Positions 1 through 64,000 of a stretch of 64,000 nt of DNA are shown here, in pieces. The DNA is taken from assembly GCF_014199445.1 (NCBI RefSeq), contig NZ_JACIJS010000009.1, positions 1 to 64,000 of the forward strand, in the 5' to 3' direction. Both the position numbers and the translations under genes were made by a program. Source of the stretch: Rubricella aquisinus. Its GTDB lineage: Bacteria; Pseudomonadota; Alphaproteobacteria; Rhodobacterales; Rhodobacteraceae. The notes below the pieces were generated by a model. That model made no database searches and was not told where the DNA came from. It saw nothing but the letters and a program-made list of their open reading frames with translations. The first letter of the stretch is position 1. The number at the start of each line of letters is the position of its first letter.

Positions 1-77
1 GGAATGTCACGAATGACCTGGTACTTCAGTACCTCGCGACGCACAGCCCAGATGCTACCGACGTAAGTCGGTAGTGG

Positions 78-102
78 TTCACTTTCTTCAAATATCTCCG
101 CG
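78..102 (-). repeat. Short interspersed motif, degenerate copy at left edge
   Basis: Read on the minus strand this is a T-rich tract running into TTTGAAGAAAGTGAA. The same string occurs at 22599-22633 and 42821-42857 (minus) and 55037-55078 (plus), where it follows CCTCCGGCGGGG. Here the GC-rich part has diverged. It lies directly downstream of the MscS gene on that gene's strand, so a role at the 3' end of the transcript is possible but unproven. Confidence 0.5.
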
Positions 103-130
103 CACGCGGGCGGCCTCTCATTGCCCCGGA

Positions 131-2500
131 TCAATCTGCCGGCATGTCGCGCACGCGGGTGCCCTCATCATCGCGCGGCACGTCATCCACGGTCGTCTCA
201 ACCGGTTTGATGGCTTCGGTCGCCGCGTCCTCAATCGGTTTGGGCAATGTGTCGAGTGCCATGCGCATCGGCGGCGCTTTGCCCTGCTTGTCCTCCCCGA
301 AATAGATCGTCTGATGCGGGAACGGGATCTCGATCCCGCGCTCGTCAAAGATCCGCTTGAGGATCGTCTTATAGGCCCGCCCCATGCCCCATTGCTTGCC
401 CGGTTTGGTCTTGATCCGCGCGCGCACCACGACGGCACTGTCGCCAAATGCGTTCACGCCGAACCATTCCAGATCGGCCAGAATGTCCTTGCCGTACTCT
501 TCGCTTGCCCGCAGCTCGTCGAACGCGTCATGCATGGCCTGTTTCGCGTCCTCCACACTTTCGCGGTAGGCGATGCCCATATCCTCCACATGGAAGGAAA
601 ACTCCTTCATGAAGTTCGACACGGAGCTGACAGAGCTGAACGGGATCACATGATAAACCCCGTTCAGATCACGCAAGGAGACGGAGCGCACGGTGAGCTT
701 TTCCACCACCCCGGTGGTGCCGCCAAGGTTAACGACATCGCCCACATTCACTGCGTTCTCAAACTGGATGAACACGCCAGTGATGATGTCCTCCACCATC
801 TTTTGCGCGCCAAACCCGATGGCGAGGCCCAACACGCCCGCCGAGGCGATCAATGGCGCGATGTTAAGCCCGAGTTCCGACAGCGCCACCATCAGCGTGA
901 TAATCAGGAGCGCGATTGTCACCGCGTTGCGCAGCAGCGTCAGCAGCGTCGCCTCTCGCGCGGTCGGCACGCTCCCGAAATCGGGGTTCAGCCGATACTC
1001 CACCCAAGAGGACAGCGCCAGCCACGCAAGAAAGCTGAACAGCAGCACAAATGTCACGCTGAACGCGACGCCCAACAGGCTCAGCCCTGCCGGGCTACCG
1101 AGCCAGCCAAAGGCGTCGGTCAGTCCCGACAAATCGCTGATGATCAGCACCACGGCGGCAATCACGATCAGCCGCACCGCGCCCAGAAGCTTCGGCACCA
1201 GCCCGTTGAGCCGCCGCTCCAAAAGCGGCAGGCGCAGGCGCACCCGCTCGGGCAGGCGCACACCGCGCTGCATCGCCCGCGTCAGCATCGCGATCACGAC
1301 CATGCCCGCGACGAAAGACGCGACCGCGATGGCCGTGCCTTCCAACATCGGGCCAAGCACCCCGATGGGCCGCGTCAGCACCACCACCATCAGCGCCAGC
1401 AGATAGAGGATCACCGGCACGTTCCAGATGTCGCTCAGCAGTATGAGGAGTTTCGTATCACCGATCCGGCCCATGCCGTTCTTGAGCCATTCCGCGACCG
1501 GGCGGCGATAGCCGATGGCAAGCCCGATCCCCATCAGGATGACCAGCACGCCAATCGCAATTCCAACCGACTGACCCGAGAAAAAGCCGACCTGCTGGCG
1601 CACCACGGGCGTGACCAACAAGATGCCATAGCCCAGAAACGCGGTCGCCACCGTGCCCCAGCGATAAAGCACACGGGACGGATGATCGCCCAGCCCGGTG
1701 AGCCGCAGCCCCGCGCTGTTGGGCGAAAAGACGGTGCGCAAAAGCGCCTTGCTGACCTGCACCACCAAAAACGCGTTGAGGTAGAGGGATTGCACCAATT
1801 CAATCTCCCCCGCCGTCCCGGAGAACGCCAGCACCAGCCCGTAGCCCGATGCCCAGGCCAGCGCCACGACCGTCAGGTCCAACAGCATCGACAGGCTGGC
1901 AAGCAGGATCGTCCCGCCCCAGCCCATTGCCGCCGCCCGCTGCGCCAGCCGCTGATCGAGCCTCCGCGCGATCATGCGCAGCACCAGATAGGCGGCATAG
2001 GTCACAAAGATGGTGAAGGCGAGCTTGGTCAACAGATCGACGACAAGGTCCATATCCACCGCCGTCTGCACGGTCGCGAAGGTGGATGGCAGGTTGCGCA
2101 CCGCGCTCATGAATTGCGCGACGCCGCTTGCCGTGCCTTCCGCGATGGATTGGGACAGTTCGGCCAGTTGCCGCACCAGCGTGAGCGGCGCGTCAGCCAG
2201 CGCGGTGGTGTCGGCTTCGGCCTCAGCGGCCACGGCCGCGTCTTCTTCGGCGCTGGATGCTGCCGCGCCGCTGCCGTCTGTGGTGTCGAGCGTGCGGAGC
2301 GCCTCGATCAGGGCGGCGCGGGTCTGCTCATCGGTCAGGGCCTCGATAAGTGTGTTGATCTGACTGCCCGCGGCATCACTGGCTGCCGCGGCGACATCCG
2401 CGCCACTCGCATCGGCGGGGGCGGCGCTGTCCTCTTGTGCGACGGCCAATGTGGCGAACAGGATCAACAGGGTGGTCAACGCCAGACGGACAAAAGCCAT
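131..2500 (-). CDS. Mechanosensitive ion channel, MscS family (large YbiO-like form)
   Basis: Predicted inner-membrane tension-gated channel of 789 residues, far longer than minimal MscS (about 286) and near the size of E. coli YbiO. An N-terminal signal peptide (about 1-21) precedes an acidic Ala-rich periplasmic segment. Many hydrophobic helices follow, then the pore-lining Gly/Ala helix with GVLGLAIGFGAQKMVEDI at roughly 530-560 and the beta domain with NVGDVVNLGG. The family normally gives protection against hypo-osmotic shock. The C-terminal 40 residues are acidic and probably disordered. The gene is separated from the tRNA upstream by about 130 bases and appears monocistronic. The channel call is firm; subfamily assignment rests on length and layout only. 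Confidence 0.9.
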   Translation of the reverse strand: MAFVRLALTTLLILFATLAVAQEDSAAPADASGADVAAAASDAAGSQINTLIEALTDEQTRAALIEALRTLDTTDGSGAAASSAEEDAAVAAEAEADTTALADAPLTLVRQLAELSQSIAEGTASGVAQFMSAVRNLPSTFATVQTAVDMDLVVDLLTKLAFTIFVTYAAYLVLRMIARRLDQRLAQRAAAMGWGGTILLASLSMLLDLTVVALAWASGYGLVLAFSGTAGEIELVQSLYLNAFLVVQVSKALLRTVFSPNSAGLRLTGLGDHPSRVLYRWGTVATAFLGYGILLVTPVVRQQVGFFSGQSVGIAIGVLVILMGIGLAIGYRRPVAEWLKNGMGRIGDTKLLILLSDIWNVPVILYLLALMVVVLTRPIGVLGPMLEGTAIAVASFVAGMVVIAMLTRAMQRGVRLPERVRLRLPLLERRLNGLVPKLLGAVRLIVIAAVVLIISDLSGLTDAFGWLGSPAGLSLLGVAFSVTFVLLFSFLAWLALSSWVEYRLNPDFGSVPTAREATLLTLLRNAVTIALLIITLMVALSELGLNIAPLIASAGVLGLAIGFGAQKMVEDIITGVFIQFENAVNVGDVVNLGGTTGVVEKLTVRSVSLRDLNGVYHVIPFSSVSSVSNFMKEFSFHVEDMGIAYRESVEDAKQAMHDAFDELRASEEYGKDILADLEWFGVNAFGDSAVVVRARIKTKPGKQWGMGRAYKTILKRIFDERGIEIPFPHQTIYFGEDKQGKAPPMRMALDTLPKPIEDAATEAIKPVETTVDDVPRDDEGTRVRDMPAD

Positions 2501-2633
2501 GGATGCCTCATTCAGATGGCGCCCAACCGGGCGCGCGCGGTGTCATTCTCAGGAGGTAACGCCCCACACGGGGATTTCGATCCCTGACATAGCCAGTTTT
2601 TACAGGGGCAAATAGCCGGTGCGTGGGAAATTT

Positions 2634-2710
2634 TGGTGGCGGGGGGGAGACTTGAACTCCCGACCTCACGATTATGAGTCGTGCGCTCTAACCAGCTGAG
2701 CTACCCAGCC
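2634..2710 (-). tRNA. tRNA with CAU anticodon, probably elongator tRNA-Met
   Basis: A 77-nt cloverleaf can be folded with encoded CCA end, D-arm GCTC/GAGC, anticodon stem CACGA/TCGTG with loop CTCATAA (anticodon at 2674-2676), variable loop AGGTC and T-arm GGGAG-TTCAAGT-CTCCC. The 7-bp acceptor stem GGCTGGG/CCCCGCC contains one U4-C69 mismatch. CAU can belong to elongator Met or to Ile2 (after lysidine modification). Elongator Met is preferred on overall resemblance, but the identity elements were not scored. Confidence 0.9.
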
Positions 2711-2747
2711 ACGCTGCGGGGGTGAATACGCAACGGGCGCGGGGGCG

Positions 2748-3626
2748 TCAAGCGCCTATCGGGGAATAAAGTACCGCGCGGGCCAATGCTTGCCCACTTT
2801 CCATCGCGTCACCCACCGTCGGGCCAAGGCACCAGTCCCCGGCAAGCCCGATATGCTGGTCCGCGTCCCACAGAAATGGCTGCCCCATGGGCATCTCCGT
2901 TAGGCCATAGCGCCAGCGATGCCCGGCGAGGTAGGCAGGCTCCGGCGCGCCCGTGGCCTCACGAAACGCCGCGATCAGGGCTGCGGCGATCGCTGGTTTG
3001 TCGTTCTCCACATGGGCGGCACTATAGGCTGGGGTGGCATGCAGCACCCACGCGTCCATCTTGCCCCGGCCCGGCTTGGCGCTGTTGTGGATCGCTTTTC
3101 CAATCGGCTCGGGCCAGTCCGCGACGCCCCGCACGGGGGCCTCGAACGCGGCCATCGCCGTCAGCACCGGTGCCATGCGCACCGCATCCAGCCCCGCGAA
3201 CCCCGCGGCCCGCGCGCCCAGCAGCGCCACCGCCTGCGGATGCGGAATGGCCAACAGCACCGCGTCATAAGCCCGCTGATCGCCGCCCTCCACCCGCCAG
3301 TGATCGCCATGCCGGTGCAGGCCCGTGACCCCCCGCTTTTTCTTGACCCGCAGCCCGTCCGCGAGGTGTTTGCCAAGGCTGCTCATGCCCGGCCGGGCCA
3401 GCACGCCGCCCTGCCATTCGGCAAAGCCGTCCATCGGGAAATCCAGCGGCAGGTTATGGGCGACCGGCGCGCCATGATCGAAATTGCACAGATCGGTGCG
3501 CCGCGTGGCGCAGCGCCCGCCCAGACCACCGGATTTGTCGAAAACGGTGACGCTGTGCCCCTCGGCATCAAGGATGCGCGCGGCCGACAGCCCCGCCACG
3601 CCTGCGCCGATGATTGCGATCTCCAT
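2748..3626 (-). CDS. FAD-dependent oxidoreductase, renalase-like
   Basis: A 292-residue soluble protein with an N-terminal Rossmann motif GAGVAGLSAA (7-16), then VFDKSGGLGGRCATR, the second motif typical of renalase-like and amine-oxidase-like flavoproteins. A C-terminal GLAGDWCLGPTVGDAMESG closes the FAD site. The length fits single-domain renalase-type proteins. The substrate cannot be read from sequence. It lies 72 bases downstream of the enoyl-CoA hydratase gene on the same strand, so it may be the last gene of the leucine operon, although no biochemical link is evident. Confidence 0.75.
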   Translation of the reverse strand: MEIAIIGAGVAGLSAARILDAEGHSVTVFDKSGGLGGRCATRRTDLCNFDHGAPVAHNLPLDFPMDGFAEWQGGVLARPGMSSLGKHLADGLRVKKKRGVTGLHRHGDHWRVEGGDQRAYDAVLLAIPHPQAVALLGARAAGFAGLDAVRMAPVLTAMAAFEAPVRGVADWPEPIGKAIHNSAKPGRGKMDAWVLHATPAYSAAHVENDKPAIAAALIAAFREATGAPEPAYLAGHRWRYGLTEMPMGQPFLWDADQHIGLAGDWCLGPTVGDAMESGQALARAVLYSPIGA

Positions 3627-3698
3627 GCCTGTGCACTCCTGTCCCAGCCCGGCCCATTTGTTGCGCGGGGGGTGGGATTGGTCAAGTGTGTCCGAGGC

Positions 3699-4487
3699 TT
3701 AGCCGGAGGACACCCAGCTTGGCTTGCGCTTGTCAAAGAAGGCGGCGATGCCTTCCTGCGCCTCCGGGCTGTCCCACGCATCGGCGAGCCGCGCGACCGT
3801 ATCCTCGATCACCGCGTCGTCGATGCGGGGGCCAAGGGCGCGCGCCAGCGCCTTTGAGCGGGCCACGGCACCGGGTGCGGCGCTGAGGTACGGCTTCACC
3901 TCCCGCGCGATCGCCTCGTCCAGCTCCGTCACCGGCACCGCGCGGGCAGCAAGGCCAAGGCGCACGGCCTCCTCTGCGCTGAACAGGCGGGCCGACATGA
4001 ACACCTGCCGCGCGCGCCCCTCGCCCATGCGCGCGATCACATAAGGGGAGATCGTGGCCGGGATCAGGCCAAGCCGCGTCTCCGTCAGCCCAAACCGGGG
4101 ATGATCCGCAATGATGCACACATCACAGACCGACATCATGCCGATGCCCCCGCCAAAGGCCTGACCCTGCACCCGCCCGATCAGCGGCTTTGGCAGGGTA
4201 TTGAGCGCCCCGAGCATCCCCGCGAGCGTGCGCGCCTCCGCCATCCGGGTGGCGCGGTCGGCGGCGAATTGCTCTCGCATCCAGCCCAGATCACCGCCCG
4301 CGCAGAAACTCTCCCCCGCGCCGGTCAGGATCACGACGCGGCTGTCATCCTGCGCGAGCCTTGCTGCCGCGTCGGTCAATTCATGGATCATCCGCGACGA
4401 CAGCGCGTTGTGCTTATCCGGGCGGTTGAGCGTCAGCGTGGCGATGCCGCGCGTGTCCGTCTCAAGCGTGATTGTCTCGTATGTCAT
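3699..4487 (-). CDS. liuC: Enoyl-CoA hydratase family, probable methylglutaconyl-CoA hydratase
   Basis: A crotonase-fold protein of 262 residues, the usual length. Conserved features are AGGDLGWM and the oxyanion-hole segment GQAFGGGIGMM, followed by TETRLGLIPATISPYV, a string common in 3-methylglutaconyl-CoA and related hydratases. The predicted step is hydration of 3-methylglutaconyl-CoA to HMG-CoA, between the carboxylase (mccA/mccB) and HMG-CoA lyase (5566-6429), all encoded in this run. Its start overlaps the stop of the upstream gene by 4 bases (ATGA). The crotonase fold is certain; substrate is inferred from context. Confidence 0.85.
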   Translation of the reverse strand: MTYETITLETDTRGIATLTLNRPDKHNALSSRMIHELTDAAARLAQDDSRVVILTGAGESFCAGGDLGWMREQFAADRATRMAEARTLAGMLGALNTLPKPLIGRVQGQAFGGGIGMMSVCDVCIIADHPRFGLTETRLGLIPATISPYVIARMGEGRARQVFMSARLFSAEEAVRLGLAARAVPVTELDEAIAREVKPYLSAAPGAVARSKALARALGPRIDDAVIEDTVARLADAWDSPEAQEGIAAFFDKRKPSWVSSG

Positions 4488-5569
4488 TGATATAAAAGGC
4501 TTTCATCTTCGAGGGCGGTAGCGTAACAGATATCAACCTCCGCCAGATGTGCCATCATCACGGGCGAAACGGTGGCGCGCAGCCCGGCGCGCAGGGCGGT
4601 GGCCTGACCGCGCGGTGTGCGCAAAAAGGTCTGGTTCGCGACGATCTGCTGCACGGGCGACCAGCCCGCGCCAGTGGTCGTGAAACCGCCCTGCGCGGTG
4701 AACGCGGCCTCAATGCAGGTCGGGATAGAGCCGGGGCAGGTCGCCTCACACATCACATGCAGCGGCACCGCATCGGGCAGTGCCATCAACGTGCCCTGAA
4801 GGGCGCTGCGGGCCTCATCGGTCTTGGGTTGGTTATACCGCGCGGGCAGATTGCCATGGCGGAAAAGCCCGGTCAGCGTGCGGATGCGCTGGTGTTCCGC
4901 ATCGGGCACCCGGCCTTCCAGCGTGAAAAGCCGCCCATAGGCCATCAATGCAGGCAGTGCACCTGCGTCCCATGAGGCTTGTAATTGTTGATCCATCTGG
5001 GCGACGGTTTCGGCGGATGGGTCGCTTTCCAACATGCGGCTCCAGACATTTGAGATCAGGCTTGGCGGAACGATCCCGTCCTCTATCAGGGGAATAAGCG
5101 CGCGGGCCCGTCCCTCGGGATAGGTCTCAGAAGCAAGGATGCGGATCGTGTGACGCCAGTCATCCGCCTCGGAGAGGGTAACAAGATCTTCCAGCGTCTC
5201 CGTCCGGCGATAGCTGCGTAACAGCCGGTCCGCCGCCGGGTGCGCGCCCTCCAGCCGGTTTTGCCAAAGGGTGCCGTTGCTGTCGCGCGCCAGCGCGCGG
5301 CGCTCCGCTCGGTCCAGCGTGGCAAGATAGGGAGAGGACAGGTCCGGCTCCCGCATCATCACCATCAGCCACATCTGCGCGGCGATATTGCCCTGATCGG
5401 CTTCGGCATGGAGGACGGGCAGGGCAAGTTCGTCCTCATCCTGTAGCCAGTTGAACAGGGCCGCGATGAAATTTGGCGCCATCATGCCGGGAATGGGCGC
5501 GTCCGTCTGCGCCACTGCCCGCAGCGGGAGGGAGAGGGCAATCAGGATCAGGAGGGCCCGCAGGATCAT
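4484..5569 (-). CDS. Secreted protein of unknown function, possibly TPR/Sel1-like helical
   Basis: 361 residues with a clear signal peptide (about 1-20, ending AVAQ). The mature part contains helical segments such as LHAEADQGNIAAQMWLMVMM that resemble Sel1/TPR repeats, and a late Cys pair (CEATCPGSIPTC). No confident family is recognised. It overlaps HMG-CoA lyase upstream and the hydratase downstream by 4 bases each, so it is translationally embedded in the leucine degradation operon although its export signal puts it outside the cytoplasm. Confidence 0.7.
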   Translation of the reverse strand: MILRALLILIALSLPLRAVAQTDAPIPGMMAPNFIAALFNWLQDEDELALPVLHAEADQGNIAAQMWLMVMMREPDLSSPYLATLDRAERRALARDSNGTLWQNRLEGAHPAADRLLRSYRRTETLEDLVTLSEADDWRHTIRILASETYPEGRARALIPLIEDGIVPPSLISNVWSRMLESDPSAETVAQMDQQLQASWDAGALPALMAYGRLFTLEGRVPDAEHQRIRTLTGLFRHGNLPARYNQPKTDEARSALQGTLMALPDAVPLHVMCEATCPGSIPTCIEAAFTAQGGFTTTGAGWSPVQQIVANQTFLRTPRGQATALRAGLRATVSPVMMAHLAEVDICYATALEDESLLYQ

Positions 5570-6429
5570 GGTGCGTCTTTCGTGCGAAGGGAGCGGGCAA
5601 ACGCCGCCGCCGCGTCAAGTTTGGCAGGGTCGATCCCGGTGGTGAACCCCTTTTCGGTCATCAATGCCAGCACGGCCTCTGTCGCGACATTGCCTTTCGC
5701 GCCGGGGGCATAGGGGCAGCCGCCGAGCCCGCCCACCGCAGCGTCAAAGGTGCGAAGCCCGTGTTCCAGACAGACCGCGATATTATCGAGCGCGCGCCCG
5801 CGCGTGTCGTGGAAATGGCCAGCAAGCTGTGCGGCTGGCACGACCTCCTGCACCGCATGGAGCATGGCATTGGTCGTCTCGGGCGTTGCCGCCCCGATCG
5901 TGTCGCCAAGGGAGATTTCATAGCAGCCCGCCTTGACCAACGCGCGCGCCACAAGTGCCACGGATGCCGGGTGTACCGGGCCGTCATAGGGGCAATGGGT
6001 GACGCAGGAGACATAGCCGCGCACCGGGATGCCCGCCTCTTTCGCGGCTGAGGCCACGGGGCGCAACCGATCAAGGCTTTCGGCAATCGTGGCGTTGATA
6101 TTGGCTTTTGAGAACCCTTCGGAGGCGGAGGCGAAAATCGCGACCTCATCGGCGCGGGCGGCCATGGCACCCTCCAACCCTTTCATGTTGGGGGTCAGGA
6201 CCGCGTAGGTCAGGCCGGGCGCGCGGGTGATGCCCGCCATCACCTCTGCCGCATCGGCCATTTGCGGCACCCAGCGGGGAGAGACGAAGCTGGTCACTTC
6301 GATCTTTTGCAGCCCCGTGGCACTGAGCATGTCGGTCAGGCGGATTTTGTCCGCCGTCGCGATCTGAGCCTTTTCGTTTTGCAGCCCGTCGCGCGGGCCC
6401 ATTTCAAAGATCGTGACATGCTCGCTCAT
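5566..6429 (-). CDS. mvaB: Hydroxymethylglutaryl-CoA lyase
   Basis: Cleaves HMG-CoA to acetyl-CoA and acetoacetate, the last step of leucine catabolism. 287 residues, standard length. N-terminal MGPRDGLQNE holds the catalytic Arg and metal-binding Asp. Metal-site HFHDTRG and the lyase signature VGGLGGCPYAPGAKGN with the active-site Cys are present near the C-terminus. It follows mccA with a 72-base gap containing a short interspersed motif and overlaps the next gene by 4 bases. Confidence 0.95.
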   Translation of the reverse strand: MSEHVTIFEMGPRDGLQNEKAQIATADKIRLTDMLSATGLQKIEVTSFVSPRWVPQMADAAEVMAGITRAPGLTYAVLTPNMKGLEGAMAARADEVAIFASASEGFSKANINATIAESLDRLRPVASAAKEAGIPVRGYVSCVTHCPYDGPVHPASVALVARALVKAGCYEISLGDTIGAATPETTNAMLHAVQEVVPAAQLAGHFHDTRGRALDNIAVCLEHGLRTFDAAVGGLGGCPYAPGAKGNVATEAVLALMTEKGFTTGIDPAKLDAAAAFARSLRTKDAP

Positions 6430-6457
6430 GGTCTGGCCTTCGGGTTGTGTGGTGGGG

Positions 6458-6499
6458 GCGGAAGCCTCCGGCGGGAGGTATTTTTGGAAAAAAGAAATG
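6458..6499 (+). repeat. Short interspersed motif (GCGGAAGCCTCCGGCGGG type)
   Basis: Begins GCGGAAGCCTCCGGCGGG and continues into a T-rich then A-rich tract (TATTTTTGGAAAAAAG). The first 18 bases match 55037-55054 exactly. It sits between two minus-strand genes (mvaB start and mccA stop) in plus orientation, so it is not in the orientation expected of a simple terminator for either. Confidence 0.6.
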
Positions 6500-6501
6500 G
6501 G

Positions 6502-8391
6502 TTAGGGCGTTTCTGGCTCCAAAGTCAGGAGGATGTCGCCGTCGCTGACTTGGGTGCCGGGGGCAGCCCCCAGAGTGGCGACGACGCCGTCGCGGGGCGC
6601 GGTGAGGGTATGCTCCATTTTCATGGCTTCCAGCACCATCAGAGCGTCACCTTTTGTGACCTGTGCGCCTTCCGTGGTCATCACCAGTTTGACGAGGCCG
6701 GGCATCGGGGCCGTGATGCTGTCGCCGCCCGTCGCATCCGCCGCCGCCGTGAGCGGATCGACGCGGGTAAAGACATGGGGCGTTGCGCCCTCAAACACCG
6801 TGATCCGGTCGCCAGAGACCGCGTGATCCAATTGTTTCGCGCGCGAAACATCGTCAACCTCCACGCCATCCGGGTGGATCGTGACGCGGGCAGTGTGGGG
6901 GGTCTCGTCATGGGTGAGGGTGACGGAATGGGTCAGCGGCTGCCACAGGGTGAAGCCCTGCCTGCCTTTACCATTCGTTAACCCAAGGGCCGCAATGGCT
7001 GCGGTCGCACGGGCCTGCGGGGAGGGGGCGGGTAGGGCCGTGAGCGCATCCTGATCCCGGCCAATCAGCCCGGTGTCCACCTCCCCCCGGCGGAACCCGT
7101 CATGGCGGCACAGAGCGGCGAGGAAGGGCAGGTTCGTCAGGGAGCCCGCGACGCGGGTGTCCTCCAGCGCCTTGAGAAGTGCGCCAAGGGCCGCGTCCCG
7201 GTTCGGGCCATGGGTGATGATCTTGGCAATCATCGGGTCGTAATGCGGGGTGATCGTGTCGCCTGCGCGGATGCCACTATCGGCCCGCGCGACATCGGGG
7301 AAGGAGAGATGCGTCAGCGTGCCAGTGGCGGGCAGAAAACCGCGCGCCGCGTCCTCCGCGTAAAGCCGTGCCTCAAAGGCGTGTCCGATCAGCGGCACGT
7401 CCTCCTGCGCCATCGGGAGCGGCTCGCCAGAGGCGACGCGCAACTGCCATTCGACAAGGTCGATGCCCGTGATCGCCTCCGTCACTGGATGCTCGACCTG
7501 TAGGCGGGTGTTCATTTCCATGAACCAGAATTTGTCAGGGTGCAGGCCATCGCCGCCATCCACGATGAACTCGATGGTGCCCGCGCCGGAATAGCCGATC
7601 GCCTCTGCCGCCTTTACGGCCGCGTCGCCCATCGCTGTGCGCATCTCAAGGGTCATGCCGGGGGCCGGGGCCTCCTCGATCACCTTTTGGTGGCGGCGCT
7701 GGAGGGAGCAGTCGCGCTCATTGAGGTGGATGGCGCGGGTGCCATCGCCAAAGACCTGCACTTCGATATGGCGGGGGGTGGTGATCCATTTCTCGATGAG
7801 GACGGCGGGGTCGCCAAAGCTGGCTTGGCCCTCGCGCTGTGCGCCTTCGAGCATGGACATGAAATCCTTTGGATCGTCGACCTTGCGCATCCCTTTGCCA
7901 CCGCCACCGGCGCGGGCCTTGATGAGGACAGGATAGCCGATCTTGTCCGCCTCGGCGGCGAGGAAGGCCGGATCCTGCTCCGCACCGTGATAGCCGGGCA
8001 CGACCGGAACGCCCGCCTGCTCCATCAGTTTCTTTGCGGCATCCTTGAGCCCCATCGCGCGGATCGCGTCGGCGGAAGGGCCGATGAAGGTGAGGCCAGC
8101 CGCCTCCACCGCGTCCACGAAATCGGGGTTCTCGGACAGAAAGCCATAGCCGGGATGGATCGCCTCCGCCCCCGTATCAAGCGCCGCTTGGATGATGCGG
8201 TCGCCCTTGAGATAACTGTCCGCCACGGGGGGCGGGCCGATATGCACCGCCTCATCCGCCATGGCGACATGTTTGGCCTGCGCGTCCGCGTCGGAATAAA
8301 CCGCGATCGTGCGTACGCCCATGCGGGCGGCGGTTTCCATCACGCGGCAAGCAATCTCGCCCCGGTTGGCGATAAGGATCTTTCGGAACAT
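6502..8391 (-). CDS. mccA: Methylcrotonyl-CoA carboxylase biotin-containing alpha subunit
   Basis: 629 residues. The N-terminal biotin carboxylase domain starts FRKILIANRGEIACRV and includes the Gly-rich ATP-grasp loop KARAGGGGKGMR and EMNTRLQVEHPVTE. The C-terminal biotinyl domain carries VLEAMKMEHTL, with the modified Lys in AMKM. With mccB it carboxylates 3-methylcrotonyl-CoA. The chosen ATG at 8391 shares its A with the stop of the upstream lipoprotein gene (TGATG) and has GGGGGAG about 10 bases upstream; a longer open frame upstream has no support. The alternative, propionyl-CoA carboxylase, is less likely given the ivd, mccB and mvaB neighbours. Confidence 0.93.
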   Translation of the reverse strand: MFRKILIANRGEIACRVMETAARMGVRTIAVYSDADAQAKHVAMADEAVHIGPPPVADSYLKGDRIIQAALDTGAEAIHPGYGFLSENPDFVDAVEAAGLTFIGPSADAIRAMGLKDAAKKLMEQAGVPVVPGYHGAEQDPAFLAAEADKIGYPVLIKARAGGGGKGMRKVDDPKDFMSMLEGAQREGQASFGDPAVLIEKWITTPRHIEVQVFGDGTRAIHLNERDCSLQRRHQKVIEEAPAPGMTLEMRTAMGDAAVKAAEAIGYSGAGTIEFIVDGGDGLHPDKFWFMEMNTRLQVEHPVTEAITGIDLVEWQLRVASGEPLPMAQEDVPLIGHAFEARLYAEDAARGFLPATGTLTHLSFPDVARADSGIRAGDTITPHYDPMIAKIITHGPNRDAALGALLKALEDTRVAGSLTNLPFLAALCRHDGFRRGEVDTGLIGRDQDALTALPAPSPQARATAAIAALGLTNGKGRQGFTLWQPLTHSVTLTHDETPHTARVTIHPDGVEVDDVSRAKQLDHAVSGDRITVFEGATPHVFTRVDPLTAAADATGGDSITAPMPGLVKLVMTTEGAQVTKGDALMVLEAMKMEHTLTAPRDGVVATLGAAPGTQVSDGDILLTLEPETP

Positions 8392-8810
8392 CAGGAATTC
8401 TCCCCCGATTGGATGATGGCGCACCAGTTGGGGCGCGTGCCGCCGTCATAAGGCAGGGCATAGCCCGCCTGGGCCATGAGATCGCCCGCCGGGCGGCTGT
8501 TGAGTGTCATGAGGATGCGGGGCTGGCCGCGTGTATTCTGACCGTAAAGCGTGAGGTCGGTGGTGGTTGCGGCGTCCAGCAGGGTTTCAAGGTGGCGTTT
8601 GGCAGCGAAGCCAAGGATTGCCTCTTCGGCGCATTTGGGATTGGTGATCTCGGGCGCGTCGAAGGGGATGAGTTGGGCGGTTTGCTCGGGCAGGCCGGGG
8701 CAGATGAGGCGCACGGTGTCACCATCGACGACGCTCGTCACAGCGCAGGCGGTGCCGTCATCGCTGGTGCAGGCGGCGAGCAGCAGGGGTATGGCAAGCG
8801 CACGGATCAT
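8391..8810 (-). CDS. SNase-fold (thermonuclease-like) lipoprotein 1
   Basis: 139 residues. Lipobox LLLAAC at 9-14 predicts a lipid-anchored protein. The remainder matches the staphylococcal nuclease fold: VVDGDTVRL, then LIPFDAPEI, then a helix and a last strand. By eye, the acidic residues equivalent to D19, D21, D40 and E43 of the Staphylococcus enzyme are kept, but both catalytic arginines look replaced by Gln (AQLIPFDAPE for R35, RGQPRIL for R87). Four Cys lie at positions shared with the next gene downstream of mccB-side, at 8807-9205. The start overlaps that gene's stop (ATGA), and its own stop overlaps mccA (TGATG), so it is translationally coupled on both sides. Confidence 0.75.
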   Translation of the reverse strand: MIRALAIPLLLAACTSDDGTACAVTSVVDGDTVRLICPGLPEQTAQLIPFDAPEITNPKCAEEAILGFAAKRHLETLLDAATTTDLTLYGQNTRGQPRILMTLNSRPAGDLMAQAGYALPYDGGTRPNWCAIIQSGENS

Positions 8811-9205
8811 GACGCGGGGCAGAATTGCGGGGCAGGCGCGCCCGTGGGCCAGACCTGCCCGGTGGCGAGCAGGCTTTGCGCGGCGTCCTGCCCGTCAAGC
8901 GTGATGCGGGCCTCCCGGATGCCACCCACCACGCCCGTGGGGATGATGGAGACGGCCTCGGCGCGCGCAAACAGCGCCTCCGTTGTGAGGTAGGCTTGTC
9001 GCGCGGCGGCATGCCCGGCGGCGCAGGTCGGCGTGTCGATGTCGGGCGCGGTGATGCCCGCGATGCGGACCGGAAAGATGCTGCCATCGGTGCAGGACAA
9101 CACCACCCGGTCGCCAGCGGCGACGCGCGCCACAGCGCAGGGCGGCTCAGTTCCCGCGCAGCCCGCCAGCAGCAGGACCGACAGCGCCAACGGGCCCTGC
9201 CACAT
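8807..9205 (-). CDS. SNase-fold lipoprotein 2, paralogue of its downstream neighbour
   Basis: 132 residues from the ATG at 9205, which gives a lipoprotein signal (LSVLLLAGC). The body aligns with SNase-fold lipoprotein 1: same four-Cys layout and the same beta-strand order. Here AAGDRVVL replaces DGDT, ITAPD replaces DAPE, while Arg residues at the positions of R35 (PVRIAG) and R87 (GGIREAR) are present. The frame stays open upstream as far as an ATG at 9574, but the extra 123 residues are Pro/Arg/His-rich with no domain, so the short form is preferred. Nuclease activity is doubtful. Confidence 0.65.
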   Translation of the reverse strand: MWQGPLALSVLLLAGCAGTEPPCAVARVAAGDRVVLSCTDGSIFPVRIAGITAPDIDTPTCAAGHAAARQAYLTTEALFARAEAVSIIPTGVVGGIREARITLDGQDAAQSLLATGQVWPTGAPAPQFCPAS

Positions 9206-9564
9206 CCGGGTGAAGCGGGGTCGTGGGTGCGGGGTGCGTGACGGCGTTGTGACCGGGCGCGCGTGGGGGCCAGCACCTGTTGATTGCTCTCCGCCAATGG
9301 ATTGCGGTGCAGTGCGATCCCCGCCGCGATGCGGGCTGCGCGTGGGGTGCAGTGGTTGGGGCGCGAGGGTGATCCCGGCTACTGTCGGTGACGGGTGGCG
9401 CGGTGTTTGGTCCTGCAACGCGGCGGCGTCTTTCGGCTCACCCCCTACGGCCAGGTTCGCCGATTGGGCGCAGGGGATCAGGCCACGGACCGGACGTCGA
9501 GCGGAGCCTTCGCCCAGAATGACTGTTGCGGGACCATCCTCCCGAGGATGGGGGGTGCCGGGCG
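9206..9564. other. 359-base gap inside the leucine operon
   Basis: No gene is supported on either strand. The minus frame is open and continuous with the lipoprotein downstream (ATG at 9574, overlapping the stop of the upstream gene), but its translation is low-complexity Pro/Arg/Gly/His-rich. This may be an internal 5' leader or an N-terminal extension. No terminator hairpin with a T run was seen. Confidence 0.4.
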
Positions 9565-10227
9565 TTACCACCATGAGCTGCTCTCCCCGTCCTGCATATG
9601 GGCGCGGACATAGGCAGGCAGGGGCCATGCTTCATAATCCATGCCGGTGAGCTTGCCCGGTGTGCCGCTCCGATAGGCGTAGCTGTAGAGTTCGCGGTGG
9701 AGCGTGATGGTGATGCGCGACAGGGCGTCCTCCACCCGCTCTTTGGTTTCCTCTACCTCCGCCTCGATCTGCCGCGCGCGGCGGCGTTTGCGTTTGTCGG
9801 TGTCGAGCCCGAGGGCCGCGAGCAGGACGAGGTTCACCACAATGGTGCTGACGAGCGCGACGGGAAACAGAAGCGTTGAGCCGAAATCAATCCAGCCCCA
9901 GCTTTTGCCCTGCCCGTTCTGGCGGCGCATCGCTTCGAATTCGCGCGCGAACACCTCCCGGAATTGGCGGGCAAAGCGGCGGCGATCAAAGTCACTGCGG
10001 CCCGCCCAGATGCGCAAGCGGGGGCGGACGAACAGGCCGCGTTTGGAGCGCTCCATGAATTGCTCGAAATCGAACTGGAAGAAGTAATCCTCCGGGTCCA
10101 GAGAGTTGTGCACCAGATACACGTCGATATCGGCATCCCGCGTCAGGGTCGGCATCTCAACCGACCGGACGGAGCCGATCACCTTGGCCAGCAGGGCCGC
10201 CGGGGTGGACGTGATGCGGGTCAGCAT
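9565..10227 (-). CDS. Unknown protein with one membrane segment and coiled coil
   Basis: 220 residues from the ATG at 10227, which forms TGATG with the mccB stop (a GTG one codon earlier is an alternative). No signal peptide. An N-terminal soluble region of about 105 residues rich in Arg/Phe precedes one strong hydrophobic helix (STLLFPVALVSTIVVNLVLL). A highly basic KRKRRRAR follows, then a heptad-like charged helix (IEAEVEETKERVEDALSRI), and the protein ends SSSWW. No family recognised. The tight coupling to mccB implies co-translation with the carboxylase. Confidence 0.65.
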   Translation of the reverse strand: MLTRITSTPAALLAKVIGSVRSVEMPTLTRDADIDVYLVHNSLDPEDYFFQFDFEQFMERSKRGLFVRPRLRIWAGRSDFDRRRFARQFREVFAREFEAMRRQNGQGKSWGWIDFGSTLLFPVALVSTIVVNLVLLAALGLDTDKRKRRRARQIEAEVEETKERVEDALSRITITLHRELYSYAYRSGTPGKLTGMDYEAWPLPAYVRAHMQDGESSSWW

Positions 10228-11831
10228 CACATGCGGAACACGCCGAAACGTGTCTCCTTGATCGGGGCTTGCAGGCTGGCGCGGAGGGACAGGGCCAGCA
10301 CGTCGCGGCTTTTGCGGGGGTCGATGATGCCATCATCCCACAGCCGGGCGGAGGCGTAGAGAGGATGCGATTGTTCCTCGAACATCTGGATCGTGGGCGC
10401 CTTGAACGCGGCTTCTTCGTCGGCTGACCATGTGCCGCCCTTCCGCTCGATCCCGTCGCGGCGGACGGTGGCGAGCACGCCTGCCGCCTGCTCCCCGCCC
10501 ATCACCGAAATCCGGCTGTTGGGCCATGTCCACAGGAAGCGCGGTTGATAGGCGCGCCCGCTCATCCCGTAATTGCCCGCGCCGAAGGAGCCACCGACAA
10601 GCATGGTGATTTTCGGCACATTGGTGCAGGCGACCGCCGTGACCATCTTGGCCCCGTGCCGCGCGATGCCCTCATTCTCATATTTCCGCCCGACCATGAA
10701 GCCGGTGATGTTTTGCAGGAAAACTAAAGGGATGCCGCGTTGCGAGCACAGCTCAACGAAATGCGCGCCCTTTTGCGCGGCTTCGGAGAACAGGACGCCA
10801 TTATTGGCGATGATGCCCACGGGGCAGCCCTCGACATGGGCGAACCCCGTCACAAGCGTGGTGCCAAACCGGGCCTTGAACTCATCAAAGCGGGAGCCAT
10901 CGACGAGCCGGGCGATCACTTCGCGGATATCGTAGGGCGTGCGCAGATCGGCGGGGACGACGCCGAATATCTCCGCCGGGTCATAGGCGGGTGGCTCCGG
11001 GCTTTGCCATTCGACGGTGGCGGGTTCGGTGCGGTTCAGCCCCGCAACAGCCTGCCGCGCGAGGGCGAGCGCGTGGGCGTCATCCTCCGCCAGATAATCC
11101 GCGACGCCAGAGAGGCGCGTGTGCACGTCGCCGCCGCCCAAATCCTCTGCCGTCACGACCTCCCCCGTTGCGGCCTTCACCAATGGCGGGCCCGCGAGGA
11201 AGATGGTGCCCTGTTCCTTCACGATGATCGTGACGTCAGACATGGCGGGGACATAGGCGCCGCCTGCCGTGCAGCTTCCCATCACGACGGCGATTTGCGG
11301 GATGCCAGCGGCGCTCATCCGCGCCTGATTGTAGAAGATGCGCCCGAAATGGTCGCGGTCGGGGAACACTTCGTCCTGATTGGGCAGGTTCGCGCCGCCG
11401 CTATCGACGAGGTAGATGCAGGGGAGGTTATTCTCCGCCGCGATTTCCTGCGCGCGGAGGTGTTTCTTGACCGTCATGGGGTAGTAGGTGCCGCCCTTCA
11501 CGGTGGCGTCGTTGCACACGACCATGCAGGTGCGGCCCGACACTTGGCCGATGCCCGCGATCACGCCCGCGCAGGGGGCTGCATTGTCGTAAAGGCCATG
11601 GGCCGCCGTCGCGCCCACTTCAAGGAAGGGCGCGCCGGGATCAAGCAGGTTCGCAACCCGCTCACGGGGCGGCATTTTCCCGCGAGAGACATGCCGCTCC
11701 AGCGCCTTCGGCCCACCGCCTGCCGCCGCGAGTGCTGCGGCCTCGGCCACCTGCGCAAGGGCCGCCTCATGCGCGGCGGTGTTGGCGCGGAATTGCTCGG
11801 ACCCGGGGAGGGCTTGGGAGGTGAGTTTCAT
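10227..11831 (-). CDS. mccB: Methylcrotonyl-CoA carboxylase carboxyltransferase beta subunit
   Basis: 534 residues, the normal length for MCC beta and longer than some PCC beta chains. Carries the crotonase-like halves of the carboxyltransferase: [24 protein letters not shown] in the N half (read as several motifs) and [13 protein letters not shown] plus [11 protein letters not shown] in the C half. It transfers CO2 from biotin on MccA to 3-methylcrotonyl-CoA. The stop overlaps the next gene (TGATG). Upstream lies a 104-base space occupied by a candidate 32-codon ORF. Confidence 0.95.
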
Positions 11832-11840
11832 GTCTGTGTC

Positions 11841-11939
11841 CTAGCCAAAGGAGGAATGTTTCGTGCGGGCGGCAAAGCCGGCCAGCGCCCGTCCCGCCCG
11901 GCCCGGCCGGACGCTGGTCTTGTTCTTCGGTCCTGTCAT
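11841..11939 (-). CDS. Candidate very small basic protein (32 residues)
   Basis: An ATG at 11939 overlaps the stop of the acyl-CoA synthetase gene as ATGA. The frame runs 32 codons to TAG, ending 9 bases before the mccB ATG. The product is strongly basic (about nine Lys/Arg, no Asp/Glu), beginning MTGPKNKTSVRPGR and ending KHSSFG. It almost exactly fills the intergenic space. No homologue is recalled. It could equally be a leader peptide or chance. Confidence 0.4.
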   Translation of the reverse strand: MTGPKNKTSVRPGRAGRALAGFAARTKHSSFG

Positions 11940-13507
11940 CCCGCCTCCTTCGCCGCGCGGGCGCGGAGGTCTTTGCGGATGATCTTGCCGGTGACGGTCA
12001 TCGGCAGGCTGTCCACGAAGGCGATTTCGCGGGGGTATTCGTAGGCCGCGAGTTTGGATTTGACGTGGGATTTGAGCGCGTCGCGGGTGGCCTCATCGGG
12101 CGCCACGCCGTCGCGCAGGATGACATAGGCTTTCACGATCTCGGTCCGCTGAGGATCAGGTTTGCCAACCACGCCGACGCTGGCCACCGCGTCGTGGCGC
12201 ATTAAGCAATCCTCAATCTCCGCCGGGCCGATGCGGTAGCCAGCGGATGTGATCACATCATCATCGCGGCCTACAAAGCGGATAAAACCGTCCTGCGCCA
12301 CGCCGCGATCCCCCGTCAGAAGCCATTCGCCGCGAAACTTGGCCGCCGTCGCCTCCGGGTTGTTCCAATATTCCAGCATCATCACGGGAGAGCCGCGCCG
12401 GATCGCGATATCGCCCTCGCCCGCCTCATCCGTGTCGATCACCGCGACGTCATGGCCCGGCACCACGCGACCAATCGCACCGGGGCGGGGGCTAAACAGC
12501 GCGCCGCAGCTTGACAGCACCATGTTGCATTCGGTCTGGCCGTAAAATTCGTTGATCGTGACGCCCAGCGCCTCCTGCCCCCATGCCAGCATCTCTGCGC
12601 CCAGAGGCTCCCCGCCGCAGGCCACAGTGCGCAGGCCGGGCAGGGCCATGCCTTCGGCCTTGAGCATCCGCAGGGCCGTGGGCGGGAAGAACACGTTGCG
12701 CACGCCCGCGCCCGCGATCACGTCGCGGCAGGCGGCGGCGTTGAATTTCGGCAACCGCGCGGCAACGACAGGCACGCCATGGTGCAGGCCCGGCATCAGC
12801 ACATCCAGCAGGCCACCGATCCATGCCCAATCCGCCGGGGTCCACAGCACGTCCCCCCGCTGGGGCAAGAGGTCATGGGACATCTCGACACCGGGCAGAT
12901 GGCCAAGCAGCACCCGGTGGCCATGCAACGCCCCTTTGGGCGCGCCCGTGGTGCCGGAGGTATAGATCAGGATCGCCGGATCATCGGGGCCAGTGTCGGC
13001 GGGCGCGAAATCGGTGGCGTAGCTGCCCAGCGCAATTTCCTCCGGCACGATCACATGGGCAAGCTCGGGCAGACGGGCGCGCAGGGGCGCGATCAGCGCG
13101 GCCCCGGCGGCATCGGTGATCACGGCGCGCGCCCCGCAATCGCTGAGCCGGGACAAAAGCGCCTCCTCCCCAAAGAGCGAAAAGAGCGGCATGGAGATGC
13201 CCCCGAGCTTCCACGCGGCGATATGGCCCGCCGCCGTTTCCACCGATTGCGGGCGCAGGATGCCGATCCGGTCCCCGGCTGCGACGCCAAGGGAGGTCAG
13301 CAGATTGGCAAACTGGTTCGACAGATCGCGCAGGGTGGCGTAGCTGATGTCGTTTCGCACGCCTTGGGTCATGTCGATGATGGCGGTGCGGTCCGGCTCC
13401 GCCTTTGCCCAGCGGTCACAGACATCAACGCCGATATTGTAGCGCGCGGGGATGTCCCATGCAAAATCGGCGGTGAGCGCCTCGTATGTGTCCGCTTGGG
13501 GCAGCAT
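11936..13507 (-). CDS. Acyl-CoA synthetase (AMP-forming)
   Basis: 523 residues, ANL superfamily. P-loop motif YTSGTTGAPKG, adenine motif NEFYGQTECN, hinge GYRIGPAEIE, and C-terminal catalytic Lys in the PMTVTGKIIRKDLR region. The sequence resembles medium-chain/ACSM-type synthetases that activate short or branched acids, so isovalerate, isobutyrate or acetoacetate are reasonable substrates in this operon; the exact acid is inference. The start shares TGATG with the stop of the EcsC gene. Confidence 0.87.
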   Translation of the reverse strand: MLPQADTYEALTADFAWDIPARYNIGVDVCDRWAKAEPDRTAIIDMTQGVRNDISYATLRDLSNQFANLLTSLGVAAGDRIGILRPQSVETAAGHIAAWKLGGISMPLFSLFGEEALLSRLSDCGARAVITDAAGAALIAPLRARLPELAHVIVPEEIALGSYATDFAPADTGPDDPAILIYTSGTTGAPKGALHGHRVLLGHLPGVEMSHDLLPQRGDVLWTPADWAWIGGLLDVLMPGLHHGVPVVAARLPKFNAAACRDVIAGAGVRNVFFPPTALRMLKAEGMALPGLRTVACGGEPLGAEMLAWGQEALGVTINEFYGQTECNMVLSSCGALFSPRPGAIGRVVPGHDVAVIDTDEAGEGDIAIRRGSPVMMLEYWNNPEATAAKFRGEWLLTGDRGVAQDGFIRFVGRDDDVITSAGYRIGPAEIEDCLMRHDAVASVGVVGKPDPQRTEIVKAYVILRDGVAPDEATRDALKSHVKSKLAAYEYPREIAFVDSLPMTVTGKIIRKDLRARAAKEAG

Positions 13508-14295
13508 CAGCCCGCCTCATCCTTGGGCGCGGGCAGGAGCCCTTGCGCGTTGAGCCAGCGTTGGCGGTAAGCATAGCGCGCGGCGCGGCTCACATCAGTC
13601 TGAAAGCTGGCGTTGATCCCCGCGCCCAGCACAGCGCCCGCGATCGGGATGATCTGTGCCGCCTTGCGCTGCGCCAGATCAGTGCCAAGCTGGCGCGCGA
13701 TCCGCTCCACCGCTTTGTCCACGACCCAGTCGAGCCCCTCTTTCGCCACCGTGCCGCCGATCCCGCGCGCCATTTGGTTGATCCGGGAGATGGCCCCGGC
13801 GCGGGCCTCCGTCGCGGATGTGGTGGCAAGCTCCAGTACGGTGAGGCGGAACATGCGCTCGTCATCTGTATTGGCGGCAAAGCCATAGGCCATGCCCGTG
13901 GCGCGCACATTGCGTGCAGCGAGGGTCATGGTGGCAGGAATATCCACGGCCATGCCCGCGCCACCGAACCAGCCCGCCCCCGCGCCGGACGCCGCATTGG
14001 CCCCCATTGCCCACGCCTGCGCGCGCAGGGCTGCGGCATCACAGGCGGGCAGGTCGCGCGTGTCATGCGTCATGTCGGGCAGGGTTGCAGCGGCCACACG
14101 GTCCGCCGCGTCCAGCGCCTGCCGCATGGCAGAGGGCGGCACGACCTGTCGCACGACGGAGCCAAGCGGCGCGGTGATCGCCTCCGCCCCACGGCCAAGG
14201 CGGGTCGCGCGATGCTCCTCAAACGCGCGCTGCTCATCCAGTACGCGGGCGATGGCGTCAGTGAGGTCAGGGCGGGTGGCGGGTGGTTTGGTCAT
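13507..14295 (-). CDS. EcsC family protein
   Basis: 262 residues matching the EcsC layout: an amphipathic N-terminal region, Gly/Ala-rich segments (ANAASGAGAGWFGGAGMAVDIP), and a C-terminal AAQIIPIAGAVLGAGINASFQ before AARYAYRQRWL. Named after a Bacillus ecs operon gene; molecular function is not established. The Gly/Ala-rich stretches may associate with membranes. It lies between ivd and the acyl-CoA synthetase, overlapping the latter by the TGATG junction and a candidate small ORF upstream by ATGA. Confidence 0.8.
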   Translation of the reverse strand: MTKPPATRPDLTDAIARVLDEQRAFEEHRATRLGRGAEAITAPLGSVVRQVVPPSAMRQALDAADRVAAATLPDMTHDTRDLPACDAAALRAQAWAMGANAASGAGAGWFGGAGMAVDIPATMTLAARNVRATGMAYGFAANTDDERMFRLTVLELATTSATEARAGAISRINQMARGIGGTVAKEGLDWVVDKAVERIARQLGTDLAQRKAAQIIPIAGAVLGAGINASFQTDVSRAARYAYRQRWLNAQGLLPAPKDEAG

Positions 14296-14411
14296 GCGGA
14301 GACCCTCCCAAGGGAGCGGGAGCGCAGGCGCGCCGGACCACGAAGTGCCCCCACATCCGCCGCAACGCCGCTGCGAGGGGTGATAAGCGATACCTGTCTT
14401 TCACTCAGCAT
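14292..14411 (-). CDS. Candidate small protein (39 residues) coupled to the EcsC gene
   Basis: ATG at 14411 has AGGGAG 6 bases upstream. The frame runs 39 codons and stops as ATGA across the EcsC start. The product starts MLSERQVSLITPRSG and has an Arg-rich C-terminal third. It begins 39 bases after the ivd stop. The ribosome-binding site and the coupled stop favour translation, but the length is short enough for chance and no homologue is recalled. Confidence 0.4.
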   Translation of the reverse strand: MLSERQVSLITPRSGVAADVGALRGPARLRSRSLGRVSA

Positions 14412-14450
14412 GGTCCGTCTCCCTGTTCCGTTAGGAGAGCATATAGGGAT

Positions 14451-15608
14451 TTAGGCCGTCACCTTCATCAATTCGCGACCGCATAGCATCCGGCGGATTT
14501 CGGACGTACCAGCGCCGATTTCCATCAGTTTCGCGTCGCGCATGATGCGGGAGACGGGGCTGTCATTCATGAAGCCCGCGCCGCCCGTGGCCTGCACCGC
14601 TTGGATCGCTTGCAGCATCGCCTGTTCAGAGCAGTAGAGTACGCAGGCCGCCGCGTCCTGCCGGGTGACCTGCCCCCGGTCGCAGGCCGCCGCGACGGCA
14701 TAAAGATAGGCGCGCGACGTGTTCATCGCGGTGTACATATCCGCGATCTTGCCCTGCATCAGTTGGAAATCCCCGATGGGTTTGCCGAACTGTTTGCGCT
14801 CATGCATATAGGGCATGATGTGATCGAGCATCGCGTGCATCAGGCCAACGCCGATGCCCGACAGCACCACACGCTCATAATCCAAGCCGGACATCAGGAC
14901 GCGCACGCCGCCGTTTTCCTCGCCCAAAATATTCTCGAACGGCACTTCCACATCGTTGAAGGTCAGCTCCGCCGTGTCGGAGCCGCGCATCCCCAGCTTG
15001 TCGAAATGCGGCCCGACGGAGAAGCCGGTCATCTCCCGCTCAATGAGGAAGGCCGTGATCCCCTTGGACCCTTCGCCCGTTTTGGCATAGACGACGAGCG
15101 TGCTGGCCTGCGGGCTGTTGGTGATCCAGTATTTGTTGCCATTGAGGATAAAGCGGTCATTGCGCTTTTCCGCCTTCAGGGACATCGACACCACGTCTGA
15201 TCCCGCACCCGCCTCTGACATGGCGAGGGAGCCGACATGCTCCCCGCTGATCAGTTTGGGCAGGTAGCGCGCCTTTTGCTCCGCCGTGCCGTTGAGCGCG
15301 ATCTGGTTCACGCACAGGTTCGAATGCGCGCCATAGCTGAGGGAGACAGAGGCGCTGGCGCGCGCGATTTCCTCCACCGCGACGCAATGGGCGAGATAGC
15401 CCATGCCCGCGCCGCCATCCTCCTCCGGGACGGTGATGCCCAGAAGGCCAAGCTCCCCCATCTCCTGCCACAGCTCTGCGGGGAAAGCATTGTTGCGGTC
15501 GATATCGGCGGCCATCGGGGCGACGCGCTCTTGCGCCCAACGGTGAACCATATCGCGCAGCGCTTCGATATCCTCGCCCAGTGCGAAATTCATGGATGCG
15601 TGGAACAT
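14451..15608 (-). CDS. ivd: Isovaleryl-CoA dehydrogenase
   Basis: 385 residues, acyl-CoA dehydrogenase fold with FAD-binding segments (MSEAGAGSD, YWITNSPQA, QLMQGKIADMYTA). The catalytic Glu appears in GLDYERVVLSGIGVG, the position used by isovaleryl-CoA dehydrogenase, unlike most family members whose Glu is near the C-terminus. It oxidises isovaleryl-CoA to 3-methylcrotonyl-CoA, passing electrons to ETF. ATG at 15608 is preceded by GGGGAG at good spacing. It is the first gene of the minus-strand operon and is preceded by an inverted repeat likely to be an operator. Confidence 0.95.
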   Translation of the reverse strand: MFHASMNFALGEDIEALRDMVHRWAQERVAPMAADIDRNNAFPAELWQEMGELGLLGITVPEEDGGAGMGYLAHCVAVEEIARASASVSLSYGAHSNLCVNQIALNGTAEQKARYLPKLISGEHVGSLAMSEAGAGSDVVSMSLKAEKRNDRFILNGNKYWITNSPQASTLVVYAKTGEGSKGITAFLIEREMTGFSVGPHFDKLGMRGSDTAELTFNDVEVPFENILGEENGGVRVLMSGLDYERVVLSGIGVGLMHAMLDHIMPYMHERKQFGKPIGDFQLMQGKIADMYTAMNTSRAYLYAVAAACDRGQVTRQDAAACVLYCSEQAMLQAIQAVQATGGAGFMNDSPVSRIMRDAKLMEIGAGTSEIRRMLCGRELMKVTA

Positions 15609-15655
15609 GCAGATTCTCCCCGAAAGCAGTGGCTTTGTCGCCTTTGGAAATTATC

Positions 15656-15669
15656 TGAACATACGTTCA
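15656..15669. promoter_or_regulatory. Inverted repeat TGAAC-N4-GTTCA, candidate operator of the ivd operon
   Basis: Perfect 5-bp arms separated by ATAC, 47 bases upstream of the ivd start and surrounded by AT-rich sequence. The shape resembles operators of TetR-family acyl-CoA-responsive repressors. No regulator gene for it lies in the window, so this is inference from position and symmetry. Confidence 0.45.
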
Positions 15670-15739
15670 ATTAAAAAGCAAGCGGGATGAAGAGGAAGGC
15701 TCGGGCACAAGGACATGCTCGCTTATGTTGAAACAGGAG

Positions 15740-15896
15740 CCGGTCCAGCGGCCGTCCGAGGGGGCCGCACTGAAGGTTGGTTTAGGCGATTTATCGTGAA
15801 GAAGACCCTCATAGGTCAGCAGTGAGGAGGTGTTGCAAAGCGGCCGCCTGGGGGCGGGCGGCCGCTGGACCGGCGCCTTCGGCTTGATTGCGGTCC
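15740..15896 (+). repeat. 157-bp palindromic element, copy A
   Basis: Begins CCGGTCCAGCGGCCGTCC and ends with GGGCGGCCGCTGGACCGG followed by CGCCTTCGGCTTGATTGCGGTCC. Inner arm AGCGGCCGCC (near 15839) pairs with GGCGGCCGCT. About 80 less-conserved bases lie between, with a conserved TTTATCGTG. Same length and orientation as copies B and C. Confidence 0.85.
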
Positions 15897-15973
15897 GGTT
15901 GAAGGTGTTGAACGACGCTTTGCAAGCCATTCCCATCGCCCTATAAGCAGCCTCAACAGACAGGAGGCTGCCC

Positions 15974-16561
15974 ATGCGCCGCGCGACCGTGACCCGCAAA
16001 ACCGCTGAAACTGATATCTCCGTCGAGATCAATCTCGATGGGACGGGGATGTATGACAATCAGACGGGCGTTGGCTTTTTCGATCACATGCTGGACCAGC
16101 TTGCGCGCCATGCGCTGATCGACATGACCATCCGCTGCGCGGGCGATCTGCATATCGACGATCACCACACGGTTGAGGATGTGGGCATCGCACTTGGTCA
16201 GGCTCTAACACAGGCGGTGGGGGATAAGCGCGGGATCGTGCGCTATGGCGCCTGCCTGTTGCCGATGGATGACGCGCTGGTGCGCGCGGCGCTTGACCTC
16301 TCTGCCCGGCCCTATCTGGTGTGGAAGGTCGATTTCCCGACCCCGCAGATCAAGACATTCGACACCGAACTGGTGCGCGAGTTTTTTCAGGCGTTCAGCA
16401 CCCATGGCGGGATCACCCTGCATGTTGAGGCGCTCGACGGGATCAACAGCCACCATATCGCGGAGGCCGCGTTCAAGGCCGTGGCGCGCGCCCTGCGTGA
16501 CGCGCTTGAGACCGATCCGCGCAAGGCGGATGCGATCCCATCGACCAAGGGGATGTTATGA
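15974..16561 (+). CDS. hisB: Imidazoleglycerol-phosphate dehydratase
   Basis: 195 residues, the monofunctional form. Metal-binding His clusters are visible as [10 protein letters not shown] and [16 protein letters not shown]. Catalyses dehydration of IGP to imidazole-acetol phosphate in histidine synthesis. Stop and hisH start overlap by 4 bases (ATGA), so the two are coupled. Confidence 0.97.
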
Positions 16562-17196
16562 GCACCTGCGCGATTGTCGATTACGGGTCCGGCAACCTGC
16601 ATTCGGCCCATAAGAGCTTCGAGCGCGCCGCGCGCGAAGGGGCGGGTGGCGATATCGTCGTCACCGCCGATCCGGAGGTCGTGCGCCGCGCGGACCGGAT
16701 CGTGCTGCCGGGTGTGGGCGCATATGCCGATTGCCGCGCGGGCCTGATGGCCGTGCAGGGCATGTATGACGTGCTGGAAGAGCGGGTGAGCGCGGGCGTC
16801 CCGTTCTTTGGCATTTGTGTGGGGATGCAGCTTTTGGCCAGCGTGGGTCGCGAATTTGGCGACACGCCGGGATTTGGCTGGATACCGGGGGAGGTGGTGC
16901 CATTGCGCCCCGCTGACCCGGCGCTGAAAATCCCGCATATGGGCTGGAACGCGCTGGCGCTCGATCAGGTGCATCCGGTGTTTCAGGGCGTGGAGGAGGG
17001 CGAGCATGTCTATTTCGTGCATTCCTTCCACATGCTGCCCCAGAACGCGACACACCGGATCGCGACCGTGCATTACGGGCAAAGCGTGACCGCCGCCGTG
17101 GGCCGGGACACGATCATCGGCACGCAATTCCACCCAGAGAAAAGCCAGCGCACGGGCCTGCATGTGATCTCCAATTTCCTGACATGGGCGCCGTGA
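16558..17196 (+). CDS. hisH: Imidazole glycerol phosphate synthase, glutaminase subunit
   Basis: 212 residues, class I glutamine amidotransferase. The nucleophilic Cys is in FGICVGMQ (about residue 86), and the His-Glu pair in TQFHPEKSQ near the C-terminus. Supplies ammonia to HisF, which is encoded about 3.8 kb downstream rather than adjacent. Overlaps hisB by 4 bases. Confidence 0.97.
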
Positions 17197-17198
17197 CC

Positions 17199-18107
17199 AT
17201 GCTTGGCCCGATCCTCGCGCAGATCGCGGAGGAGATGGCCGCCCTGCCCGAAAGCGGCGTGTCGGCGGATTACATCCTCGAGCTTGCCCGGATCGACCCG
17301 GATCAATTCGCGATTGCCGTCGTGACGGCGGATGGGCAGACCTTTACGGCGGGGTTGTCGGACACGGCCTTTACCATTCAGAGCGTATCAAAGGTGTTTG
17401 CACTGGCACTGTCGCTCGGTCATGTGGGTGACGCGTTGTGGCAGCGGGTAGGGGTGGAGCCATCGGGCCAGCGGTTTGATTCGATCCTCCAGCTTGAGCA
17501 GGAAAGGGGCCGCCCGCGCAATCCGTTCATCAATGCAGGTGCGATTGTCGTCACCGATACGCTGCTCGATGGGTGCGTCCCACGCGAGGCGCTGGGCGGG
17601 ATGCTGCGATTCGTGCGGGAGGCCGCAGAGGATGACAGCATCCTGATTGACCCGGCGGTCGCCAAATCAGAGATCGCGACGGGTGCGCGGAATTTCGCGC
17701 TTGCCCATTACATGAAATCCCATGGCAATCTGGTCCATGCGCCGGAACTGGTGCTTGGAACCTATTTCCACCAATGCGCGATAGAGATGAATGTGGTGCA
17801 ATTGGCCCGCGCGGGGCGGTTTCTGGCAAGCCTGCCCGATGTGCCACAACTGGTCAGTCCGGAGCGGGTGCGCCGGATCAATGCGCTGATGGTGACATGC
17901 GGGCATTATGACGGATCAGGCGATTTCGCGTTTCGGGTGGGCCTGCCAGGCAAAAGCGGCGTGGGGGGCGGCATTCTGGCCATCGCGCCGGGTCGCGCCA
18001 GCATCGCCGTCTGGTCGCCGGGGCTGAACGTGTATGGCAATTCATTGCGCGGCACCGTCGCGCTGGAGCGGTTGGCGGCATTGACCGGGTGGTCGGTGTT
18101 TGGCTAG
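17199..18107 (+). CDS. glsA: Glutaminase A
   Basis: Hydrolyses glutamine to glutamate and ammonia. Serine-dependent beta-lactamase-like fold with the SxxK motif in QSVSKVF, plus NPFINAGAI and [11 protein letters not shown], all standard for the family; about 302 residues matches glsA. The ATG at 17199 begins 2 bases after the hisH stop; another ATG at 17184 would overlap hisH by 13 bases. Its insertion in the his operon, directly after a glutamine amidotransferase subunit, is unusual. Confidence 0.92.
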
Positions 18108-18147
18108 GGCAGACAGCCAGACAGGCGCACACCATGGGAGTTTCGCG

Positions 18148-19020
18148 TCAACTGCGCGGGCACAGCTCAGGATTGCCACCGTTGAACATCCGGTGTGTCA
18201 TAACGCTAAGCGTCACTTTTAACACATCAGAGCGTGCGCCTTCCTCAATCGCCAGCACCATCGCGGGCAATTCGCGGGGCGTTAGGCTCCGACCGGGATA
18301 CAGTCGCTTGATGATCGCATCATGCAGTTCCTTCGTCAGCGTATCGCGGGCGCGCGCGGTGATGCTTGATTTGATAAACGCAAGGACAATGCCGCCGAAA
18401 AACCAAGTCACCGGGTGCCTGAATGTCAGATCGAACTTTGTTTTTCTGATACTCAGGAAGGCACCATCGGGCGACTGCCCTCCCCAAACATCGACAGGTG
18501 CGACCGAGAATTCCAGCCGGAAGGTCGCATCATGTCTGCCAAAAGCATGCACGACAACCGGACCTTCCGCGATGATGGTTTGACCATCGGCACGGAGCGA
18601 CATGCTGGTAATCTCCGCGCGGTCGCCTGAGTCGTTCATCGGGATCACCATAGGGAAACCAAGATCGGCCAATATGCTGCTAGCAGGCAACTCAACCGAA
18701 AGAGCATTGGCCTGCGCAGGGCTTAACACGATGTCCGGATCGGAGGCCGCCTCGGGTGGCACCTCAAAAACCCCCGAGCGGAAGATATAGTGCCCCGTTT
18801 CGCCGTGCTGGAGGAGAAAGGTCGCTTGGGCCGCGCCTTCAAGGTCGAGCGTGATCGCGCGGCGATTGTCCGGTGTCACGGTCACATCCTTCACGCGCCG
18901 GACCGGCGGGCTGCCGCGATCTGCGAATGTCGTGTATGACAACGTATAATCGCCGATATCGGGTGGTGCTCCCGGGGCAAGTGGAGTGGACACAACCAGT
19001 CGGATGGGAAGTGTTGCCAT
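18148..19020 (-). CDS. Hypothetical protein with one C-terminal hydrophobic segment
   Basis: 290 residues, no signal peptide. The first 190 are beta-rich and look like tandem beta-sandwich modules. A hydrophobic helix (TWFFGGIVLAFIKSSI, about 205-220) follows, then a basic, helical tail with three Cys-poor turns ending GGNPELCPRS. Family not recognised. Opposite in strand to the flanking his genes, 18 bases upstream of the DUF1428 gene on the same strand order. Confidence 0.6.
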   Translation of the reverse strand: MATLPIRLVVSTPLAPGAPPDIGDYTLSYTTFADRGSPPVRRVKDVTVTPDNRRAITLDLEGAAQATFLLQHGETGHYIFRSGVFEVPPEAASDPDIVLSPAQANALSVELPASSILADLGFPMVIPMNDSGDRAEITSMSLRADGQTIIAEGPVVVHAFGRHDATFRLEFSVAPVDVWGGQSPDGAFLSIRKTKFDLTFRHPVTWFFGGIVLAFIKSSITARARDTLTKELHDAIIKRLYPGRSLTPRELPAMVLAIEEGARSDVLKVTLSVMTHRMFNGGNPELCPRS

Positions 19021-19037
19021 GTCTTCGACCTCGCGTC

Positions 19038-19394
19038 TCAGTCTTGCTCAAAGACGGTTTCGAACCCGCCATAGATCATGCGCTTTCCGTCAAAGGGCAT
19101 CTCGCCCATGCGGGCCTCCATCTGCGGGTCAGACATCATCTTTTCCATGCAGGCATGGGCGGTGGCCTGATCGGGCCATGTGATCCATGAGAACACGATC
19201 GCCTCGCCCTCGGCTCGTTTGACGGCCATGGGGAAAGAGGTGTGCTCCCCATCGGGGACGTCCACTTCCCAGTTTTCACGGACGGACAATGCGCCCAACT
19301 CCATGAAAATCTCGGCGGCGGCCTTGGCATGGGTGATGAAGTCGGCCTTGTTTTCCTGCGGCACAGCCGCGACGAAGCCCTGAACATAGGTCAT
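19038..19394 (-). CDS. DUF1428 family protein
   Basis: 118 residues starting MTYVQGFVAAVP at 19394 (GGGAGAACACC upstream); an earlier in-frame ATG at 19448 adds an unlikely Arg-rich leader. Features typical of DUF1428: ALSVRENWEVDVPDGE, FSWITWPDQATAHAC and the C-terminal MIYGGFETVFE. A small dimeric alpha-beta barrel-like protein with unknown function. Probably co-transcribed with the hypothetical gene 17 bases downstream. Confidence 0.85.
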   Translation of the reverse strand: MTYVQGFVAAVPQENKADFITHAKAAAEIFMELGALSVRENWEVDVPDGEHTSFPMAVKRAEGEAIVFSWITWPDQATAHACMEKMMSDPQMEARMGEMPFDGKRMIYGGFETVFEQD

Positions 19395-19465
19395 GGTGTT
19401 CTCCCGTTGTGATGGGAGGAGTGTGCGGGAATGGCGCGTTTTTGGCAAAGGAATTGGACGCTAAG

Positions 19466-19623
19466 CCGGTCCAGCGGCCGCCCGAGGTGGGCGCCGCAAC
19501 AGATATGCTCGCCACTTTATCGTGCCGCATCGCAGAATGGTCGTGCTTAGTGGCAGCGTGAAGAAGCGACCGCCTGTGCGGCGGGCGGTCGCTGGACCGG
19601 CGCCTTCGGCGTGATTCCGGTCC
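19466..19623 (+). repeat. 158-bp palindromic element, copy B
   Basis: Left arm CCGGTCCAGCGGCCGCCC is identical to copy C. In the right half both arms of the inner hairpin are changed together: AGCGACCGCC and GGCGGTCGCT instead of AGCGGCCGCC and GGCGGCCGCT, preserving pairing. Ends GGACCGGCGCCTTCGGCGTG-ATTCCGGTCC. Lies between two minus-strand genes (DUF1428 start, DUF2147 stop). Confidence 0.85.
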
Positions 19624-19645
19624 AAGATAATTCTGAAACGGTGCC

Positions 19646-20041
19646 TCAGTTCACCCGCGTCCAGTCCTGCCCACGGCAGATGAACAGCACGCAGCCCTTG
19701 ACGGTCAGCGTGTCGCCATTGACCTGCATGTTGGATTTATAGGTCTTGTCATCATCCGGCGCCCAGATCGTGCCGTTGGCGTAACGCGTCGCGTCGAGCA
19801 CCTCCATGTCTTCGATGATCATGCGGCCCGTGTGCTCGTATTCGGTATTCTCCCCGGTTGCCGACATGGCGCGCGCGATGGTACCACAGGTCAGCGCGGC
19901 GTCGCCGGCGCAGGGCTGGATGTTCACTTCGATCCAGTTGCCCTCTTCATTACGTTCGCTGGCCCACATGCCATGGGCCGCTTCGGCGATGGCGCTCGCG
20001 GGCATCAGCGCGATCAAGGCGGCGAGTGTCAGTTTTTTCAT
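19646..20041 (-). CDS. DUF2147 family secreted protein
   Basis: 131 residues with signal peptide (about 1-20, ASAIAEA). The mature part has the DUF2147 layout: GMWASE, a central Cys pair region (CAGDAALTCGTIA), and a terminal GCVLFICRGQDWTRV, where G-C-V-L-F is the usual strand. The family is lipocalin-like and periplasmic; function unknown. Monocistronic; stop 22 bases from repeat copy B. Confidence 0.85.
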   Translation of the reverse strand: MKKLTLAALIALMPASAIAEAAHGMWASERNEEGNWIEVNIQPCAGDAALTCGTIARAMSATGENTEYEHTGRMIIEDMEVLDATRYANGTIWAPDDDKTYKSNMQVNGDTLTVKGCVLFICRGQDWTRVN

Positions 20042-20185
20042 CGGTGTCTCCTCCCAGAGTAGTGTTTTCCCGGATCGTGAGAGAGACAGCCGCGCGGCGT
20101 CAACGGTGACGTAACGCCAGTTCTTTGCATTCCGTGGCGTTCCGCCCTAATGAGAGCGCGAATCCACCAAACCGGAGCCTGACCG

Positions 20186-20908
20186 ATGATCCTTTACCCT
20201 GCGATTGACCTCAAGGATGGTGCCTGCGTGCGCCTGTATAAGGGCGAAATGGATCAGGTCACGGTGTTCAATGATGACCCGGCAGCACAGGCGAAGGCAT
20301 TTGCCGATGCGGGATGCGAATGGCTGCATCTGGTCGATCTGAATGGCGCGTTTGCGGGGGCACCAGTGAACGCGGCAGCGGTTGAGGGTATTCTGGCGGC
20401 GGTGAGCGTGCCCGCCCAGCTTGGTGGCGGTATCCGCGATATGGCGACGATTGACGCGTGGCTCGGCAAGGGGCTGGCGCGCGTGATCCTTGGCACGGTG
20501 GCGGTGCGCAATCCCGCACTGGTGAAAGAGGCGGCGAAGGCCTTTCCGGGGCAGGTTGCCGTGGGCATCGACGCGCGCGGCGGCATGGTCGCCGTCGAAG
20601 GCTGGGCAGAGACGACCGACATGACCGCGCTTGATCTGGCGCGGCAATTCGAGGACGCGGGCGTTGCGGCCATCATCTATACCGATATTGACCGGGATGG
20701 CGCGATGCAGGGCCCGAATGTGGAGGCGACGGCGGCACTGGCGCGCGCCGTGTCCATCCCTGTGATTGCGAGCGGTGGCGTGTCCTCCATGGCGGACCTT
20801 CAGGCGCTGAAAGACACCGGTGCGCCGCTCAATGGCGCGATCTCTGGCCGCGCGCTCTATGACGGGGCGATCAACGTGCCGGATGCGGTGGCGCTGTTGC
20901 GCGGTTAA
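20186..20908 (+). CDS. hisA: Phosphoribosylformimino-5-aminoimidazole carboxamide ribotide isomerase
   Basis: 240 residues, TIM barrel. N-terminal [15 protein letters not shown] with catalytic Asp8-equivalent, phosphate-site LGGGIRDM and VIASGGVSS, and YTDIDRDGA with the second catalytic Asp. Starts the second his block (hisA-hisF-hisE), after a 144-base gap that should contain its promoter. Confidence 0.97.
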
Positions 20909-20966
20909 GAGAGATTGCCGCGCCGCCCGCTGCGGGGTAATCAGACACATCCCCCATGGAGGCCCC

Positions 20967-21728
20967 ATGCTCAAGACCCGCATCATCCCCTGCCTTGACG
21001 TGAAAGACGGACGCGTCGTCAAGGGCGTCAATTTCGTGGACCTCATCGACGCGGGCGATCCGGTGGAAGCGGCCAAGGCCTATGACGCGGCGGGCGCGGA
21101 TGAGCTGTGCTTCCTCGACATCGCGGCGACATTGGAAAATCGCGGCACATTGCATGATCTGGCGCGGCGCACGGCGGAGCAATGCTTCATGCCGCTGACC
21201 ATCGGGGGCGGGGTGCGCACGCCCGACGATGTGCGCGCGCTGCTGCTCGCCGGGGCGGATAAGGTCAGCTTTAACTCTGCCGCTGTCGCGAACCCGGATG
21301 TGGTGGCGCAGGCCAGCAACAAGTTTGGCACGCAATGCATCGTGGTGGCGATAGACGCTAAGACCGTGGCCCCCGGCGAATGGCAAATCTTCACCCATGG
21401 CGGCACCCGTGCCACGGGGATCGACGCGGTGGCCTTCGCCCGCGAGATGGAGACGAAAGGCGCGGGGGAAATCCTGCTGACCTCGATGGATCGGGACGGC
21501 ACGCGCGCGGGCTTTAACTTGCCGCTGACGCGCGCGATCAGTGATGCGGTGAATATTCCCGTGATCGCGTCGGGCGGGGTCGGCACGCTCGATCATCTGG
21601 TCGAGGGGGTGCGGGACGGGCACGCCAGCGCGGTGCTGGCCGCGTCGATCTTCCATTTCGGGGATTTCACGATTGCCGAGGCAAAAGCACATATGGCCGC
21701 CGCGGGCATTCCGATGAGGTTGACATGA
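20967..21728 (+). CDS. hisF: Imidazole glycerol phosphate synthase, cyclase subunit
   Basis: 253 residues from ATG at 20967 (GGAGG 7 bases upstream). Starts [20 protein letters not shown], with catalytic Asp in CLDVKDG and the second in TSMDRDGT. Partner of HisH. The open frame extends into hisA upstream but this is not the start. Stop overlaps hisE by 4 bases (ATGA). Confidence 0.97.
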
Positions 21729-22036
21729 GCGATGTTCTAAAGCGACTGGCCGCCACAATCGAGGCGCGCAAAGGGGCCGATCCGGCCTCTTCCCACACGG
21801 CGGCGCTGCTGGCGAAAGGCCCCGCGAAATGTGCGGAGAAATTCGGCGAAGAGGCGGTTGAGGCGATCATCGAAGCGGTACAGGGCAACCGCGAAAAGCT
21901 GACCTATGAGGCGGCGGATGTGCTCTACCACCTCACGGTGATGCTGGCGGCACAAGGTGTCGCGCTGGACGATGTGCTGGCCGAATTGGAACGGCGCGAG
22001 GGGCGGTCTGGCATCGCGGAGAAAGCGGCGCGTTAG
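21725..22036 (+). CDS. hisE: Phosphoribosyl-ATP pyrophosphatase
   Basis: 103 residues, MazG-like all-alpha. Conserved [17 protein letters not shown] and [14 protein letters not shown] hold the Glu/Asp metal ligands. Hydrolyses PRATP to PRAMP in histidine synthesis. Its stop shares 4 bases (TTAG) with the stop of the convergent small membrane protein gene. Confidence 0.96.
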
Positions 22037-22263
22037 AGCTTTCCCACCCATGTGATGGCGAGGATGAGGCCGAACATCACCGGTACCAGACCCAGCGCGC
22101 CGGTCACGAGCGCGGGCAGGCCAAACATTACGACAGACGCCATCCATGCGAGCACATAGCTTGCTCCAAACCAGAACGGCGCGTCCTCCTTGCCGTAAAA
22201 CAGATCACGCAACAGCCAGCCGAGCACCGGGATGGAGAAAGTCAGTTTCGCGACGGCGGTCAT
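22033..22263 (-). CDS. Small membrane protein of unknown function
   Basis: 76 residues from [10 protein letters not shown] at 22263. Two hydrophobic segments: [19 protein letters not shown] and [17 protein letters not shown], joined by a short loop, with a basic/charged N-terminal part ([13 protein letters not shown]). Convergent with hisE, stops overlapping by 4 bases. Family not recognised. Confidence 0.7.
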
Positions 22264-22714
22264 AATGCGTATCCTTGTGTCAGGTTTTAACACGCTGCTA
22301 TTTGGACACGCGCGCTGGAATTTCAGCGTGGCAGGCTGACGCGCGGCGCGACCGCACAGGACAACTCGCCACAGGCCGCTCCCGCACGCTGTTCAGTCGC
22401 GATGCTCCTTCCAGCCCTTGGGCCGGGCCGGCGCTGCGCGCCGGTTTAAGATTGCGCTGAGGTGTTTGAGGAACAGGCCTGTTCCTCAAATCACCCGTTC
22501 AATTGTGCTGCTACGATTCGCCCGCGCGTCAAGGCCGCTCGTTCCTCGGACCTTGACCCACGGCCGAATCGCGGTGGCTGCTCTAGCTGCGCTCGTCCCA
22601 ATTCACTTTCTTCAAATATACCCCGCCGGAGGCACCGCCGCGCCGAAAGGCGCGGCGCCCGGCCAAACGGGAGGACGGAGCGTCAGCGACGGAACGACGG
22701 GCGGGAGCGCTTGC
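22264..22714. other. 451-base gap holding a complex repeat
   Basis: No gene supported. Contains the larger duplicated element (22453-22710) and a further 150 bases of GC-rich sequence without recognisable signals. Upstream promoter sequence of the small membrane gene must lie just right of 22263. Confidence 0.6.
22453..22710. repeat. Large intergenic repeat, copy 1
   Basis: From TGCGCTGAGGTG through a perfect 26-bp palindrome (22465-22490, half-site TTTGAGGAACAGG), a conserved block with CGTCAAGGCCGCTCGTTCC, the minus-oriented interspersed motif (22599-22633), and a hairpin CGCCGCGCC-GAAA-GGCGCGGCG (22637-22658). Bases 22453-22665 match 42676-42889. The last 45 bases (22666-22710) match 42596-42640 in inverted orientation with two differences. 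It ends 5 bases from the ABC ATPase stop. Confidence 0.85.
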
Positions 22715-23647
22715 CTAGCTGCGGGTCGTCAGTTGGACGAACACGTCTTCAAGATGCGCCTCTTCGGTCGCCACATCCTTGATCCGGATGCCATTCTCCC
22801 GAGCGAGGTCCAGCACCGCTTCTGCGGACACCTTGCTGCGGGCATAGGTGAAGGCGAGCGCGCCATCCTCGCGGCGGTCAACCTTGATCCCTTCAGGGGC
22901 GTCCGGCAGCGCGGCCTCTCCTTCTGGTGTGATGACCAGCGTTTTCGCGTCCATCTGCGCCAAGAGGGTCGATTTTTCATCAGATGCGACAAGGCGTCCT
23001 TCGGCGATGATCCCGATCCGGTCGCACATTTCCTCAGCCTCTTCGAGGTAGTGGGTCGTCAGGATGATCGTCGTGCCCGCCGCATTCAGTTCGCGCACAT
23101 AGGACCACAACATCTGGCGCAGCTCGATATCGACGCCCGCTGTCGGCTCATCGAGGATCAGCACGGGCGGGCGGTGCACGAGCGCCTTGGCGATCAATAG
23201 CCGCCGCCGCATCCCCCCCGAAAGCGTGCGGGCATAGGCCTCCGCCTTATCGGCGAGGCCGACGGCGGCCAATATCTCCATCGTCCGGCGCTCCGATTTT
23301 GGCACGGCATAGAGCCCGGCCTGCACCTCAAGCGCGGCGCCCGGGCTGAGGAACGGGTCAATGTTCAGCTCCTGCGGCACGACCCCGATGGACGCGCGCG
23401 ACTGGCGCGGGTTCACATCCTGATCGAAACCCCAGATCGACACCTGCCCGGCGGTCTTGTTCACCAGTCCTGCGAGAATATTGATCGTTGTCGATTTTCC
23501 GGCACCGTTCGGCCCCAACAGGCCAAAGATCGACCCTTTCGGGATTGTGAGGTCCAGCCCGTGCAAAGCCGTCTTTGCCTCCCCGCCGCCCGCCGGGCGA
23601 TAGACTTTTCTCAGGCCGCGCAGGTCGATTGCATTGTCGGTCGTCAT
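22715..23647 (-). CDS. ABC transporter ATP-binding protein (ABC-2/YadG type)
   Basis: 310 residues. Walker A GPNGAGKST, Q-loop VVPQELN, signature LSGGMRRR, Walker B VLILDEPTAGVD and switch His in LTTHYLEEA. Layout and the C-terminal extra domain match exporters paired with an ABC-2 permease (YadG-YadH). No permease gene is adjacent: downstream is the large repeat and the convergent his block, upstream is divergent. The partner must be encoded elsewhere, or this is an orphan. Confidence 0.9.
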   Translation of the reverse strand: MTTDNAIDLRGLRKVYRPAGGGEAKTALHGLDLTIPKGSIFGLLGPNGAGKSTTINILAGLVNKTAGQVSIWGFDQDVNPRQSRASIGVVPQELNIDPFLSPGAALEVQAGLYAVPKSERRTMEILAAVGLADKAEAYARTLSGGMRRRLLIAKALVHRPPVLILDEPTAGVDIELRQMLWSYVRELNAAGTTIILTTHYLEEAEEMCDRIGIIAEGRLVASDEKSTLLAQMDAKTLVITPEGEAALPDAPEGIKVDRREDGALAFTYARSKVSAEAVLDLARENGIRIKDVATEEAHLEDVFVQLTTRS

Positions 23648-23746
23648 GGTGATGGTCCTCTCACCCCTTGTGGTGGGGCGCTGTTCTTGTATGTATGGGG
23701 CATCTACCTAACACCGACCACCCAGAGAGCAAGTGAGGGTTTCGAT

Positions 23747-23941
23747 ATGGCTGCTGCCTCCTCCCACATGACCCCGCCGGAAACGGAAATCGTCACCAAG
23801 GAGCGTATCTCCTGTGATGGGGGCGGCGGGGCGCTCGGTCATCCGCGTGTCTGGCTCTCCGTTGATCCGGTCGATGGCTATGTCGAATGCGGCTATTGCG
23901 ACAAGAAATTCATCCTCAAGGGTGGCCCAGCCGATACCTGA
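23747..23941 (+). CDS. Zinc-finger CHCC protein, NDUFS6-like
   Basis: 64 residues from ATG at 23747. Contains ISCDGGGGALGHPRVWL and VECGYCDKKFIL, giving the Cys-His-Cys-Cys zinc site of the zf-CHCC family. Homologous to the accessory complex I subunit NDUFS6 of mitochondria, known as a complex I subunit in Paracoccus; the same role is inferred here. The open frame extends upstream but is not supported. Confidence 0.88.
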   Translation: MAAASSHMTPPETEIVTKERISCDGGGGALGHPRVWLSVDPVDGYVECGYCDKKFILKGGPADT

Positions 23942-24020
23942 ACACTCCTGACAGAAGGCTGTCAGGAGGGGGGTGTTAGACAGGTCTCAACGCACCGACG
24001 CGTTTTTGAGGAGACCAACC

Positions 24021-24401
24021 ATGTCACATGCACCCGCACATCCCGTCATTTGGGCTGAATTGCCCGTCAAAAACCTTGCCGCCGCGCGCGCTTTCTATGT
24101 CAAAGTCACCGGGATGGAGGCAGAAGACATGGAAATGGGCGGGCAGGATATCGTCGTTCTGAAAGGAGCGGAGCGCGGCAGCGTGTCCGTGAACCTCTAT
24201 GAAGGGCGGCCGGCGGCGGATGGGGCAGGCCCAACCCTGCATCTGGTGGTGGAGGGCACGGTCGAGGAGGCCGCGACCCGCTGCTGGGAGGCGGGCGGCA
24301 CCGTGCTGGGTGAGCCGATGCCGATTCCCGAAGGGCGCTTTGTCTATGCCAAAGACCCAGACGGAAATTCGCTCGGCCTTTTTGAAGCGAAGGCAGGATA
24401 A
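24021..24401 (+). CDS. VOC (glyoxalase/bleomycin resistance) family protein
   Basis: 126 residues. Starts WAELPVKNLAAARAFYVKVTGM, then PEGRFVYAKDPDGNSLGLFEAKAG, the usual ends of a single VOC module. Metal-site Glu of GLFEA retained. Substrate unknown. The gene for a WYL regulator starts 4 bases after its stop, suggesting a regulator-target pair. Confidence 0.87.
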   Translation: MSHAPAHPVIWAELPVKNLAAARAFYVKVTGMEAEDMEMGGQDIVVLKGAERGSVSVNLYEGRPAADGAGPTLHLVVEGTVEEAATRCWEAGGTVLGEPMPIPEGRFVYAKDPDGNSLGLFEAKAG

Positions 24402-24405
24402 CCCC

Positions 24406-25083
24406 ATGCGCCGCGCCGACCGCCTGTTTCAGATCGTTCAATATCTGCGCGGCGGTCGCGTGGTCACGGCGCGCGACCTCTCGGAACGGCTTGAAGTGTC
24501 AGAGCGCACGATCTACCGCGATATCGCGGACCTGATCGGCTCCGGCGTGCCGATCGAGGGGGAGGCCGGGATCGGTTATGTGATGCGCGCGGGCTATGAT
24601 GTGCCGCCATTGATGTTCACCAAATCGGAAGTGAGCGCGCTGGTCGCGGGCATTCGCCTGATCCGGGCCTGGGGCGGGGCGGAAATGGCGCTGGCCGCAG
24701 AGGAGGCGCTGGTGAAAATCGACGCGGTCCTACCCGAAGCCGCACGCGGCCATGCCGAGCGGGTGCCCATTCATGCGATGACACTGGGCCATCTCAACAC
24801 CGCGGATCGCGCGCGGATCGACCGACTAGAGAAAGCCTGCGATGCGCGGGTGCGGATCAGTTTCGATTATGCCGATAAGGACGGCGCGCGCACCCGGCGC
24901 ACTGTCCGCCCCCTTGGCCTGTGGTTCTGGGGGCAGGCATGGACGCTCGCCACATGGTGCGAGTTGCGGCAGGATTTCCGCATGTTCCGCATTGACCGGA
25001 TCAGCGCGGAGGAAGAAGGGGAGCGGTTTGCGGTGGAGAAAGACAAGACGCTCGCCGCGTTTTTCGCACGCGAGGCGTGTTGA
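24406..25083 (+). CDS. YafY-type transcription regulator (HTH-WYL)
   Basis: 225 residues from ATG at 24406. N-terminal helix-turn-helix (RADRLFQIVQYLRGGR, ARDLSERLEVSERTIYRDI), then a WYL domain with RPLGLWFWGQAWTLATW and FRMFRIDRI. Such proteins sense ligands or ssDNA; the target is unknown but the neighbouring VOC gene, almost touching, is the natural candidate. A longer frame through the VOC gene exists but is not the start. Confidence 0.9.
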   Translation: MRRADRLFQIVQYLRGGRVVTARDLSERLEVSERTIYRDIADLIGSGVPIEGEAGIGYVMRAGYDVPPLMFTKSEVSALVAGIRLIRAWGGAEMALAAEEALVKIDAVLPEAARGHAERVPIHAMTLGHLNTADRARIDRLEKACDARVRISFDYADKDGARTRRTVRPLGLWFWGQAWTLATWCELRQDFRMFRIDRISAEEEGERFAVEKDKTLAAFFAREAC

Positions 25084-25089
25084 GACGGA

Positions 25090-25113
25090 TGGACCGCACA
25101 AGGGTCCATATTT
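25090..25113 (+). terminator. Likely terminator of the VOC-WYL operon
   Basis: Hairpin TGGACC (25090-25095) pairing GGTCCA (25103-25108), then TATTT and AT-rich sequence. Only a short T run, so efficiency is uncertain. The 3' flank TTTGAAGAAA resembles the interspersed motif. Confidence 0.5.
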
Positions 25114-25179
25114 GAAGAAACGGGACTCAGGCGGGCTGCGCAGGATGACGCTTGGGTCTGCTTATTGGTTGAGTGGTTT

Positions 25180-25677
25180 TCAAAAACGGCCAGCATCCAT
25201 TGCAATACTGCAATTAACGTCACCCCGTCTCAGGGTGTCGTAGAATTCCAAATAGTTTCCGCTGATCCCAAGACTGCGAACGTATTCGCCGCTCCAGGCA
25301 ATGAAGCGATCGCCACTTGCCGTATACCCCAACGCGATGCTTGAGCCGCTTGATTGCTCCATAATGCGGAAAGTCGCCTCAAGCGACTGACCGTCAGCGC
25401 AGGACATTGAGACGCCTCCCGAACGACGGTCCGGGTTACTGGCCCAAGTGCCTGTGCAGGGGTGTCCATAATCGGTGGCCCCCGAGACTGTCCCGGTGAT
25501 CCGACCATAGGTGCGGCCAACCATTGAACGCCCCTCATTACCCACGCAAGCAAAGACCGGCACACACCATTCGCCGTCGCGTGTCGTGTCACAATCGTTA
25601 TCTGCGATCCCCATATCGGATGGGGAGCACGATGTCAGGGTGACAGTCAGGGCCAAGGGCAGGTAGAAGGACCGCAT
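25180..25677 (-). CDS. Lipoprotein of unknown function
   Basis: 165 residues from MRSFYLPLALTVTL at 25677, with lipobox LTSC. The mature part is Gly/Ser/Asp-rich with a predicted all-beta fold and Cys pairs (DNDCDTTRDGEWCVPVFAC, GHPCTGTWA, SCADGQS, VNCSIAM). Not a recognised family. Divergent from polA with only 46 bases between starts. Confidence 0.7.
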   Translation of the reverse strand: MRSFYLPLALTVTLTSCSPSDMGIADNDCDTTRDGEWCVPVFACVGNEGRSMVGRTYGRITGTVSGATDYGHPCTGTWASNPDRRSGGVSMSCADGQSLEATFRIMEQSSGSSIALGYTASGDRFIAWSGEYVRSLGISGNYLEFYDTLRRGDVNCSIAMDAGRF

Positions 25678-25723
25678 GAGGAATGCTCCGGTTCCGGGGT
25701 GTCGCTGGCAAAAAGGGTAGGAC

Positions 25724-28543
25724 ATGGCAACTGGCATCGGCAAGGGGCACCATCTGCATCTGATCGACGGGTCTGGATTTATCTTTCGCGCGTTCCACGC
25801 GTTGCCGCCCCTGACCCGCAAATCGGATGGACTGCCAGTGGGCGCCGTCAGCGGCTTTTGCAACATGATCTACAAGATGGTGGAGGCGAACAACGGGCCG
25901 GATGCGCCGACCCATGTCGCCGTCATTTTCGATCATTCGGGCAAGACGTTCCGCAATGACATCTATCCCGAGTACAAAGCCAACCGCCCGCCCTTGCCAG
26001 AGGATCTGCGCCCTCAGATGCCTTTGACGCGAGAGGCAACGCGGGCCTTTGGGCTGGCGTGTATCGAGCAGGAAGGATTCGAGGCCGACGATCTGATCGC
26101 GACCTTTGCCGTGCAGGCGCGCGACGCGGGCGCGCGGGTGACGATCATCTCGTCGGACAAAGACCTGATGCAGCTTGTCGGCGGCGGGGTCGAGATGGTC
26201 GATGGGATGAAGAATGTCCGCATCGGGCCAGAGGAGGTCGAGGCCAAATTCGGCGTCGGGCCGGACCGGGTGGTGGATGTGCAAAGCCTTGCGGGGGATT
26301 CGGTCGATAACGTGCCGGGCGCGCCCGGCATCGGGATCAAGACGGCAGCCCTGTTGATCAATGAGTTCGGTGATGTGGAAACTCTGCTGGAGCGGGCAGA
26401 GGAGATCAAACAGCCCAAACGCCGCCAGACCCTGATCGACAACGCAGAGCAGATCCGCATTTCCAAACGGCTGGTGACGCTCGATCAGAACGTCCCGGTC
26501 GAGGTGGGGTTCGAGGCGATGGAAGTGCGGGAGCCGAATGCCGACGACGTGCTCGGTTTTCTTGCGCAGATGGAATTTCGGACGCTGACCAACCGCATCG
26601 CGGAAAAGCTGGGTGTGGAGGCCCCGACAGTGGCCGCGCCCGCCGGGGCACCCTCCGCCGATGGCGCCGCTCCGGCAAAGCGGGACATGCCCCCGATCGA
26701 CCCGTCCAAATATGAGATCGTGCGCGACAAAGCAGCCCTAGAGACATGGATCACCGCGATCCGTGAGCGCGGCTATGTCGCCGTGGACACCGAAACCACC
26801 GGGCTGGATGAAATGATCGCGGACCTTGTCGGCATCTGCCTGAGTGTTGAGGTCGGCCAGGCCTGCTATGTCCCTCTGCGGCATGTGGAGGGGGAGGGCG
26901 ATCTGCTGGGTTCGTCGGAGCGGGCCGCGGGGCAGATGGACCCGGCGGAGGCATTGGCGCTCCTCAAACCTGTTTTTGAGGACGCAGCGATCCTCAAAAT
27001 CCTGCAAAACGCCAAATACGACATGAAGATTTTTGCCCGCGAAGGCATCACGCTCGCGCCGATTGAGGACACGATGCTGATGTCCTACGCGATGCATGGT
27101 GGCCTGCACGGGCATGGGATGGATGCGCTCAGCGAGCGGTATCTCGATCACAAACCGATCCCGATCAAATCGCTGATCGGGACGGGCAAGAGCCAGATCA
27201 CCTTCGACAAGCTCAAGATCGAGGATGCCGCGCCCTATGCCGCGGAGGACGCGGATATCACCCTGCGCCTGTGGCACCTGTTCAAGCCACGGCTTCATGC
27301 GGCCAAAACCACGACCGTTTATGAGACGATGGAGCGGCCGCTTGTCCCTGTGCTCGCACAGATGGAGCGCAACGGCATCCTTGTGGACCGCGATCATCTG
27401 AGCCGCATGTCCAACACCTTCGCGCAGAAAATGGCGGGGCTGGAGGCGGAAATACACGAGCTGGCCGGGCGGTCCTTCAACGTCGGCTCGCCCAAACAGC
27501 TTGGTGAAATTCTGTTTGATGAGATGGGCATTCAGGGCGGCAAGAAGGGCAAAACCGGGGCCTATGCCACGGGTGCTGACATTCTGGAGGAGTTGGCCGC
27601 GCAGGGGCATGACCTGCCCGCGCGGGTGCTCGATTGGCGGCAACTTTCCAAGCTGAAATCGACCTATACCGACGCGTTGCAGGACCATATCAACAAGGAC
27701 ACGGGCCGGGTGCACACGTCCTATGTGATCTCTGGTGCGAATACCGGGCGGCTTGCCTCCACCGATCCGAATTTGCAGAACATCCCCGTGCGGACAGAAG
27801 AAGGCCGCCGCATTCGGGAGGCATTCGTGGCGGAGGAGGGCAATGTCCTGCTATCGCTCGATTACAGCCAGATCGAGTTGCGCATTCTGGCCCATATCGC
27901 GGGGATCGACGCGCTGAAGCAGGCGTTCCATGATGGGCTGGATATTCACGCGATGACGGCCTCTCAGGTGTTCGATGTGCCGCTGGACGAGATGACGCCA
28001 GAGGTGCGGCGCAAGGCGAAAGCGATCAATTTCGGGGTGATCTACGGGATTTCGGCCTTCGGGCTCGCGAACAACCTGCGCATTCCCCGCGATGAGGCAA
28101 AAGCGTTTATCGACGCCTATTTCGAGCGGTTCCCCGGCATCAAACAATACATGGAGGACACCAAAAAGTTCGCGCAGGAGCACGGCCATGTGAAAACTCT
28201 GTTTGGCCGGGTGATCCACACGCCAGAGATCAACGCGAAGGGGCCGCGCGCCAGTTTTGCTTACCGGGCGGCGATCAACGCGCCGATCCAGGGGTCAGCG
28301 GCGGATATCATCCGGCGCGCGATGGTGCGGATACCCGATGCGCTGCGGGCTGCGGACAATTCCGCGCGGATGCTGTTGCAGGTGCATGACGAACTGATCT
28401 TTGAGGTGCGGGAAGGGGAGGCGGAGGCCACCGCCGCGATCGTGCGCGAGGTGATGGAGCAGGCCGCGAACCCGGCGGTGAAGCTCGATGTGCCGCTGGT
28501 GGTCGATGCGGGGACCGGGCTGAACTGGGCTGCGGCGCATTGA
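25724..28543 (+). CDS. polA: DNA polymerase I
   Basis: 939 residues with all three activities apparent. The 5'-3' exonuclease (FEN-like) domain is N-terminal, about 1-300. The 3'-5' exonuclease begins at VAVDTETTGLDEM (about 353) and keeps its metal-binding Asp/Glu. The polymerase domain has motif A DYSQIELRIL (about 711), O-helix KAINFGVIYGIS and motif C VHDELIFEV (about 886). Acts in Okazaki fragment processing and repair. Monocistronic, followed by palindromic element copy C. Confidence 0.98.
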   Translation: MATGIGKGHHLHLIDGSGFIFRAFHALPPLTRKSDGLPVGAVSGFCNMIYKMVEANNGPDAPTHVAVIFDHSGKTFRNDIYPEYKANRPPLPEDLRPQMPLTREATRAFGLACIEQEGFEADDLIATFAVQARDAGARVTIISSDKDLMQLVGGGVEMVDGMKNVRIGPEEVEAKFGVGPDRVVDVQSLAGDSVDNVPGAPGIGIKTAALLINEFGDVETLLERAEEIKQPKRRQTLIDNAEQIRISKRLVTLDQNVPVEVGFEAMEVREPNADDVLGFLAQMEFRTLTNRIAEKLGVEAPTVAAPAGAPSADGAAPAKRDMPPIDPSKYEIVRDKAALETWITAIRERGYVAVDTETTGLDEMIADLVGICLSVEVGQACYVPLRHVEGEGDLLGSSERAAGQMDPAEALALLKPVFEDAAILKILQNAKYDMKIFAREGITLAPIEDTMLMSYAMHGGLHGHGMDALSERYLDHKPIPIKSLIGTGKSQITFDKLKIEDAAPYAAEDADITLRLWHLFKPRLHAAKTTTVYETMERPLVPVLAQMERNGILVDRDHLSRMSNTFAQKMAGLEAEIHELAGRSFNVGSPKQLGEILFDEMGIQGGKKGKTGAYATGADILEELAAQGHDLPARVLDWRQLSKLKSTYTDALQDHINKDTGRVHTSYVISGANTGRLASTDPNLQNIPVRTEEGRRIREAFVAEEGNVLLSLDYSQIELRILAHIAGIDALKQAFHDGLDIHAMTASQVFDVPLDEMTPEVRRKAKAINFGVIYGISAFGLANNLRIPRDEAKAFIDAYFERFPGIKQYMEDTKKFAQEHGHVKTLFGRVIHTPEINAKGPRASFAYRAAINAPIQGSAADIIRRAMVRIPDALRAADNSARMLLQVHDELIFEVREGEAEATAAIVREVMEQAANPAVKLDVPLVVDAGTGLNWAAAH

Positions 28544-28576
28544 GGGTGGCGTCTGTTGAGTTAACGACGACGCAAG

Positions 28577-28732
28577 CCGGTCCAGCGGCCGCCCGAGGGG
28601 GTCGCTGAAACAGTCGGGCTTTGCGGTTTATCCCGCCACACCGCACATGCGGTCTGCTTCTTGAAAGGTCGTAAAGCGGCCGCCGGGGGGCGGGCGGCCG
28701 CTGGACCGGCGCCTTCGGCTTGATTCCGGTCC
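28577..28732 (+). repeat. 156-bp palindromic element, copy C
   Basis: Left arm CCGGTCCAGCGGCCGCCC is the exact reverse complement of right arm GGGCGGCCGCTGGACCGG (18 bp). Ends CGCCTTCGGCTTGATTCCGGTCC. Inner AGCGGCCGCC...GGCGGCCGCT also intact. Lies between polA stop and the YdeI-like start, both plus strand. Confidence 0.87.
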
Positions 28733-28755
28733 GTTCAGAGACAAAGCTCACTTTC

Positions 28756-29337
28756 ATGACCAAAGACGACAGCACCCCCCGGATCGACATTCGCAGCCGC
28801 GCGGACCTGCGCGATTGGCTGATGGCGCACCATGCGACCGCCAGAACGGTCTGGCTTGTGCTCTACAAGAAACACCATCCCGACCATCTGCCATGGCCCG
28901 ACGTTGTGGAGGAATTGCTCTGTTGGGGCTGGATCGACAGCTTGCCGCGCGCGCTGGATGCGGATCGCACGATGCTGCGCGCCTCCCCCCGCAAGGACAG
29001 CTCGGCATGGTCAGGGATCAACAAGGCGCATGTCGCGCGGGCCATCGCATCGGGGGCGATGACGGCGGCGGGCCTTGCGAAGGTGGATGCCGCCAAGGCG
29101 AACGGGATGTGGGATTTCCTTGAGGATGTGGAGCGGCTGGAGGTGCCGGATGACCTTGCCACCGCGTTTGATGCGCATCCCCCGGCCCGGGCGGAATGGG
29201 ACAGCTTTCCGCCCTCGGCCCGGCGCGGCATTCTGGAATGGATCAAACAGGCCAAGCGGCCCCAGACCCGCGCGGACCGGATCACCCAGACCGCCACGCT
29301 CGCACAAAAGGGCCAGCGGGCGAACCAGTGGCGTTAG
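28756..29337 (+). CDS. YdeI/OmpD-associated family protein
   Basis: 193 residues from ATG at 28756. Contains ATARTVWLVLYKKHH, WPDVVEELLCWGWIDS and the C-terminal region RRGILEWIKQAKRPQTRADRI, typical of the YdeI (bacteriocin-protection) family. Molecular role unknown. Stop overlaps the I78 inhibitor gene stop (TTAG), convergent. Confidence 0.88.
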   Translation: MTKDDSTPRIDIRSRADLRDWLMAHHATARTVWLVLYKKHHPDHLPWPDVVEELLCWGWIDSLPRALDADRTMLRASPRKDSSAWSGINKAHVARAIASGAMTAAGLAKVDAAKANGMWDFLEDVERLEVPDDLATAFDAHPPARAEWDSFPPSARRGILEWIKQAKRPQTRADRITQTATLAQKGQRANQWR

Positions 29338-29636
29338 CCGCAATAAAGCCGGATGATGACGCCATTGCCGTCGGTCTCGATATTGAGCCGGGTGGGGACG
29401 TAATCCATCGTGACCGCCATGCCGGGGCCAATGATCCGTGTGTTGAGCGTCGCAGGCAGGGTCACGGCTGCGATGTTTGACCCGATCAGACCAGCGTAAT
29501 CGGCGGCGCCACAGGCGGACTGCTCTTTCACGCAATCCGCGTCACAGGGTTTTTCGGTCACCTCTTCGACGGTGCAGGCGGCAACGGTCAAAAGGCAGGT
29601 AAGGGATAGGGCCGTCAGGCGGCGCATGGCTGTCAT
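29334..29636 (-). CDS. I78 family protease inhibitor-like lipoprotein
   Basis: About 100 residues (ATG 29636 or 29627). Signal with lipobox TVAAC, an acidic Cys-containing linker (PCDADCVKEQSAC), then the I78 module: AADYAGLIGSNIAAVTLP, RIIGPGMAVTMDYVPTRLNIETD and terminal VIIRLYCG. Family members inhibit serine proteases in the periplasm. Convergent with the YdeI-like gene. Confidence 0.85.
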   Translation of the reverse strand: MTAMRRLTALSLTCLLTVAACTVEEVTEKPCDADCVKEQSACGAADYAGLIGSNIAAVTLPATLNTRIIGPGMAVTMDYVPTRLNIETDGNGVIIRLYCG

Positions 29637-29824
29637 CTGAAAATGTCCTTTGGTCAAACTGCGCTGAGTGTCCCCCCAACGGCGCGCCACTTCAACAGCA
29701 ACCTGCGCCTGGCGATTGGCCCGCCGCATCCGCGTATGCCGGGGGCGGGGGGCGGTTTTGGGGTGTGAGGCAGGCTGGGCGGCATCCCGCCGCTTGCATC
29801 CTGCGTCAAAAGCGTTAGCTTCAC

Positions 29825-29912
29825 GCCTGCCTCGGGGGGCCCAAATGGGCTGAGATGCGTGATGCAGACCCGTTGAACCTGAACCGGATTATGCCGGCGT
29901 AGGGAAGGCTGC
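29825..29912 (+). promoter_or_regulatory. TPP riboswitch (THI element)
   Basis: Conserved boxes in order: CGGGG, GGGCTGAGATG, ACCCGTTGAACCTGAACC, GGATTATGCCGGCGTAGGGA. P1 arms GCCT/AGGC flank. Placed about 55 bases before thiB, it senses thiamine pyrophosphate and should repress thiBPQ. Confidence 0.95.
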
Positions 29913-29936
29913 ATTCGCCCCGACATGCGTATGCCG

Positions 29937-29963
29937 CCTCCGCCTCGCTCTAGGCTTTGGAGG
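29937..29963 (+). promoter_or_regulatory. Hairpin sequestering the thiB ribosome-binding site
   Basis: CCTCC-GCCT (29937-29945) can pair with AGGC and GGAGG (29952-29955 and 29959-29963), hiding the Shine-Dalgarno of thiB. No T run follows. Suggests the riboswitch acts on translation rather than by termination. Confidence 0.6.
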
Positions 29964-29968
29964 ATATG

Positions 29969-30961
29969 ATGAAGACAGTTTCCCTGACACTGCTTGCCAC
30001 AACCGCGCTCATTGGTGCGACCCATGCGCAATCGCGTGGCGAATTGGTGGTCTATACCTATGACAGTTTCACATCCGACTGGGGCCCCGGCCCGGTGGTC
30101 GAAGAGGCGTTTGAGGCCGTGTGCGATTGCGATCTGACCTTTGTCGGCGCGGGCGACGGTGCGGCGCTGTTGTCGCGCGTGCAGCTGGAGGGTGCGCGGT
30201 CTGACGCGGATGTGGTGCTGGGCCTTGATACCAACCTCACGGCGCGGGCCACGGCAACCGGCCTGTTTGCCGACAAGCCCGCGGGCCTGCCGACACCGGA
30301 TCTGCCAATTGCGTGGACCGACCCGATCTTTACCCCCTTCGACTGGGGCTATTTCGCCTTTGTGCATGAGGCTGACCTTGCCGATGTGCCGACCTCGCTC
30401 AAGGCATTGGGGGAGAGTGACCTGAGCATCATCGTGCAGGATCCGCGCAGTTCCACCCCCGGGCTTGGGCTCGTGATGTGGGTGGATGCGGCATATGGCG
30501 ACGAAGCCGCTGCGGTTTGGGCTGCGCTGGCCGATAATGTCGTCACCGTGACCCCCGGCTGGTCCGAGGCCTATGGCCTGTTTCTGGAGGGAGAGGCGGA
30601 TATGGTCCTCTCCTACACCACATCGCCCGCCTATCACCTGATCGCGGAGGATGATCCGAGCAAATCCGCCGCGGCCTTCGATGAGGGGCATTACATGCAA
30701 GTCGAGGTTGCGGGCATTCTGAAAGGGTCCGATCAGCCGGACTTGGCGGCGGAGTTCATTCAGTTCATGGCGACAGACGGGTTTCAGGGTGCGATCCCGA
30801 CGACCAACTGGATGTATCCGGCCTTTACCCCGGCAGGTGGGCTGCCTGACGGGTTTGAGACGCTGATCACGCCGGAGACCGCGCTGCTCCTTCCCGCCGA
30901 TGAGGCCGAGGCCCGCCGCGCGGCCGCGATTGAGACATGGCGCGCCGCGCTCTCTCAATAA
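29969..30961 (+). CDS. thiB: Thiamine-binding periplasmic protein
   Basis: 330 residues from ATG at 29969 (5 bases from GGAGG; an ATG 3 bases earlier is too close). Signal peptide (TTALIGATHAQS), then VVYTYDSFTSDWGPGP, ARSDADVVLGLDTNL, and FDWGYFAFVH typical of ThiB/TbpA, extracellular solute-binding family 1. Delivers thiamine or TPP to ThiPQ. Overlaps thiP by 25 bases. Confidence 0.95.
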   Translation: MKTVSLTLLATTALIGATHAQSRGELVVYTYDSFTSDWGPGPVVEEAFEAVCDCDLTFVGAGDGAALLSRVQLEGARSDADVVLGLDTNLTARATATGLFADKPAGLPTPDLPIAWTDPIFTPFDWGYFAFVHEADLADVPTSLKALGESDLSIIVQDPRSSTPGLGLVMWVDAAYGDEAAAVWAALADNVVTVTPGWSEAYGLFLEGEADMVLSYTTSPAYHLIAEDDPSKSAAAFDEGHYMQVEVAGILKGSDQPDLAAEFIQFMATDGFQGAIPTTNWMYPAFTPAGGLPDGFETLITPETALLLPADEAEARRAAAIETWRAALSQ

Positions 30962-32484
30962 GTACGGGTTTGGGGGCTGCGGCGATTGTCATCGTCGTGG
31001 CCCTCACCCTTGGCACCATCGTCCCGCTTTTGTGGATCGCGGAGGCCCCGGGCCGGATCGTCGGTGCGGATTGGGCCGTGCTGCGGTTCACGGTGGTGCA
31101 GGCGTTTTTGTCAGCGGTCCTGTCGGTGCTGTTTGCGGTGCCGCTGGCGCGCGCGCTGGCGCGGCGGCAGTTCTGGGGGCGGCAGGCGCTTTTGCTGCTG
31201 CTGGGTGCGCCCTTTATCGTGCCGGTGATTGTCGCGGTTCTGGGCATTCTGGCGGTCTGGGGCCGATCCGGCTGGCTGTCGGACGGGTTGGGGGCGCTGG
31301 GCCTGCCCGCGCTCGATATCTACGGCATGACGGGTGTTTTGCTGGCGCATGTGTTCTTCAACCTGCCGCTGGTCACGCGGATGCTGCTGACGGGCTGGGC
31401 CGCGATCCGGGCGGAGCAGTTTCGGCTGGCCGCGCAGCTTGGCTTTGGCCCGCGCGACATGCTGCGCCATGTGGAAGCGCCGATGCTGCGCGAGGTGCTG
31501 CCCGGGGCGGGGCTGGTGGTGTTTCTGATTTGCCTGACGAGTTTTGCGGTGGCGCTGACGCTGGGGGGCGGGCCGCGCGCAACGACGCTGGAGCTTGCGA
31601 TCTATCAATCCTTGCGGTTCGATTTCGATCTGTCACGCGCGGCGATGCTGGCGCTGGTGCAGATGGGTGTGGCGCTGGCCGCGGCGATCCTGCTTTTGGG
31701 GCTTGGCCGCCCGGCGGAGTTTGCCGATGCGCTGGGCCGGGTGGCGGAGCGGTATGACACGGGTGGTCTGTGGCAGGATCGGCTGGTCATCGGGGCCGCA
31801 CTCCTGTTTCTGGGCCTGCCGATGCTGGCGGTGGTGGCGCGCGGGGCGCCCGCGCTCTTGACCCTCAGCGCCAGCATCTGGGAGGCCGCGCTGCGCAGTG
31901 TCACCATTGCGCTGGCCGCGACGGCGATCTGTTTTGCCCTCTCGCTCGCGATTGCATGGGTTCTGAGCACCGGGCGCGCCGTGCTGGCGGAAGGGATGGT
32001 TCTGATCGGGTTGACTGCCTCCTCGCTGGTGATCGGGACCGGGTTGTTCATCCTGCTGCGCCCGATTGTCGATCCGTTCGCGCTGGCGCTGCCGCTCACG
32101 GCGGTGGTGAATGCGGTGATGGGCGTGCCGTTTGCGCTGCGGGTGTTGTTGCCTGCGGTTGCGACCGTGCGGCGCGGGCAGGGGCAGCTTGCGGCGAGCC
32201 TTGGGCTGTCGCGCGGCGTGTGGCTGCGCCATGTGCTGTTGCCCGGCATCCGCCGCCCTGCGGGCTTTGCGCTGGGGCTGGTCGCGGCGTTCTCCATGGG
32301 GGATCTGGGGATCATCGCGCTGTTCGGGACGAGTGCGACCGCGACGCTGCCGCTGGAAATGGCGCAGCTTATGGGGGCCTACCGGATGGAGGCCGCGGCG
32401 GGCGCGGGCGCGTTGCTTCTGATCCTGTCTTTCATGCTATTCGCGGTTTTTGATGCGGGAGGGCGCTATGATCACGCTCGATAA
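30937..32484 (+). CDS. thiP: Thiamine ABC transporter permease
   Basis: 515 residues, about 12 predicted membrane helices in two binding-protein-dependent permease halves. Each has an EAA-like loop: QFRLAAQLGFGPRDMLRHVE in the first and GQLAASLGLSRGVWLRHV in the second. Length equals typical ThiP. Overlaps thiB by 25 bases and thiQ by 17. Confidence 0.95.
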   Translation: MARRALSISTGLGAAAIVIVVALTLGTIVPLLWIAEAPGRIVGADWAVLRFTVVQAFLSAVLSVLFAVPLARALARRQFWGRQALLLLLGAPFIVPVIVAVLGILAVWGRSGWLSDGLGALGLPALDIYGMTGVLLAHVFFNLPLVTRMLLTGWAAIRAEQFRLAAQLGFGPRDMLRHVEAPMLREVLPGAGLVVFLICLTSFAVALTLGGGPRATTLELAIYQSLRFDFDLSRAAMLALVQMGVALAAAILLLGLGRPAEFADALGRVAERYDTGGLWQDRLVIGAALLFLGLPMLAVVARGAPALLTLSASIWEAALRSVTIALAATAICFALSLAIAWVLSTGRAVLAEGMVLIGLTASSLVIGTGLFILLRPIVDPFALALPLTAVVNAVMGVPFALRVLLPAVATVRRGQGQLAASLGLSRGVWLRHVLLPGIRRPAGFALGLVAAFSMGDLGIIALFGTSATATLPLEMAQLMGAYRMEAAAGAGALLLILSFMLFAVFDAGGRYDHAR

Positions 32485-33160
32485 TGTGACGCTCGGGCAG
32501 GGCGGGTTTGCGCTCTCTGCTGATGTGACCTTCCGCCGGGGCGTTTGCACGGCGATCATGGGGCCAAGCGGCGGCGGGAAATCGACGCTTCTGCACGGGC
32601 TTGCCGGGTTTCTGCCCGCGCGCACCGGGCGCATTACGGTGGCAGGTCTCGATGTGACGGATCAGCCCCCGGCGGTGCGGCCCGTGTCGCTTTTGTTTCA
32701 GGACAACAACCTTTTTCCGCATATGACCATCGCGCAGAATGTGGGCCTTGGCCTGCGGCCCGATCTGAAGCTGACCGACGATCAGCATGTACGGGTGGAG
32801 GCGATGCTCGCGGATATGGGGCTTGAGGGCATGGGCGCGCGGCGGCCAGCGGCCATGTCGGGTGGGCAGGCAAGCCGCGCCGCACTTGCGCGGGCGCTTC
32901 TGCGGGACAAGCCGGTGCTGCTGCTCGACGAGCCATTCGCCGCGCTTGGCCCCGCGATGCGGGCGGATATGATGGCATTGTTGCGCCGTGTGATGGCGGA
33001 CAAAGCACTGACGGTCCTGATCGTGTCCCACCAGCCGGAGGACGCCGCCCGGATCGCGGATGACATTGCGGTGGTGGCAGAGGGGCGCGTGGCCCCGCCG
33101 CAGGACCGCGAGACGCTGCTTGCCAATCCGCCGGGGGCGCTGCGCGATTATCTGGGCTGA
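32468..33160 (+). CDS. thiQ: Thiamine ABC transporter ATP-binding protein
   Basis: 230 residues from ATG at 32468. Walker A GPSGGGKST, Q-loop LLFQDNNLFPHMT, signature MSGGQASR, Walker B VLLLDEPFAAL, switch His in VSHQPEDA. Short single-domain ATPase as usual for ThiQ. Third gene of the riboswitch-controlled operon. Confidence 0.95.
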   Translation: MITLDNVTLGQGGFALSADVTFRRGVCTAIMGPSGGGKSTLLHGLAGFLPARTGRITVAGLDVTDQPPAVRPVSLLFQDNNLFPHMTIAQNVGLGLRPDLKLTDDQHVRVEAMLADMGLEGMGARRPAAMSGGQASRAALARALLRDKPVLLLDEPFAALGPAMRADMMALLRRVMADKALTVLIVSHQPEDAARIADDIAVVAEGRVAPPQDRETLLANPPGALRDYLG

Positions 33161-33235
33161 CGCGCCGCGCCCTTGTTCCCCCGCTTGCCGCGCGATACCA
33201 CTAGGCGAAGCACGCCCAAACTCTGGAGAATTGCC

Positions 33236-34753
33236 ATGCCGCCGCGCCCTGTGATCCTGTGTATCCTCGACGGTTGGGGGCTGGGGCAGGCGGTTGCGTC
33301 CAATGCCGTGTCAGCGGGCAAAACGCCCGTGTTCGACCGATTGATGGCTGAATGCCCGAATGGCACGCTCGCCGCCCATGGCAATGATGTGGGTCTGCCA
33401 GAGGGGCAGATGGGCAATTCGGAGGTGGGCCACACCAATATCGGCGCGGGCCGGATCGTGTGGATGGACCTGCCCAAGATTGACCGCGCGATCGCGGAGG
33501 GCAGCTTTGCCAACAATCCTGCACTCACCGGATTTATCGACCGGTTGAAGGAAAGCGGCGGCACGGCCCACCTTGCGGGCCTTGCCTCTCCCGGTGGGGT
33601 CCATGCGCATCAGCGCCATATCGCGGAGGCCGCGCGCGTGATCGCGGGCGCAGGCGTGCCGGTGGTGATCCATGCCTTTACCGATGGGCGCGACGTGCCG
33701 CCGAAATCCGCGCTTGGCCAACTCAGCGATCTGGAGGCCGCCCTGCCTGACGCTGCGCGCATCGGCACCGTCACGGGCCGCTTTTACGCGATGGACCGGG
33801 ACAATCGCTGGGACCGGGTATCGCAAGCCTTCGACGTGATCGCCCATGCCAAAGGAGCCGCCGCAGCATCTGTCGCGGAGGCCGTGCAGGCCGGGTATGA
33901 CGACGGACAGACCGACGAATTCACCCCACCGAGCGTGATCGGGGACTATGCGGGCATGGCCGATGGCGATGGGCTCATGTTCCTCAATTTCCGGGCCGAC
34001 CGCGCGCGGGAAATCCTGGCCGCCTTTCTTGATCCCGCATTTGACGGGTTTGAGCGGCAGGCACCCACGATCGCTGCGGCGCTGGGCGTGGTGGAATATT
34101 CCGATCAGCATAATGACTGGATGGAGGTGATGTTCCCCTCGGAAGATATTCCCAACACGCTCGGCCAATGGGTGTCGGCGCAGGGGCGGCGGCAGTTTCG
34201 CATTGCGGAGACGGAGAAATACCCCCATGTCACCTTCTTCCTGAACGGGGGCGTCGAAACGCCCTATCCGGGCGAAGAACGGCTGATGCCGAAATCCCCC
34301 AACGTGCGCACCTATGACCTCAAGCCCGAGATGAGTGCGGCGGAGGTTACGGCGGGTGTCATCGGCGCGATCAAGGATGGCTATGACCTGATCGTCGTGA
34401 ATTACGCCAATCCCGATATGGTCGGTCATACTGGCGATATCGAGGCGGCAAAGGCCGCGTGCGAGGCCGTGGATGCCAGCGTGGGTCAAGTGCTCGACGC
34501 GCTGAAGGAGGCCGGGGGGGCGATGATCCTGACCGCCGACCATGGCAATTGCGAGGTGATGGTGGACCCTGACACGGGCGCGCCCCACACCGCGCATACC
34601 CTCAACCCGGTGCCGGTGATCCTGATTGGCGGGCCGGAGGGCGCGGTGATGGGATCGGGCCGTTTGGCCGATCTTGCGCCGAGCCTTCTTGATCTGATGG
34701 AATTGCCGCAACCGGCCGAGATGTCGGGCCGGTCGCTGATCGAGCGGGGCTGA
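33236..34753 (+). CDS. gpmI: 2,3-bisphosphoglycerate-independent phosphoglycerate mutase
   Basis: 505 residues, Mn-dependent alkaline phosphatase superfamily. Starts PVILCILDGWG with a metal Asp; nucleophilic Ser in GNSEVGHTNIGAG; C-terminal metal ligands in VNYANPDMVGHTG, TADHGNCE and HTAHTLNPVPV. Interconverts 3- and 2-phosphoglycerate. ATG at 33236 has CTGGAG upstream. Stop abuts the envC start directly (TGAATG). Confidence 0.97.
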   Translation: MPPRPVILCILDGWGLGQAVASNAVSAGKTPVFDRLMAECPNGTLAAHGNDVGLPEGQMGNSEVGHTNIGAGRIVWMDLPKIDRAIAEGSFANNPALTGFIDRLKESGGTAHLAGLASPGGVHAHQRHIAEAARVIAGAGVPVVIHAFTDGRDVPPKSALGQLSDLEAALPDAARIGTVTGRFYAMDRDNRWDRVSQAFDVIAHAKGAAAASVAEAVQAGYDDGQTDEFTPPSVIGDYAGMADGDGLMFLNFRADRAREILAAFLDPAFDGFERQAPTIAAALGVVEYSDQHNDWMEVMFPSEDIPNTLGQWVSAQGRRQFRIAETEKYPHVTFFLNGGVETPYPGEERLMPKSPNVRTYDLKPEMSAAEVTAGVIGAIKDGYDLIVVNYANPDMVGHTGDIEAAKAACEAVDASVGQVLDALKEAGGAMILTADHGNCEVMVDPDTGAPHTAHTLNPVPVILIGGPEGAVMGSGRLADLAPSLLDLMELPQPAEMSGRSLIERG

Positions 34754-35869
34754 ATGCGGCGTTTCCTCCTTGCCCTTTTGTGCCTGACCGTACCGCTTTA
34801 TGCCCAATCCCCGGAGCGGGATGCAGAGCGCGCAACGGCCATTATGGCAGGGGCGGAGGCCGATCTGGTTGCCGCGCGCGATGCGCAAAACCAGCTTGCC
34901 GCCTATGCAAAGGCGGTGCAGGGCTATGAATTGGCGCTGAGCGTGGCGCGCGGCTCTGCCCGGCAGATCGCCCTTGCCCGGGTGGATGCGGAACAGCGGT
35001 TCGCCGCGCAACGGGATCAGGTGGCAAAGCTGTTGGGCGGATTGCATCGGGTGGAGCGCGCGCCGGTGCCGCTCTTGATGATCCATCCGTCCGGGCCTGC
35101 GGGGGCGGTGCGAGCCGGGCAGTTGATGTCTGGCCTCGTCCCGATCCTGCAACAAGAGGCGACCACCCTGCGGACAGAGGCCGATTATCTGGTGACCCTG
35201 CAAGAGGATCAGGCGGCGGTCGAGGCACTGTTGAGCGATGGGCTGGCCGGGGTGCGCGCGGCGCGTGCGTCGCTCAATGATGCGCTGGCGCGGCGCAACA
35301 CGGCGCGGGTCACGGTGGACCGGCTGGTTCTGGAGGGGCTGCGGGACGGGAGTGCGACGCTACAGGCATTTGCCCGCGCCCTGGCCCGGCAGGCGCCGCC
35401 CGCCAGCGCCCGGTTCGAGAGTGCGGAAGGCGCACTTCCGCTGCCTGCCGAGGGCCGCATCCTACGCGCCTTTGGCACGCCCGATGCCGCCGGGATCGTC
35501 CGACCCGGACTGATCCTTGAGACGGGGGCTGTCAGCCTTGTCACCGCACCGATGGACGCGACGCTGCGCTATTCCGGGCCGTTCCTTGATTACGACCAGA
35601 TCGCCATTCTGGAGCCGGAGGCCGGATGGCTGCTGATTCTGGCGGGCCTGACTGAGGTATCGCGGGAGACGGGCGAGGTGATTTTGGCCGGGGAGCCGCT
35701 TGGAACTTTGGCAAGCGGCCCCACCACACGCAAAGATGATGCATTTTTGGTGGAAAATACCGGGCAGGGCGCGACAGTGGGAACAAACACGCTTTATATA
35801 GAGCTTAGACGCGACGGCGTGCCGATTGACCCGGCACCATGGTTCGCGACCGGAATGGATGGGGAGTAA
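34754..35869 (+). CDS. EnvC-like murein hydrolase activator (degenerate M23)
   Basis: 371 residues. Signal peptide (LLCLTVPLYA), a coiled-coil middle with Ala/Glu/Arg-rich heptads (about 20-205), and a C-terminal LytM/M23-like domain ending LYIELRRDGVPIDPAPWF. Zinc ligands of active M23 peptidases appear absent (LILAGL for the HxH region, LYIELR for the final His motif), as in EnvC, which activates amidases rather than cutting. Follows gpmI without gap, precedes ctpA by 6 bases, a common alphaproteobacterial order. Confidence 0.88.
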   Translation: MRRFLLALLCLTVPLYAQSPERDAERATAIMAGAEADLVAARDAQNQLAAYAKAVQGYELALSVARGSARQIALARVDAEQRFAAQRDQVAKLLGGLHRVERAPVPLLMIHPSGPAGAVRAGQLMSGLVPILQQEATTLRTEADYLVTLQEDQAAVEALLSDGLAGVRAARASLNDALARRNTARVTVDRLVLEGLRDGSATLQAFARALARQAPPASARFESAEGALPLPAEGRILRAFGTPDAAGIVRPGLILETGAVSLVTAPMDATLRYSGPFLDYDQIAILEPEAGWLLILAGLTEVSRETGEVILAGEPLGTLASGPTTRKDDAFLVENTGQGATVGTNTLYIELRRDGVPIDPAPWFATGMDGE

Positions 35870-35875
35870 TTGGTT

Positions 35876-37189
35876 ATGAAAAAGATGGTCATGGCGGCCT
35901 GTGTCGGGGCGCTGGCAGGTGGGATTGTCACAACGCAATTCGTTGGCCCCCTTGTCGCGCAGGAAACCGAGCGGCAGCGCTCCACCTACGAATATCTCGA
36001 TCTTTTTGGCTCGATCTTTGAGCGGGTGCGCGCGGGCTATGTCGAGGAAGTGGATGACCGCGATCTGATCGAGGCCGCGATCAACGGGATGCTGACATCG
36101 CTTGACCCGCATTCGGGTTTTCTGCCTGCGGATGATTACAGCGATATGCAGGTGCAGACCCGTGGCGAATTTGGCGGGCTGGGGATTGAGGTCACGCAGG
36201 AGAACGGCTTTGTGAAGGTCGTGTCCCCGATTGACGACACGCCCGCCGCTGAAGCGGGGCTTCAGGCGGGGGATTTCATCACCCATCTGAATGGCGAGTC
36301 GCTCCTTGGTCTGAACCTTGACGAGGCGGTCGAGTTGATGCGCGGGCCGGTCGGCTCTGAGATCATCATCAGCATCGTGCGTGAGGGCATGGACCCGTTC
36401 GACGTAACGCTGGAGCGGGCGACGATCCGCATTCGCGCCGTGCGCTCCCGTGTGGAGGACAACACCGTCGTGCTGCGCGTCACCACATTCAGCCGTCAGA
36501 CGTTCGACAACCTTGTCGAGCAGCTTGAGGAAGAGGCAGAGGCGCTTGGTGGCATGGACAGCGTGGATGGCATCGTGCTGGACCTGCGCAACAATCCCGG
36601 CGGGCTTTTGTCACAGGCGATACAGGTGTCCGACGCGTTCCTTGAGCAAGGGGAGATCGTGTCCACCCGTGGGCGCGACCCGCAGGACAGTGACCGCTAC
36701 AACGCGCGGCCCGGCGATATTTCCGGCGGCAAGCCGATTGTGGTGCTGATCAATGGCGGCTCCGCCTCCGCATCTGAGATCGTGGCGGGTGCCTTGCAGG
36801 ATCATCGCCGCGCGATTGTGGTGGGTGAAAAGAGCTTCGGCAAAGGCTCCGTTCAGTCGGTGATCCCATTGCAGGGCAATGCCGCGATGCGCCTGACCAC
36901 GGCGCGGTATTACACGCCATCGGGCCGCTCGATCCAGTCGCTGGGGATTGAGCCGGACATCCTCGTGCGCCGCCGCCTTGGCGATGGGGAGGACGTGGAC
37001 ACCACGGGCCGGTCCGAGGCCGATCTGCGCGGCAGCCTGATCAACGACAGCCTGACCGAAGATGAAATCCGCCAGTTGGAAGAAGAGCGCGCCCGGCTTG
37101 AGGCCGACGCGCAGCGCCGCAATGATGATTACCAGTTGGCCTATGCGCTCGACATCATCAAAGGGATCGCGGTGCTGGAGAACCGGTGA
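35876..37189 (+). CDS. ctpA: Carboxy-terminal processing peptidase, S41 family
   Basis: 437 residues. Signal/anchor ([18 protein letters not shown]), N-terminal helical domain, PDZ domain (about 85-165, [17 protein letters not shown]), then the catalytic domain with NNPGG, Ser in [10 protein letters not shown] and Lys in [11 protein letters not shown]. Periplasmic; in relatives it trims lipoproteins and murein hydrolases. Stop overlaps rppH as TGATG. Confidence 0.95.
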
Positions 37190-37677
37190 TGCTCACCGAA
37201 GCGGAGATCGCAAAGCTGCCATACCGGCCTTGTGTCGGTGTGGTGCTGATGAATCGCGCCGGGCTGGTTTTCGTGGGCCAGCGCGCGGATATGGACAGCC
37301 CCGCATGGCAAATGCCCCAAGGCGGCATCGACAAGGGGGAGACAGCGCTGGACGCCGCCTTGCGCGAGTTGTTGGAAGAAACCGGCGTCCCGCAGGAGGC
37401 CGTTGAGGTTGTCGCCCAAACAGATGAACCGCTCCGCTATGACCTGCCGAAAGAGGCGATGGGTGTTGCTTTCAAGGGCAAATATCGGGGCCAGGCGCAG
37501 GATTGGGTGCTGATGCGGCTCAAGTCCGGGGATGACGCGATCAACATCGCGACAGAGCATCCTGAATTCAGCGCATGGGAATGGGTCACACCGGCGGAGG
37601 CCGTGGCCCGGATCGTCCCCTTCAAACGCCCGATCTATGAGCGGGTGATGGACGCGTTTGCCGCGCACTTGGCTTGA
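37189..37677 (+). CDS. rppH: RNA 5' pyrophosphohydrolase (Nudix)
   Basis: 162 residues. Nudix box [22 protein letters not shown] (given here as GGIDKGET...RELLEETG). N-terminal [23 protein letters not shown] and C-terminal [15 protein letters not shown] are typical of RppH, which removes pyrophosphate from mRNA 5' ends. ATG shares A with the ctpA stop. Confidence 0.93.
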
Positions 37678-37710
37678 ACCGATCCTATTGTCGGCTGGGG
37701 CGGGTGGCAG

Positions 37711-37742
37711 AGGACCGGCGCGTTTGACGTCGCTCCGGTCCT
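37711..37742. terminator. Bidirectional hairpin between rppH and DUF1150
   Basis: AGGACCGG (37711-37718) pairs perfectly with CCGGTCCT (37735-37742) around a 16-base loop. It sits between convergent genes. The arms are the same GGACCGG/CCGGTCC as the right end of the 157-bp elements. No long T run, so terminator function is inferred from position. Confidence 0.6.
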
Positions 37743-37748
37743 TTGGGG

Positions 37749-37964
37749 TTAGTGGACGTTCACCGGTTTGAATTCGTGATCGCGTGCCACGCGAAATGCA
37801 AGCTTTCGGTCAGTGACGATGGCAAGCTGCTGCCCTTCGGCAGAGTGGATCGCGTATAGCGTCGGCGCGGTCGTCTGGGCGCGCAACTCCTCCGGCAGGT
37901 CGGCGGCTGCAATCGCACGGACATAAACGGTCTTTTCGGGCAGGTTGAATGGCAGGTCGTTCAT
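37749..37964 (-). CDS. DUF1150 family protein
   Basis: 71 residues: YVRAIAAADLPEEL, LYAIHSAEGQQLAIVTDRKLAF and the C-terminal AFRVARDHEFKPVNVH are characteristic. The family occurs next to hsp20 genes in alphaproteobacteria, as here (26 bases downstream), suggesting a heat-shock link. Function unknown. Confidence 0.92.
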   Translation of the reverse strand: MNDLPFNLPEKTVYVRAIAAADLPEELRAQTTAPTLYAIHSAEGQQLAIVTDRKLAFRVARDHEFKPVNVH

Positions 37965-37990
37965 GGTGGTCCTCCTGAAAATAGGCAGGG

Positions 37991-38404
37991 TTAGCCGCGC
38001 TTGATCTCGATCTTTTGGACGATGCTGTCGGGAAGGGAGCGGGACAGATCGACATGCAGCAATCCGCGCTCCAGCGTGGCGGTGGTCACGTCCACGCCTT
38101 CGGCCAGCACGAAACTGCGCTGGAACTGGCGCGCAGCGATCCCGCGATGCAGGAACACGCGGCCCGCGCTGTCATCCTGCTGACGGCCCCGGATGACAAG
38201 CTGGTGATCTTCGATCGTGATCGACAGATCCTCCTCGGCAAATCCGGCGACTGCGAGCGTGATGCGGTAGGTCCGCTCATCCACCTGCTCGATATTATAG
38301 GGGGGGTAGCCGTCATTGCCGGTTTTGGCGGTCCGCTCGACCAGTCGGTCAAGCTCCTCAAATCCCAGCAGAAACGGGTGCGAAGCGAAAGAGATGCGCG
38401 TCAT
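37991..38404 (-). CDS. Hsp20 family small heat shock protein
   Basis: 137 residues, IbpA-like. N-terminal HPFLLGFEELDRLVERTAK, alpha-crystallin domain PPYNIEQVDERTYRITLAVAGF, with LVIRGRQ and a C-terminal LARSLPDSIVQKIEIKRG-like tail. Holdase chaperone. Heat-shock regulation is expected but no clear RpoH promoter or ROSE-type thermometer could be picked by eye. Confidence 0.93.
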   Translation of the reverse strand: MTRISFASHPFLLGFEELDRLVERTAKTGNDGYPPYNIEQVDERTYRITLAVAGFAEEDLSITIEDHQLVIRGRQQDDSAGRVFLHRGIAARQFQRSFVLAEGVDVTTATLERGLLHVDLSRSLPDSIVQKIEIKRG

Positions 38405-38503
38405 CCTTAATCCTCATGTCCTTGTATCAAGCGACAGGTCACGGCCCCTCAAAAGGCGACCGGTGCAAGGAATATGGGGAGGATCGCGCGGCGCGGCAAG
38501 GGG

Positions 38504-39085
38504 TCAGCTGTGACCCGTCGCATCCCGCCAGTGTTTGCGGCAAAGGGAGACGTACGTCTCATTCCCGCCGATCTGAACCTGATCGCCATCGATCAGGGTG
38601 TTGCCCTCGTCATCCTGCCGCACGACCATCGTCGCCTTGCGCCCGCAATGGCAGATGGTGCGCACTTCGCGCAGGTGATCGGCAATCGCAAGCAGCGTTT
38701 CCGAGCCGGGAAAGAGTTTGCCCTGAAAATCGACACGCAGGCCGTAAGCCATCACCGGCACGCCAAGGTCATCCGCGACCCGCGCCAATTGCCAGACCTG
38801 ATCGGAGGTCAGAAACTGCGCCTCGTCCACCAGCACACAGGCAATCGGCCCCGATTGTAGGCGTTTTTGGATACGGGTGTAGAGGTCATCCTCGGGCGCG
38901 TAGGTATCGGCCTTAGCCTCGATCCCGATGCGCGAGCCAATGACGCTCTCGCCTGCGCGGGTGTCAAACGCGTAGGTCAAGAGATAGGTGTCCATCCCGC
39001 GTTCGTTGTAGTTATAGGACGCTTGCAGCAAGAGCGTACTCTTGCCCGCGTTCATGGTGGAATAGTTGAAATAGAGCTTGGCCAT
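38504..39085 (-). CDS. tdk: Thymidine kinase, type II
   Basis: 193 residues from MAKLYFNYSTMNAGKST at 39085. Walker A MNAGKSTLLL, LVDEAQFL, and zinc ligands in CHCGRKA and SLCRKHW. Salvage phosphorylation of thymidine. Upstream alternative start at 39121 lacks support. Confidence 0.95.
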   Translation of the reverse strand: MAKLYFNYSTMNAGKSTLLLQASYNYNERGMDTYLLTYAFDTRAGESVIGSRIGIEAKADTYAPEDDLYTRIQKRLQSGPIACVLVDEAQFLTSDQVWQLARVADDLGVPVMAYGLRVDFQGKLFPGSETLLAIADHLREVRTICHCGRKATMVVRQDDEGNTLIDGDQVQIGGNETYVSLCRKHWRDATGHS

Positions 39086-39171
39086 GGCTGCTTTTTTGAC
39101 CCGTGAGATGGGGGCGGTCAAGGCGGTGGGCGCGGGCCCCGGTGGCTAAATCCAGCGCGGGGTCAGGCCGC

Positions 39172-39229
39172 AAGCGTCGGTCTGATCACGCCCCGTACTA
39201 GAGGGGGACGGCAATCAGACCGGTCGCTT
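39172..39229. terminator. Long imperfect inverted repeat downstream of carB
   Basis: AAGCG-TCGGTCTGAT pairs with ATCAGACCG-GT-CGCTT (9 plus 5 bp) around a loop which itself has CCCC/GGGG. Begins 3 bases beyond the carB stop and ends before tdk. Probably stops carB transcription; there is no strong T run. Confidence 0.55.
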
Positions 39230-39232
39230 GCT

Positions 39233-42200
39233 TCAAAGCCCCTGAATAGGCATCACGTCAATCTCGCCCTCGCGCGCGTTGCGGATCGCCAAGGCGGTCG
39301 CCCGCGATCCGGCGGCGGTGGTGTAGTAGGGGATCTTGTCATAGAGCGCCACGCGGCGAATATCGCGGCTGTCCTCCACGGATTGTGTGCCCTCGGTCGT
39401 GTTGAACACGATCTGCACATCGCCATTCTTGAGCGCGTCCACGATATGGGGCCGGCCCTCGAACACCTTGTTCACACGGGTCGTGGCGATGCCTTGATCA
39501 GACAGCCACGCCGCCGTGCCAGAGGTCGCGAGGATCGTAAAGCCGAGATCCGCCATGGTCTGCGCGGCCTCCAGCATCGCCGGGCCCTTATCCGCATCCT
39601 TGATCGAGATGAACACCTTGCCGCTATCCGGCAGGGCCACGCCCGCGCCCATCTGCGCCTTCAGGAAGGCCCGCTCGAAGGTCATATCAAGGCCCATCAC
39701 CTCCCCGGTGGAGCGCATCTCCGGCCCCAGCAGCGTATCGACGCCGGGGAAGCGGGCGAAGGGCAACACGGCCTCTTTCACGGCGATATGCTTGGTCTCC
39801 GGCGCTTTCAACTCCATGTTCGACAGCGGCTCCCCGGCCATCAGGCGGGCGGCGATGCTGGCGATGGGGCTGCCCACGGCCTTTGCCACGAAGGGCACGG
39901 TGCGGGACGCGCGCGGATTGACTTCCAGCACATAGATCACGCCGTCCTTGATCGCGAATTGCACATTCATCAGGCCGATGACATTGAGCGCCTTGGCCAT
40001 CGCGACGGATTGGGTTTTCAGCTCCGCGACAATCTCCGCCGACAGGGAATGGGGCGGTAGGGAACAGGCGCTGTCACCCGAATGCACGCCCGCCTCTTCG
40101 ATATGTTCCATCACGCCCGCGACATGGACGTTCTGCCCATCGCACAGACAATCGACATCCACCTCAACCGCGCCCGCAAGATAGCTGTCCAAAAGAACCG
40201 GACTGTCGCCCGACACCACCACGGCAGAGCGGATATAGCGGCGCAATTGGTCCATATCGCGCACAATCTCCATCGCGCGACCCCCCAGCACATAGGAGGG
40301 GCGGATCACGAGGGGGAAGCCGACTTCTTCGGCAATCTTGAGCGCTTCCTCATCGGAGGACGCGATGCCGTTCACGGGCTGTTTGAGGTTCAGATCACCG
40401 AGCAATTGCTGGAACCGCTCGCGATCCTCAGCCAGATCAATCGCGTCGGGGGAGGTGCCAAGGATCGGGATGCCCTCTGCCTCCAGCGCGTTGGCGAGTT
40501 TCAGCGGGGTCTGCCCGCCGAACTGGACGATCACACCATGCAGCGTGCCGTTTTCCTGCTCGACCCGCAGGATTTCCATCACATGCTCAATCGTCAACGG
40601 CTCGAAATAGAGGCGGTCGGACGTGTCGTAATCCGTGCTCACCGTTTCCGGGTTGCAGTTGATCATGATCGTCTCGTAGCCCTGCTCGGTCAGCGCGAAA
40701 CAGGCGTGACAGCAGCAGTAGTCAAATTCGATGCCCTGCCCGATCCGGTTCGGCCCACCGCCAAGGATGACGACTTTCTTGCGATCCGACGGGCGGGCTT
40801 CGCATTCGACCTCACCCATCATGTCGGCCTCATAGGTCGAATACATGTAGGGGGTCTGCGCCTCGAATTCGGCGGCGCAGGTGTCGATCCGCTTGAACAC
40901 GGCGGTCACGCCGAGCCGTTGGCGCGCGTGGCGCACCTCCGTTTCCGATTGCCCGGTCAGAAGGCCAAGCCGCGCATCGGTAAATCCAAGCATCTTGAGC
41001 GCGCGCAGGCCTGCCGCGTCAGTGGGCAGGCCCGCCTGCCGCACACCGTCCTCCGCATCGACGATTTCGCGAATACGGTCGAGGAACCACGGATCGAACG
41101 CGGTGATGCGCTGGATCTCGTCATTCGAGATGCCTTCGCGCATCGCCTGCGCAATCACGCGCAGCCGGTCGGGTGTCTGCTGGGACAGGTTGGCGATCAG
41201 CGCCTCGCGCGTGTCGAACGCGATCTCATCAAACCCGGTCAGGCCGGTTTCCATGGAGGCCAGCGCCTTTTGCATCGATTCGTGGATCGTGCGGCCAATC
41301 GCCATCGCTTCGCCCACGGATTTCATCGCGGTGGTCAGCGTCGCCTCGGACCCGGGGAATTTCTCAAAAGCAAAGCGCGGGATTTTGGTGACGACATAGT
41401 CGATGGTCGGCTCAAACGATGCCGGGGTCACGCCCGTGATGTCATTGTCCAACTCATCGAGCGTATAGCCCACCGCGAGCTTTGCCGCGATCTTTGCGAT
41501 CGGGAAGCCGGTCGCCTTCGATGCCAGCGCGGAGGAGCGGGACACACGCGGGTTCATCTCGATCACGACCATGCGGCCATTCTGAGGGTTCACGGCCCAT
41601 TGCACGTTGGACCCGCCGGTCTCTACCCCGATTTCCCGCAATACGGCAATGCTGGCGTTGCGCATCATCTGATATTCCCGGTCGGTCAGGGTCAGCGCAG
41701 GGGCGACGGTGATCGAATCGCCCGTATGCACACCCATCGGATCGACGTTTTCGATGGAGCAGATGATGATCGCATTGTCCGCAGTGTCGCGGACAACCTC
41801 CATCTCATATTCTTTCCAGCCCAGAAGGCTCTCATCAATCAGGATTTGCGCCATGGGAGAGGCATCAAGGCCGGACCGACAGATCCGCTCGTAATCCTCC
41901 CGGTTATAGGCCACGCCTCCCCCGGTGCCACCAAGGGTGAAGGCCGGGCGGATAATGGCGGGCAGGCCGACATATTCGATGGCGTCCACAGCGGCGCGCA
42001 CGCCCGCGTCGATATCGTACTTGCCGTTGGCCCCTTTCGGTGCGGCAATGATCGTGGCGCGCGGGTTTTCCAGCCCCAGCCGGTCCATCGCCTCCCGGAA
42101 CAGCTTACGATCTTCGGCCATTTCAATGGCGTCACGTTTCGCGCCGATCAACTCGACCCCGAATTTCTCAAGCACGCCCAGATCGTCCAACTCAAGCGCG

Positions 42201-42493
42201 GTGTTCAGCCCGGTTTGTCCGCCCATCGTGGGCAAAAGCGCGTCGGGCCGCTCCTTTTCAATGATCTTGGCGACCATATCGGCGGTGATCGGCTCGATAT
42301 AGGTGGCGTCCGCCATGCCGGGGTCGGTCATGATGGTGGCAGGGTTGGAGTTGACGAGGATAACCCGGTATCCCTCCTCCTTGAGCGCCTTGCAGGCTTG
42401 CGCACCGGAGTAGTCAAATTCACAGGCCTGCCCGATGACGATAGGGCCCGCACCGATGATCATGATTGAGTGAATATCATCTCTTTTCGGCAT
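39233..42493 (-). CDS. carB: Carbamoyl-phosphate synthase large subunit
   Basis: 1086 residues from [21 protein letters not shown] at 42493 (AAGGATG upstream). Two homologous ATP-grasp halves, each with [10 protein letters not shown] or [10 protein letters not shown] type loops and [18 protein letters not shown] / [18 protein letters not shown]. The C-terminal MGS-like allosteric domain is present. Makes carbamoyl phosphate for pyrimidine and arginine. An open frame continues 73 codons upstream through repeat sequence and is not coding. carA is not nearby. Confidence 0.97.
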
Positions 42494-42595
42494 CGGGGCA
42501 TCCTTCGGGCTGGCAGGGTCGGCACAAATTGTGTGGGAGATACGCGGGCAGCGCCAAAGGCGCAAGCACGGACTTGCCCGCATGGGAAAAAGGGC

Positions 42596-42640
42596 GCGCT
42601 CCCGCCCGTCGTTCCGTCGCTTGCGCTCCGTCCTCCCGTT
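42596..42640 (-). repeat. 45-bp repeat, inverted relative to 22666-22710
   Basis: The reverse complement of this stretch matches 22666-22710 with two differences. In copy 1 it is joined to the end of the larger element; here it is separate and reversed, 36 bases before the 214-bp block. Confidence 0.75.
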
Positions 42641-42675
42641 GGGGGTGGCGCGGCTGCGCCGCGCAAAGGGAAGAA

Positions 42676-42889
42676 TGCGCTGAGGTGTTTGAGGAACAGG
42701 TGTGTTCCTCAAATCACCCGTTCAATTTTGGGTGTCACGATTCGCCCGCGCGTCAAGGCCGCTCGTTCCTCGGACCTTGACCCACGGCCGAATCGCGGGG
42801 GCCGCTCTTACTTCACCAAGTCCAATTCACTTTCTTCAAATATACCCCGCCGGAGGCACCGCCGCGCCGCAAGGCGCGGCGCTCGGCCC
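42676..42889. repeat. Large intergenic repeat, copy 2
   Basis: Matches 22453-22665 over its length. The palindrome (42688-42713) has 11-bp arms TTTGAGGAACA/TGTTCCTCAAA with GGTG between. The terminal hairpin CGCCGCGCC-GCAA-GGCGCGGCG keeps a 9-bp stem and a GNRA loop (GAAA in copy 1). Contains a minus-oriented interspersed motif at 42821-42857. Confidence 0.85.
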
Positions 42890-42990
42890 AAAGGGAGCGG
42901 CCCGAAGGGCCAGCGACGTGCGGGAGCGCCGCGTTGTGCCGCGCGACTGCGGGGGATAGAGTGGAGCGCATATCAAAAGGAACACTCCCC

Positions 42991-44745
42991 ATGGCCACCC
43001 CAGGCGCCGATCCGCTTCTGACCACTGCTGCTGTTTTCCTCGGCGCTGCGGTGGTCGCTGTCCCCTTGTTCCAGCGTCTCAAGATGGGATCGGTGCTTGG
43101 CTATCTGGCGGCGGGTGCGGCCATCGGGCCATATGGGTTGGCCGTGATCCAGGACACCGATGCGGTTTTGCATTTCGCGGAATTTGGCGTCGTGATGCTT
43201 CTCTTCGTCATTGGGTTAGAGTTGAAGCCTGCGCGGCTATGGCGGTTGCGGTCGGATATATTCGGGCTTGGCCTTTTGCAGGTGTTGATCACGGGCAGTC
43301 TGGTCGCCGGGGTGTGTCTTGCCATCGGGCTGAGTTGGCAGGTGGCCGTCATCATCGGATCGAGCCTCGCGCTCAGTTCCACCGCCATCGGCATTCAGGT
43401 CCTGCGGGAGCGGCGGGAGTTGCGCTCTGACTATGGCAACCGGGCCTTTTCGATCCTGCTGTTGCAGGATTTAGCGATTGTCCCGCTGTTTGCGCTGGTC
43501 GCCTTCCTCGCGCCCGGTGCTGGTGCCACCGGCAGCCCGTTGACGCAAGCGGGTCTGGCGCTGGGCGGTGTTGTCATTCTGATCGTCGTGATCCGTTACG
43601 GGCTGCGGCCCGTGTTCCATGCCGTCGCCAATTCCGGCAGTGGCGAGTTGTTCACCGCGGCGGCTCTGCTTGTCGTCATCGGCTCTGCTCTTGCGATGGA
43701 CCTTGTGGGCCTTTCCATGGCGCTTGGCGCGTTCATCGCGGGCGTGCTGCTCGCTGAGAGCGAATTCCGCCATCAGTTGGAAACCGATATCGAGCCGTTC
43801 CGTGGATTGCTCCTTGGCCTCTTTTTTATGGGCTTTGGCATGACGCTGAACTGGATGCTCGTGGTCGAGAATTGGTGGATCGTGCTGGGCGGTGCCTTGG
43901 GCCTCTACCTCGCGAAAGGTGCGGTGCTCTACGGTCTCGCGCGGCTTTTCCGGTCGAGCCATAAGGACGCGATCCGCATTGCCAGTGTTATCGGGCAGGG
44001 CGGCGAATTTGCCTTCGTCATGATCACGCTCGCGATCGGGGTCGGATTGTTTGAGGGCGAGTTGCCCGCGATCCTGTCCGCGATTGTCACCTTCTCCATG
44101 ATCCTCACGCCATTGGCGATGGCCGGGGCGGACCGGTTGATCGCGCGCATGGGCGGGGCCGATACGCTTGATGACATGAAAGGGGTGGAGCACGCGGACC
44201 GCGCAAAAGTCATCGTCGCAGGCTTTGGCCGCGTGGGCCAAGTCATCGCGCGGATCATGGCTATGCAGGACGTGGACGTCACGCTGATCGACAATTCGCC
44301 GCGCCGCATTCGGATCGCCCGCACGTTCGGTACGGAGGTTTATTTTGGGGACGCCCGCAGGCTCGACATGCTTGAAACCGCAGGGGCCGCCGAGGCCGAT
44401 CTTTTGTTCCTTTGCATCAGCGACCGGGATGGCGCGCCCGAATCGGTGATCAAGCTCAAAGAGCGGTTCCCGAACCTCAAAATCTTTGCCGAGACCTATG
44501 ATCGTTTCTCCGAAGTCGATATGCGCCGCGCCGGGGCCGATTTCGTCGTCCGCCAGACCTATGAAAGCGCCATTGCGCTCGCCGCCGCTGGGCTCGATGA
44601 ATTGGGCGAGTGGGATGATGTGGAGGACGTCATCGCGGAATTCCGGCGGCACGACATGGAGCGGCTCGATCTTGAAACCGAACATGGCACTGAAAAGGCG
44701 CTCGATATCCTGCGCGAAAAGTACGAATTGAGCGATGAAGCCTGA
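42991..44745 (+). CDS. Kef-type monovalent cation/proton antiporter with RCK domain
   Basis: 584 residues. N-terminal CPA2 Na/K-H exchanger domain with about 12 helices (LGYLAAGAAIGPYGL, EFGVVMLLFVIGLEL, ALSSTAIGIQVL, SILLLQDLAIVPLFAL). C-terminal RCK/TrkA-N domain from about 407 (VIVAGFGRVGQVIARIM). Resembles KefB/KefC; partner KefF/G-like flavoprotein not adjacent. Stop overlaps the GNAT gene by 11 bases. Confidence 0.93.
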   Translation: MATPGADPLLTTAAVFLGAAVVAVPLFQRLKMGSVLGYLAAGAAIGPYGLAVIQDTDAVLHFAEFGVVMLLFVIGLELKPARLWRLRSDIFGLGLLQVLITGSLVAGVCLAIGLSWQVAVIIGSSLALSSTAIGIQVLRERRELRSDYGNRAFSILLLQDLAIVPLFALVAFLAPGAGATGSPLTQAGLALGGVVILIVVIRYGLRPVFHAVANSGSGELFTAAALLVVIGSALAMDLVGLSMALGAFIAGVLLAESEFRHQLETDIEPFRGLLLGLFFMGFGMTLNWMLVVENWWIVLGGALGLYLAKGAVLYGLARLFRSSHKDAIRIASVIGQGGEFAFVMITLAIGVGLFEGELPAILSAIVTFSMILTPLAMAGADRLIARMGGADTLDDMKGVEHADRAKVIVAGFGRVGQVIARIMAMQDVDVTLIDNSPRRIRIARTFGTEVYFGDARRLDMLETAGAAEADLLFLCISDRDGAPESVIKLKERFPNLKIFAETYDRFSEVDMRRAGADFVVRQTYESAIALAAAGLDELGEWDDVEDVIAEFRRHDMERLDLETEHGTEKALDILREKYELSDEA

Positions 44746-45220
44746 ACTGAGGGTCGCCCGCATGGCGGATGCGGAGCCGATCAGCGCCCTGTTTGCCGCC
44801 TGTTACCCGACACTGATGGCCCCGGCTTATGCCCCGGATGTGCTCAGCGCGGCTTTGCCGAAGATGATCCACGCCAATCCCGTTCTGATCGCGTCGGGCC
44901 GCTTTTATGTGGTGGAGCAGGAGGGGCGGATCATTGGTGCGGGCGGTTGGGGGCCAGCGCCACCGTCGGGGGAAGATGTCCCCGTTCATATCCGTCATTT
45001 CGCGACCCATCCCGATGCGACGGGGCAGGGCGTTGGCGCCCTATGCCTCACGCGGTGTCAGGAGGACGCGCGGGCCGAAGGGCATCCTGCCTTGGGCTGC
45101 TTTTCGAGCCTGAATGCCGAAGGCTTCTACGCCCGGCATGGATTTCAGCGCGTGGCCGCGCGCGATATCCCGATTGGCGACGCGTCCTTTCCGGTGATCG
45201 AGATGCGCTGCCCGCTTTAG
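44735..45220 (+). CDS. GNAT family N-acetyltransferase
   Basis: 161 residues: ELRVARMADAEPISALF at the start, HFATHPDATGQGVGALCL with the acetyl-CoA-binding loop, then LNAEGFYARHGFQRV. Single GNAT domain, acceptor unknown. Coupled to the kef gene (11-base overlap). Confidence 0.9.
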   Translation: MKPELRVARMADAEPISALFAACYPTLMAPAYAPDVLSAALPKMIHANPVLIASGRFYVVEQEGRIIGAGGWGPAPPSGEDVPVHIRHFATHPDATGQGVGALCLTRCQEDARAEGHPALGCFSSLNAEGFYARHGFQRVAARDIPIGDASFPVIEMRCPL

Positions 45221-45272
45221 CCATTGCATGTCCGTGCCCCGGCCCCATATCGGGCAGGGAAAGGCAGGGCAC

Positions 45273-45914
45273 ATGAGCACAAGGATCATCACAAGAAACC
45301 GCGTCAGCCTGCGCTGGGCGGAGATGATCGCGCTGTTTGTCGGCACGCCCTTGGTGCTCGCTTTTCTGCTGCCGCCCACGATGATGTTCACGGTGCTGGG
45401 TGTGACGACCTTTGCCGGTATCGTTCTGTTGCACATCACGCCGGGCTTTTCATGGGCGGAGTTGAACCGGGGGCAATTCGATTGGCGGGCCTTAGCGCTG
45501 CTCGGCGCAAGCACGGTCGTGACCTCGGCCATTGCGGTGATGGTGCTGATGCCGGAGAACGCGCTCATCCTGCCGCGCACGCAAACCGGGCTGTGGCTGA
45601 TGATCATGCTGCTTTATCCGCTTGTCAGCGCGCTGCCGCAGGAGGTGATCTTTCGCCCGCTGTTTTTCCGCCGCTATGGCGATCTGATGCCCGCTGGCAG
45701 CCTGATCTGGGTGAACGCAGCACTCTTTTCACTGGCGCATCTGATGTATTGGGATGCGTTGGTGCTGGCGATGACGTTCTGCGGCGGGCTGGCGTTTGCA
45801 TGGGCCTATCATGTGCGCGGCTCGTTCTGGCTGGCAGTGGTGATGCACGCGGTAGCCGGGCAGATCGTGTTCACCAGCGGGCTGGGGCGGCTGTTTTATT
45901 CGGGGGCGGTTTAG
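45273..45914 (+). CDS. CPBP family intramembrane protein (CAAX-protease-like)
   Basis: 213 residues, about 7 hydrophobic segments. CPBP motifs: PQEVIFRPLFFRR (the EExxxR motif, with Gln for the first Glu), FSLAHLMYW (FxxxH) and MHAVAGQIVF. Integral inner-membrane metallopeptidase-like protein, substrate unknown. Starts 52 bases after the GNAT stop. Confidence 0.87.
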   Translation: MSTRIITRNRVSLRWAEMIALFVGTPLVLAFLLPPTMMFTVLGVTTFAGIVLLHITPGFSWAELNRGQFDWRALALLGASTVVTSAIAVMVLMPENALILPRTQTGLWLMIMLLYPLVSALPQEVIFRPLFFRRYGDLMPAGSLIWVNAALFSLAHLMYWDALVLAMTFCGGLAFAWAYHVRGSFWLAVVMHAVAGQIVFTSGLGRLFYSGAV

Positions 45915-46031
45915 CGCTCTCCCCTTGGCCCCGCTATCGTTGCGGCTGTTGGCACCCCACCCCTTGACACATCCGCCCCTGTGCGGTGTATCGGCGCGAG
46001 CCGTTTTGACCTGATCCCAAGGATGCCCGCC

Positions 46032-47804
46032 ATGCACCGTTACCGTTCTCACACCTGCGCCGATCTCACCAAGGAGAATGTGGGCGAGACTGTCCGCCTG
46101 TCGGGCTGGGTGCATCGGGTGCGCGATCATGGCGGCATCCTCTTTATCGACCTGCGCGACCATTATGGCATCACGCAAGTGCTGGCCGACCCGGACAGCC
46201 CGGCGTTCAAGGATGTGGAAAAGGTCCGCTCTGAATGGGTGATCCGCATTGATGGCACGGTGAAGGCACGGGATGCCGCACTCGTGAACCCGAAACTCCC
46301 CACTGGTGAGGTGGAGATTTTCGTGCGTGATCTGGAAGTGCTTGGCACCGCGGACGAATTGCCAATGCCGGTGTTCGGCGATCAGGACTACCCGGAGGAA
46401 ACGCGCCTGAAGTACCGTTTCCTCGATCTGCGTCGGGAGAAGCTGCATGACAACATCATGCTCCGCTCCCATGTTGTGCGCAGCTTGCGCAACCGGATGT
46501 GGGACACGGGCTTTACCGAATTCCAGACCCCGATCATCACCGCATCCAGCCCCGAAGGCGCGCGCGATTTTCTGGTGCCAAGCCGCCTGCATCCCGGCAA
46601 ATTCTACGCGCTGCCGCAGGCGCCGCAGCAATTTAAGCAGTTGATCATGGTCGGCGGCTTTGACCGCTATTTCCAGATTGCCCCCTGTTTCCGCGATGAG
46701 GACCCGCGCGCCGACCGCTCCCCGACCGATTTCTACCAGCTTGACGTCGAGATGAGCTTTGTCGAGCAGGAGGACGTGTTCAGCGCCGTGCAGCCGGTGA
46801 TCACCGGTCTGTTTGAGGAGTTCGGCAAAGGCCGCCGCGTGGATGCCGAATGGCCGCGCATTCCCTATAAAGAGGCGCTGGCCAAATACGGCTCCGACAA
46901 GCCGGACTTGCGCAACCCGATTGAGATGCAGGACGTGTCCGAACATTTCCGTGGCTCGGGCTTCGCGATTTTCGCGAAGCTGTTGGAGCAGGACGGAACA
47001 GAAGTTCGCGCGATCCCGGCCCCCACGGGCGGCAGCCGCAAATTCTGCGACCGGATGAACAAGTATGCCCAGCAGGAAGGGCTGCCCGGGATGGGGTATA
47101 TCTTCTGGCGCGACATGGACGGTCAGATGGACGCCGCAGGCCCGCTCGCCAAAAACATCGGGCCGGAGCGGACGGAGGCGATCCGCCAGCAGCTTGGGCT
47201 GGGGATTGGCGACGCCGCGTTCTTCCTCGGTGGCAAGCCGTCCGCGTTTGAGGGTGTCGCGGGGCGTGCGCGCAACGTGATCGGGGAGGAGTTGGGCCTC
47301 ACCGATAAGGACCGTTTCGCCTTTGCCTGGATCGTGGATTTCCCGATGTATGAGCGGGATGACGAGGGCAAGCTCGACTTTTCGCACAACCCGTTCTCCA
47401 TGCCACAAGGCGGGATGGACGCGCTCAATGGCGACCCGGAAGAGGTGCTTGGCTATCAGTATGATTTGGCCTGCAACGGCTATGAGCTGATCTCCGGCGC
47501 GATCCGAAACCATAAGCCTGAGATCATGTATAAGGCCTTTGAACTGGCGGGCTATCCGAATGAGGAAGTCGATAAGCGGTTCGGCGGCATGGTCAACGCG
47601 TTCAAATACGGCGCGCCGCCCCATGGTGGCTGTGCCGCCGGGATCGACCGGATCGTGATGCTTCTGGCCGATGAGGCGAATATCCGTGAGGTCATCATGT
47701 TCCCGATGAACCAGCGCGCCGAAGACCTGATGCTCGGCGGCCCGTCCGACCCGACGAATGAGCAATTGCGCGAATTGGGGCTGCGCGTCATTCCGCGTGA
47801 CTGA
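46032..47804 (+). CDS. aspS: Aspartate-tRNA ligase
   Basis: 590 residues from [13 protein letters not shown] at 46032 (AAGG about 9 bases upstream; ATG at 46023 is an alternative). OB-fold anticodon domain, class II core with motif 2 [20 protein letters not shown], the bacterial insertion domain, and motif 3 GIDRIVMLL. May also charge tRNA-Asn if the organism lacks asnS, not decidable here. 8-base overlap with the next gene. Confidence 0.97.
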
Positions 47805-48288
47805 CCTGCCCTATGCCAGCGTGGTGCCCGTGTTTGATGGGTATCTGGCGCGGTTGGACGGCCTGATTGCCAGGGCAATGGGGCTGGAGGACGCGCGGCT
47901 CGCGCCCGATATGTTCGATCTTGAGGAACAGGCGCGCATCGCGGCGCAGTTTACCCTGCGCGTTGCCTGCCCCCTTGCCGGGCAGGCCGTGCCGCCCAGC
48001 CCGGATGATCTGCCCCTTGCCGATGTCGTGCGGGCGACGCGCGCCCAGCTTGGCTTGCTCACACCCCCGATGTTCGCTGATGCGGGCAACCGGCGCTACA
48101 GCGTAGAAGCGGGGCAGGGCATCCGAGACTTGGATGCGGAGACTTTCCTTCTGCAATTTGGCATTCCCAACATCCAGTTTCATATGGCGATGGTCTATGC
48201 CCTGTTGCGGTCCAAGGGCGTTGCGGTGGGCAAGGCCGATTTTGACGGCGTGCATGTTTACGAGGCTGGGTTCAGCTTCAGCGATTGA
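47797..48288 (+). CDS. DUF1993 family protein
   Basis: 163 residues from GTG at 47797, overlapping the aspS stop by 8 bases. Upstream codons of the same frame lie inside aspS. Contains [24 protein letters not shown] and [22 protein letters not shown], typical of DUF1993 (DinB-like four-helix fold). Function unknown. Confidence 0.85.
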
Positions 48289-48384
48289 CGTTTCCTGATT
48301 GGCGACAGTTTGGGTAGAAACCTGCGATTGATGCGCGTCATTCCCACCCCACATGCACTCCATCAACACAGATGGAGCATCCCC

Positions 48385-48966
48385 ATGACCACCCTTCTTA
48401 TCCAGTCCAGCGCGCGCACCGTTGGGTCCACCTCTCGTGATTTGTCCGCGCTGTTGGCAGAGCGGCTTGGCGCGCCGGTTGTCACCCGCGACGTTTCCGC
48501 AGGCCTTCCGATGGTCAGCGCCGATTGGATCGCCGCCAACGTGACAGAGGCCGACGCGCGGACCGATGCGCAAAAGGCCGAGCTTGCCCAGTCGGACGAA
48601 CTGATCGCGGAGGTGGAGGCCGCAGATACGCTCGTCATTGCCGTGCCGCTCTACAATTTCAGCATCCCCGCCAGCCTGAAATCTTGGATTGACCAGATCG
48701 CCCGCGCCCGCCGCACATTCCGCTATACCGAGAATGGGCCGGAGGGGCTGCTCAAGGGCAAGCGCGCCTTTCTCGTCGTCACCTCCGGCGGTGTGCCGGT
48801 CGATGCGCCGGTGGATTTCGCGACGCCCTATCTGCGCCATGTGCTGAGTTTTATCGGGATCACGGATGTGACCGTGATCGGCGCGGATCGACAGATGGCC
48901 AATCCCGATGCGGTTGACGCGGCGCGGGCGCAGATTGAGGCGCTCACCCGGTCTCAGGCTGCCTGA
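48385..48966 (+). CDS. azoR: FMN-dependent NADH azoreductase
   Basis: 193 residues, flavodoxin fold. FMN-site LLIQSSARTVGSTSRDLS, PLYNFSIPASLKSWIDQ, RTFRYTENGPEGLL and VVTSGG. Quinone/azo reduction by NADH. Starts 96 bases after the DUF1993 gene. Confidence 0.92.
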   Translation: MTTLLIQSSARTVGSTSRDLSALLAERLGAPVVTRDVSAGLPMVSADWIAANVTEADARTDAQKAELAQSDELIAEVEAADTLVIAVPLYNFSIPASLKSWIDQIARARRTFRYTENGPEGLLKGKRAFLVVTSGGVPVDAPVDFATPYLRHVLSFIGITDVTVIGADRQMANPDAVDAARAQIEALTRSQAA

Positions 48967-49024
48967 CCCCTTGAATCCCGCAGGGGCGGGGCCGACATTG
49001 TGGGAAGACTTGAAAGGACTTCCC

Positions 49025-49606
49025 ATGCCGCTGACCCCCCGCCCCGACGTGATCGACTTTCTGCTGACCCGCCGGTCGCGCCCCGCCAAAACGCTGACCG
49101 GGCCGGGGCCGGATCGTGAAACGGTGGAGGTGATCCTTCAGGCTGCCGCGCGCACCCCTGATCACGGCAAGCTGGAGCCATGGCGCTTCATCGTGCTGGA
49201 GGGCGCGGCCCTAACCCGGCTGGGCGCCCTGACCCGGCGGCGCGGGGTGGAGGCAGGGGTAGACCCTGACAAGCTTGACAAGCACGCCCATGGTTTTGAA
49301 GCCAATCCGCTCGTGATCGCGGTGATTGCCGCGCCGAAACCGTCAGACAAGATCCCCGAAGGCGAACAGATCCTGAGCGCGGGCGCGGCCTGTCTGGCCG
49401 CCCTCAACGCGGCCCTAGCCAGCGGTTGGGGTGCCAATTGGCTGACCGCATGGATGGCAACCGATCGTCCGTGGCTGCGGGAAGGGCTTGGGCTGGAGGA
49501 TCATGAAACCGTCGCGGGCTTCATCCATATCGGGACAGAGACGATCGCCCCGCCAGAACGCCCCCGCCCCGCCATGGCAGCGATCACGACCTGGGTTGAC
49601 GCATGA
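49025..49606 (+). CDS. Nitroreductase family protein, YdjA-like
   Basis: 193 residues: RRSRPAKTLTGPGPDRETV, AAARTPDHGKLEPWRFIVLE, GWGANWLTAWM and FIHIGTE with the FMN-binding residues of small YdjA-type nitroreductases. ATG at 49025 follows AAGGACTTCCC. Overlaps the EI24 gene by 4 bases. Confidence 0.9.
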   Translation: MPLTPRPDVIDFLLTRRSRPAKTLTGPGPDRETVEVILQAAARTPDHGKLEPWRFIVLEGAALTRLGALTRRRGVEAGVDPDKLDKHAHGFEANPLVIAVIAAPKPSDKIPEGEQILSAGAACLAALNAALASGWGANWLTAWMATDRPWLREGLGLEDHETVAGFIHIGTETIAPPERPRPAMAAITTWVDA

Positions 49607-50283
49607 TCTTTTCATCCTTGTCCAAGGCCATCGCACAGGCCACCGATCCCGCGTTTCGCGGGGTGTTTCTGAAGGCGCTCGGGATCACCATCGCGGTGCT
49701 GATCGGGGCGGTGATCGCGATTGGCTATCTGGTTGGCTCCCTTGGGGCGTTTACCTTGCCGTTCATCGGGGTGATTGATCCCGGTGCAACTGCCGGGATC
49801 GTGAGTGCGCTGCTGACGCTGTTGCTGTCGGTCTTTCTGATGCTGCCCGTGGCCAGCATCGTGATCGGCTTTTTCCTAGATGACATCGCCTCAGCGGTGG
49901 AGGAGCGGCATTATCCGAGCCTTCCTGCGGCGGCGCGCCTGTCGATTTCGGACTCGTTCGTGGATGCGCTGCGGTTTTTCGGCGTGGTCGTGGGGGCGAA
50001 TCTTGCGGCGTTGATCGTCTACCTGATTTTTCTGCCGCTTGCGCCGTTCATCTTTTACGGGCTGAACGGGTATCTTTTGGGCCGGGAGTATTTCCAGCTT
50101 GTCGCCCTGCGACGGTTGCCCCCGAAAGAGGTCGCCGCCCTGCGCCAGCGGAACAAGGGCGTGATCTGGGGCATGGGCGTGATGCTGGCGCTGCCGTTGT
50201 CGATCCCGTTTGCGGGTGTGCTTGTGCCATTGATCGGGGTGGCTGCGTTCACCCATCTGTTTCATCGGGTCGCGGCGCGTTAG
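49603..50283 (+). CDS. EI24 domain membrane protein, CysZ-like
   Basis: 226 residues, about 4-5 membrane helices (GITIAVLIGAVIAIGYL, LLTLLLSVFLMLPVASIVIGFF, FFGVVVGANLAALIVYL, GMGVMLALPLSIPFAGVLVPL). EI24/CysZ family; CysZ is a sulfate transporter, but the identification is only family-level. Ends the plus-strand run. Confidence 0.87.
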   Translation: MIFSSLSKAIAQATDPAFRGVFLKALGITIAVLIGAVIAIGYLVGSLGAFTLPFIGVIDPGATAGIVSALLTLLLSVFLMLPVASIVIGFFLDDIASAVEERHYPSLPAAARLSISDSFVDALRFFGVVVGANLAALIVYLIFLPLAPFIFYGLNGYLLGREYFQLVALRRLPPKEVAALRQRNKGVIWGMGVMLALPLSIPFAGVLVPLIGVAAFTHLFHRVAAR

Positions 50284-50473
50284 GGCGCTGTTTTTCGTCC
50301 ATGGTCCGGGGCAAAGCCGAAGGCGCCGGACCGCGCCCTCCCTCCCCCATGGGAGGGCGCATTTCCGCGTGTCGCCTCGCGTGAGCGGTGGAGGATGCAT
50401 CGCGATAAAGCGCACTGCTTTACGTCGGGAGCGCCCACCCGAGGGAGGGCGCGATCCGGCTCCCCACCCACAT

Positions 50474-50505
50474 AAAAAACCCCTCGCGCCGGGCAGCGGG
50501 AGGGG
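50474..50505 (-). terminator. Rho-independent terminator of the iron-binding protein gene
   Basis: On the minus strand CCCCTCCCG pairs with CGCGAGGGG around GCCC-type loop, followed by TTTTTT. Lies 25 bases after the gene's stop. A strong terminator and the clearest in the window. Confidence 0.9.
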
Positions 50506-50529
50506 TCAGGTGCTTGAATATGGGTCGGC

Positions 50530-51543
50530 TTACGGCCAGCCAACCTCGTTGAAGATCTGCTGCGCTTCACCGATATGCTCGGCCACTGCGGAGAGGTCCA
50601 CGTCGTCTGCCTTGAACAGGCCCATATAGGCCACGCTCGGGGACAGGCCGATGCCCGGCACCGCCGGATATTCGTCATTCCCGGCAGAGAAATACTGCTG
50701 CGCCTGATCAGAGGCGAGGTATTCAAGGAACTTGATCGCGTTCTCCCGGTTCGGCGCATGGGCTGCGACGCCCCCGCCGGACAGGTTCATATGCGCGCCG
50801 TTGCCCGCCTGATCGGGGAACACCCAGCCGATCATATCGAGGCTGTCGGACACGCCGGACACCTCACGGCGCACCGCGCGGCCGAAATAGTAGGTGTTGG
50901 ACATCGCGATGTCGCACTCACCGGACACAACGCCACGGATCTGGTCCGTGTCGCCACCCTGCGGGGCGCGGGCGAAGTTGGCATAGACGCCTTCGGCCCA
51001 GTCTTTCGCGGCCTCAGCGCCCAGATGCTCGATCATCGCGGCGAGGATGGTCTGGGAATAGACATTGGTGGAAGAGCGGATGCAGACCATGCCGCGATAT
51101 TGCGGATCGGCAAGGTCAGCATAGGTTTGCGGCGGGTTCGCAACATCGTTCTTGTCATAGAACAGGATGCGCGCACGCTGGGAGAAGCCGAACCACTGGT
51201 TGTCATCATCCTGAAGCTGCGCGGGGATGCGCGCCTCCAGCACGTCGCTGTCGATGGAGGACAGCACGCCCGCGTCTTTCGCGCGGGTCAGGCGGGAGGT
51301 GTCCACGGTCAACAGGATATCCGCCGGGGAGTTTGCACCCTCGGCCTGCATCCGGGCGATCAGTTCGTCCCCATTGCCTTCGATCCGGTTGATCTTGATC
51401 CCGGTCATTTCCTCGAAATCGGAATAGAGCCGCTCGTCGGTCTCATAGTGACGGGAGGAGTAGAGGTTCAACTCCTCAGCGAATGCGGGCGCGGCGATGG
51501 CGGCAACGCACAGCGTGGTCAGGGCAGTTTTGCGGTAGGACAT
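50530..51543 (-). CDS. Ferric iron ABC transporter substrate-binding protein
   Basis: 337 residues. Signal peptide (AAIAAPAFAEE), then LNLYSSRHYETDERLYSDF, LLTVDTSRLTRAKDAG, and YY in NTYYFGRAVRRE, the iron-binding tyrosines of FbpA/FutA/AfuA proteins. Periplasmic. No permease or ATPase gene is adjacent; strong terminator follows. Paired palindromes upstream suggest iron-responsive control. Confidence 0.93.
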   Translation of the reverse strand: MSYRKTALTTLCVAAIAAPAFAEELNLYSSRHYETDERLYSDFEEMTGIKINRIEGNGDELIARMQAEGANSPADILLTVDTSRLTRAKDAGVLSSIDSDVLEARIPAQLQDDDNQWFGFSQRARILFYDKNDVANPPQTYADLADPQYRGMVCIRSSTNVYSQTILAAMIEHLGAEAAKDWAEGVYANFARAPQGGDTDQIRGVVSGECDIAMSNTYYFGRAVRREVSGVSDSLDMIGWVFPDQAGNGAHMNLSGGGVAAHAPNRENAIKFLEYLASDQAQQYFSAGNDEYPAVPGIGLSPSVAYMGLFKADDVDLSAVAEHIGEAQQIFNEVGWP

Positions 51544-51571
51544 GGATCACTCCAAGCTGGTGAAATAATTT

Positions 51572-51588
51572 CCGACTGTATCAGTCGG
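51572..51588. promoter_or_regulatory. Palindrome CCGACTG-TAT-CAGTCGG, candidate operator 1
   Basis: Perfect 7-bp arms, 29 bases upstream of the iron-binding protein start. Preceded by AATTTC-like bases. Shape GACT-N5-AGTC. Half of a pair with 51633-51647. Confidence 0.5.
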
Positions 51589-51632
51589 GTACACATGTCG
51601 CGTACCTGATGGAAAAGATCAAGAATTAATTT

Positions 51633-51647
51633 CGAGTGTTTCACTCG
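51633..51647. promoter_or_regulatory. Palindrome CGAGTG-TTT-CACTCG, candidate operator 2
   Basis: Perfect 6-bp arms, preceded by TTAATTT and followed by GGG as in operator 1. About 90 bases upstream of the iron gene and 50 bases before selU, so it could serve either direction. Confidence 0.45.
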
Positions 51648-51697
51648 GGCTTTCTGTCGCACCTTTCCGCCGCTCTCCGGTCAGGGTATGAGAGCGC

Positions 51698-52753
51698 ATG
51701 AGTATCCCATTGCCATCGCTGACAAACCTGCCCGATCTGCCCTTTGACGAGGTGATCGACGTGCGCTCCCCTGCCGAATTCGCCGAAGATCACATTCCGG
51801 GCGCCGTGAACCTGCCGGTCCTGAGCAATGAGGAGCGGGCAGAGGTCGGCACCATCTATGTGCAGGACAGCCGATTCCGCGCGCGCAAGATCGGGGCCGC
51901 CCTCGTGGCGCGCAATGCCGCCGCCCATCTGCAAACCTATCTGGCGGATAAGCCCGGCGGCTATCGCCCGCTGGTCTATTGCTGGCGCGGGGGGCAGCGG
52001 TCGGGCAGTTTCGCGCTGATCCTGAGCCAGGTTGGCTGGCGCGCGGAAACGCTGGAGGGTGGATATCAGACCTATCGCCGGGCCGTGGTCGAACAGCTTT
52101 ATCACCAGCCCTTTCCCGCACGGATCGTGGTGCTGGACGGAAACACCGGCACCGCCAAGACCGACATGCTGGCGCATCTTGCCGCGCAGGGCGTTCAGGT
52201 GATCGACCTTGAAGGGCTCGCCAATCATCGCGGCTCCGTTTTTGGGGCGCGGGGCGGGCAACCGTCGCAAAAGATGTTTGAGGGGTATCTCGCGCAAGAG
52301 GTCGTCGCCCTTGATCCCACACGCCCGGTCGTGGTGGAGGCCGAATCGAGCAAAATCGGCGCGCTGTCCCTGCCGCCAACTCTGTGGAAAGCCATGGTCG
52401 ACGCCCCGCGCCTGCGGCTGAGCGCGCCGCTATCCGCGCGCGCGTCCTATCTGACGCGGGCCTATGCCGATATCGTCGCGGATGAGGCGCGGTTGCGGGA
52501 GGTTCTGGCGCGGCTGGTGCCGATGCACGGCCATGAGAAAATCCATGATTGGCAGCGGCTCGCCCAATCGGGTGCGTTTGAGGAGCTGGCCGCTGCATTG
52601 ATGGCCGAGCATTACGATCCCCGCTACGAAAAGCAGCGTGGGCGGATAGACGGGCGCGCGGAGGAGGTCATCACGCTGGACAGCCTGACCGACAGCGCGC
52701 TGGCCACTGCCGCCCCCGGCATCGCCGCGGCGGTAGTACGGATCAGCGGCTAG
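51698..52753 (+). CDS. selU: tRNA 2-selenouridine synthase
   Basis: 351 residues. N-terminal rhodanese domain with the active Cys in VYCWRGGQRSG; C-terminal P-loop domain with DGNTGTAKTDML. Replaces sulfur by selenium at the wobble 2-thiouridine using selenophosphate. Convergent with the selD-fusion gene, sharing CTAG as overlapping stops. Confidence 0.94.
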   Translation: MSIPLPSLTNLPDLPFDEVIDVRSPAEFAEDHIPGAVNLPVLSNEERAEVGTIYVQDSRFRARKIGAALVARNAAAHLQTYLADKPGGYRPLVYCWRGGQRSGSFALILSQVGWRAETLEGGYQTYRRAVVEQLYHQPFPARIVVLDGNTGTAKTDMLAHLAAQGVQVIDLEGLANHRGSVFGARGGQPSQKMFEGYLAQEVVALDPTRPVVVEAESSKIGALSLPPTLWKAMVDAPRLRLSAPLSARASYLTRAYADIVADEARLREVLARLVPMHGHEKIHDWQRLAQSGAFEELAAALMAEHYDPRYEKQRGRIDGRAEEVITLDSLTDSALATAAPGIAAAVVRISG

Positions 52754-54933
52754 ATCACCTCAATCCATGGCGTGCCTTCGGTAACCTCCCCGATCCGGGC
52801 GGCTGGCACTTCCTGTGACGCCAGTTCGGACAAGACGGCCTCTGCGTGATCCGCTGGCACGGCGGCAAGCAATCCACCCGCCGTTTGCGGATCGAAAAGA
52901 AGCGGCACCGCCGGGTGATCCGGCAGGGTCATGCGGTGGCGCACCATCTCATTGGCCGGAAACAGGCTGGAGCGGATGCCTGCTGCCGCGCAGTCCGCTG
53001 CCCCCGGCAGGACGGGGACCGCATCCAATGCCAGTGTCGCGGCGGCCCCTGATTGCTCCAGCATCGTCATCAGATGTCCAGCAAGGCCAAAGCCCGTAAC
53101 ATCCGTCATCGCATGGGCCACGGGGGCAAGGCAGGCCGCATCCCGCGCCAGCGGACGCATCATGCTGGCATAGGCATCCACCACATCGCGCCCGCGCGCC
53201 TGACCGCGCATCTCTGCCGCCAGAAGGGTGCCGCTGCCGATGGGCTTGGTCAGGATCAGAACATCGCCGGGCCGGGCACCGGATTGGCGCGTGGCCTGCC
53301 CTTCAAGAAGGCCGGTGACCGTGACCCCCAGCGAGAACTCCGCACCGACACTGCTGTGCCCGCCCACAATGCTTGCGCCCGCGTCCTCGACCACCTGTTG
53401 CGTAGCGGTTAGGAGTTCGGCCAGCATGTCGGCCTGCATCGGCCCGGTCATGCGCGGCAGTGTGGCGGATACCAGCACTGCCTGCGGTGCCGCCCCCATC
53501 GCCCACACATCGCCAAGCGCGTGTACGGTGGCAATCTTGGCGAAGGTCCACGGATCCTCGACAAAGGCGCGGATATGGTCGGTCGTGATAACCTGCGCGC
53601 CAGCGCCATGGCGCAACACTGCCGCGTCATCGCCCGCGCCCTGCAACACGTCCGGGTGGGTGTGTGTTGGCAGTGTCGCAAGCGCCGTTTTCAGATCGGC
53701 TTGCGCGACCTTCGCCCCGCATCCACCGCACAGCGGTGTGTCCCCTAGCAGATCGCGCAGCCCATGGGCCACCTCACGCGGCAGGGCAGGGGGCTGCATC
53801 CGGGGCAGATGGGTGAACTGGTCCATGAATTTGCGGTCGATCCGGTCTTTCAGCCGCCACAGATAAGCCCCGTCAAAGGTCAGGCCGAACTTGTCCGCGA
53901 CCGCGCCCTTGCCCCCGGTGGAGATCAGCTTGAGGTAATCGCGCTGCGGATGGAACGGTTTGCGCTGCCCGCCGGTGAGGTCCGCGCGCAGGTTATGGGC
54001 TAGCTTCGGAGCTTCGCGCACCGCGAACACGCCCGCCTTGGGCCGTGGCGCGTGAGAAAGATGCGCGCAATCCCCCACCGCATAGATCGCGGGATCGGAG
54101 GAGCGCAGGCACTCATCAACGCGGATGAACCCGTCCTCCAGATCAAGATCGGTATCCGCCAGCCAGCCATGGGGCCGCGCGCCCGCCGCCCCGGTGACGA
54201 ACCCAGCAGGCAGCGTGTCGCCATCCGCCAGCACGATATGATCGGCATGGATCTGGGCAGGGTGCGCATCGGTGCGCAGGGTCACACCGAGCCGCGCCAT
54301 ATGGGCCAAAAGGGCGCGGCGTGCGCCCTCCCCGATGCCATTCAGCGCCACAGGCCCCGCTTCCAGCACCGTGATGCGATACTCCGATAGGCCCGCGCGG
54401 CGCATCCGCTCCGCCATGGCGAGGGACAATTCCACCCCACCGACGCCGCCGCCGATGACGGCGACATTGGCGGGCAGGGTCCGGGCGCGCGCCGCATCCA
54501 GAAACGCCTCCCATGCGCCCGCGAAAGGGCCAAGCGGCTTGGCCGGGACGGCATGCTCGGCAAAGCCGGGAAGCTCGGGCATGGCGGAGGTGATGCCAAT
54601 GTCGATCGACGCGATATCATAGCGGATCGGGGCGCGCCCGGGCACGGTGATCCGCCGCGTGCTCCGGTCAATCGCGCTTACCGCACCAAGGATCAGGCGC
54701 GCGCCCGCGTGCCGCGCCAGCGTGACCATGTCGATATCGAGCGCCTCGCGCGGGTAATGCCCCGCGACATGCCCCGGCAGCATCCCGGTATAGGGTGCCG
54801 TCGGGGCCGGGTTGATCAGGGTCAGGCGCGCGCCGGGCAGCGGGGCCATGCCCCATTTGCGCAGCACAAGCGCATGGGTGTGGCCGCCGCCGATCAGGAC
54901 GACATCGCGCGTCAGGGGAAGGGGCAGGTGCAT
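52750..54933 (-). CDS. selD: Selenophosphate synthetase fused to FAD-dependent oxidoreductase
   Basis: 727 residues from MHLPLPLTRDVVLIGGGHTHA at 54933. N half (about 1-390) is an NDH-2-like pyridine nucleotide-disulfide oxidoreductase (GGGHTHA, IGGGVGGVE, AVGDCAHL). C half is SelD, with catalytic Cys/Lys in LCGGCGAKVAQ (about 401), then GAGDDAAVL and SVGAEFS. SelD makes selenophosphate for SelU. Fusion is known in several lineages; the oxidoreductase may deliver reduced selenium. SelA/SelB genes are not seen. Confidence 0.93.
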   Translation of the reverse strand: MHLPLPLTRDVVLIGGGHTHALVLRKWGMAPLPGARLTLINPAPTAPYTGMLPGHVAGHYPREALDIDMVTLARHAGARLILGAVSAIDRSTRRITVPGRAPIRYDIASIDIGITSAMPELPGFAEHAVPAKPLGPFAGAWEAFLDAARARTLPANVAVIGGGVGGVELSLAMAERMRRAGLSEYRITVLEAGPVALNGIGEGARRALLAHMARLGVTLRTDAHPAQIHADHIVLADGDTLPAGFVTGAAGARPHGWLADTDLDLEDGFIRVDECLRSSDPAIYAVGDCAHLSHAPRPKAGVFAVREAPKLAHNLRADLTGGQRKPFHPQRDYLKLISTGGKGAVADKFGLTFDGAYLWRLKDRIDRKFMDQFTHLPRMQPPALPREVAHGLRDLLGDTPLCGGCGAKVAQADLKTALATLPTHTHPDVLQGAGDDAAVLRHGAGAQVITTDHIRAFVEDPWTFAKIATVHALGDVWAMGAAPQAVLVSATLPRMTGPMQADMLAELLTATQQVVEDAGASIVGGHSSVGAEFSLGVTVTGLLEGQATRQSGARPGDVLILTKPIGSGTLLAAEMRGQARGRDVVDAYASMMRPLARDAACLAPVAHAMTDVTGFGLAGHLMTMLEQSGAAATLALDAVPVLPGAADCAAAGIRSSLFPANEMVRHRMTLPDHPAVPLLFDPQTAGGLLAAVPADHAEAVLSELASQEVPAARIGEVTEGTPWIEVI

Positions 54934-55036
54934 GGCGGGCCTCGTCTTTCCATATGAACTTTGACTATATCGTCCTAGGTGGTTTGGCGAGGGACGCCGG
55001 GCGCGCGTCACGGGAAAGTCAGCACAGGTTGATCAC

Positions 55037-55078
55037 GCGGAAGCCTCCGGCGGGGTATATTTGAAGAAAGTGAATTGG
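55037..55078 (+). repeat. Short interspersed motif, fullest copy
   Basis: GCGGAAGCCTCCGGCGGGG followed by TATATTTGAAGAAAGTGAATTGG. Its last bases abut the ATG of the hydrolase gene, so it supplies the ribosome-binding region (GAAGAAAGTGAATTGG); a TTG at 55061 inside it is an unlikely start. Confidence 0.7.
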
Positions 55079-56551
55079 ATGAGGGTGCGCGCTTGGATCA
55101 TCGCGGTATGTGCGCTGGCTGCGATTGCCGTGTCCGTCTGGCAGTTGGAGCGGGATCGGGCGGGGCTGGAGATCGAGGCGCTGGACGTGGGGGCCATCCC
55201 CGCGACCGTCTACCGCGCCGGGGACACGCCGCGCCCGGTGGTGGTGATCGCCCATGGCTTTGCCGGATCGCGGCAGTTGATGGAGCCCTTTGCTCTCACG
55301 CTGGCGCAGGCCGGGTATGCCGCTGTTAGCTTTGATTTCGCGGGGCACGGGCGCAATCCGGTGCCGATGTCGGGAGATGTGACGCGGATCGACGGGACCA
55401 CGCGCCTTTTGATGGACGAGGTCGGCGCGGTGACGGACGCGGCACTGGCGCAGCCATGGGCCGATGGGCGCGTGGCCCTTTTGGGGCATTCCATGGCCTC
55501 TGACATTATCGTGCGGCAAGCGCTGGAGGATGCCCGGGTTGAGGCCGTTGTCGCGATCTCCATGTTTTCCGAAGCGGTCACGGCGGATGCGCCCGTGCGG
55601 CTTTTGATCCTGACCGGAGAGTGGGAGGGGCTGCTGGCGGAGGAAGCCCTGCGGGCGCTCAGGCTCGTTGATCCGGGTGCGGATTACGGCGAGACGGTTG
55701 GCCCGCCGCCGAGGCGCGCGGTGCTCGCGCCCTCGGTCGAGCATGTGGGGGTCTTGTATTCCGGCACCAGCCTGCGGGAAGCACGGGCATGGCTGGGGGA
55801 GGGGTTTGGCCAGAGCGCTGACGGAGCGGTCACCCTTCGCGGCGGCTGGATTTTGTTGCTGCTTGGCGGTCTTGCGGTGCTCGCATGGCCCCTGAGCCGC
55901 TTGGCCCCGGTGGCCCCCCGGCAGGCGGCGGCGATCCCGCGTGGCGTGTTCTGGCAAGCGAGCCTGTTGCCCGCGCTGATCACGCCGCTCCTGTTGTGGC
56001 CCGTTGAATTTCGCGTCCTGCCGGTGTTGGTCGCGGACTACCTTGGCCTGCATATGCTGGTCTATGGTGGCCTGAGCCTGTTCATTCTGTGGCGCGCGGG
56101 GATACTGCGCAGAGACGGGCGGGCGCTGATCTGGGGCGGGGTGTTGGCGCTTTACGGGATTGCGGTGTTTGGCGGGGCGCTGGATCGGTATGTTTCGAGT
56201 TTCATGCCCCATGCCGGGCGGATCGCGGTCATTGCGGTGCTGTGTCTGGGGGCCATTCCCTACATGCTGTCGGATGCGATCCTGAGCGCGGGCGGGGCTG
56301 CGCCGATATGGCGTCGGCTGATTGTAAAACTCGCGTTTCTCGGCTCACTCGGCATCGCCGTGGCGCTGGATTTCGAGGGGCTGATGTTCCTTCTGATCAT
56401 TCTGCCGGTGATTGTGTTGTTTTTCAGTGTGTTCGGGCTGATGGGCGGATGGGTGGGCCGCCGGATCGGCACGCCCTATCCGGTGGGGCTGGGGCTTGGG
56501 CTGGTGCTGGCGTGGTCACTGGGTGTGACCTTTCCGATGTTTGCGGGTTAG
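55079..56551 (+). CDS. Alpha/beta hydrolase with C-terminal membrane domain
   Basis: 490 residues from ATG at 55079. One N-terminal anchor (about 5-25), an alpha/beta hydrolase domain with HGFAGS, FDFAGHG and nucleophile elbow GHSMAS, then about seven hydrophobic helices from about 270 (LLLLGGLAVLAWPL to GLVLAWSLGVTFPMFAG). The catalytic Ser elbow is intact; the acid and His are not assigned. Role unknown. Confidence 0.8.
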   Translation: MRVRAWIIAVCALAAIAVSVWQLERDRAGLEIEALDVGAIPATVYRAGDTPRPVVVIAHGFAGSRQLMEPFALTLAQAGYAAVSFDFAGHGRNPVPMSGDVTRIDGTTRLLMDEVGAVTDAALAQPWADGRVALLGHSMASDIIVRQALEDARVEAVVAISMFSEAVTADAPVRLLILTGEWEGLLAEEALRALRLVDPGADYGETVGPPPRRAVLAPSVEHVGVLYSGTSLREARAWLGEGFGQSADGAVTLRGGWILLLLGGLAVLAWPLSRLAPVAPRQAAAIPRGVFWQASLLPALITPLLLWPVEFRVLPVLVADYLGLHMLVYGGLSLFILWRAGILRRDGRALIWGGVLALYGIAVFGGALDRYVSSFMPHAGRIAVIAVLCLGAIPYMLSDAILSAGGAAPIWRRLIVKLAFLGSLGIAVALDFEGLMFLLIILPVIVLFFSVFGLMGGWVGRRIGTPYPVGLGLGLVLAWSLGVTFPMFAG

Positions 56552-56558
56552 AGGCTTC

Positions 56559-56570
56559 CAAACCGGTTTG
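56559..56570. promoter_or_regulatory. Palindrome CAAACCGGTTTG before the glycogen operon
   Basis: Perfect 12-bp palindrome, 8 bases after the hydrolase stop and 89 bases before glgP. LacI-family operators in proteobacteria often have an AAACCGGTTT core, so a sugar-responsive repressor is possible. Confidence 0.4.
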
Positions 56571-56659
56571 AGGTTCGGCTTGCAACCCGCGCGGAACGGT
56601 GCTTAGGGTCAGATCGTTAATCAGTCGCGCAGACCGCGCGCCACATGATTGGAAAGACT

Positions 56660-59125
56660 ATGACCCAGACCGCACCGATGAATGACGTCACCAACTTGCC
56701 CCGCCCCACCGCACGGGAAAGCGACCCGACCACATTGGCCGCTGAGATCACGGAGCGGTTGACCTACCGCATCGGGAAGGACGCCGCCGCCGCGACGGAG
56801 CATGACTGGCTGACGGCAGCGACGCTGGTGGTGCGCGACCGGATCGTGGATCAGTGGATGCATTCCACGCGGGAGACTTATGCCAAACAGGGCAAGCGGG
56901 TTTACTACCTGTCGGCGGAATTCCTGATCGGGCGGCTTTTGCGGGATGCGGTCACGAACCTTGGCCTGATGGAGAACCTGCAAACCGCGCTGAGCGATCT
57001 GGGCGTGGACTATGATATCCTCGCGGAATTGGAGCCGGATGCGGCACTTGGCAATGGCGGCCTTGGCCGTTTGGCCGCGTGTTTCATGGAAAGCATGGCG
57101 AGCGTGGATGTGCCTGCTTACGGCTACGGCATTCGGTATGTGCATGGGCTGTTCCGGCAGGATGTGCGCGATGGCTGGCAGGTCGAGTTTCCGGAGACAT
57201 GGCTGCAACACGGCAATCCATGGGAATTCCCGCGCCGCGAATCCTCATATGAGATCGGGTTCGGCGGCCATGTGAATTATGACGACAATGACACCTGCAT
57301 CTGGACCCCGCGAGAGCGCTACATGGCGGAGGCGTATGACACGCCCATCGTCGGCTGGCAGGCCAAACGGGTGAACACCTTGCGCCTGTGGAAGGCCGAA
57401 CCGCTGGATCCGATCCGGCTTGAGGCGTTCAACGCGGGCGACCATATCGGCGCGCTTCAGGACAGCAACAAGGCGGAGGCGCTGAGCCGCGTGCTCTATC
57501 CCGCCGATGAAACGCTCGCTGGGCAGGAATTGCGGCTGCGGCAGGAGTATTTCTTCTGCTCCGCCAGCTTGCAGGACATTCTGCGCCGGCATTTGCAGCA
57601 ATATGACAGCCTGAGCAATCTGGCCGATAAGGTCGCGATACAGCTTAATGACACGCACCCGGCGGTCAGCGTGGCGGAGCTGATGCGCCTGATGATGGAC
57701 GTGCACGGCATGGCGTTTGACGACGCGTGGGATTTGACCAAGCGGACCATCGCCTACACCAACCACACGCTGCTACCCGAGGCGCTGGAAAGCTGGGCCG
57801 TGCCGCTATTCGAGCGGATGTTGCCGCGCCATATGCAGATCATTTTCCAGATCAACGCGCGGGTGCTCAAAGAGGTGCGCGTCACCAACGCCTTCTCGGA
57901 TGAGCAGATCGCGGCCATGTCCCTGATTGATGAGAATGGGGAGCGCCGGGTGCGGATGGGCAACCTTGCCTTTGCGGGCGCGCATTCGATCAACGGCGTC
58001 TCGGGGCTGCACACCGATCTGATGAAAAAGACGGTGTTTGCCGATTATCACAAACTCTATCCGCTGCGGATCAACAACAAGACGAATGGGATCACCCCGC
58101 GCCGTTGGCTGGCGCAGGCGAACCCTGATTTGTACGCGCTCTGCCGCGAGGTGGCGGGCGATGACATCCTCAGCGATCTTGATCAGTTGAAGGCGCTCGA
58201 TACCGTGGCGGAGGACGCCGCGTTTCAGGAACGTTTCCGCGCGATCAAGCGGGCGAATAAGGGCAAACTTGCCGATCTGGTGAAGGATCGCATCGGGCTT
58301 ACCGTCCATCCTGACGCGATGTTCGATATCCAGATCAAGCGTATCCATGAATACAAACGCCAGCTTCTCAATATCATCGAGACAGTAGCACTCTACGATC
58401 AGATGCGCAGCCATCCTGAGCGGAACTGGGCGCCGCGCGTCAAATTCTTCGCCGGGAAGGCCGCACCGAGCTATCATAACGCCAAGCTGATCATCAAACT
58501 GGCCAATGACGTGGCGCGCGCGATCAACCGCGATCCGGCGGTGCGCGATCTTTTGCGCGTGGTGTTCCTGCCGAATTACAACGTCAGCCTTGCCGAAGTG
58601 ATGGTGCCGGGCGCGGACCTGTCGGAGCAAATCTCCACCGCGGGGATGGAGGCATCGGGCACCGGCAACATGAAGTTTGCCCTCAATGGTGCGCTGACCA
58701 TCGGTACGCTAGATGGCGCGAATGTGGAGATGAAAGAGAATGTCGGCGACGACAACATCATCATCTTTGGCATGACCGCAGCAGAAGTCGAGGCCGCGCG
58801 GCGCGACGGGCATAACCCGTCCGCGATCATCGACGGATCGCCCGAGTTGAAACAGGCGCTCAACGCGATTGAAAGCGGCGTGTTCTCCCCCGGTGATGAG
58901 CACCGCTACCGCGATTTGATCGGCGGTTTGCGCACATCCGACTGGTTCATGGTCGCGGCCGATTTTGAGGCCTATGCCAGCGCGCAGCGCCATGTGGATG
59001 GCCTGTGGAAAACGCCCGCAACATGGGACGCGATGGCGATCCGCAACACGGCGCGGATGGGCTATTTCTCCTCTGATCGGACGATCCGGCAATACGCGCG
59101 CGAAATCTGGGGCGTGTTGGATTGA
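56660..59125 (+). CDS. glgP: Glycogen phosphorylase
   Basis: 821 residues from MTQTAPMNDV at 56660. GT35 family: LGNGGLGRLAACFMES, NKTNGITPRRWL, FAGKAAPSYHNAK, and the PLP Lys in ASGTGNMKFALNG (about 672). Phosphorolysis of glycogen to glucose-1-phosphate. First gene of glgP-glgB-glgC-glgA. Confidence 0.97.
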   Translation: MTQTAPMNDVTNLPRPTARESDPTTLAAEITERLTYRIGKDAAAATEHDWLTAATLVVRDRIVDQWMHSTRETYAKQGKRVYYLSAEFLIGRLLRDAVTNLGLMENLQTALSDLGVDYDILAELEPDAALGNGGLGRLAACFMESMASVDVPAYGYGIRYVHGLFRQDVRDGWQVEFPETWLQHGNPWEFPRRESSYEIGFGGHVNYDDNDTCIWTPRERYMAEAYDTPIVGWQAKRVNTLRLWKAEPLDPIRLEAFNAGDHIGALQDSNKAEALSRVLYPADETLAGQELRLRQEYFFCSASLQDILRRHLQQYDSLSNLADKVAIQLNDTHPAVSVAELMRLMMDVHGMAFDDAWDLTKRTIAYTNHTLLPEALESWAVPLFERMLPRHMQIIFQINARVLKEVRVTNAFSDEQIAAMSLIDENGERRVRMGNLAFAGAHSINGVSGLHTDLMKKTVFADYHKLYPLRINNKTNGITPRRWLAQANPDLYALCREVAGDDILSDLDQLKALDTVAEDAAFQERFRAIKRANKGKLADLVKDRIGLTVHPDAMFDIQIKRIHEYKRQLLNIIETVALYDQMRSHPERNWAPRVKFFAGKAAPSYHNAKLIIKLANDVARAINRDPAVRDLLRVVFLPNYNVSLAEVMVPGADLSEQISTAGMEASGTGNMKFALNGALTIGTLDGANVEMKENVGDDNIIIFGMTAAEVEAARRDGHNPSAIIDGSPELKQALNAIESGVFSPGDEHRYRDLIGGLRTSDWFMVAADFEAYASAQRHVDGLWKTPATWDAMAIRNTARMGYFSSDRTIRQYAREIWGVLD

Positions 59126-59228
59126 TCCCGGCACGGAACCAACCCAAGCTCTGATGCGATAGTTAGGGAAGTATGAAGGACAGGCGGGGCGGATCGCGCC
59201 CCGCACCCACGACAAACGGGAGACAGGA

Positions 59229-61394
59229 ATGACCCAGCCGGCAGCGCTGACCAACAGGGACGATATCGCGGCAATTCTGGCGGGGCGGCATGGTGATCCT
59301 TTCTCGGTGCTGGGGGTGCATGACGGGATCGTGCGTGCCTTTGTTCCCGGTGCCGAAGAAGTCAGCGTCGAAACCCCGGATGGCAAACCGCTGGGCAAAC
59401 TGACCTGCCGCGACAGTCAGGGCTTTTTCGATGGAGAAGCGGCCAAAATCGGCCCGGTGCGCCTGCGCGCGCGCGGCCATGGCGCGGAGTGGTCCTATCT
59501 TGATCCTTATAGTTTCGGCCCGGTTCTGGGGGAGTTGGATGACTACCTGATCGGGGAGGGGTCGCATCTGCGCCTGTTTGACAAGATGGGCGCGCATGTC
59601 ACCACGCATCAGGGTGTGGAGGGCGTCAGCTTTGCCGTTTGGGCCCCCAACGCGCAGCGCGTCAGCGTCGTGGGGGAGTTCAACCATTGGGATGGTCGCC
59701 GCCACGCGATGCGCAAGCGGCTCGGCAATGGTATCTGGGAGATATTCATCCCCGGCGTGCCCGATGGCACCGCCTATAAATACGAGATCGTCGCCAATGA
59801 TGGCCGCCTGATGCCGCTCAAGGCGGACCCGTTTGCCTTTGCCAGTGAGATGCGCCCGAAAACCGCCTCCCGCGTGCATCGCAAAGGCGGGCATGAGTGG
59901 CAGGATCAGGGCCATATGGAGCATTGGGCGGGCGTCGATAAACGCCGCGTGCCCGTGTCGATCTATGAGGTTCACGCCGGGTCATGGCAGCGCGCCGATG
60001 ATGGCGGTTTTCTGACGTGGGACGAGATGGCGGATCGCCTGATCCCCTACGCGGTGGATATGGGCTTTACCCATATCGAATTTCTGCCTGTGTCCGAGCA
60101 TCCCTATGATCCAAGCTGGGGCTATCAAACCACCGGGCTTTACGCACCCTCCGCCCGGTTTGGCGATGTGGACGGCATGGCCCGGTTTGTTGAGGGCGCA
60201 CACGCGGCCGGGCTTGGCGTGATCTTGGATTGGGTGCCCGCCCATTTCCCAACCGACGCGCATGGTCTGGGCCAATTTGACGGCACGCATCTTTATGAAC
60301 ACGCGGACCCAAAGGAGGGGTATCACCCCGACTGGAACACGCTCATCTACAATTTCGGGCGGCGCGAGGTGGAGAATTACCTCGTCAACAACGCGCTGTT
60401 TTGGGCGGAGCGGTATCATGTGGACGGCCTGCGCGTGGATGCCGTGGCCTCCATGCTCTACCGCGATTACAGCCGGAAAGAGGGCGAATGGATCCCCAAT
60501 GATGAAGGCGGGCGCGAGAACAAGGAGGCGATCGCCTTCCTGCGCCGCATGAACACCGAAGTGTACGCCCACCACCCGCATATGATGAACATCGCGGAGG
60601 AAAGCACGGCCTTTCCCGGCGTGTCTGCCCCGGTCGATCAGGGCGGGCTTGGCTTTGGGTTCAAGTGGAACATGGGCTTCATGCATGACACGCTGAGCTA
60701 TCTGCAAAAGGAGCCGATATACCGCAAGCATCACCATGGGGAGATCACTTTCGGCCTTGTCTATGCGTTCTCGGAGAATTTCGTGCTGCCGATCAGCCAT
60801 GACGAGGTGGTGCATGGCAAAGGCTCGATGCTGACCAAGATGTCAGGCGCCGATGACTGGCAGAAATTCGCGACCCTGCGGGCCTATTATGGCTTCATGT
60901 GGGGGTATCCCGGCAAGAAGCTGTTGTTTATGGGGCAGGAATTTGCCCAGCGCGGCGAATGGGCAGAGGCCCGCGCGCTCGACTGGTGGCATCTGGATGA
61001 TCCGATGCACAAGGGCGTGCAATCCACCGTGCGTGATCTGAACCGGGTTTACCGCGATTATCCCGCGCTCCATGGTCGAGATAATGAAAGCGACGGTTTT
61101 GTGTGGTGCGTGGCGGATGACGCGGAAAATTCGGTCTTTGCCTGGGTCCGGCGTGCACCGGGGGGCGAGCCTGTTCTGGTCGTCACCAATTTCACGCCCG
61201 TGCCCCGCGAAGGCTATGACATTCCGCTTCCCGATGATTTGACCGGCACATGGTCGGAGATCGTGAACACGGATGCCGCGGATTATGGCGGCTCCGGCAT
61301 GGGGAACGCGGGCAAGGTAGAGGCCAAGGGCAACCGCCTTACGCTGACCCTGCCGCCGCTATCCACACTCATTTTGGCGCATGATCCGGGGTAA
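59229..61394 (+). CDS. glgB: 1,4-alpha-glucan branching enzyme
   Basis: 721 residues, GH13. N-terminal CBM48 (VWAPNAQRVSVVGEFNHWDG), then (beta/alpha)8 barrel with LRVDAVASMLY (Asp nucleophile), NIAEESTAFPGV (Glu acid) and SHDEVVHGKGS (Asp). Creates alpha-1,6 branches in glycogen. 103 bases after glgP. Confidence 0.97.
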   Translation: MTQPAALTNRDDIAAILAGRHGDPFSVLGVHDGIVRAFVPGAEEVSVETPDGKPLGKLTCRDSQGFFDGEAAKIGPVRLRARGHGAEWSYLDPYSFGPVLGELDDYLIGEGSHLRLFDKMGAHVTTHQGVEGVSFAVWAPNAQRVSVVGEFNHWDGRRHAMRKRLGNGIWEIFIPGVPDGTAYKYEIVANDGRLMPLKADPFAFASEMRPKTASRVHRKGGHEWQDQGHMEHWAGVDKRRVPVSIYEVHAGSWQRADDGGFLTWDEMADRLIPYAVDMGFTHIEFLPVSEHPYDPSWGYQTTGLYAPSARFGDVDGMARFVEGAHAAGLGVILDWVPAHFPTDAHGLGQFDGTHLYEHADPKEGYHPDWNTLIYNFGRREVENYLVNNALFWAERYHVDGLRVDAVASMLYRDYSRKEGEWIPNDEGGRENKEAIAFLRRMNTEVYAHHPHMMNIAEESTAFPGVSAPVDQGGLGFGFKWNMGFMHDTLSYLQKEPIYRKHHHGEITFGLVYAFSENFVLPISHDEVVHGKGSMLTKMSGADDWQKFATLRAYYGFMWGYPGKKLLFMGQEFAQRGEWAEARALDWWHLDDPMHKGVQSTVRDLNRVYRDYPALHGRDNESDGFVWCVADDAENSVFAWVRRAPGGEPVLVVTNFTPVPREGYDIPLPDDLTGTWSEIVNTDAADYGGSGMGNAGKVEAKGNRLTLTLPPLSTLILAHDPG

Positions 61395-61428
61395 ACCCGG
61401 ACGGGACGCATAACAGGGAGAAACAAGA

Positions 61429-62685
61429 ATGGAACACAGAAATGCACCGCTTGCCCGTGACGCGATGGCCTATGTCCTCGCTGGGGGCCGGGGAAGCCGC
61501 CTCAAGGAATTGACGGATGTGCGCGCGAAACCCGCCGTCTATTTCGGGGGCAAGGCGCGGATCATCGATTTCGCGCTGTCCAACGCGGTCAATTCCGGCA
61601 TCCGCAAGATCGGTGTTGCGACCCAGTATAAGGCGCACAGCCTGATCCGGCACCTCACGCGGGGCTGGACCTTCCTGCGGTCTGAACGGAACGAGAGCTT
61701 TGACATTCTGCCCGCGTCGCAGCGGACCAGCGACAACTGGTATGAGGGCACCGCCGACGCGGTGTTCCAGAACATCGACATCATCGAGGACGCCGCCCCG
61801 AAATACATGGTGATCCTTGCGGGCGATCACATCTACAAGATGGACTATGAGCAGATGTTGCAGGACCACGTCCGGTCCGGCGCGGATGTGACCGTGGGCT
61901 GTCTTGAAGTGCCCCGGATGGAGGCCACGGGCTTTGGCGTCATGGCCGTGGATGAAAGCGACGCGATCACCGATTTCGTGGAGAAGCCCGCTGATCCGCC
62001 GGGCATTCCAGCGCAACCCGATTTGGCGCTGGCGTCCATGGGCATCTACGTTTTTGAGACGAAGTATCTTATCGAGTTGCTGAAAGAGGACGCGGACGAT
62101 CCGAACTCCAAGCATGATTTCGGTGGCGATATCATCCCCAAGATTGTGGCCAAAGGGCGCGCACAGGCGCACCGCTTCCCCCGTTCCTGCGTGCGCTCCC
62201 CGTCCGAGCATGGCTCCTATTGGCGCGATGTGGGCACCGTGGATGCCTATTGGCAGGCGAATATCGACCTGACCCACACGGTGCCGGAGCTGGACCTTTA
62301 CGACACGGAATGGCCGATCTGGACCTATGCGGAAGTGAAGCCACCCGCGAAATTCGTGCATAACGAAGAGGGGCGCCGTGGCTATGCGGTGACCTCGCTC
62401 GTTGCCGGGGATTGCATCATCTCTGGGACGGAGATGTCGAATTCGCTTTGCTTTACCGGGGTGCGCACGAATTCCTATTCCTACCTCGATCAGGCGGTGA
62501 TCCTGCCCGGGTGCGTCGTCAACCGGCGGGCGCGATTGACCAAGGTTGTTCTGGATCGTGGCGTCATCATCCCGGAGGGGCTGGTGGTCGGCGAAGACCC
62601 GGAGTTGGACGCCAAACGGTTCCGCCGCACGGAAAATGGCGTCTGTCTCATCACGCAAAACATGATCAACAAGCTGGACCAGTAA
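61429..62685 (+). CDS. glgC: Glucose-1-phosphate adenylyltransferase
   Basis: 418 residues. Nucleotide-binding [32 protein letters not shown], catalytic Asp in [10 protein letters not shown], and the C-terminal beta-helix ([22 protein letters not shown]). Makes ADP-glucose, usually allosterically controlled. Stop abuts the glgA start (TAAATG). Confidence 0.97.
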
Positions 62686-64000
62686 ATGAAGCTCCTTTCT
62701 GTCTCCTCCGAAGCATTTCCGCTGATCAAGACCGGTGGGTTGGCTGATGTCGTGGGGGCGCTTCCTGCCGCCCTTGCGCCTGAGGGGATAGAGATGCGCA
62801 CGCTTCTGCCGGGCTATCCGGCGGTGATGGAGCGGATCAAGGGGGCCAAGGTCGCCGCGCGCGTCAGCGCGCTCGGGGTTGAGGCGCGGGTGCTTGCGGT
62901 CACGGAAGGCGGGCTTGACCTCTTTGTGCTGGATGCGCCCGCCCTCTATGACAGGCCGGGCGGGCCATACACGGATGCCACCGGGACAGACTGGCCCGAC
63001 AATTGGCACCGCTTTGCAGCGCTCAGTTTCGTGGCGGGCGAGATCGCAAAAGGCTTGGTGCCCGGTTTCGTGCCCGATCTTGTCCATGCGCATGACTGGC
63101 AGGCGGGGCTGGTCCCTGCCTATCTGCGGTTCGGCGGCGCACACCAGCCCAGCGTGATGACAATCCATAACATCGCGTTTCAGGGGCAATTCCGTGCAGA
63201 TATCTTCAGCCAGCTTGGCCTGCCGGATGCCGCGCATGGGATCGACGGGATCGAGTATTATGGCGATGTGGGGTTCCTCAAGGGCGGGATGCAGCTTGCC
63301 GATGCGATCACCACCGTCAGCCCGACCTATGCGCAGGAAATCCTGCATCCGGAGTTCGGCATGGGGTTGGAAGGGGTCGTCGCGGCGAAACGGGACCGGG
63401 TGATCGGCATCGTCAACGGGATCGACACCACCGAATGGAACCCGGCTCAGGATCCGCATTTGCCCGCGAAATACGGTCCCCGCCGCCTGCCGAAACGCAG
63501 CGCGAACCGCGCGGCGGTGCAGGACGCATTCGGATTGGATGACGGGCCGGAGCCGATCCTGTGCGTGATCTCTCGCCTGACATGGCAAAAGGGCATGGAT
63601 GTGCTGGCCGACAGCCTTGACGATCTGGTGCGCGCGGGGGCGAAACTTGCGCTCCTAGGCTCCGGGGATCGCGGGCTGGAGGGCGCGCTCCACGCGGGTG
63701 CAGCCCGCCATCCGGGCAAGATCGGGGTCAAGATCGGCTATAGCGAGCCGATGAGCCATCTGTTGCAGGGCGGGGCGGACGCAATCCTGATCCCCAGCCG
63801 GTTCGAGCCGTGTGGCCTGACCCAGCTTTACGGATTGCGCTATGGCTGTGTGCCGGTCGTCGCCCGCACCGGCGGGCTGAATGACACGGTGGTTGATGCG
63901 AATATGGCCGGGGTGCGCGCGGGCGTGGCCACGGGCGTGCAATTCACCGGCGTGACCCGCACCGCGCTGATCGGAGCGGTGGAGCGGACGGTGGCCCTTC
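62686..64000 (+). CDS. glgA: Glycogen synthase, cut by window end
   Basis: Partial, 438 codons visible. Starts [21 protein letters not shown] (KTGGL binds ADP-glucose) with [32 protein letters not shown], and [17 protein letters not shown] with the catalytic Glu pair region. GT5 family; elongates glycogen from ADP-glucose. Only about the last 40 residues should be missing. Immediately follows glgC. Confidence 0.97.

Follow-up and report, generated by a model that had tools for sequence, protein, structure and literature searches.

A non-coding DNA element built of two dissimilar hairpins is shared by many genera of a single alphaproteobacterial family, mostly in low copy number, and is amplified to 41 copies in the genome of Rubricella aquisinus. 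Its stems are maintained by compensatory changes and it is located on the leading strand at nearly all sites, whatever the direction of the neighbouring genes. Two of the 41 copies lie in the window, i.e. the whole stretch of 64,000 nucleotides analysed here (C9:1-64000 of the 3.24 Mb genome, which is divided into 23 contigs, here C1, C2 and so on). With belief and doubt nearly balanced, we suggest that it may be a small mobile or formerly mobile DNA element whose hairpins form on the lagging-strand template while this is single-stranded and which is moved in trans at the replication fork.

The element, its copies and its relatives

The repeat was recognised in an earlier note from the window alone, and this observation is confirmed. 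Positions 22453-22710 are matched again some 20 kb away at 42676-42929, with 87% identity over the full length and 90.6% over the first 221 bases of copy 1 (the note had claimed the duplication for 22453-22665). The palindrome at 22465-22490 is perfect over 26 bp in copy 1 and, as claimed, only nearly so in copy 2, where the central two bases break it. Both copies contain the 9-bp stem described at 22636-22644/22649-22657, with the loop GAAA in copy 1 and GCAA in copy 2, and the 45-bp end module 22666-22710 lies indeed inverted and separate at copy 2 (42640-42596 on the minus strand, 95.6% identity). The parts found in the window are the following.

22378..22452, + strand: left module of copy 1, with the inverted-end motif GCTCCCGCACG... 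and then a GC-rich hairpin directly before the core (from the sequence; a similar left module is present in nearly all copies printed)
22453..22572, + strand: conserved two-hairpin unit of copy 1, P1 plus P2 (covariance model R2, 104.9 bits)
22461..22495, + strand: P1, the long palindromic hairpin GGTG-TTTGAGGAACAGG/CCTGTTCCTCAAA-T-CACC, in which a single base of the 3' side is bulged (inverted self-match 9-43; alignment)
22514..22571, + strand: P2, hairpin CGATTCG...GTCAAGG...CCTTGAC...CGAATCG (alignment)
22598..22633, + strand: tail motif of copy 1, CCAATTCACTTTCTTCAAATATACCCCGCCGGAGGC, containing TTCAC (in other copies TTCAC is the insertion point of IS200/IS605)
22636..22657, + strand: 3' hairpin of copy 1, 9-bp stem, loop GAAA (from the sequence)
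22666..22710, + strand: end module of copy 1, ...GGGAGGACGGAGC...GCGGGAGCGC, inverted counterpart of the left ends (sequence comparison)
42596..42640, - strand: inverted end module on the left side of copy 2 (95.6% to 22666-22710)
42676..42796, + strand: conserved two-hairpin unit of copy 2 (R2, 110.5 bits)
42797..42929, + strand: right part of copy 2, comprising the tail motif, a GCAA-looped hairpin and the end module (from the sequence)
55043..55078, - strand: stand-alone tail motif without core, on the strand opposite to both full copies (sequence match)

Independently of these parts, a TPP riboswitch above the gathering score is located at 29823-29922 (+) of the window.

The repeat is far beyond chance, with 93 matching places in the genome if inverted self-matches and module matches are counted. 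The genome-wide search that had been proposed as a check leads to 41 copies: covariance model R2 detected 40 of them (including one 90-base fragment at a contig end) and zero wrong-strand matches in 98 stretches comprising 1.60 Mb, and the 41st is C3:212771-212903. These stretches were partly picked around known copies and the other half of the genome may add a few, so that 41 is the count so far. Many contig ends fall in or near copies, which means that the assembly breaks there. The exact palindrome core is found 38 times in R. aquisinus and not once in the 393 other family genomes (one per genus).

The conserved unit is bounded by TGCGCTGAGG and CGAATCGC and is 120-122 bp long in 34 of the 36 aligned R. 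aquisinus copies, whereas L043 and L086 measure 133-134 bp. The palindrome hairpin P1 comprises 35 nt and has one extra base on its 3' side; L016 and L027 have gained an A opposite to this base, and L017 has lost the base. P2 has the closing stem CGATTCG/CGAATCG and the inner stem GTCAAGG/CCTTGAC, and in other genera its loop contains two additional small hairpins. Downstream of the unit most copies show the tail motif CCAATTCACTTTCTTCAAATATACCCCGCCGGAGGC, then a swappable GC-rich hairpin and finally the end module ...GCGGGAGCGC; upstream there is another hairpin and the inverted end module GCGCTCCCGC..., usually located a few bases past a stop codon. The right end is cut at differing points in several copies, L040 is without both end modules, and the stem of the 3' hairpin is swapped as a whole (GCGCC/GGCGC, CCCGC/GCGGG or GGTGC/GCACC). 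The shuffling of modules proposed from the window is thereby borne out: the hairpin modules attached to the unit are optional and exchangeable.

The tail motif CCAATTCACTTTCTTCAAATATACCCCGCCGGAGGC is found alone too and has relatives in other genera. In its stand-alone form (TTCTTCAAATA..CCCCGCCGGAGG) it is present at 55043-55078 (-), immediately upstream of a start codon, and at about ten other places of the R. aquisinus genome on either strand. It looks like a separate family-wide repeat, apparently without replication polarity, unlike the core.

In a set of 394 family genomes, one per genus and R. aquisinus included, covariance model R1 (made from R. aquisinus copies) detects the element in 39, again counting R. 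aquisinus, at E <= 0.01, and the broader model R2 in 57 at E <= 0.001; with 9 (R1) or 8 (R2) candidates scored per genome, these genome and copy counts are lower bounds. When 150 candidates were scored in each of three near-complete genomes, G199 had 6 copies, G244 had 4 (one additional weak antisense match left out) and G384 had 1. Among the named carriers within Rhodobacterales are plasmids of Leisingera aquaemixtae and megaplasmids of Tritonibacter mobilis. In most of the copies L155-L214 the 45 bases upstream of the unit are G-rich on the element's strand. An exact-letter scan of about 257 Gb for the palindrome core gave a single site in each of 18 contigs from unrelated organisms, plus one viral contig; chance matches are expected since the scan is of that size, and in the eight of these 19 contigs that were searched with R2 (L090-L092, L097, L098, L100, L107, L108) no match was obtained. 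An exact 45-mer search for relatives gave zero matches, and none was found either for the R. aquisinus unit in plasmid records or for the G199 unit in phage records. A literature search, with subscription journals mostly outside its coverage, revealed no paper describing the element.

Orientation of the element towards replication and genes

The replichores of R. aquisinus were set by mnmG/parB at C1:504-508 kb, by GC skew and by the switch of GGGCAGGG, the most strand-skewed octamer, which was found de novo and is by resemblance a candidate of the FtsK-orienting type (we take it to resemble the KOPS of Escherichia coli). This octamer is on the plus strand up to C2:170 kb and on the minus strand from C2:174 kb, with the reverse switch on C1. 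A dif-like 27-mer lies between C2:170 and 174 kb, the candidate at about C2:171.57 kb coming from a loose scan and being supported mainly by the octamer switch. On C2 the GC skew alone is weak and the arm assignment relies on the octamer. On C1 the two markers differ in their switch point (GC skew at about 510-525 kb versus octamer at 597 kb); this disagreement affects no polarity call because there is no copy between C1:462,552 and 663,546. A dense divergent GGGCAGGG cluster at C1:588-601 kb (L062) beside a ParB-like gene at C1:597759 may mark the origin, and a second dif-like site is found at C1:565 kb (L060), distant from the terminus.

Leading-strand orientation was assigned to 36 of 37 copies in the automatic table, to 39 of 40 if L025, L034 and L086 are added and to 40 of 41 with C3:212771, compared with 395 of 700 genes (56%). 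The probability of at least 39 leading copies in 40 by chance, at 0.564 per copy, is 3.6e-9. Arm signs and octamer were partly derived from the tested stretches, in which 700 flanking bases to the left and right of each copy were masked, and the octamer itself is concordant with the replication arms at 263 of 288 sites. Copy orientation is uniform along contigs with one exception on C6. This discordant copy, C6:26278, lies in a stretch with weak or negative GC skew, and an inversion around it is a possible cause. A replication origin on C6 had been considered from GC skew and was dropped, as the signal consists of one mis-oriented copy.

The same polarity is seen in the other genera, where 60 stretches covering most of the 73 R1 matches outside R. 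aquisinus gave 62 sense matches (two antisense matches were dropped). Fifty-eight of these 62 copies have a positive GC skew when read on their own strand, and around the 62 copies GGGCAGGG occurs 199 times on the same and 15 times on the opposite strand, with an own-strand majority at 56 copies, a tie at 4 and a minority at 2. L197 is discordant by both markers, and so is L203, a weak 63rd copy found with R2. Skew markers can be omitted completely: adjacent copies at most 500 kb apart on one contig have the same orientation in 29 of 30 pairs (positions collated by hand), the single odd pair flanking the expected terminus of G244. Positions of mnmG agree with the copies found in G244, G384 and G109 and with the first copy in G090. 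A symmetrical two-arm map drawn from mnmG accommodates no more than 2 of the 6 copies in G199, with local markers mostly concordant for the five copies that have stretches. The G199 copies (L164-L168, L215) alternate in strand along the chromosome; large inversions are possible.

Gene direction was considered as a cause of this polarity and rejected. With R. aquisinus genes taken from a simple codon-usage caller written for this analysis, the 31 copies with both neighbours called comprise 19 convergent, 9 co-directional and 3 divergent contexts, and among the 9 co-directional ones the element runs along the genes in 5 and against them in 4. In other genera (58 copies) the contexts are 23 convergent, 17 along, 17 against and 1 divergent, and in the 20-kb stretches 392 of 815 genes are on the element's strand. 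The orientation of the element tracks replication and not genes. The earlier note had singled out one strand as special: this asymmetry is real, whereas its meaning as an RNA is not supported, and replication, with 40 of 41 copies leading, explains it better.

Stem conservation and the question of DNA or RNA

Stem evolution was followed in a MAFFT alignment of 58 family copies that was not fitted to the structure (58 of the 66 copies of set A4, with some truncated or near-duplicate copies omitted). In this alignment 91.9% of the stem cells pair. Two-sided changes amount to 216 cells against 54.9 +/- 5.6 in shuffled alignments (0/500), and the covariation is 0.358 against 0.100 after shuffling (0/500) and 0.042-0.081 in slid controls. 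The covariation test proposed for the window thus reveals stems strongly conserved across the family; the R. aquisinus copies alone provide only 2 two-sided pairs. A protein-binding double-stranded palindrome, recognised by a single sequence-specific dimer, was also considered and is disfavoured, as the arm letters vary within one genome (e.g., G348) with pairing kept.

In RNA a G·U pair preserves a stem and an A·C pair breaks it. If the 21 positions with pairing in 90% or more of the copies are considered, the 1207 cells contain 11 G·T and 14 A·C; for all 30 paired positions the numbers are 19 G·T and 42 A·C among 1687. The control, 32 tRNAs from the same stretches, has 53 G·T and 0 A·C among 710 cells, although the tRNA finder may favour well-paired stems. 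The stems retain Watson-Crick pairs, as would be expected for DNA or from template switching. Judged from these alignments, the missing wobble excess argues for folding as DNA and not as RNA.

A small-RNA gene, or an RNA leader or terminator, transcribed co-directionally with replication is consequently improbable in our opinion. Covarying stems would suit it, as would the intergenic location, which in most cases follows the 3' end of a gene (in R. aquisinus 19 of the 31 contexts with two called neighbours are convergent), but neither the stems, in which, unlike in tRNAs, G·T is no commoner than A·C, nor the lack of orientation relative to genes fits. A search of Rfam 15 gave no match at the gathering score, the best sub-threshold hit being GlsR24 (E 0.0061, 20.2 of 100 bits). 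The loops speak against it as well. From the two window copies a GNRA rule on the plus strand and a plus-strand RNA had been proposed; a scan of 30 tail motifs (8 without a perfect hairpin by its criteria, and at least one R. aquisinus tail, L009, missed by the pattern) gave 22 perfect 5-4-5 hairpins with loops that are all GNNA, 10 of them GNRA and 12 GNYA (GTCA 7, GCAA 5, GCCA 4, GTAA 3, GAAA 1, GATA 1, GCGA 1). Loops of the form c(GNNA)g are stable in DNA. As a rule, the plus-strand GNRA RNA is rejected by the 12 GNYA loops and it is disfavoured by the wobble test, so that this reading of the repeat is unsupported.

Template switching in quasipalindromes would be a mutational and functionless way to maintain the stems, with polarity inherited from an ancestral dispersal. 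It can make and repair perfect stems in one step, according to the available text of one study (PMC8794818), and would explain the shortage of G·T as well. Against it, unpaired letters persist across genera, namely TGCTGAGA, the apex CAGGTCTG and TCAAGG/CCTTGACCC, together with the bulge, which needs a constraint beyond stem repair, and we consider this explanation quite improbable.

Dispersal, possible mechanism and relation to known systems

For none of 39 R. aquisinus copies do the two flanking genes recur together beside the element in another genus. Five sites, with 16 copies in all, hold the element at the same place and in the same orientation in two to five genera; examples are the gap that separates a CbiG-like gene from a tetrapyrrole methylase and the one that separates an aldehyde dehydrogenase from a GMC oxidoreductase. 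Copies of one genome are 75% identical, those at shared sites 63% and others compared between genera 57%. From the sequences this reads as dispersal within lineages with long retention, and the five shared sites suit long retention or function as well as mobility. A clean empty site was not found among the comparisons made, the Leisingera plasmids providing only a deletion remnant and replaced regions: in Leisingera caerulea (L220, L222) P1 was apparently lost by deletion between two short GC-rich hairpin repeats, and the P2 end remains.

A mobilising enzyme was identified neither in R. aquisinus nor, by neighbourhood, in other genera, where the flanking genes are metabolic and the 25 commonest of 139 families include no transposase or integrase. 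Pfam Y1_Tnp matches occur at three places in R. aquisinus, two of them within IS200-like copies inside the element and the third on C14. In the tail of five R. aquisinus copies an IS200/IS605 element is inserted at TTCAC with the polarity expected for that family. Landing at one TTCAC of the repeat is noted for the loci L034, L035, L036, L037, L039 and L044; in L036 the transposase frame is presumably shortened internally if compared to full-length relatives. By eye, and for the resident element only, its ends (LE TGTCC..., RE ...GTGGTTCAC) are unlike those of the unit. The REP hallmark GT[AG]G, expected 0-2 nt 5' of a hairpin foot (PMC6006769), is absent, the consensus before the P1 foot being TGCTGAGA.

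In the proposed mechanism the hairpins would act as single-stranded DNA, folding in vivo on the strand that carries them, which should be the lagging-strand template exposed behind each fork. An enzyme that cuts and joins hairpins at the fork could move the element in trans by peel-and-paste (HUH-type, IS200/IS605-like), and orientation would be fixed at insertion. Short GC-rich hairpin modules may later have been acquired, exchanged and lost again by the copies of R. aquisinus, some of which would have been invaded by the IS200/IS605 element. The orientation of IS200/IS605 elements recapitulates the direction of replication according to the available text of a review (PMC5371812), and HUH-type single-strand transposition onto the lagging-strand template is described there, and in the accessible part of a REPIN study, as fixing orientation (PMC5371812, PMC6006769). 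By this analogy, the likeliest origin of the polarity is insertion of the HUH type onto the lagging-strand template; its main rival is a function for the host exerted on the exposed strand. A further reading, rather unlikely as a whole, is a family-wide polar single-stranded "hairpin site" that would fold on the lagging-strand template, evolve by compensation at the DNA level, have its own putative recognition protein, be retained for long times at fixed sites and be able to expand in bursts to about forty copies.

In the rival just mentioned the element would be a functional polar site of the chromosome, the folded strand serving the host in priming or primosome loading, in fork or recombination control or in segregation, with mis-oriented copies removed by selection. 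The polarity of 40 of 41 copies at least equals that of GGGCAGGG (263/288) and extends to the old diverged copies L043 and L086, stem structure is preserved between genera, and the five common sites keep their orientation. However, only 57 of 394 family genomes (a lower bound) show the element, and G199, G244 and G384 hold 6, 4 and 1 copies, so that it is no general requirement; moreover, R. aquisinus copies are not at conserved sites. We regard such a function as unlikely, though as the strongest of the rivals. Least probable among the explanations considered appears a MITE of a DDE transposase, with the nested inverted ends GCGCTCCCGC...GCGGGAGCGC as termini and polarity caused by beta-clamp-guided targeting. 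Most R. aquisinus copies have inverted end modules, and replication-related orientation bias is reported for several IS families in the available text of the review (PMC5371812), but the ends are variable, the right one is missing in several copies and both are absent in L040, and in other genera the information content climbs steeply at TGC, where comparable ends do not adjoin the unit.

Strong covariation is commonly accepted as proving a structured RNA. In the present case DNA is indicated instead, by the wobble test together with the polarity towards replication, and the element could provide a well-sampled natural example of structural conservation in single-stranded DNA. Occurring tens of times in one genome and once in others, it may offer a clean system for distinguishing insertion from later selection as the source of polarity. 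Should there be a cognate enzyme, the features that it would recognise, namely the bulge, the apex loop and the TCAAGG/CCTTGA stem, have already been mapped.

Among known systems the REP/BIME/REPIN sequences with their TnpA-REP (RAYT) enzymes resemble the element as multicopy intergenic hairpins of species-specific sequence with mosaic modules and inverted pairs. According to the available texts of two papers, REP-type elements are believed to be mobilised in trans by a Y1 enzyme that acts on single strands (PMC6006769, PMC3116915). Unlike these, the element has 120-140 nt with two dissimilar hairpins, no GT[AG]G at the P1 foot in aligned copies, no RAYT gene identified beside it and a near-absolute replication polarity; on polarity the accessible part of the REPIN paper mentions only that tandem arrays are oriented oppositely on either side of the genome (PMC6006769). 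With IS200/IS605 it shares an orientation that tracks replication, these insertion sequences being transposed as single strands on the lagging-strand template (PMC5371812, available text). In contrast to them it has no tnpA, and its ends are unlike those of the resident IS200/IS605 element, which only lands in the repeat. Subterminal hairpins of IS200/IS605 carry bulges, similar to that of P1, and PATEs are non-autonomous derivatives of this family. Rhizobial RIME and other alphaproteobacterial intergenic mosaic elements are likewise palindromic, modular, intergenic and present in many copies, a likeness drawn by description only. KOPS and other replication-polarised oligomers show the same leading-strand polarity that switches at ori and ter; KOPS are 8-mers in hundreds of copies, whereas the element is a folded unit of 120-140 nt with 1-41 copies per genome. 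Sites of single-strand initiation or primosome assembly and single-strand origins of rolling-circle replication are hairpins recognised on the single-stranded lagging-strand template in one active orientation; the element differs from them in being chromosomal, repeated and patchy. What goes beyond the earlier note is this combination of replication polarity and covariation at the DNA level.
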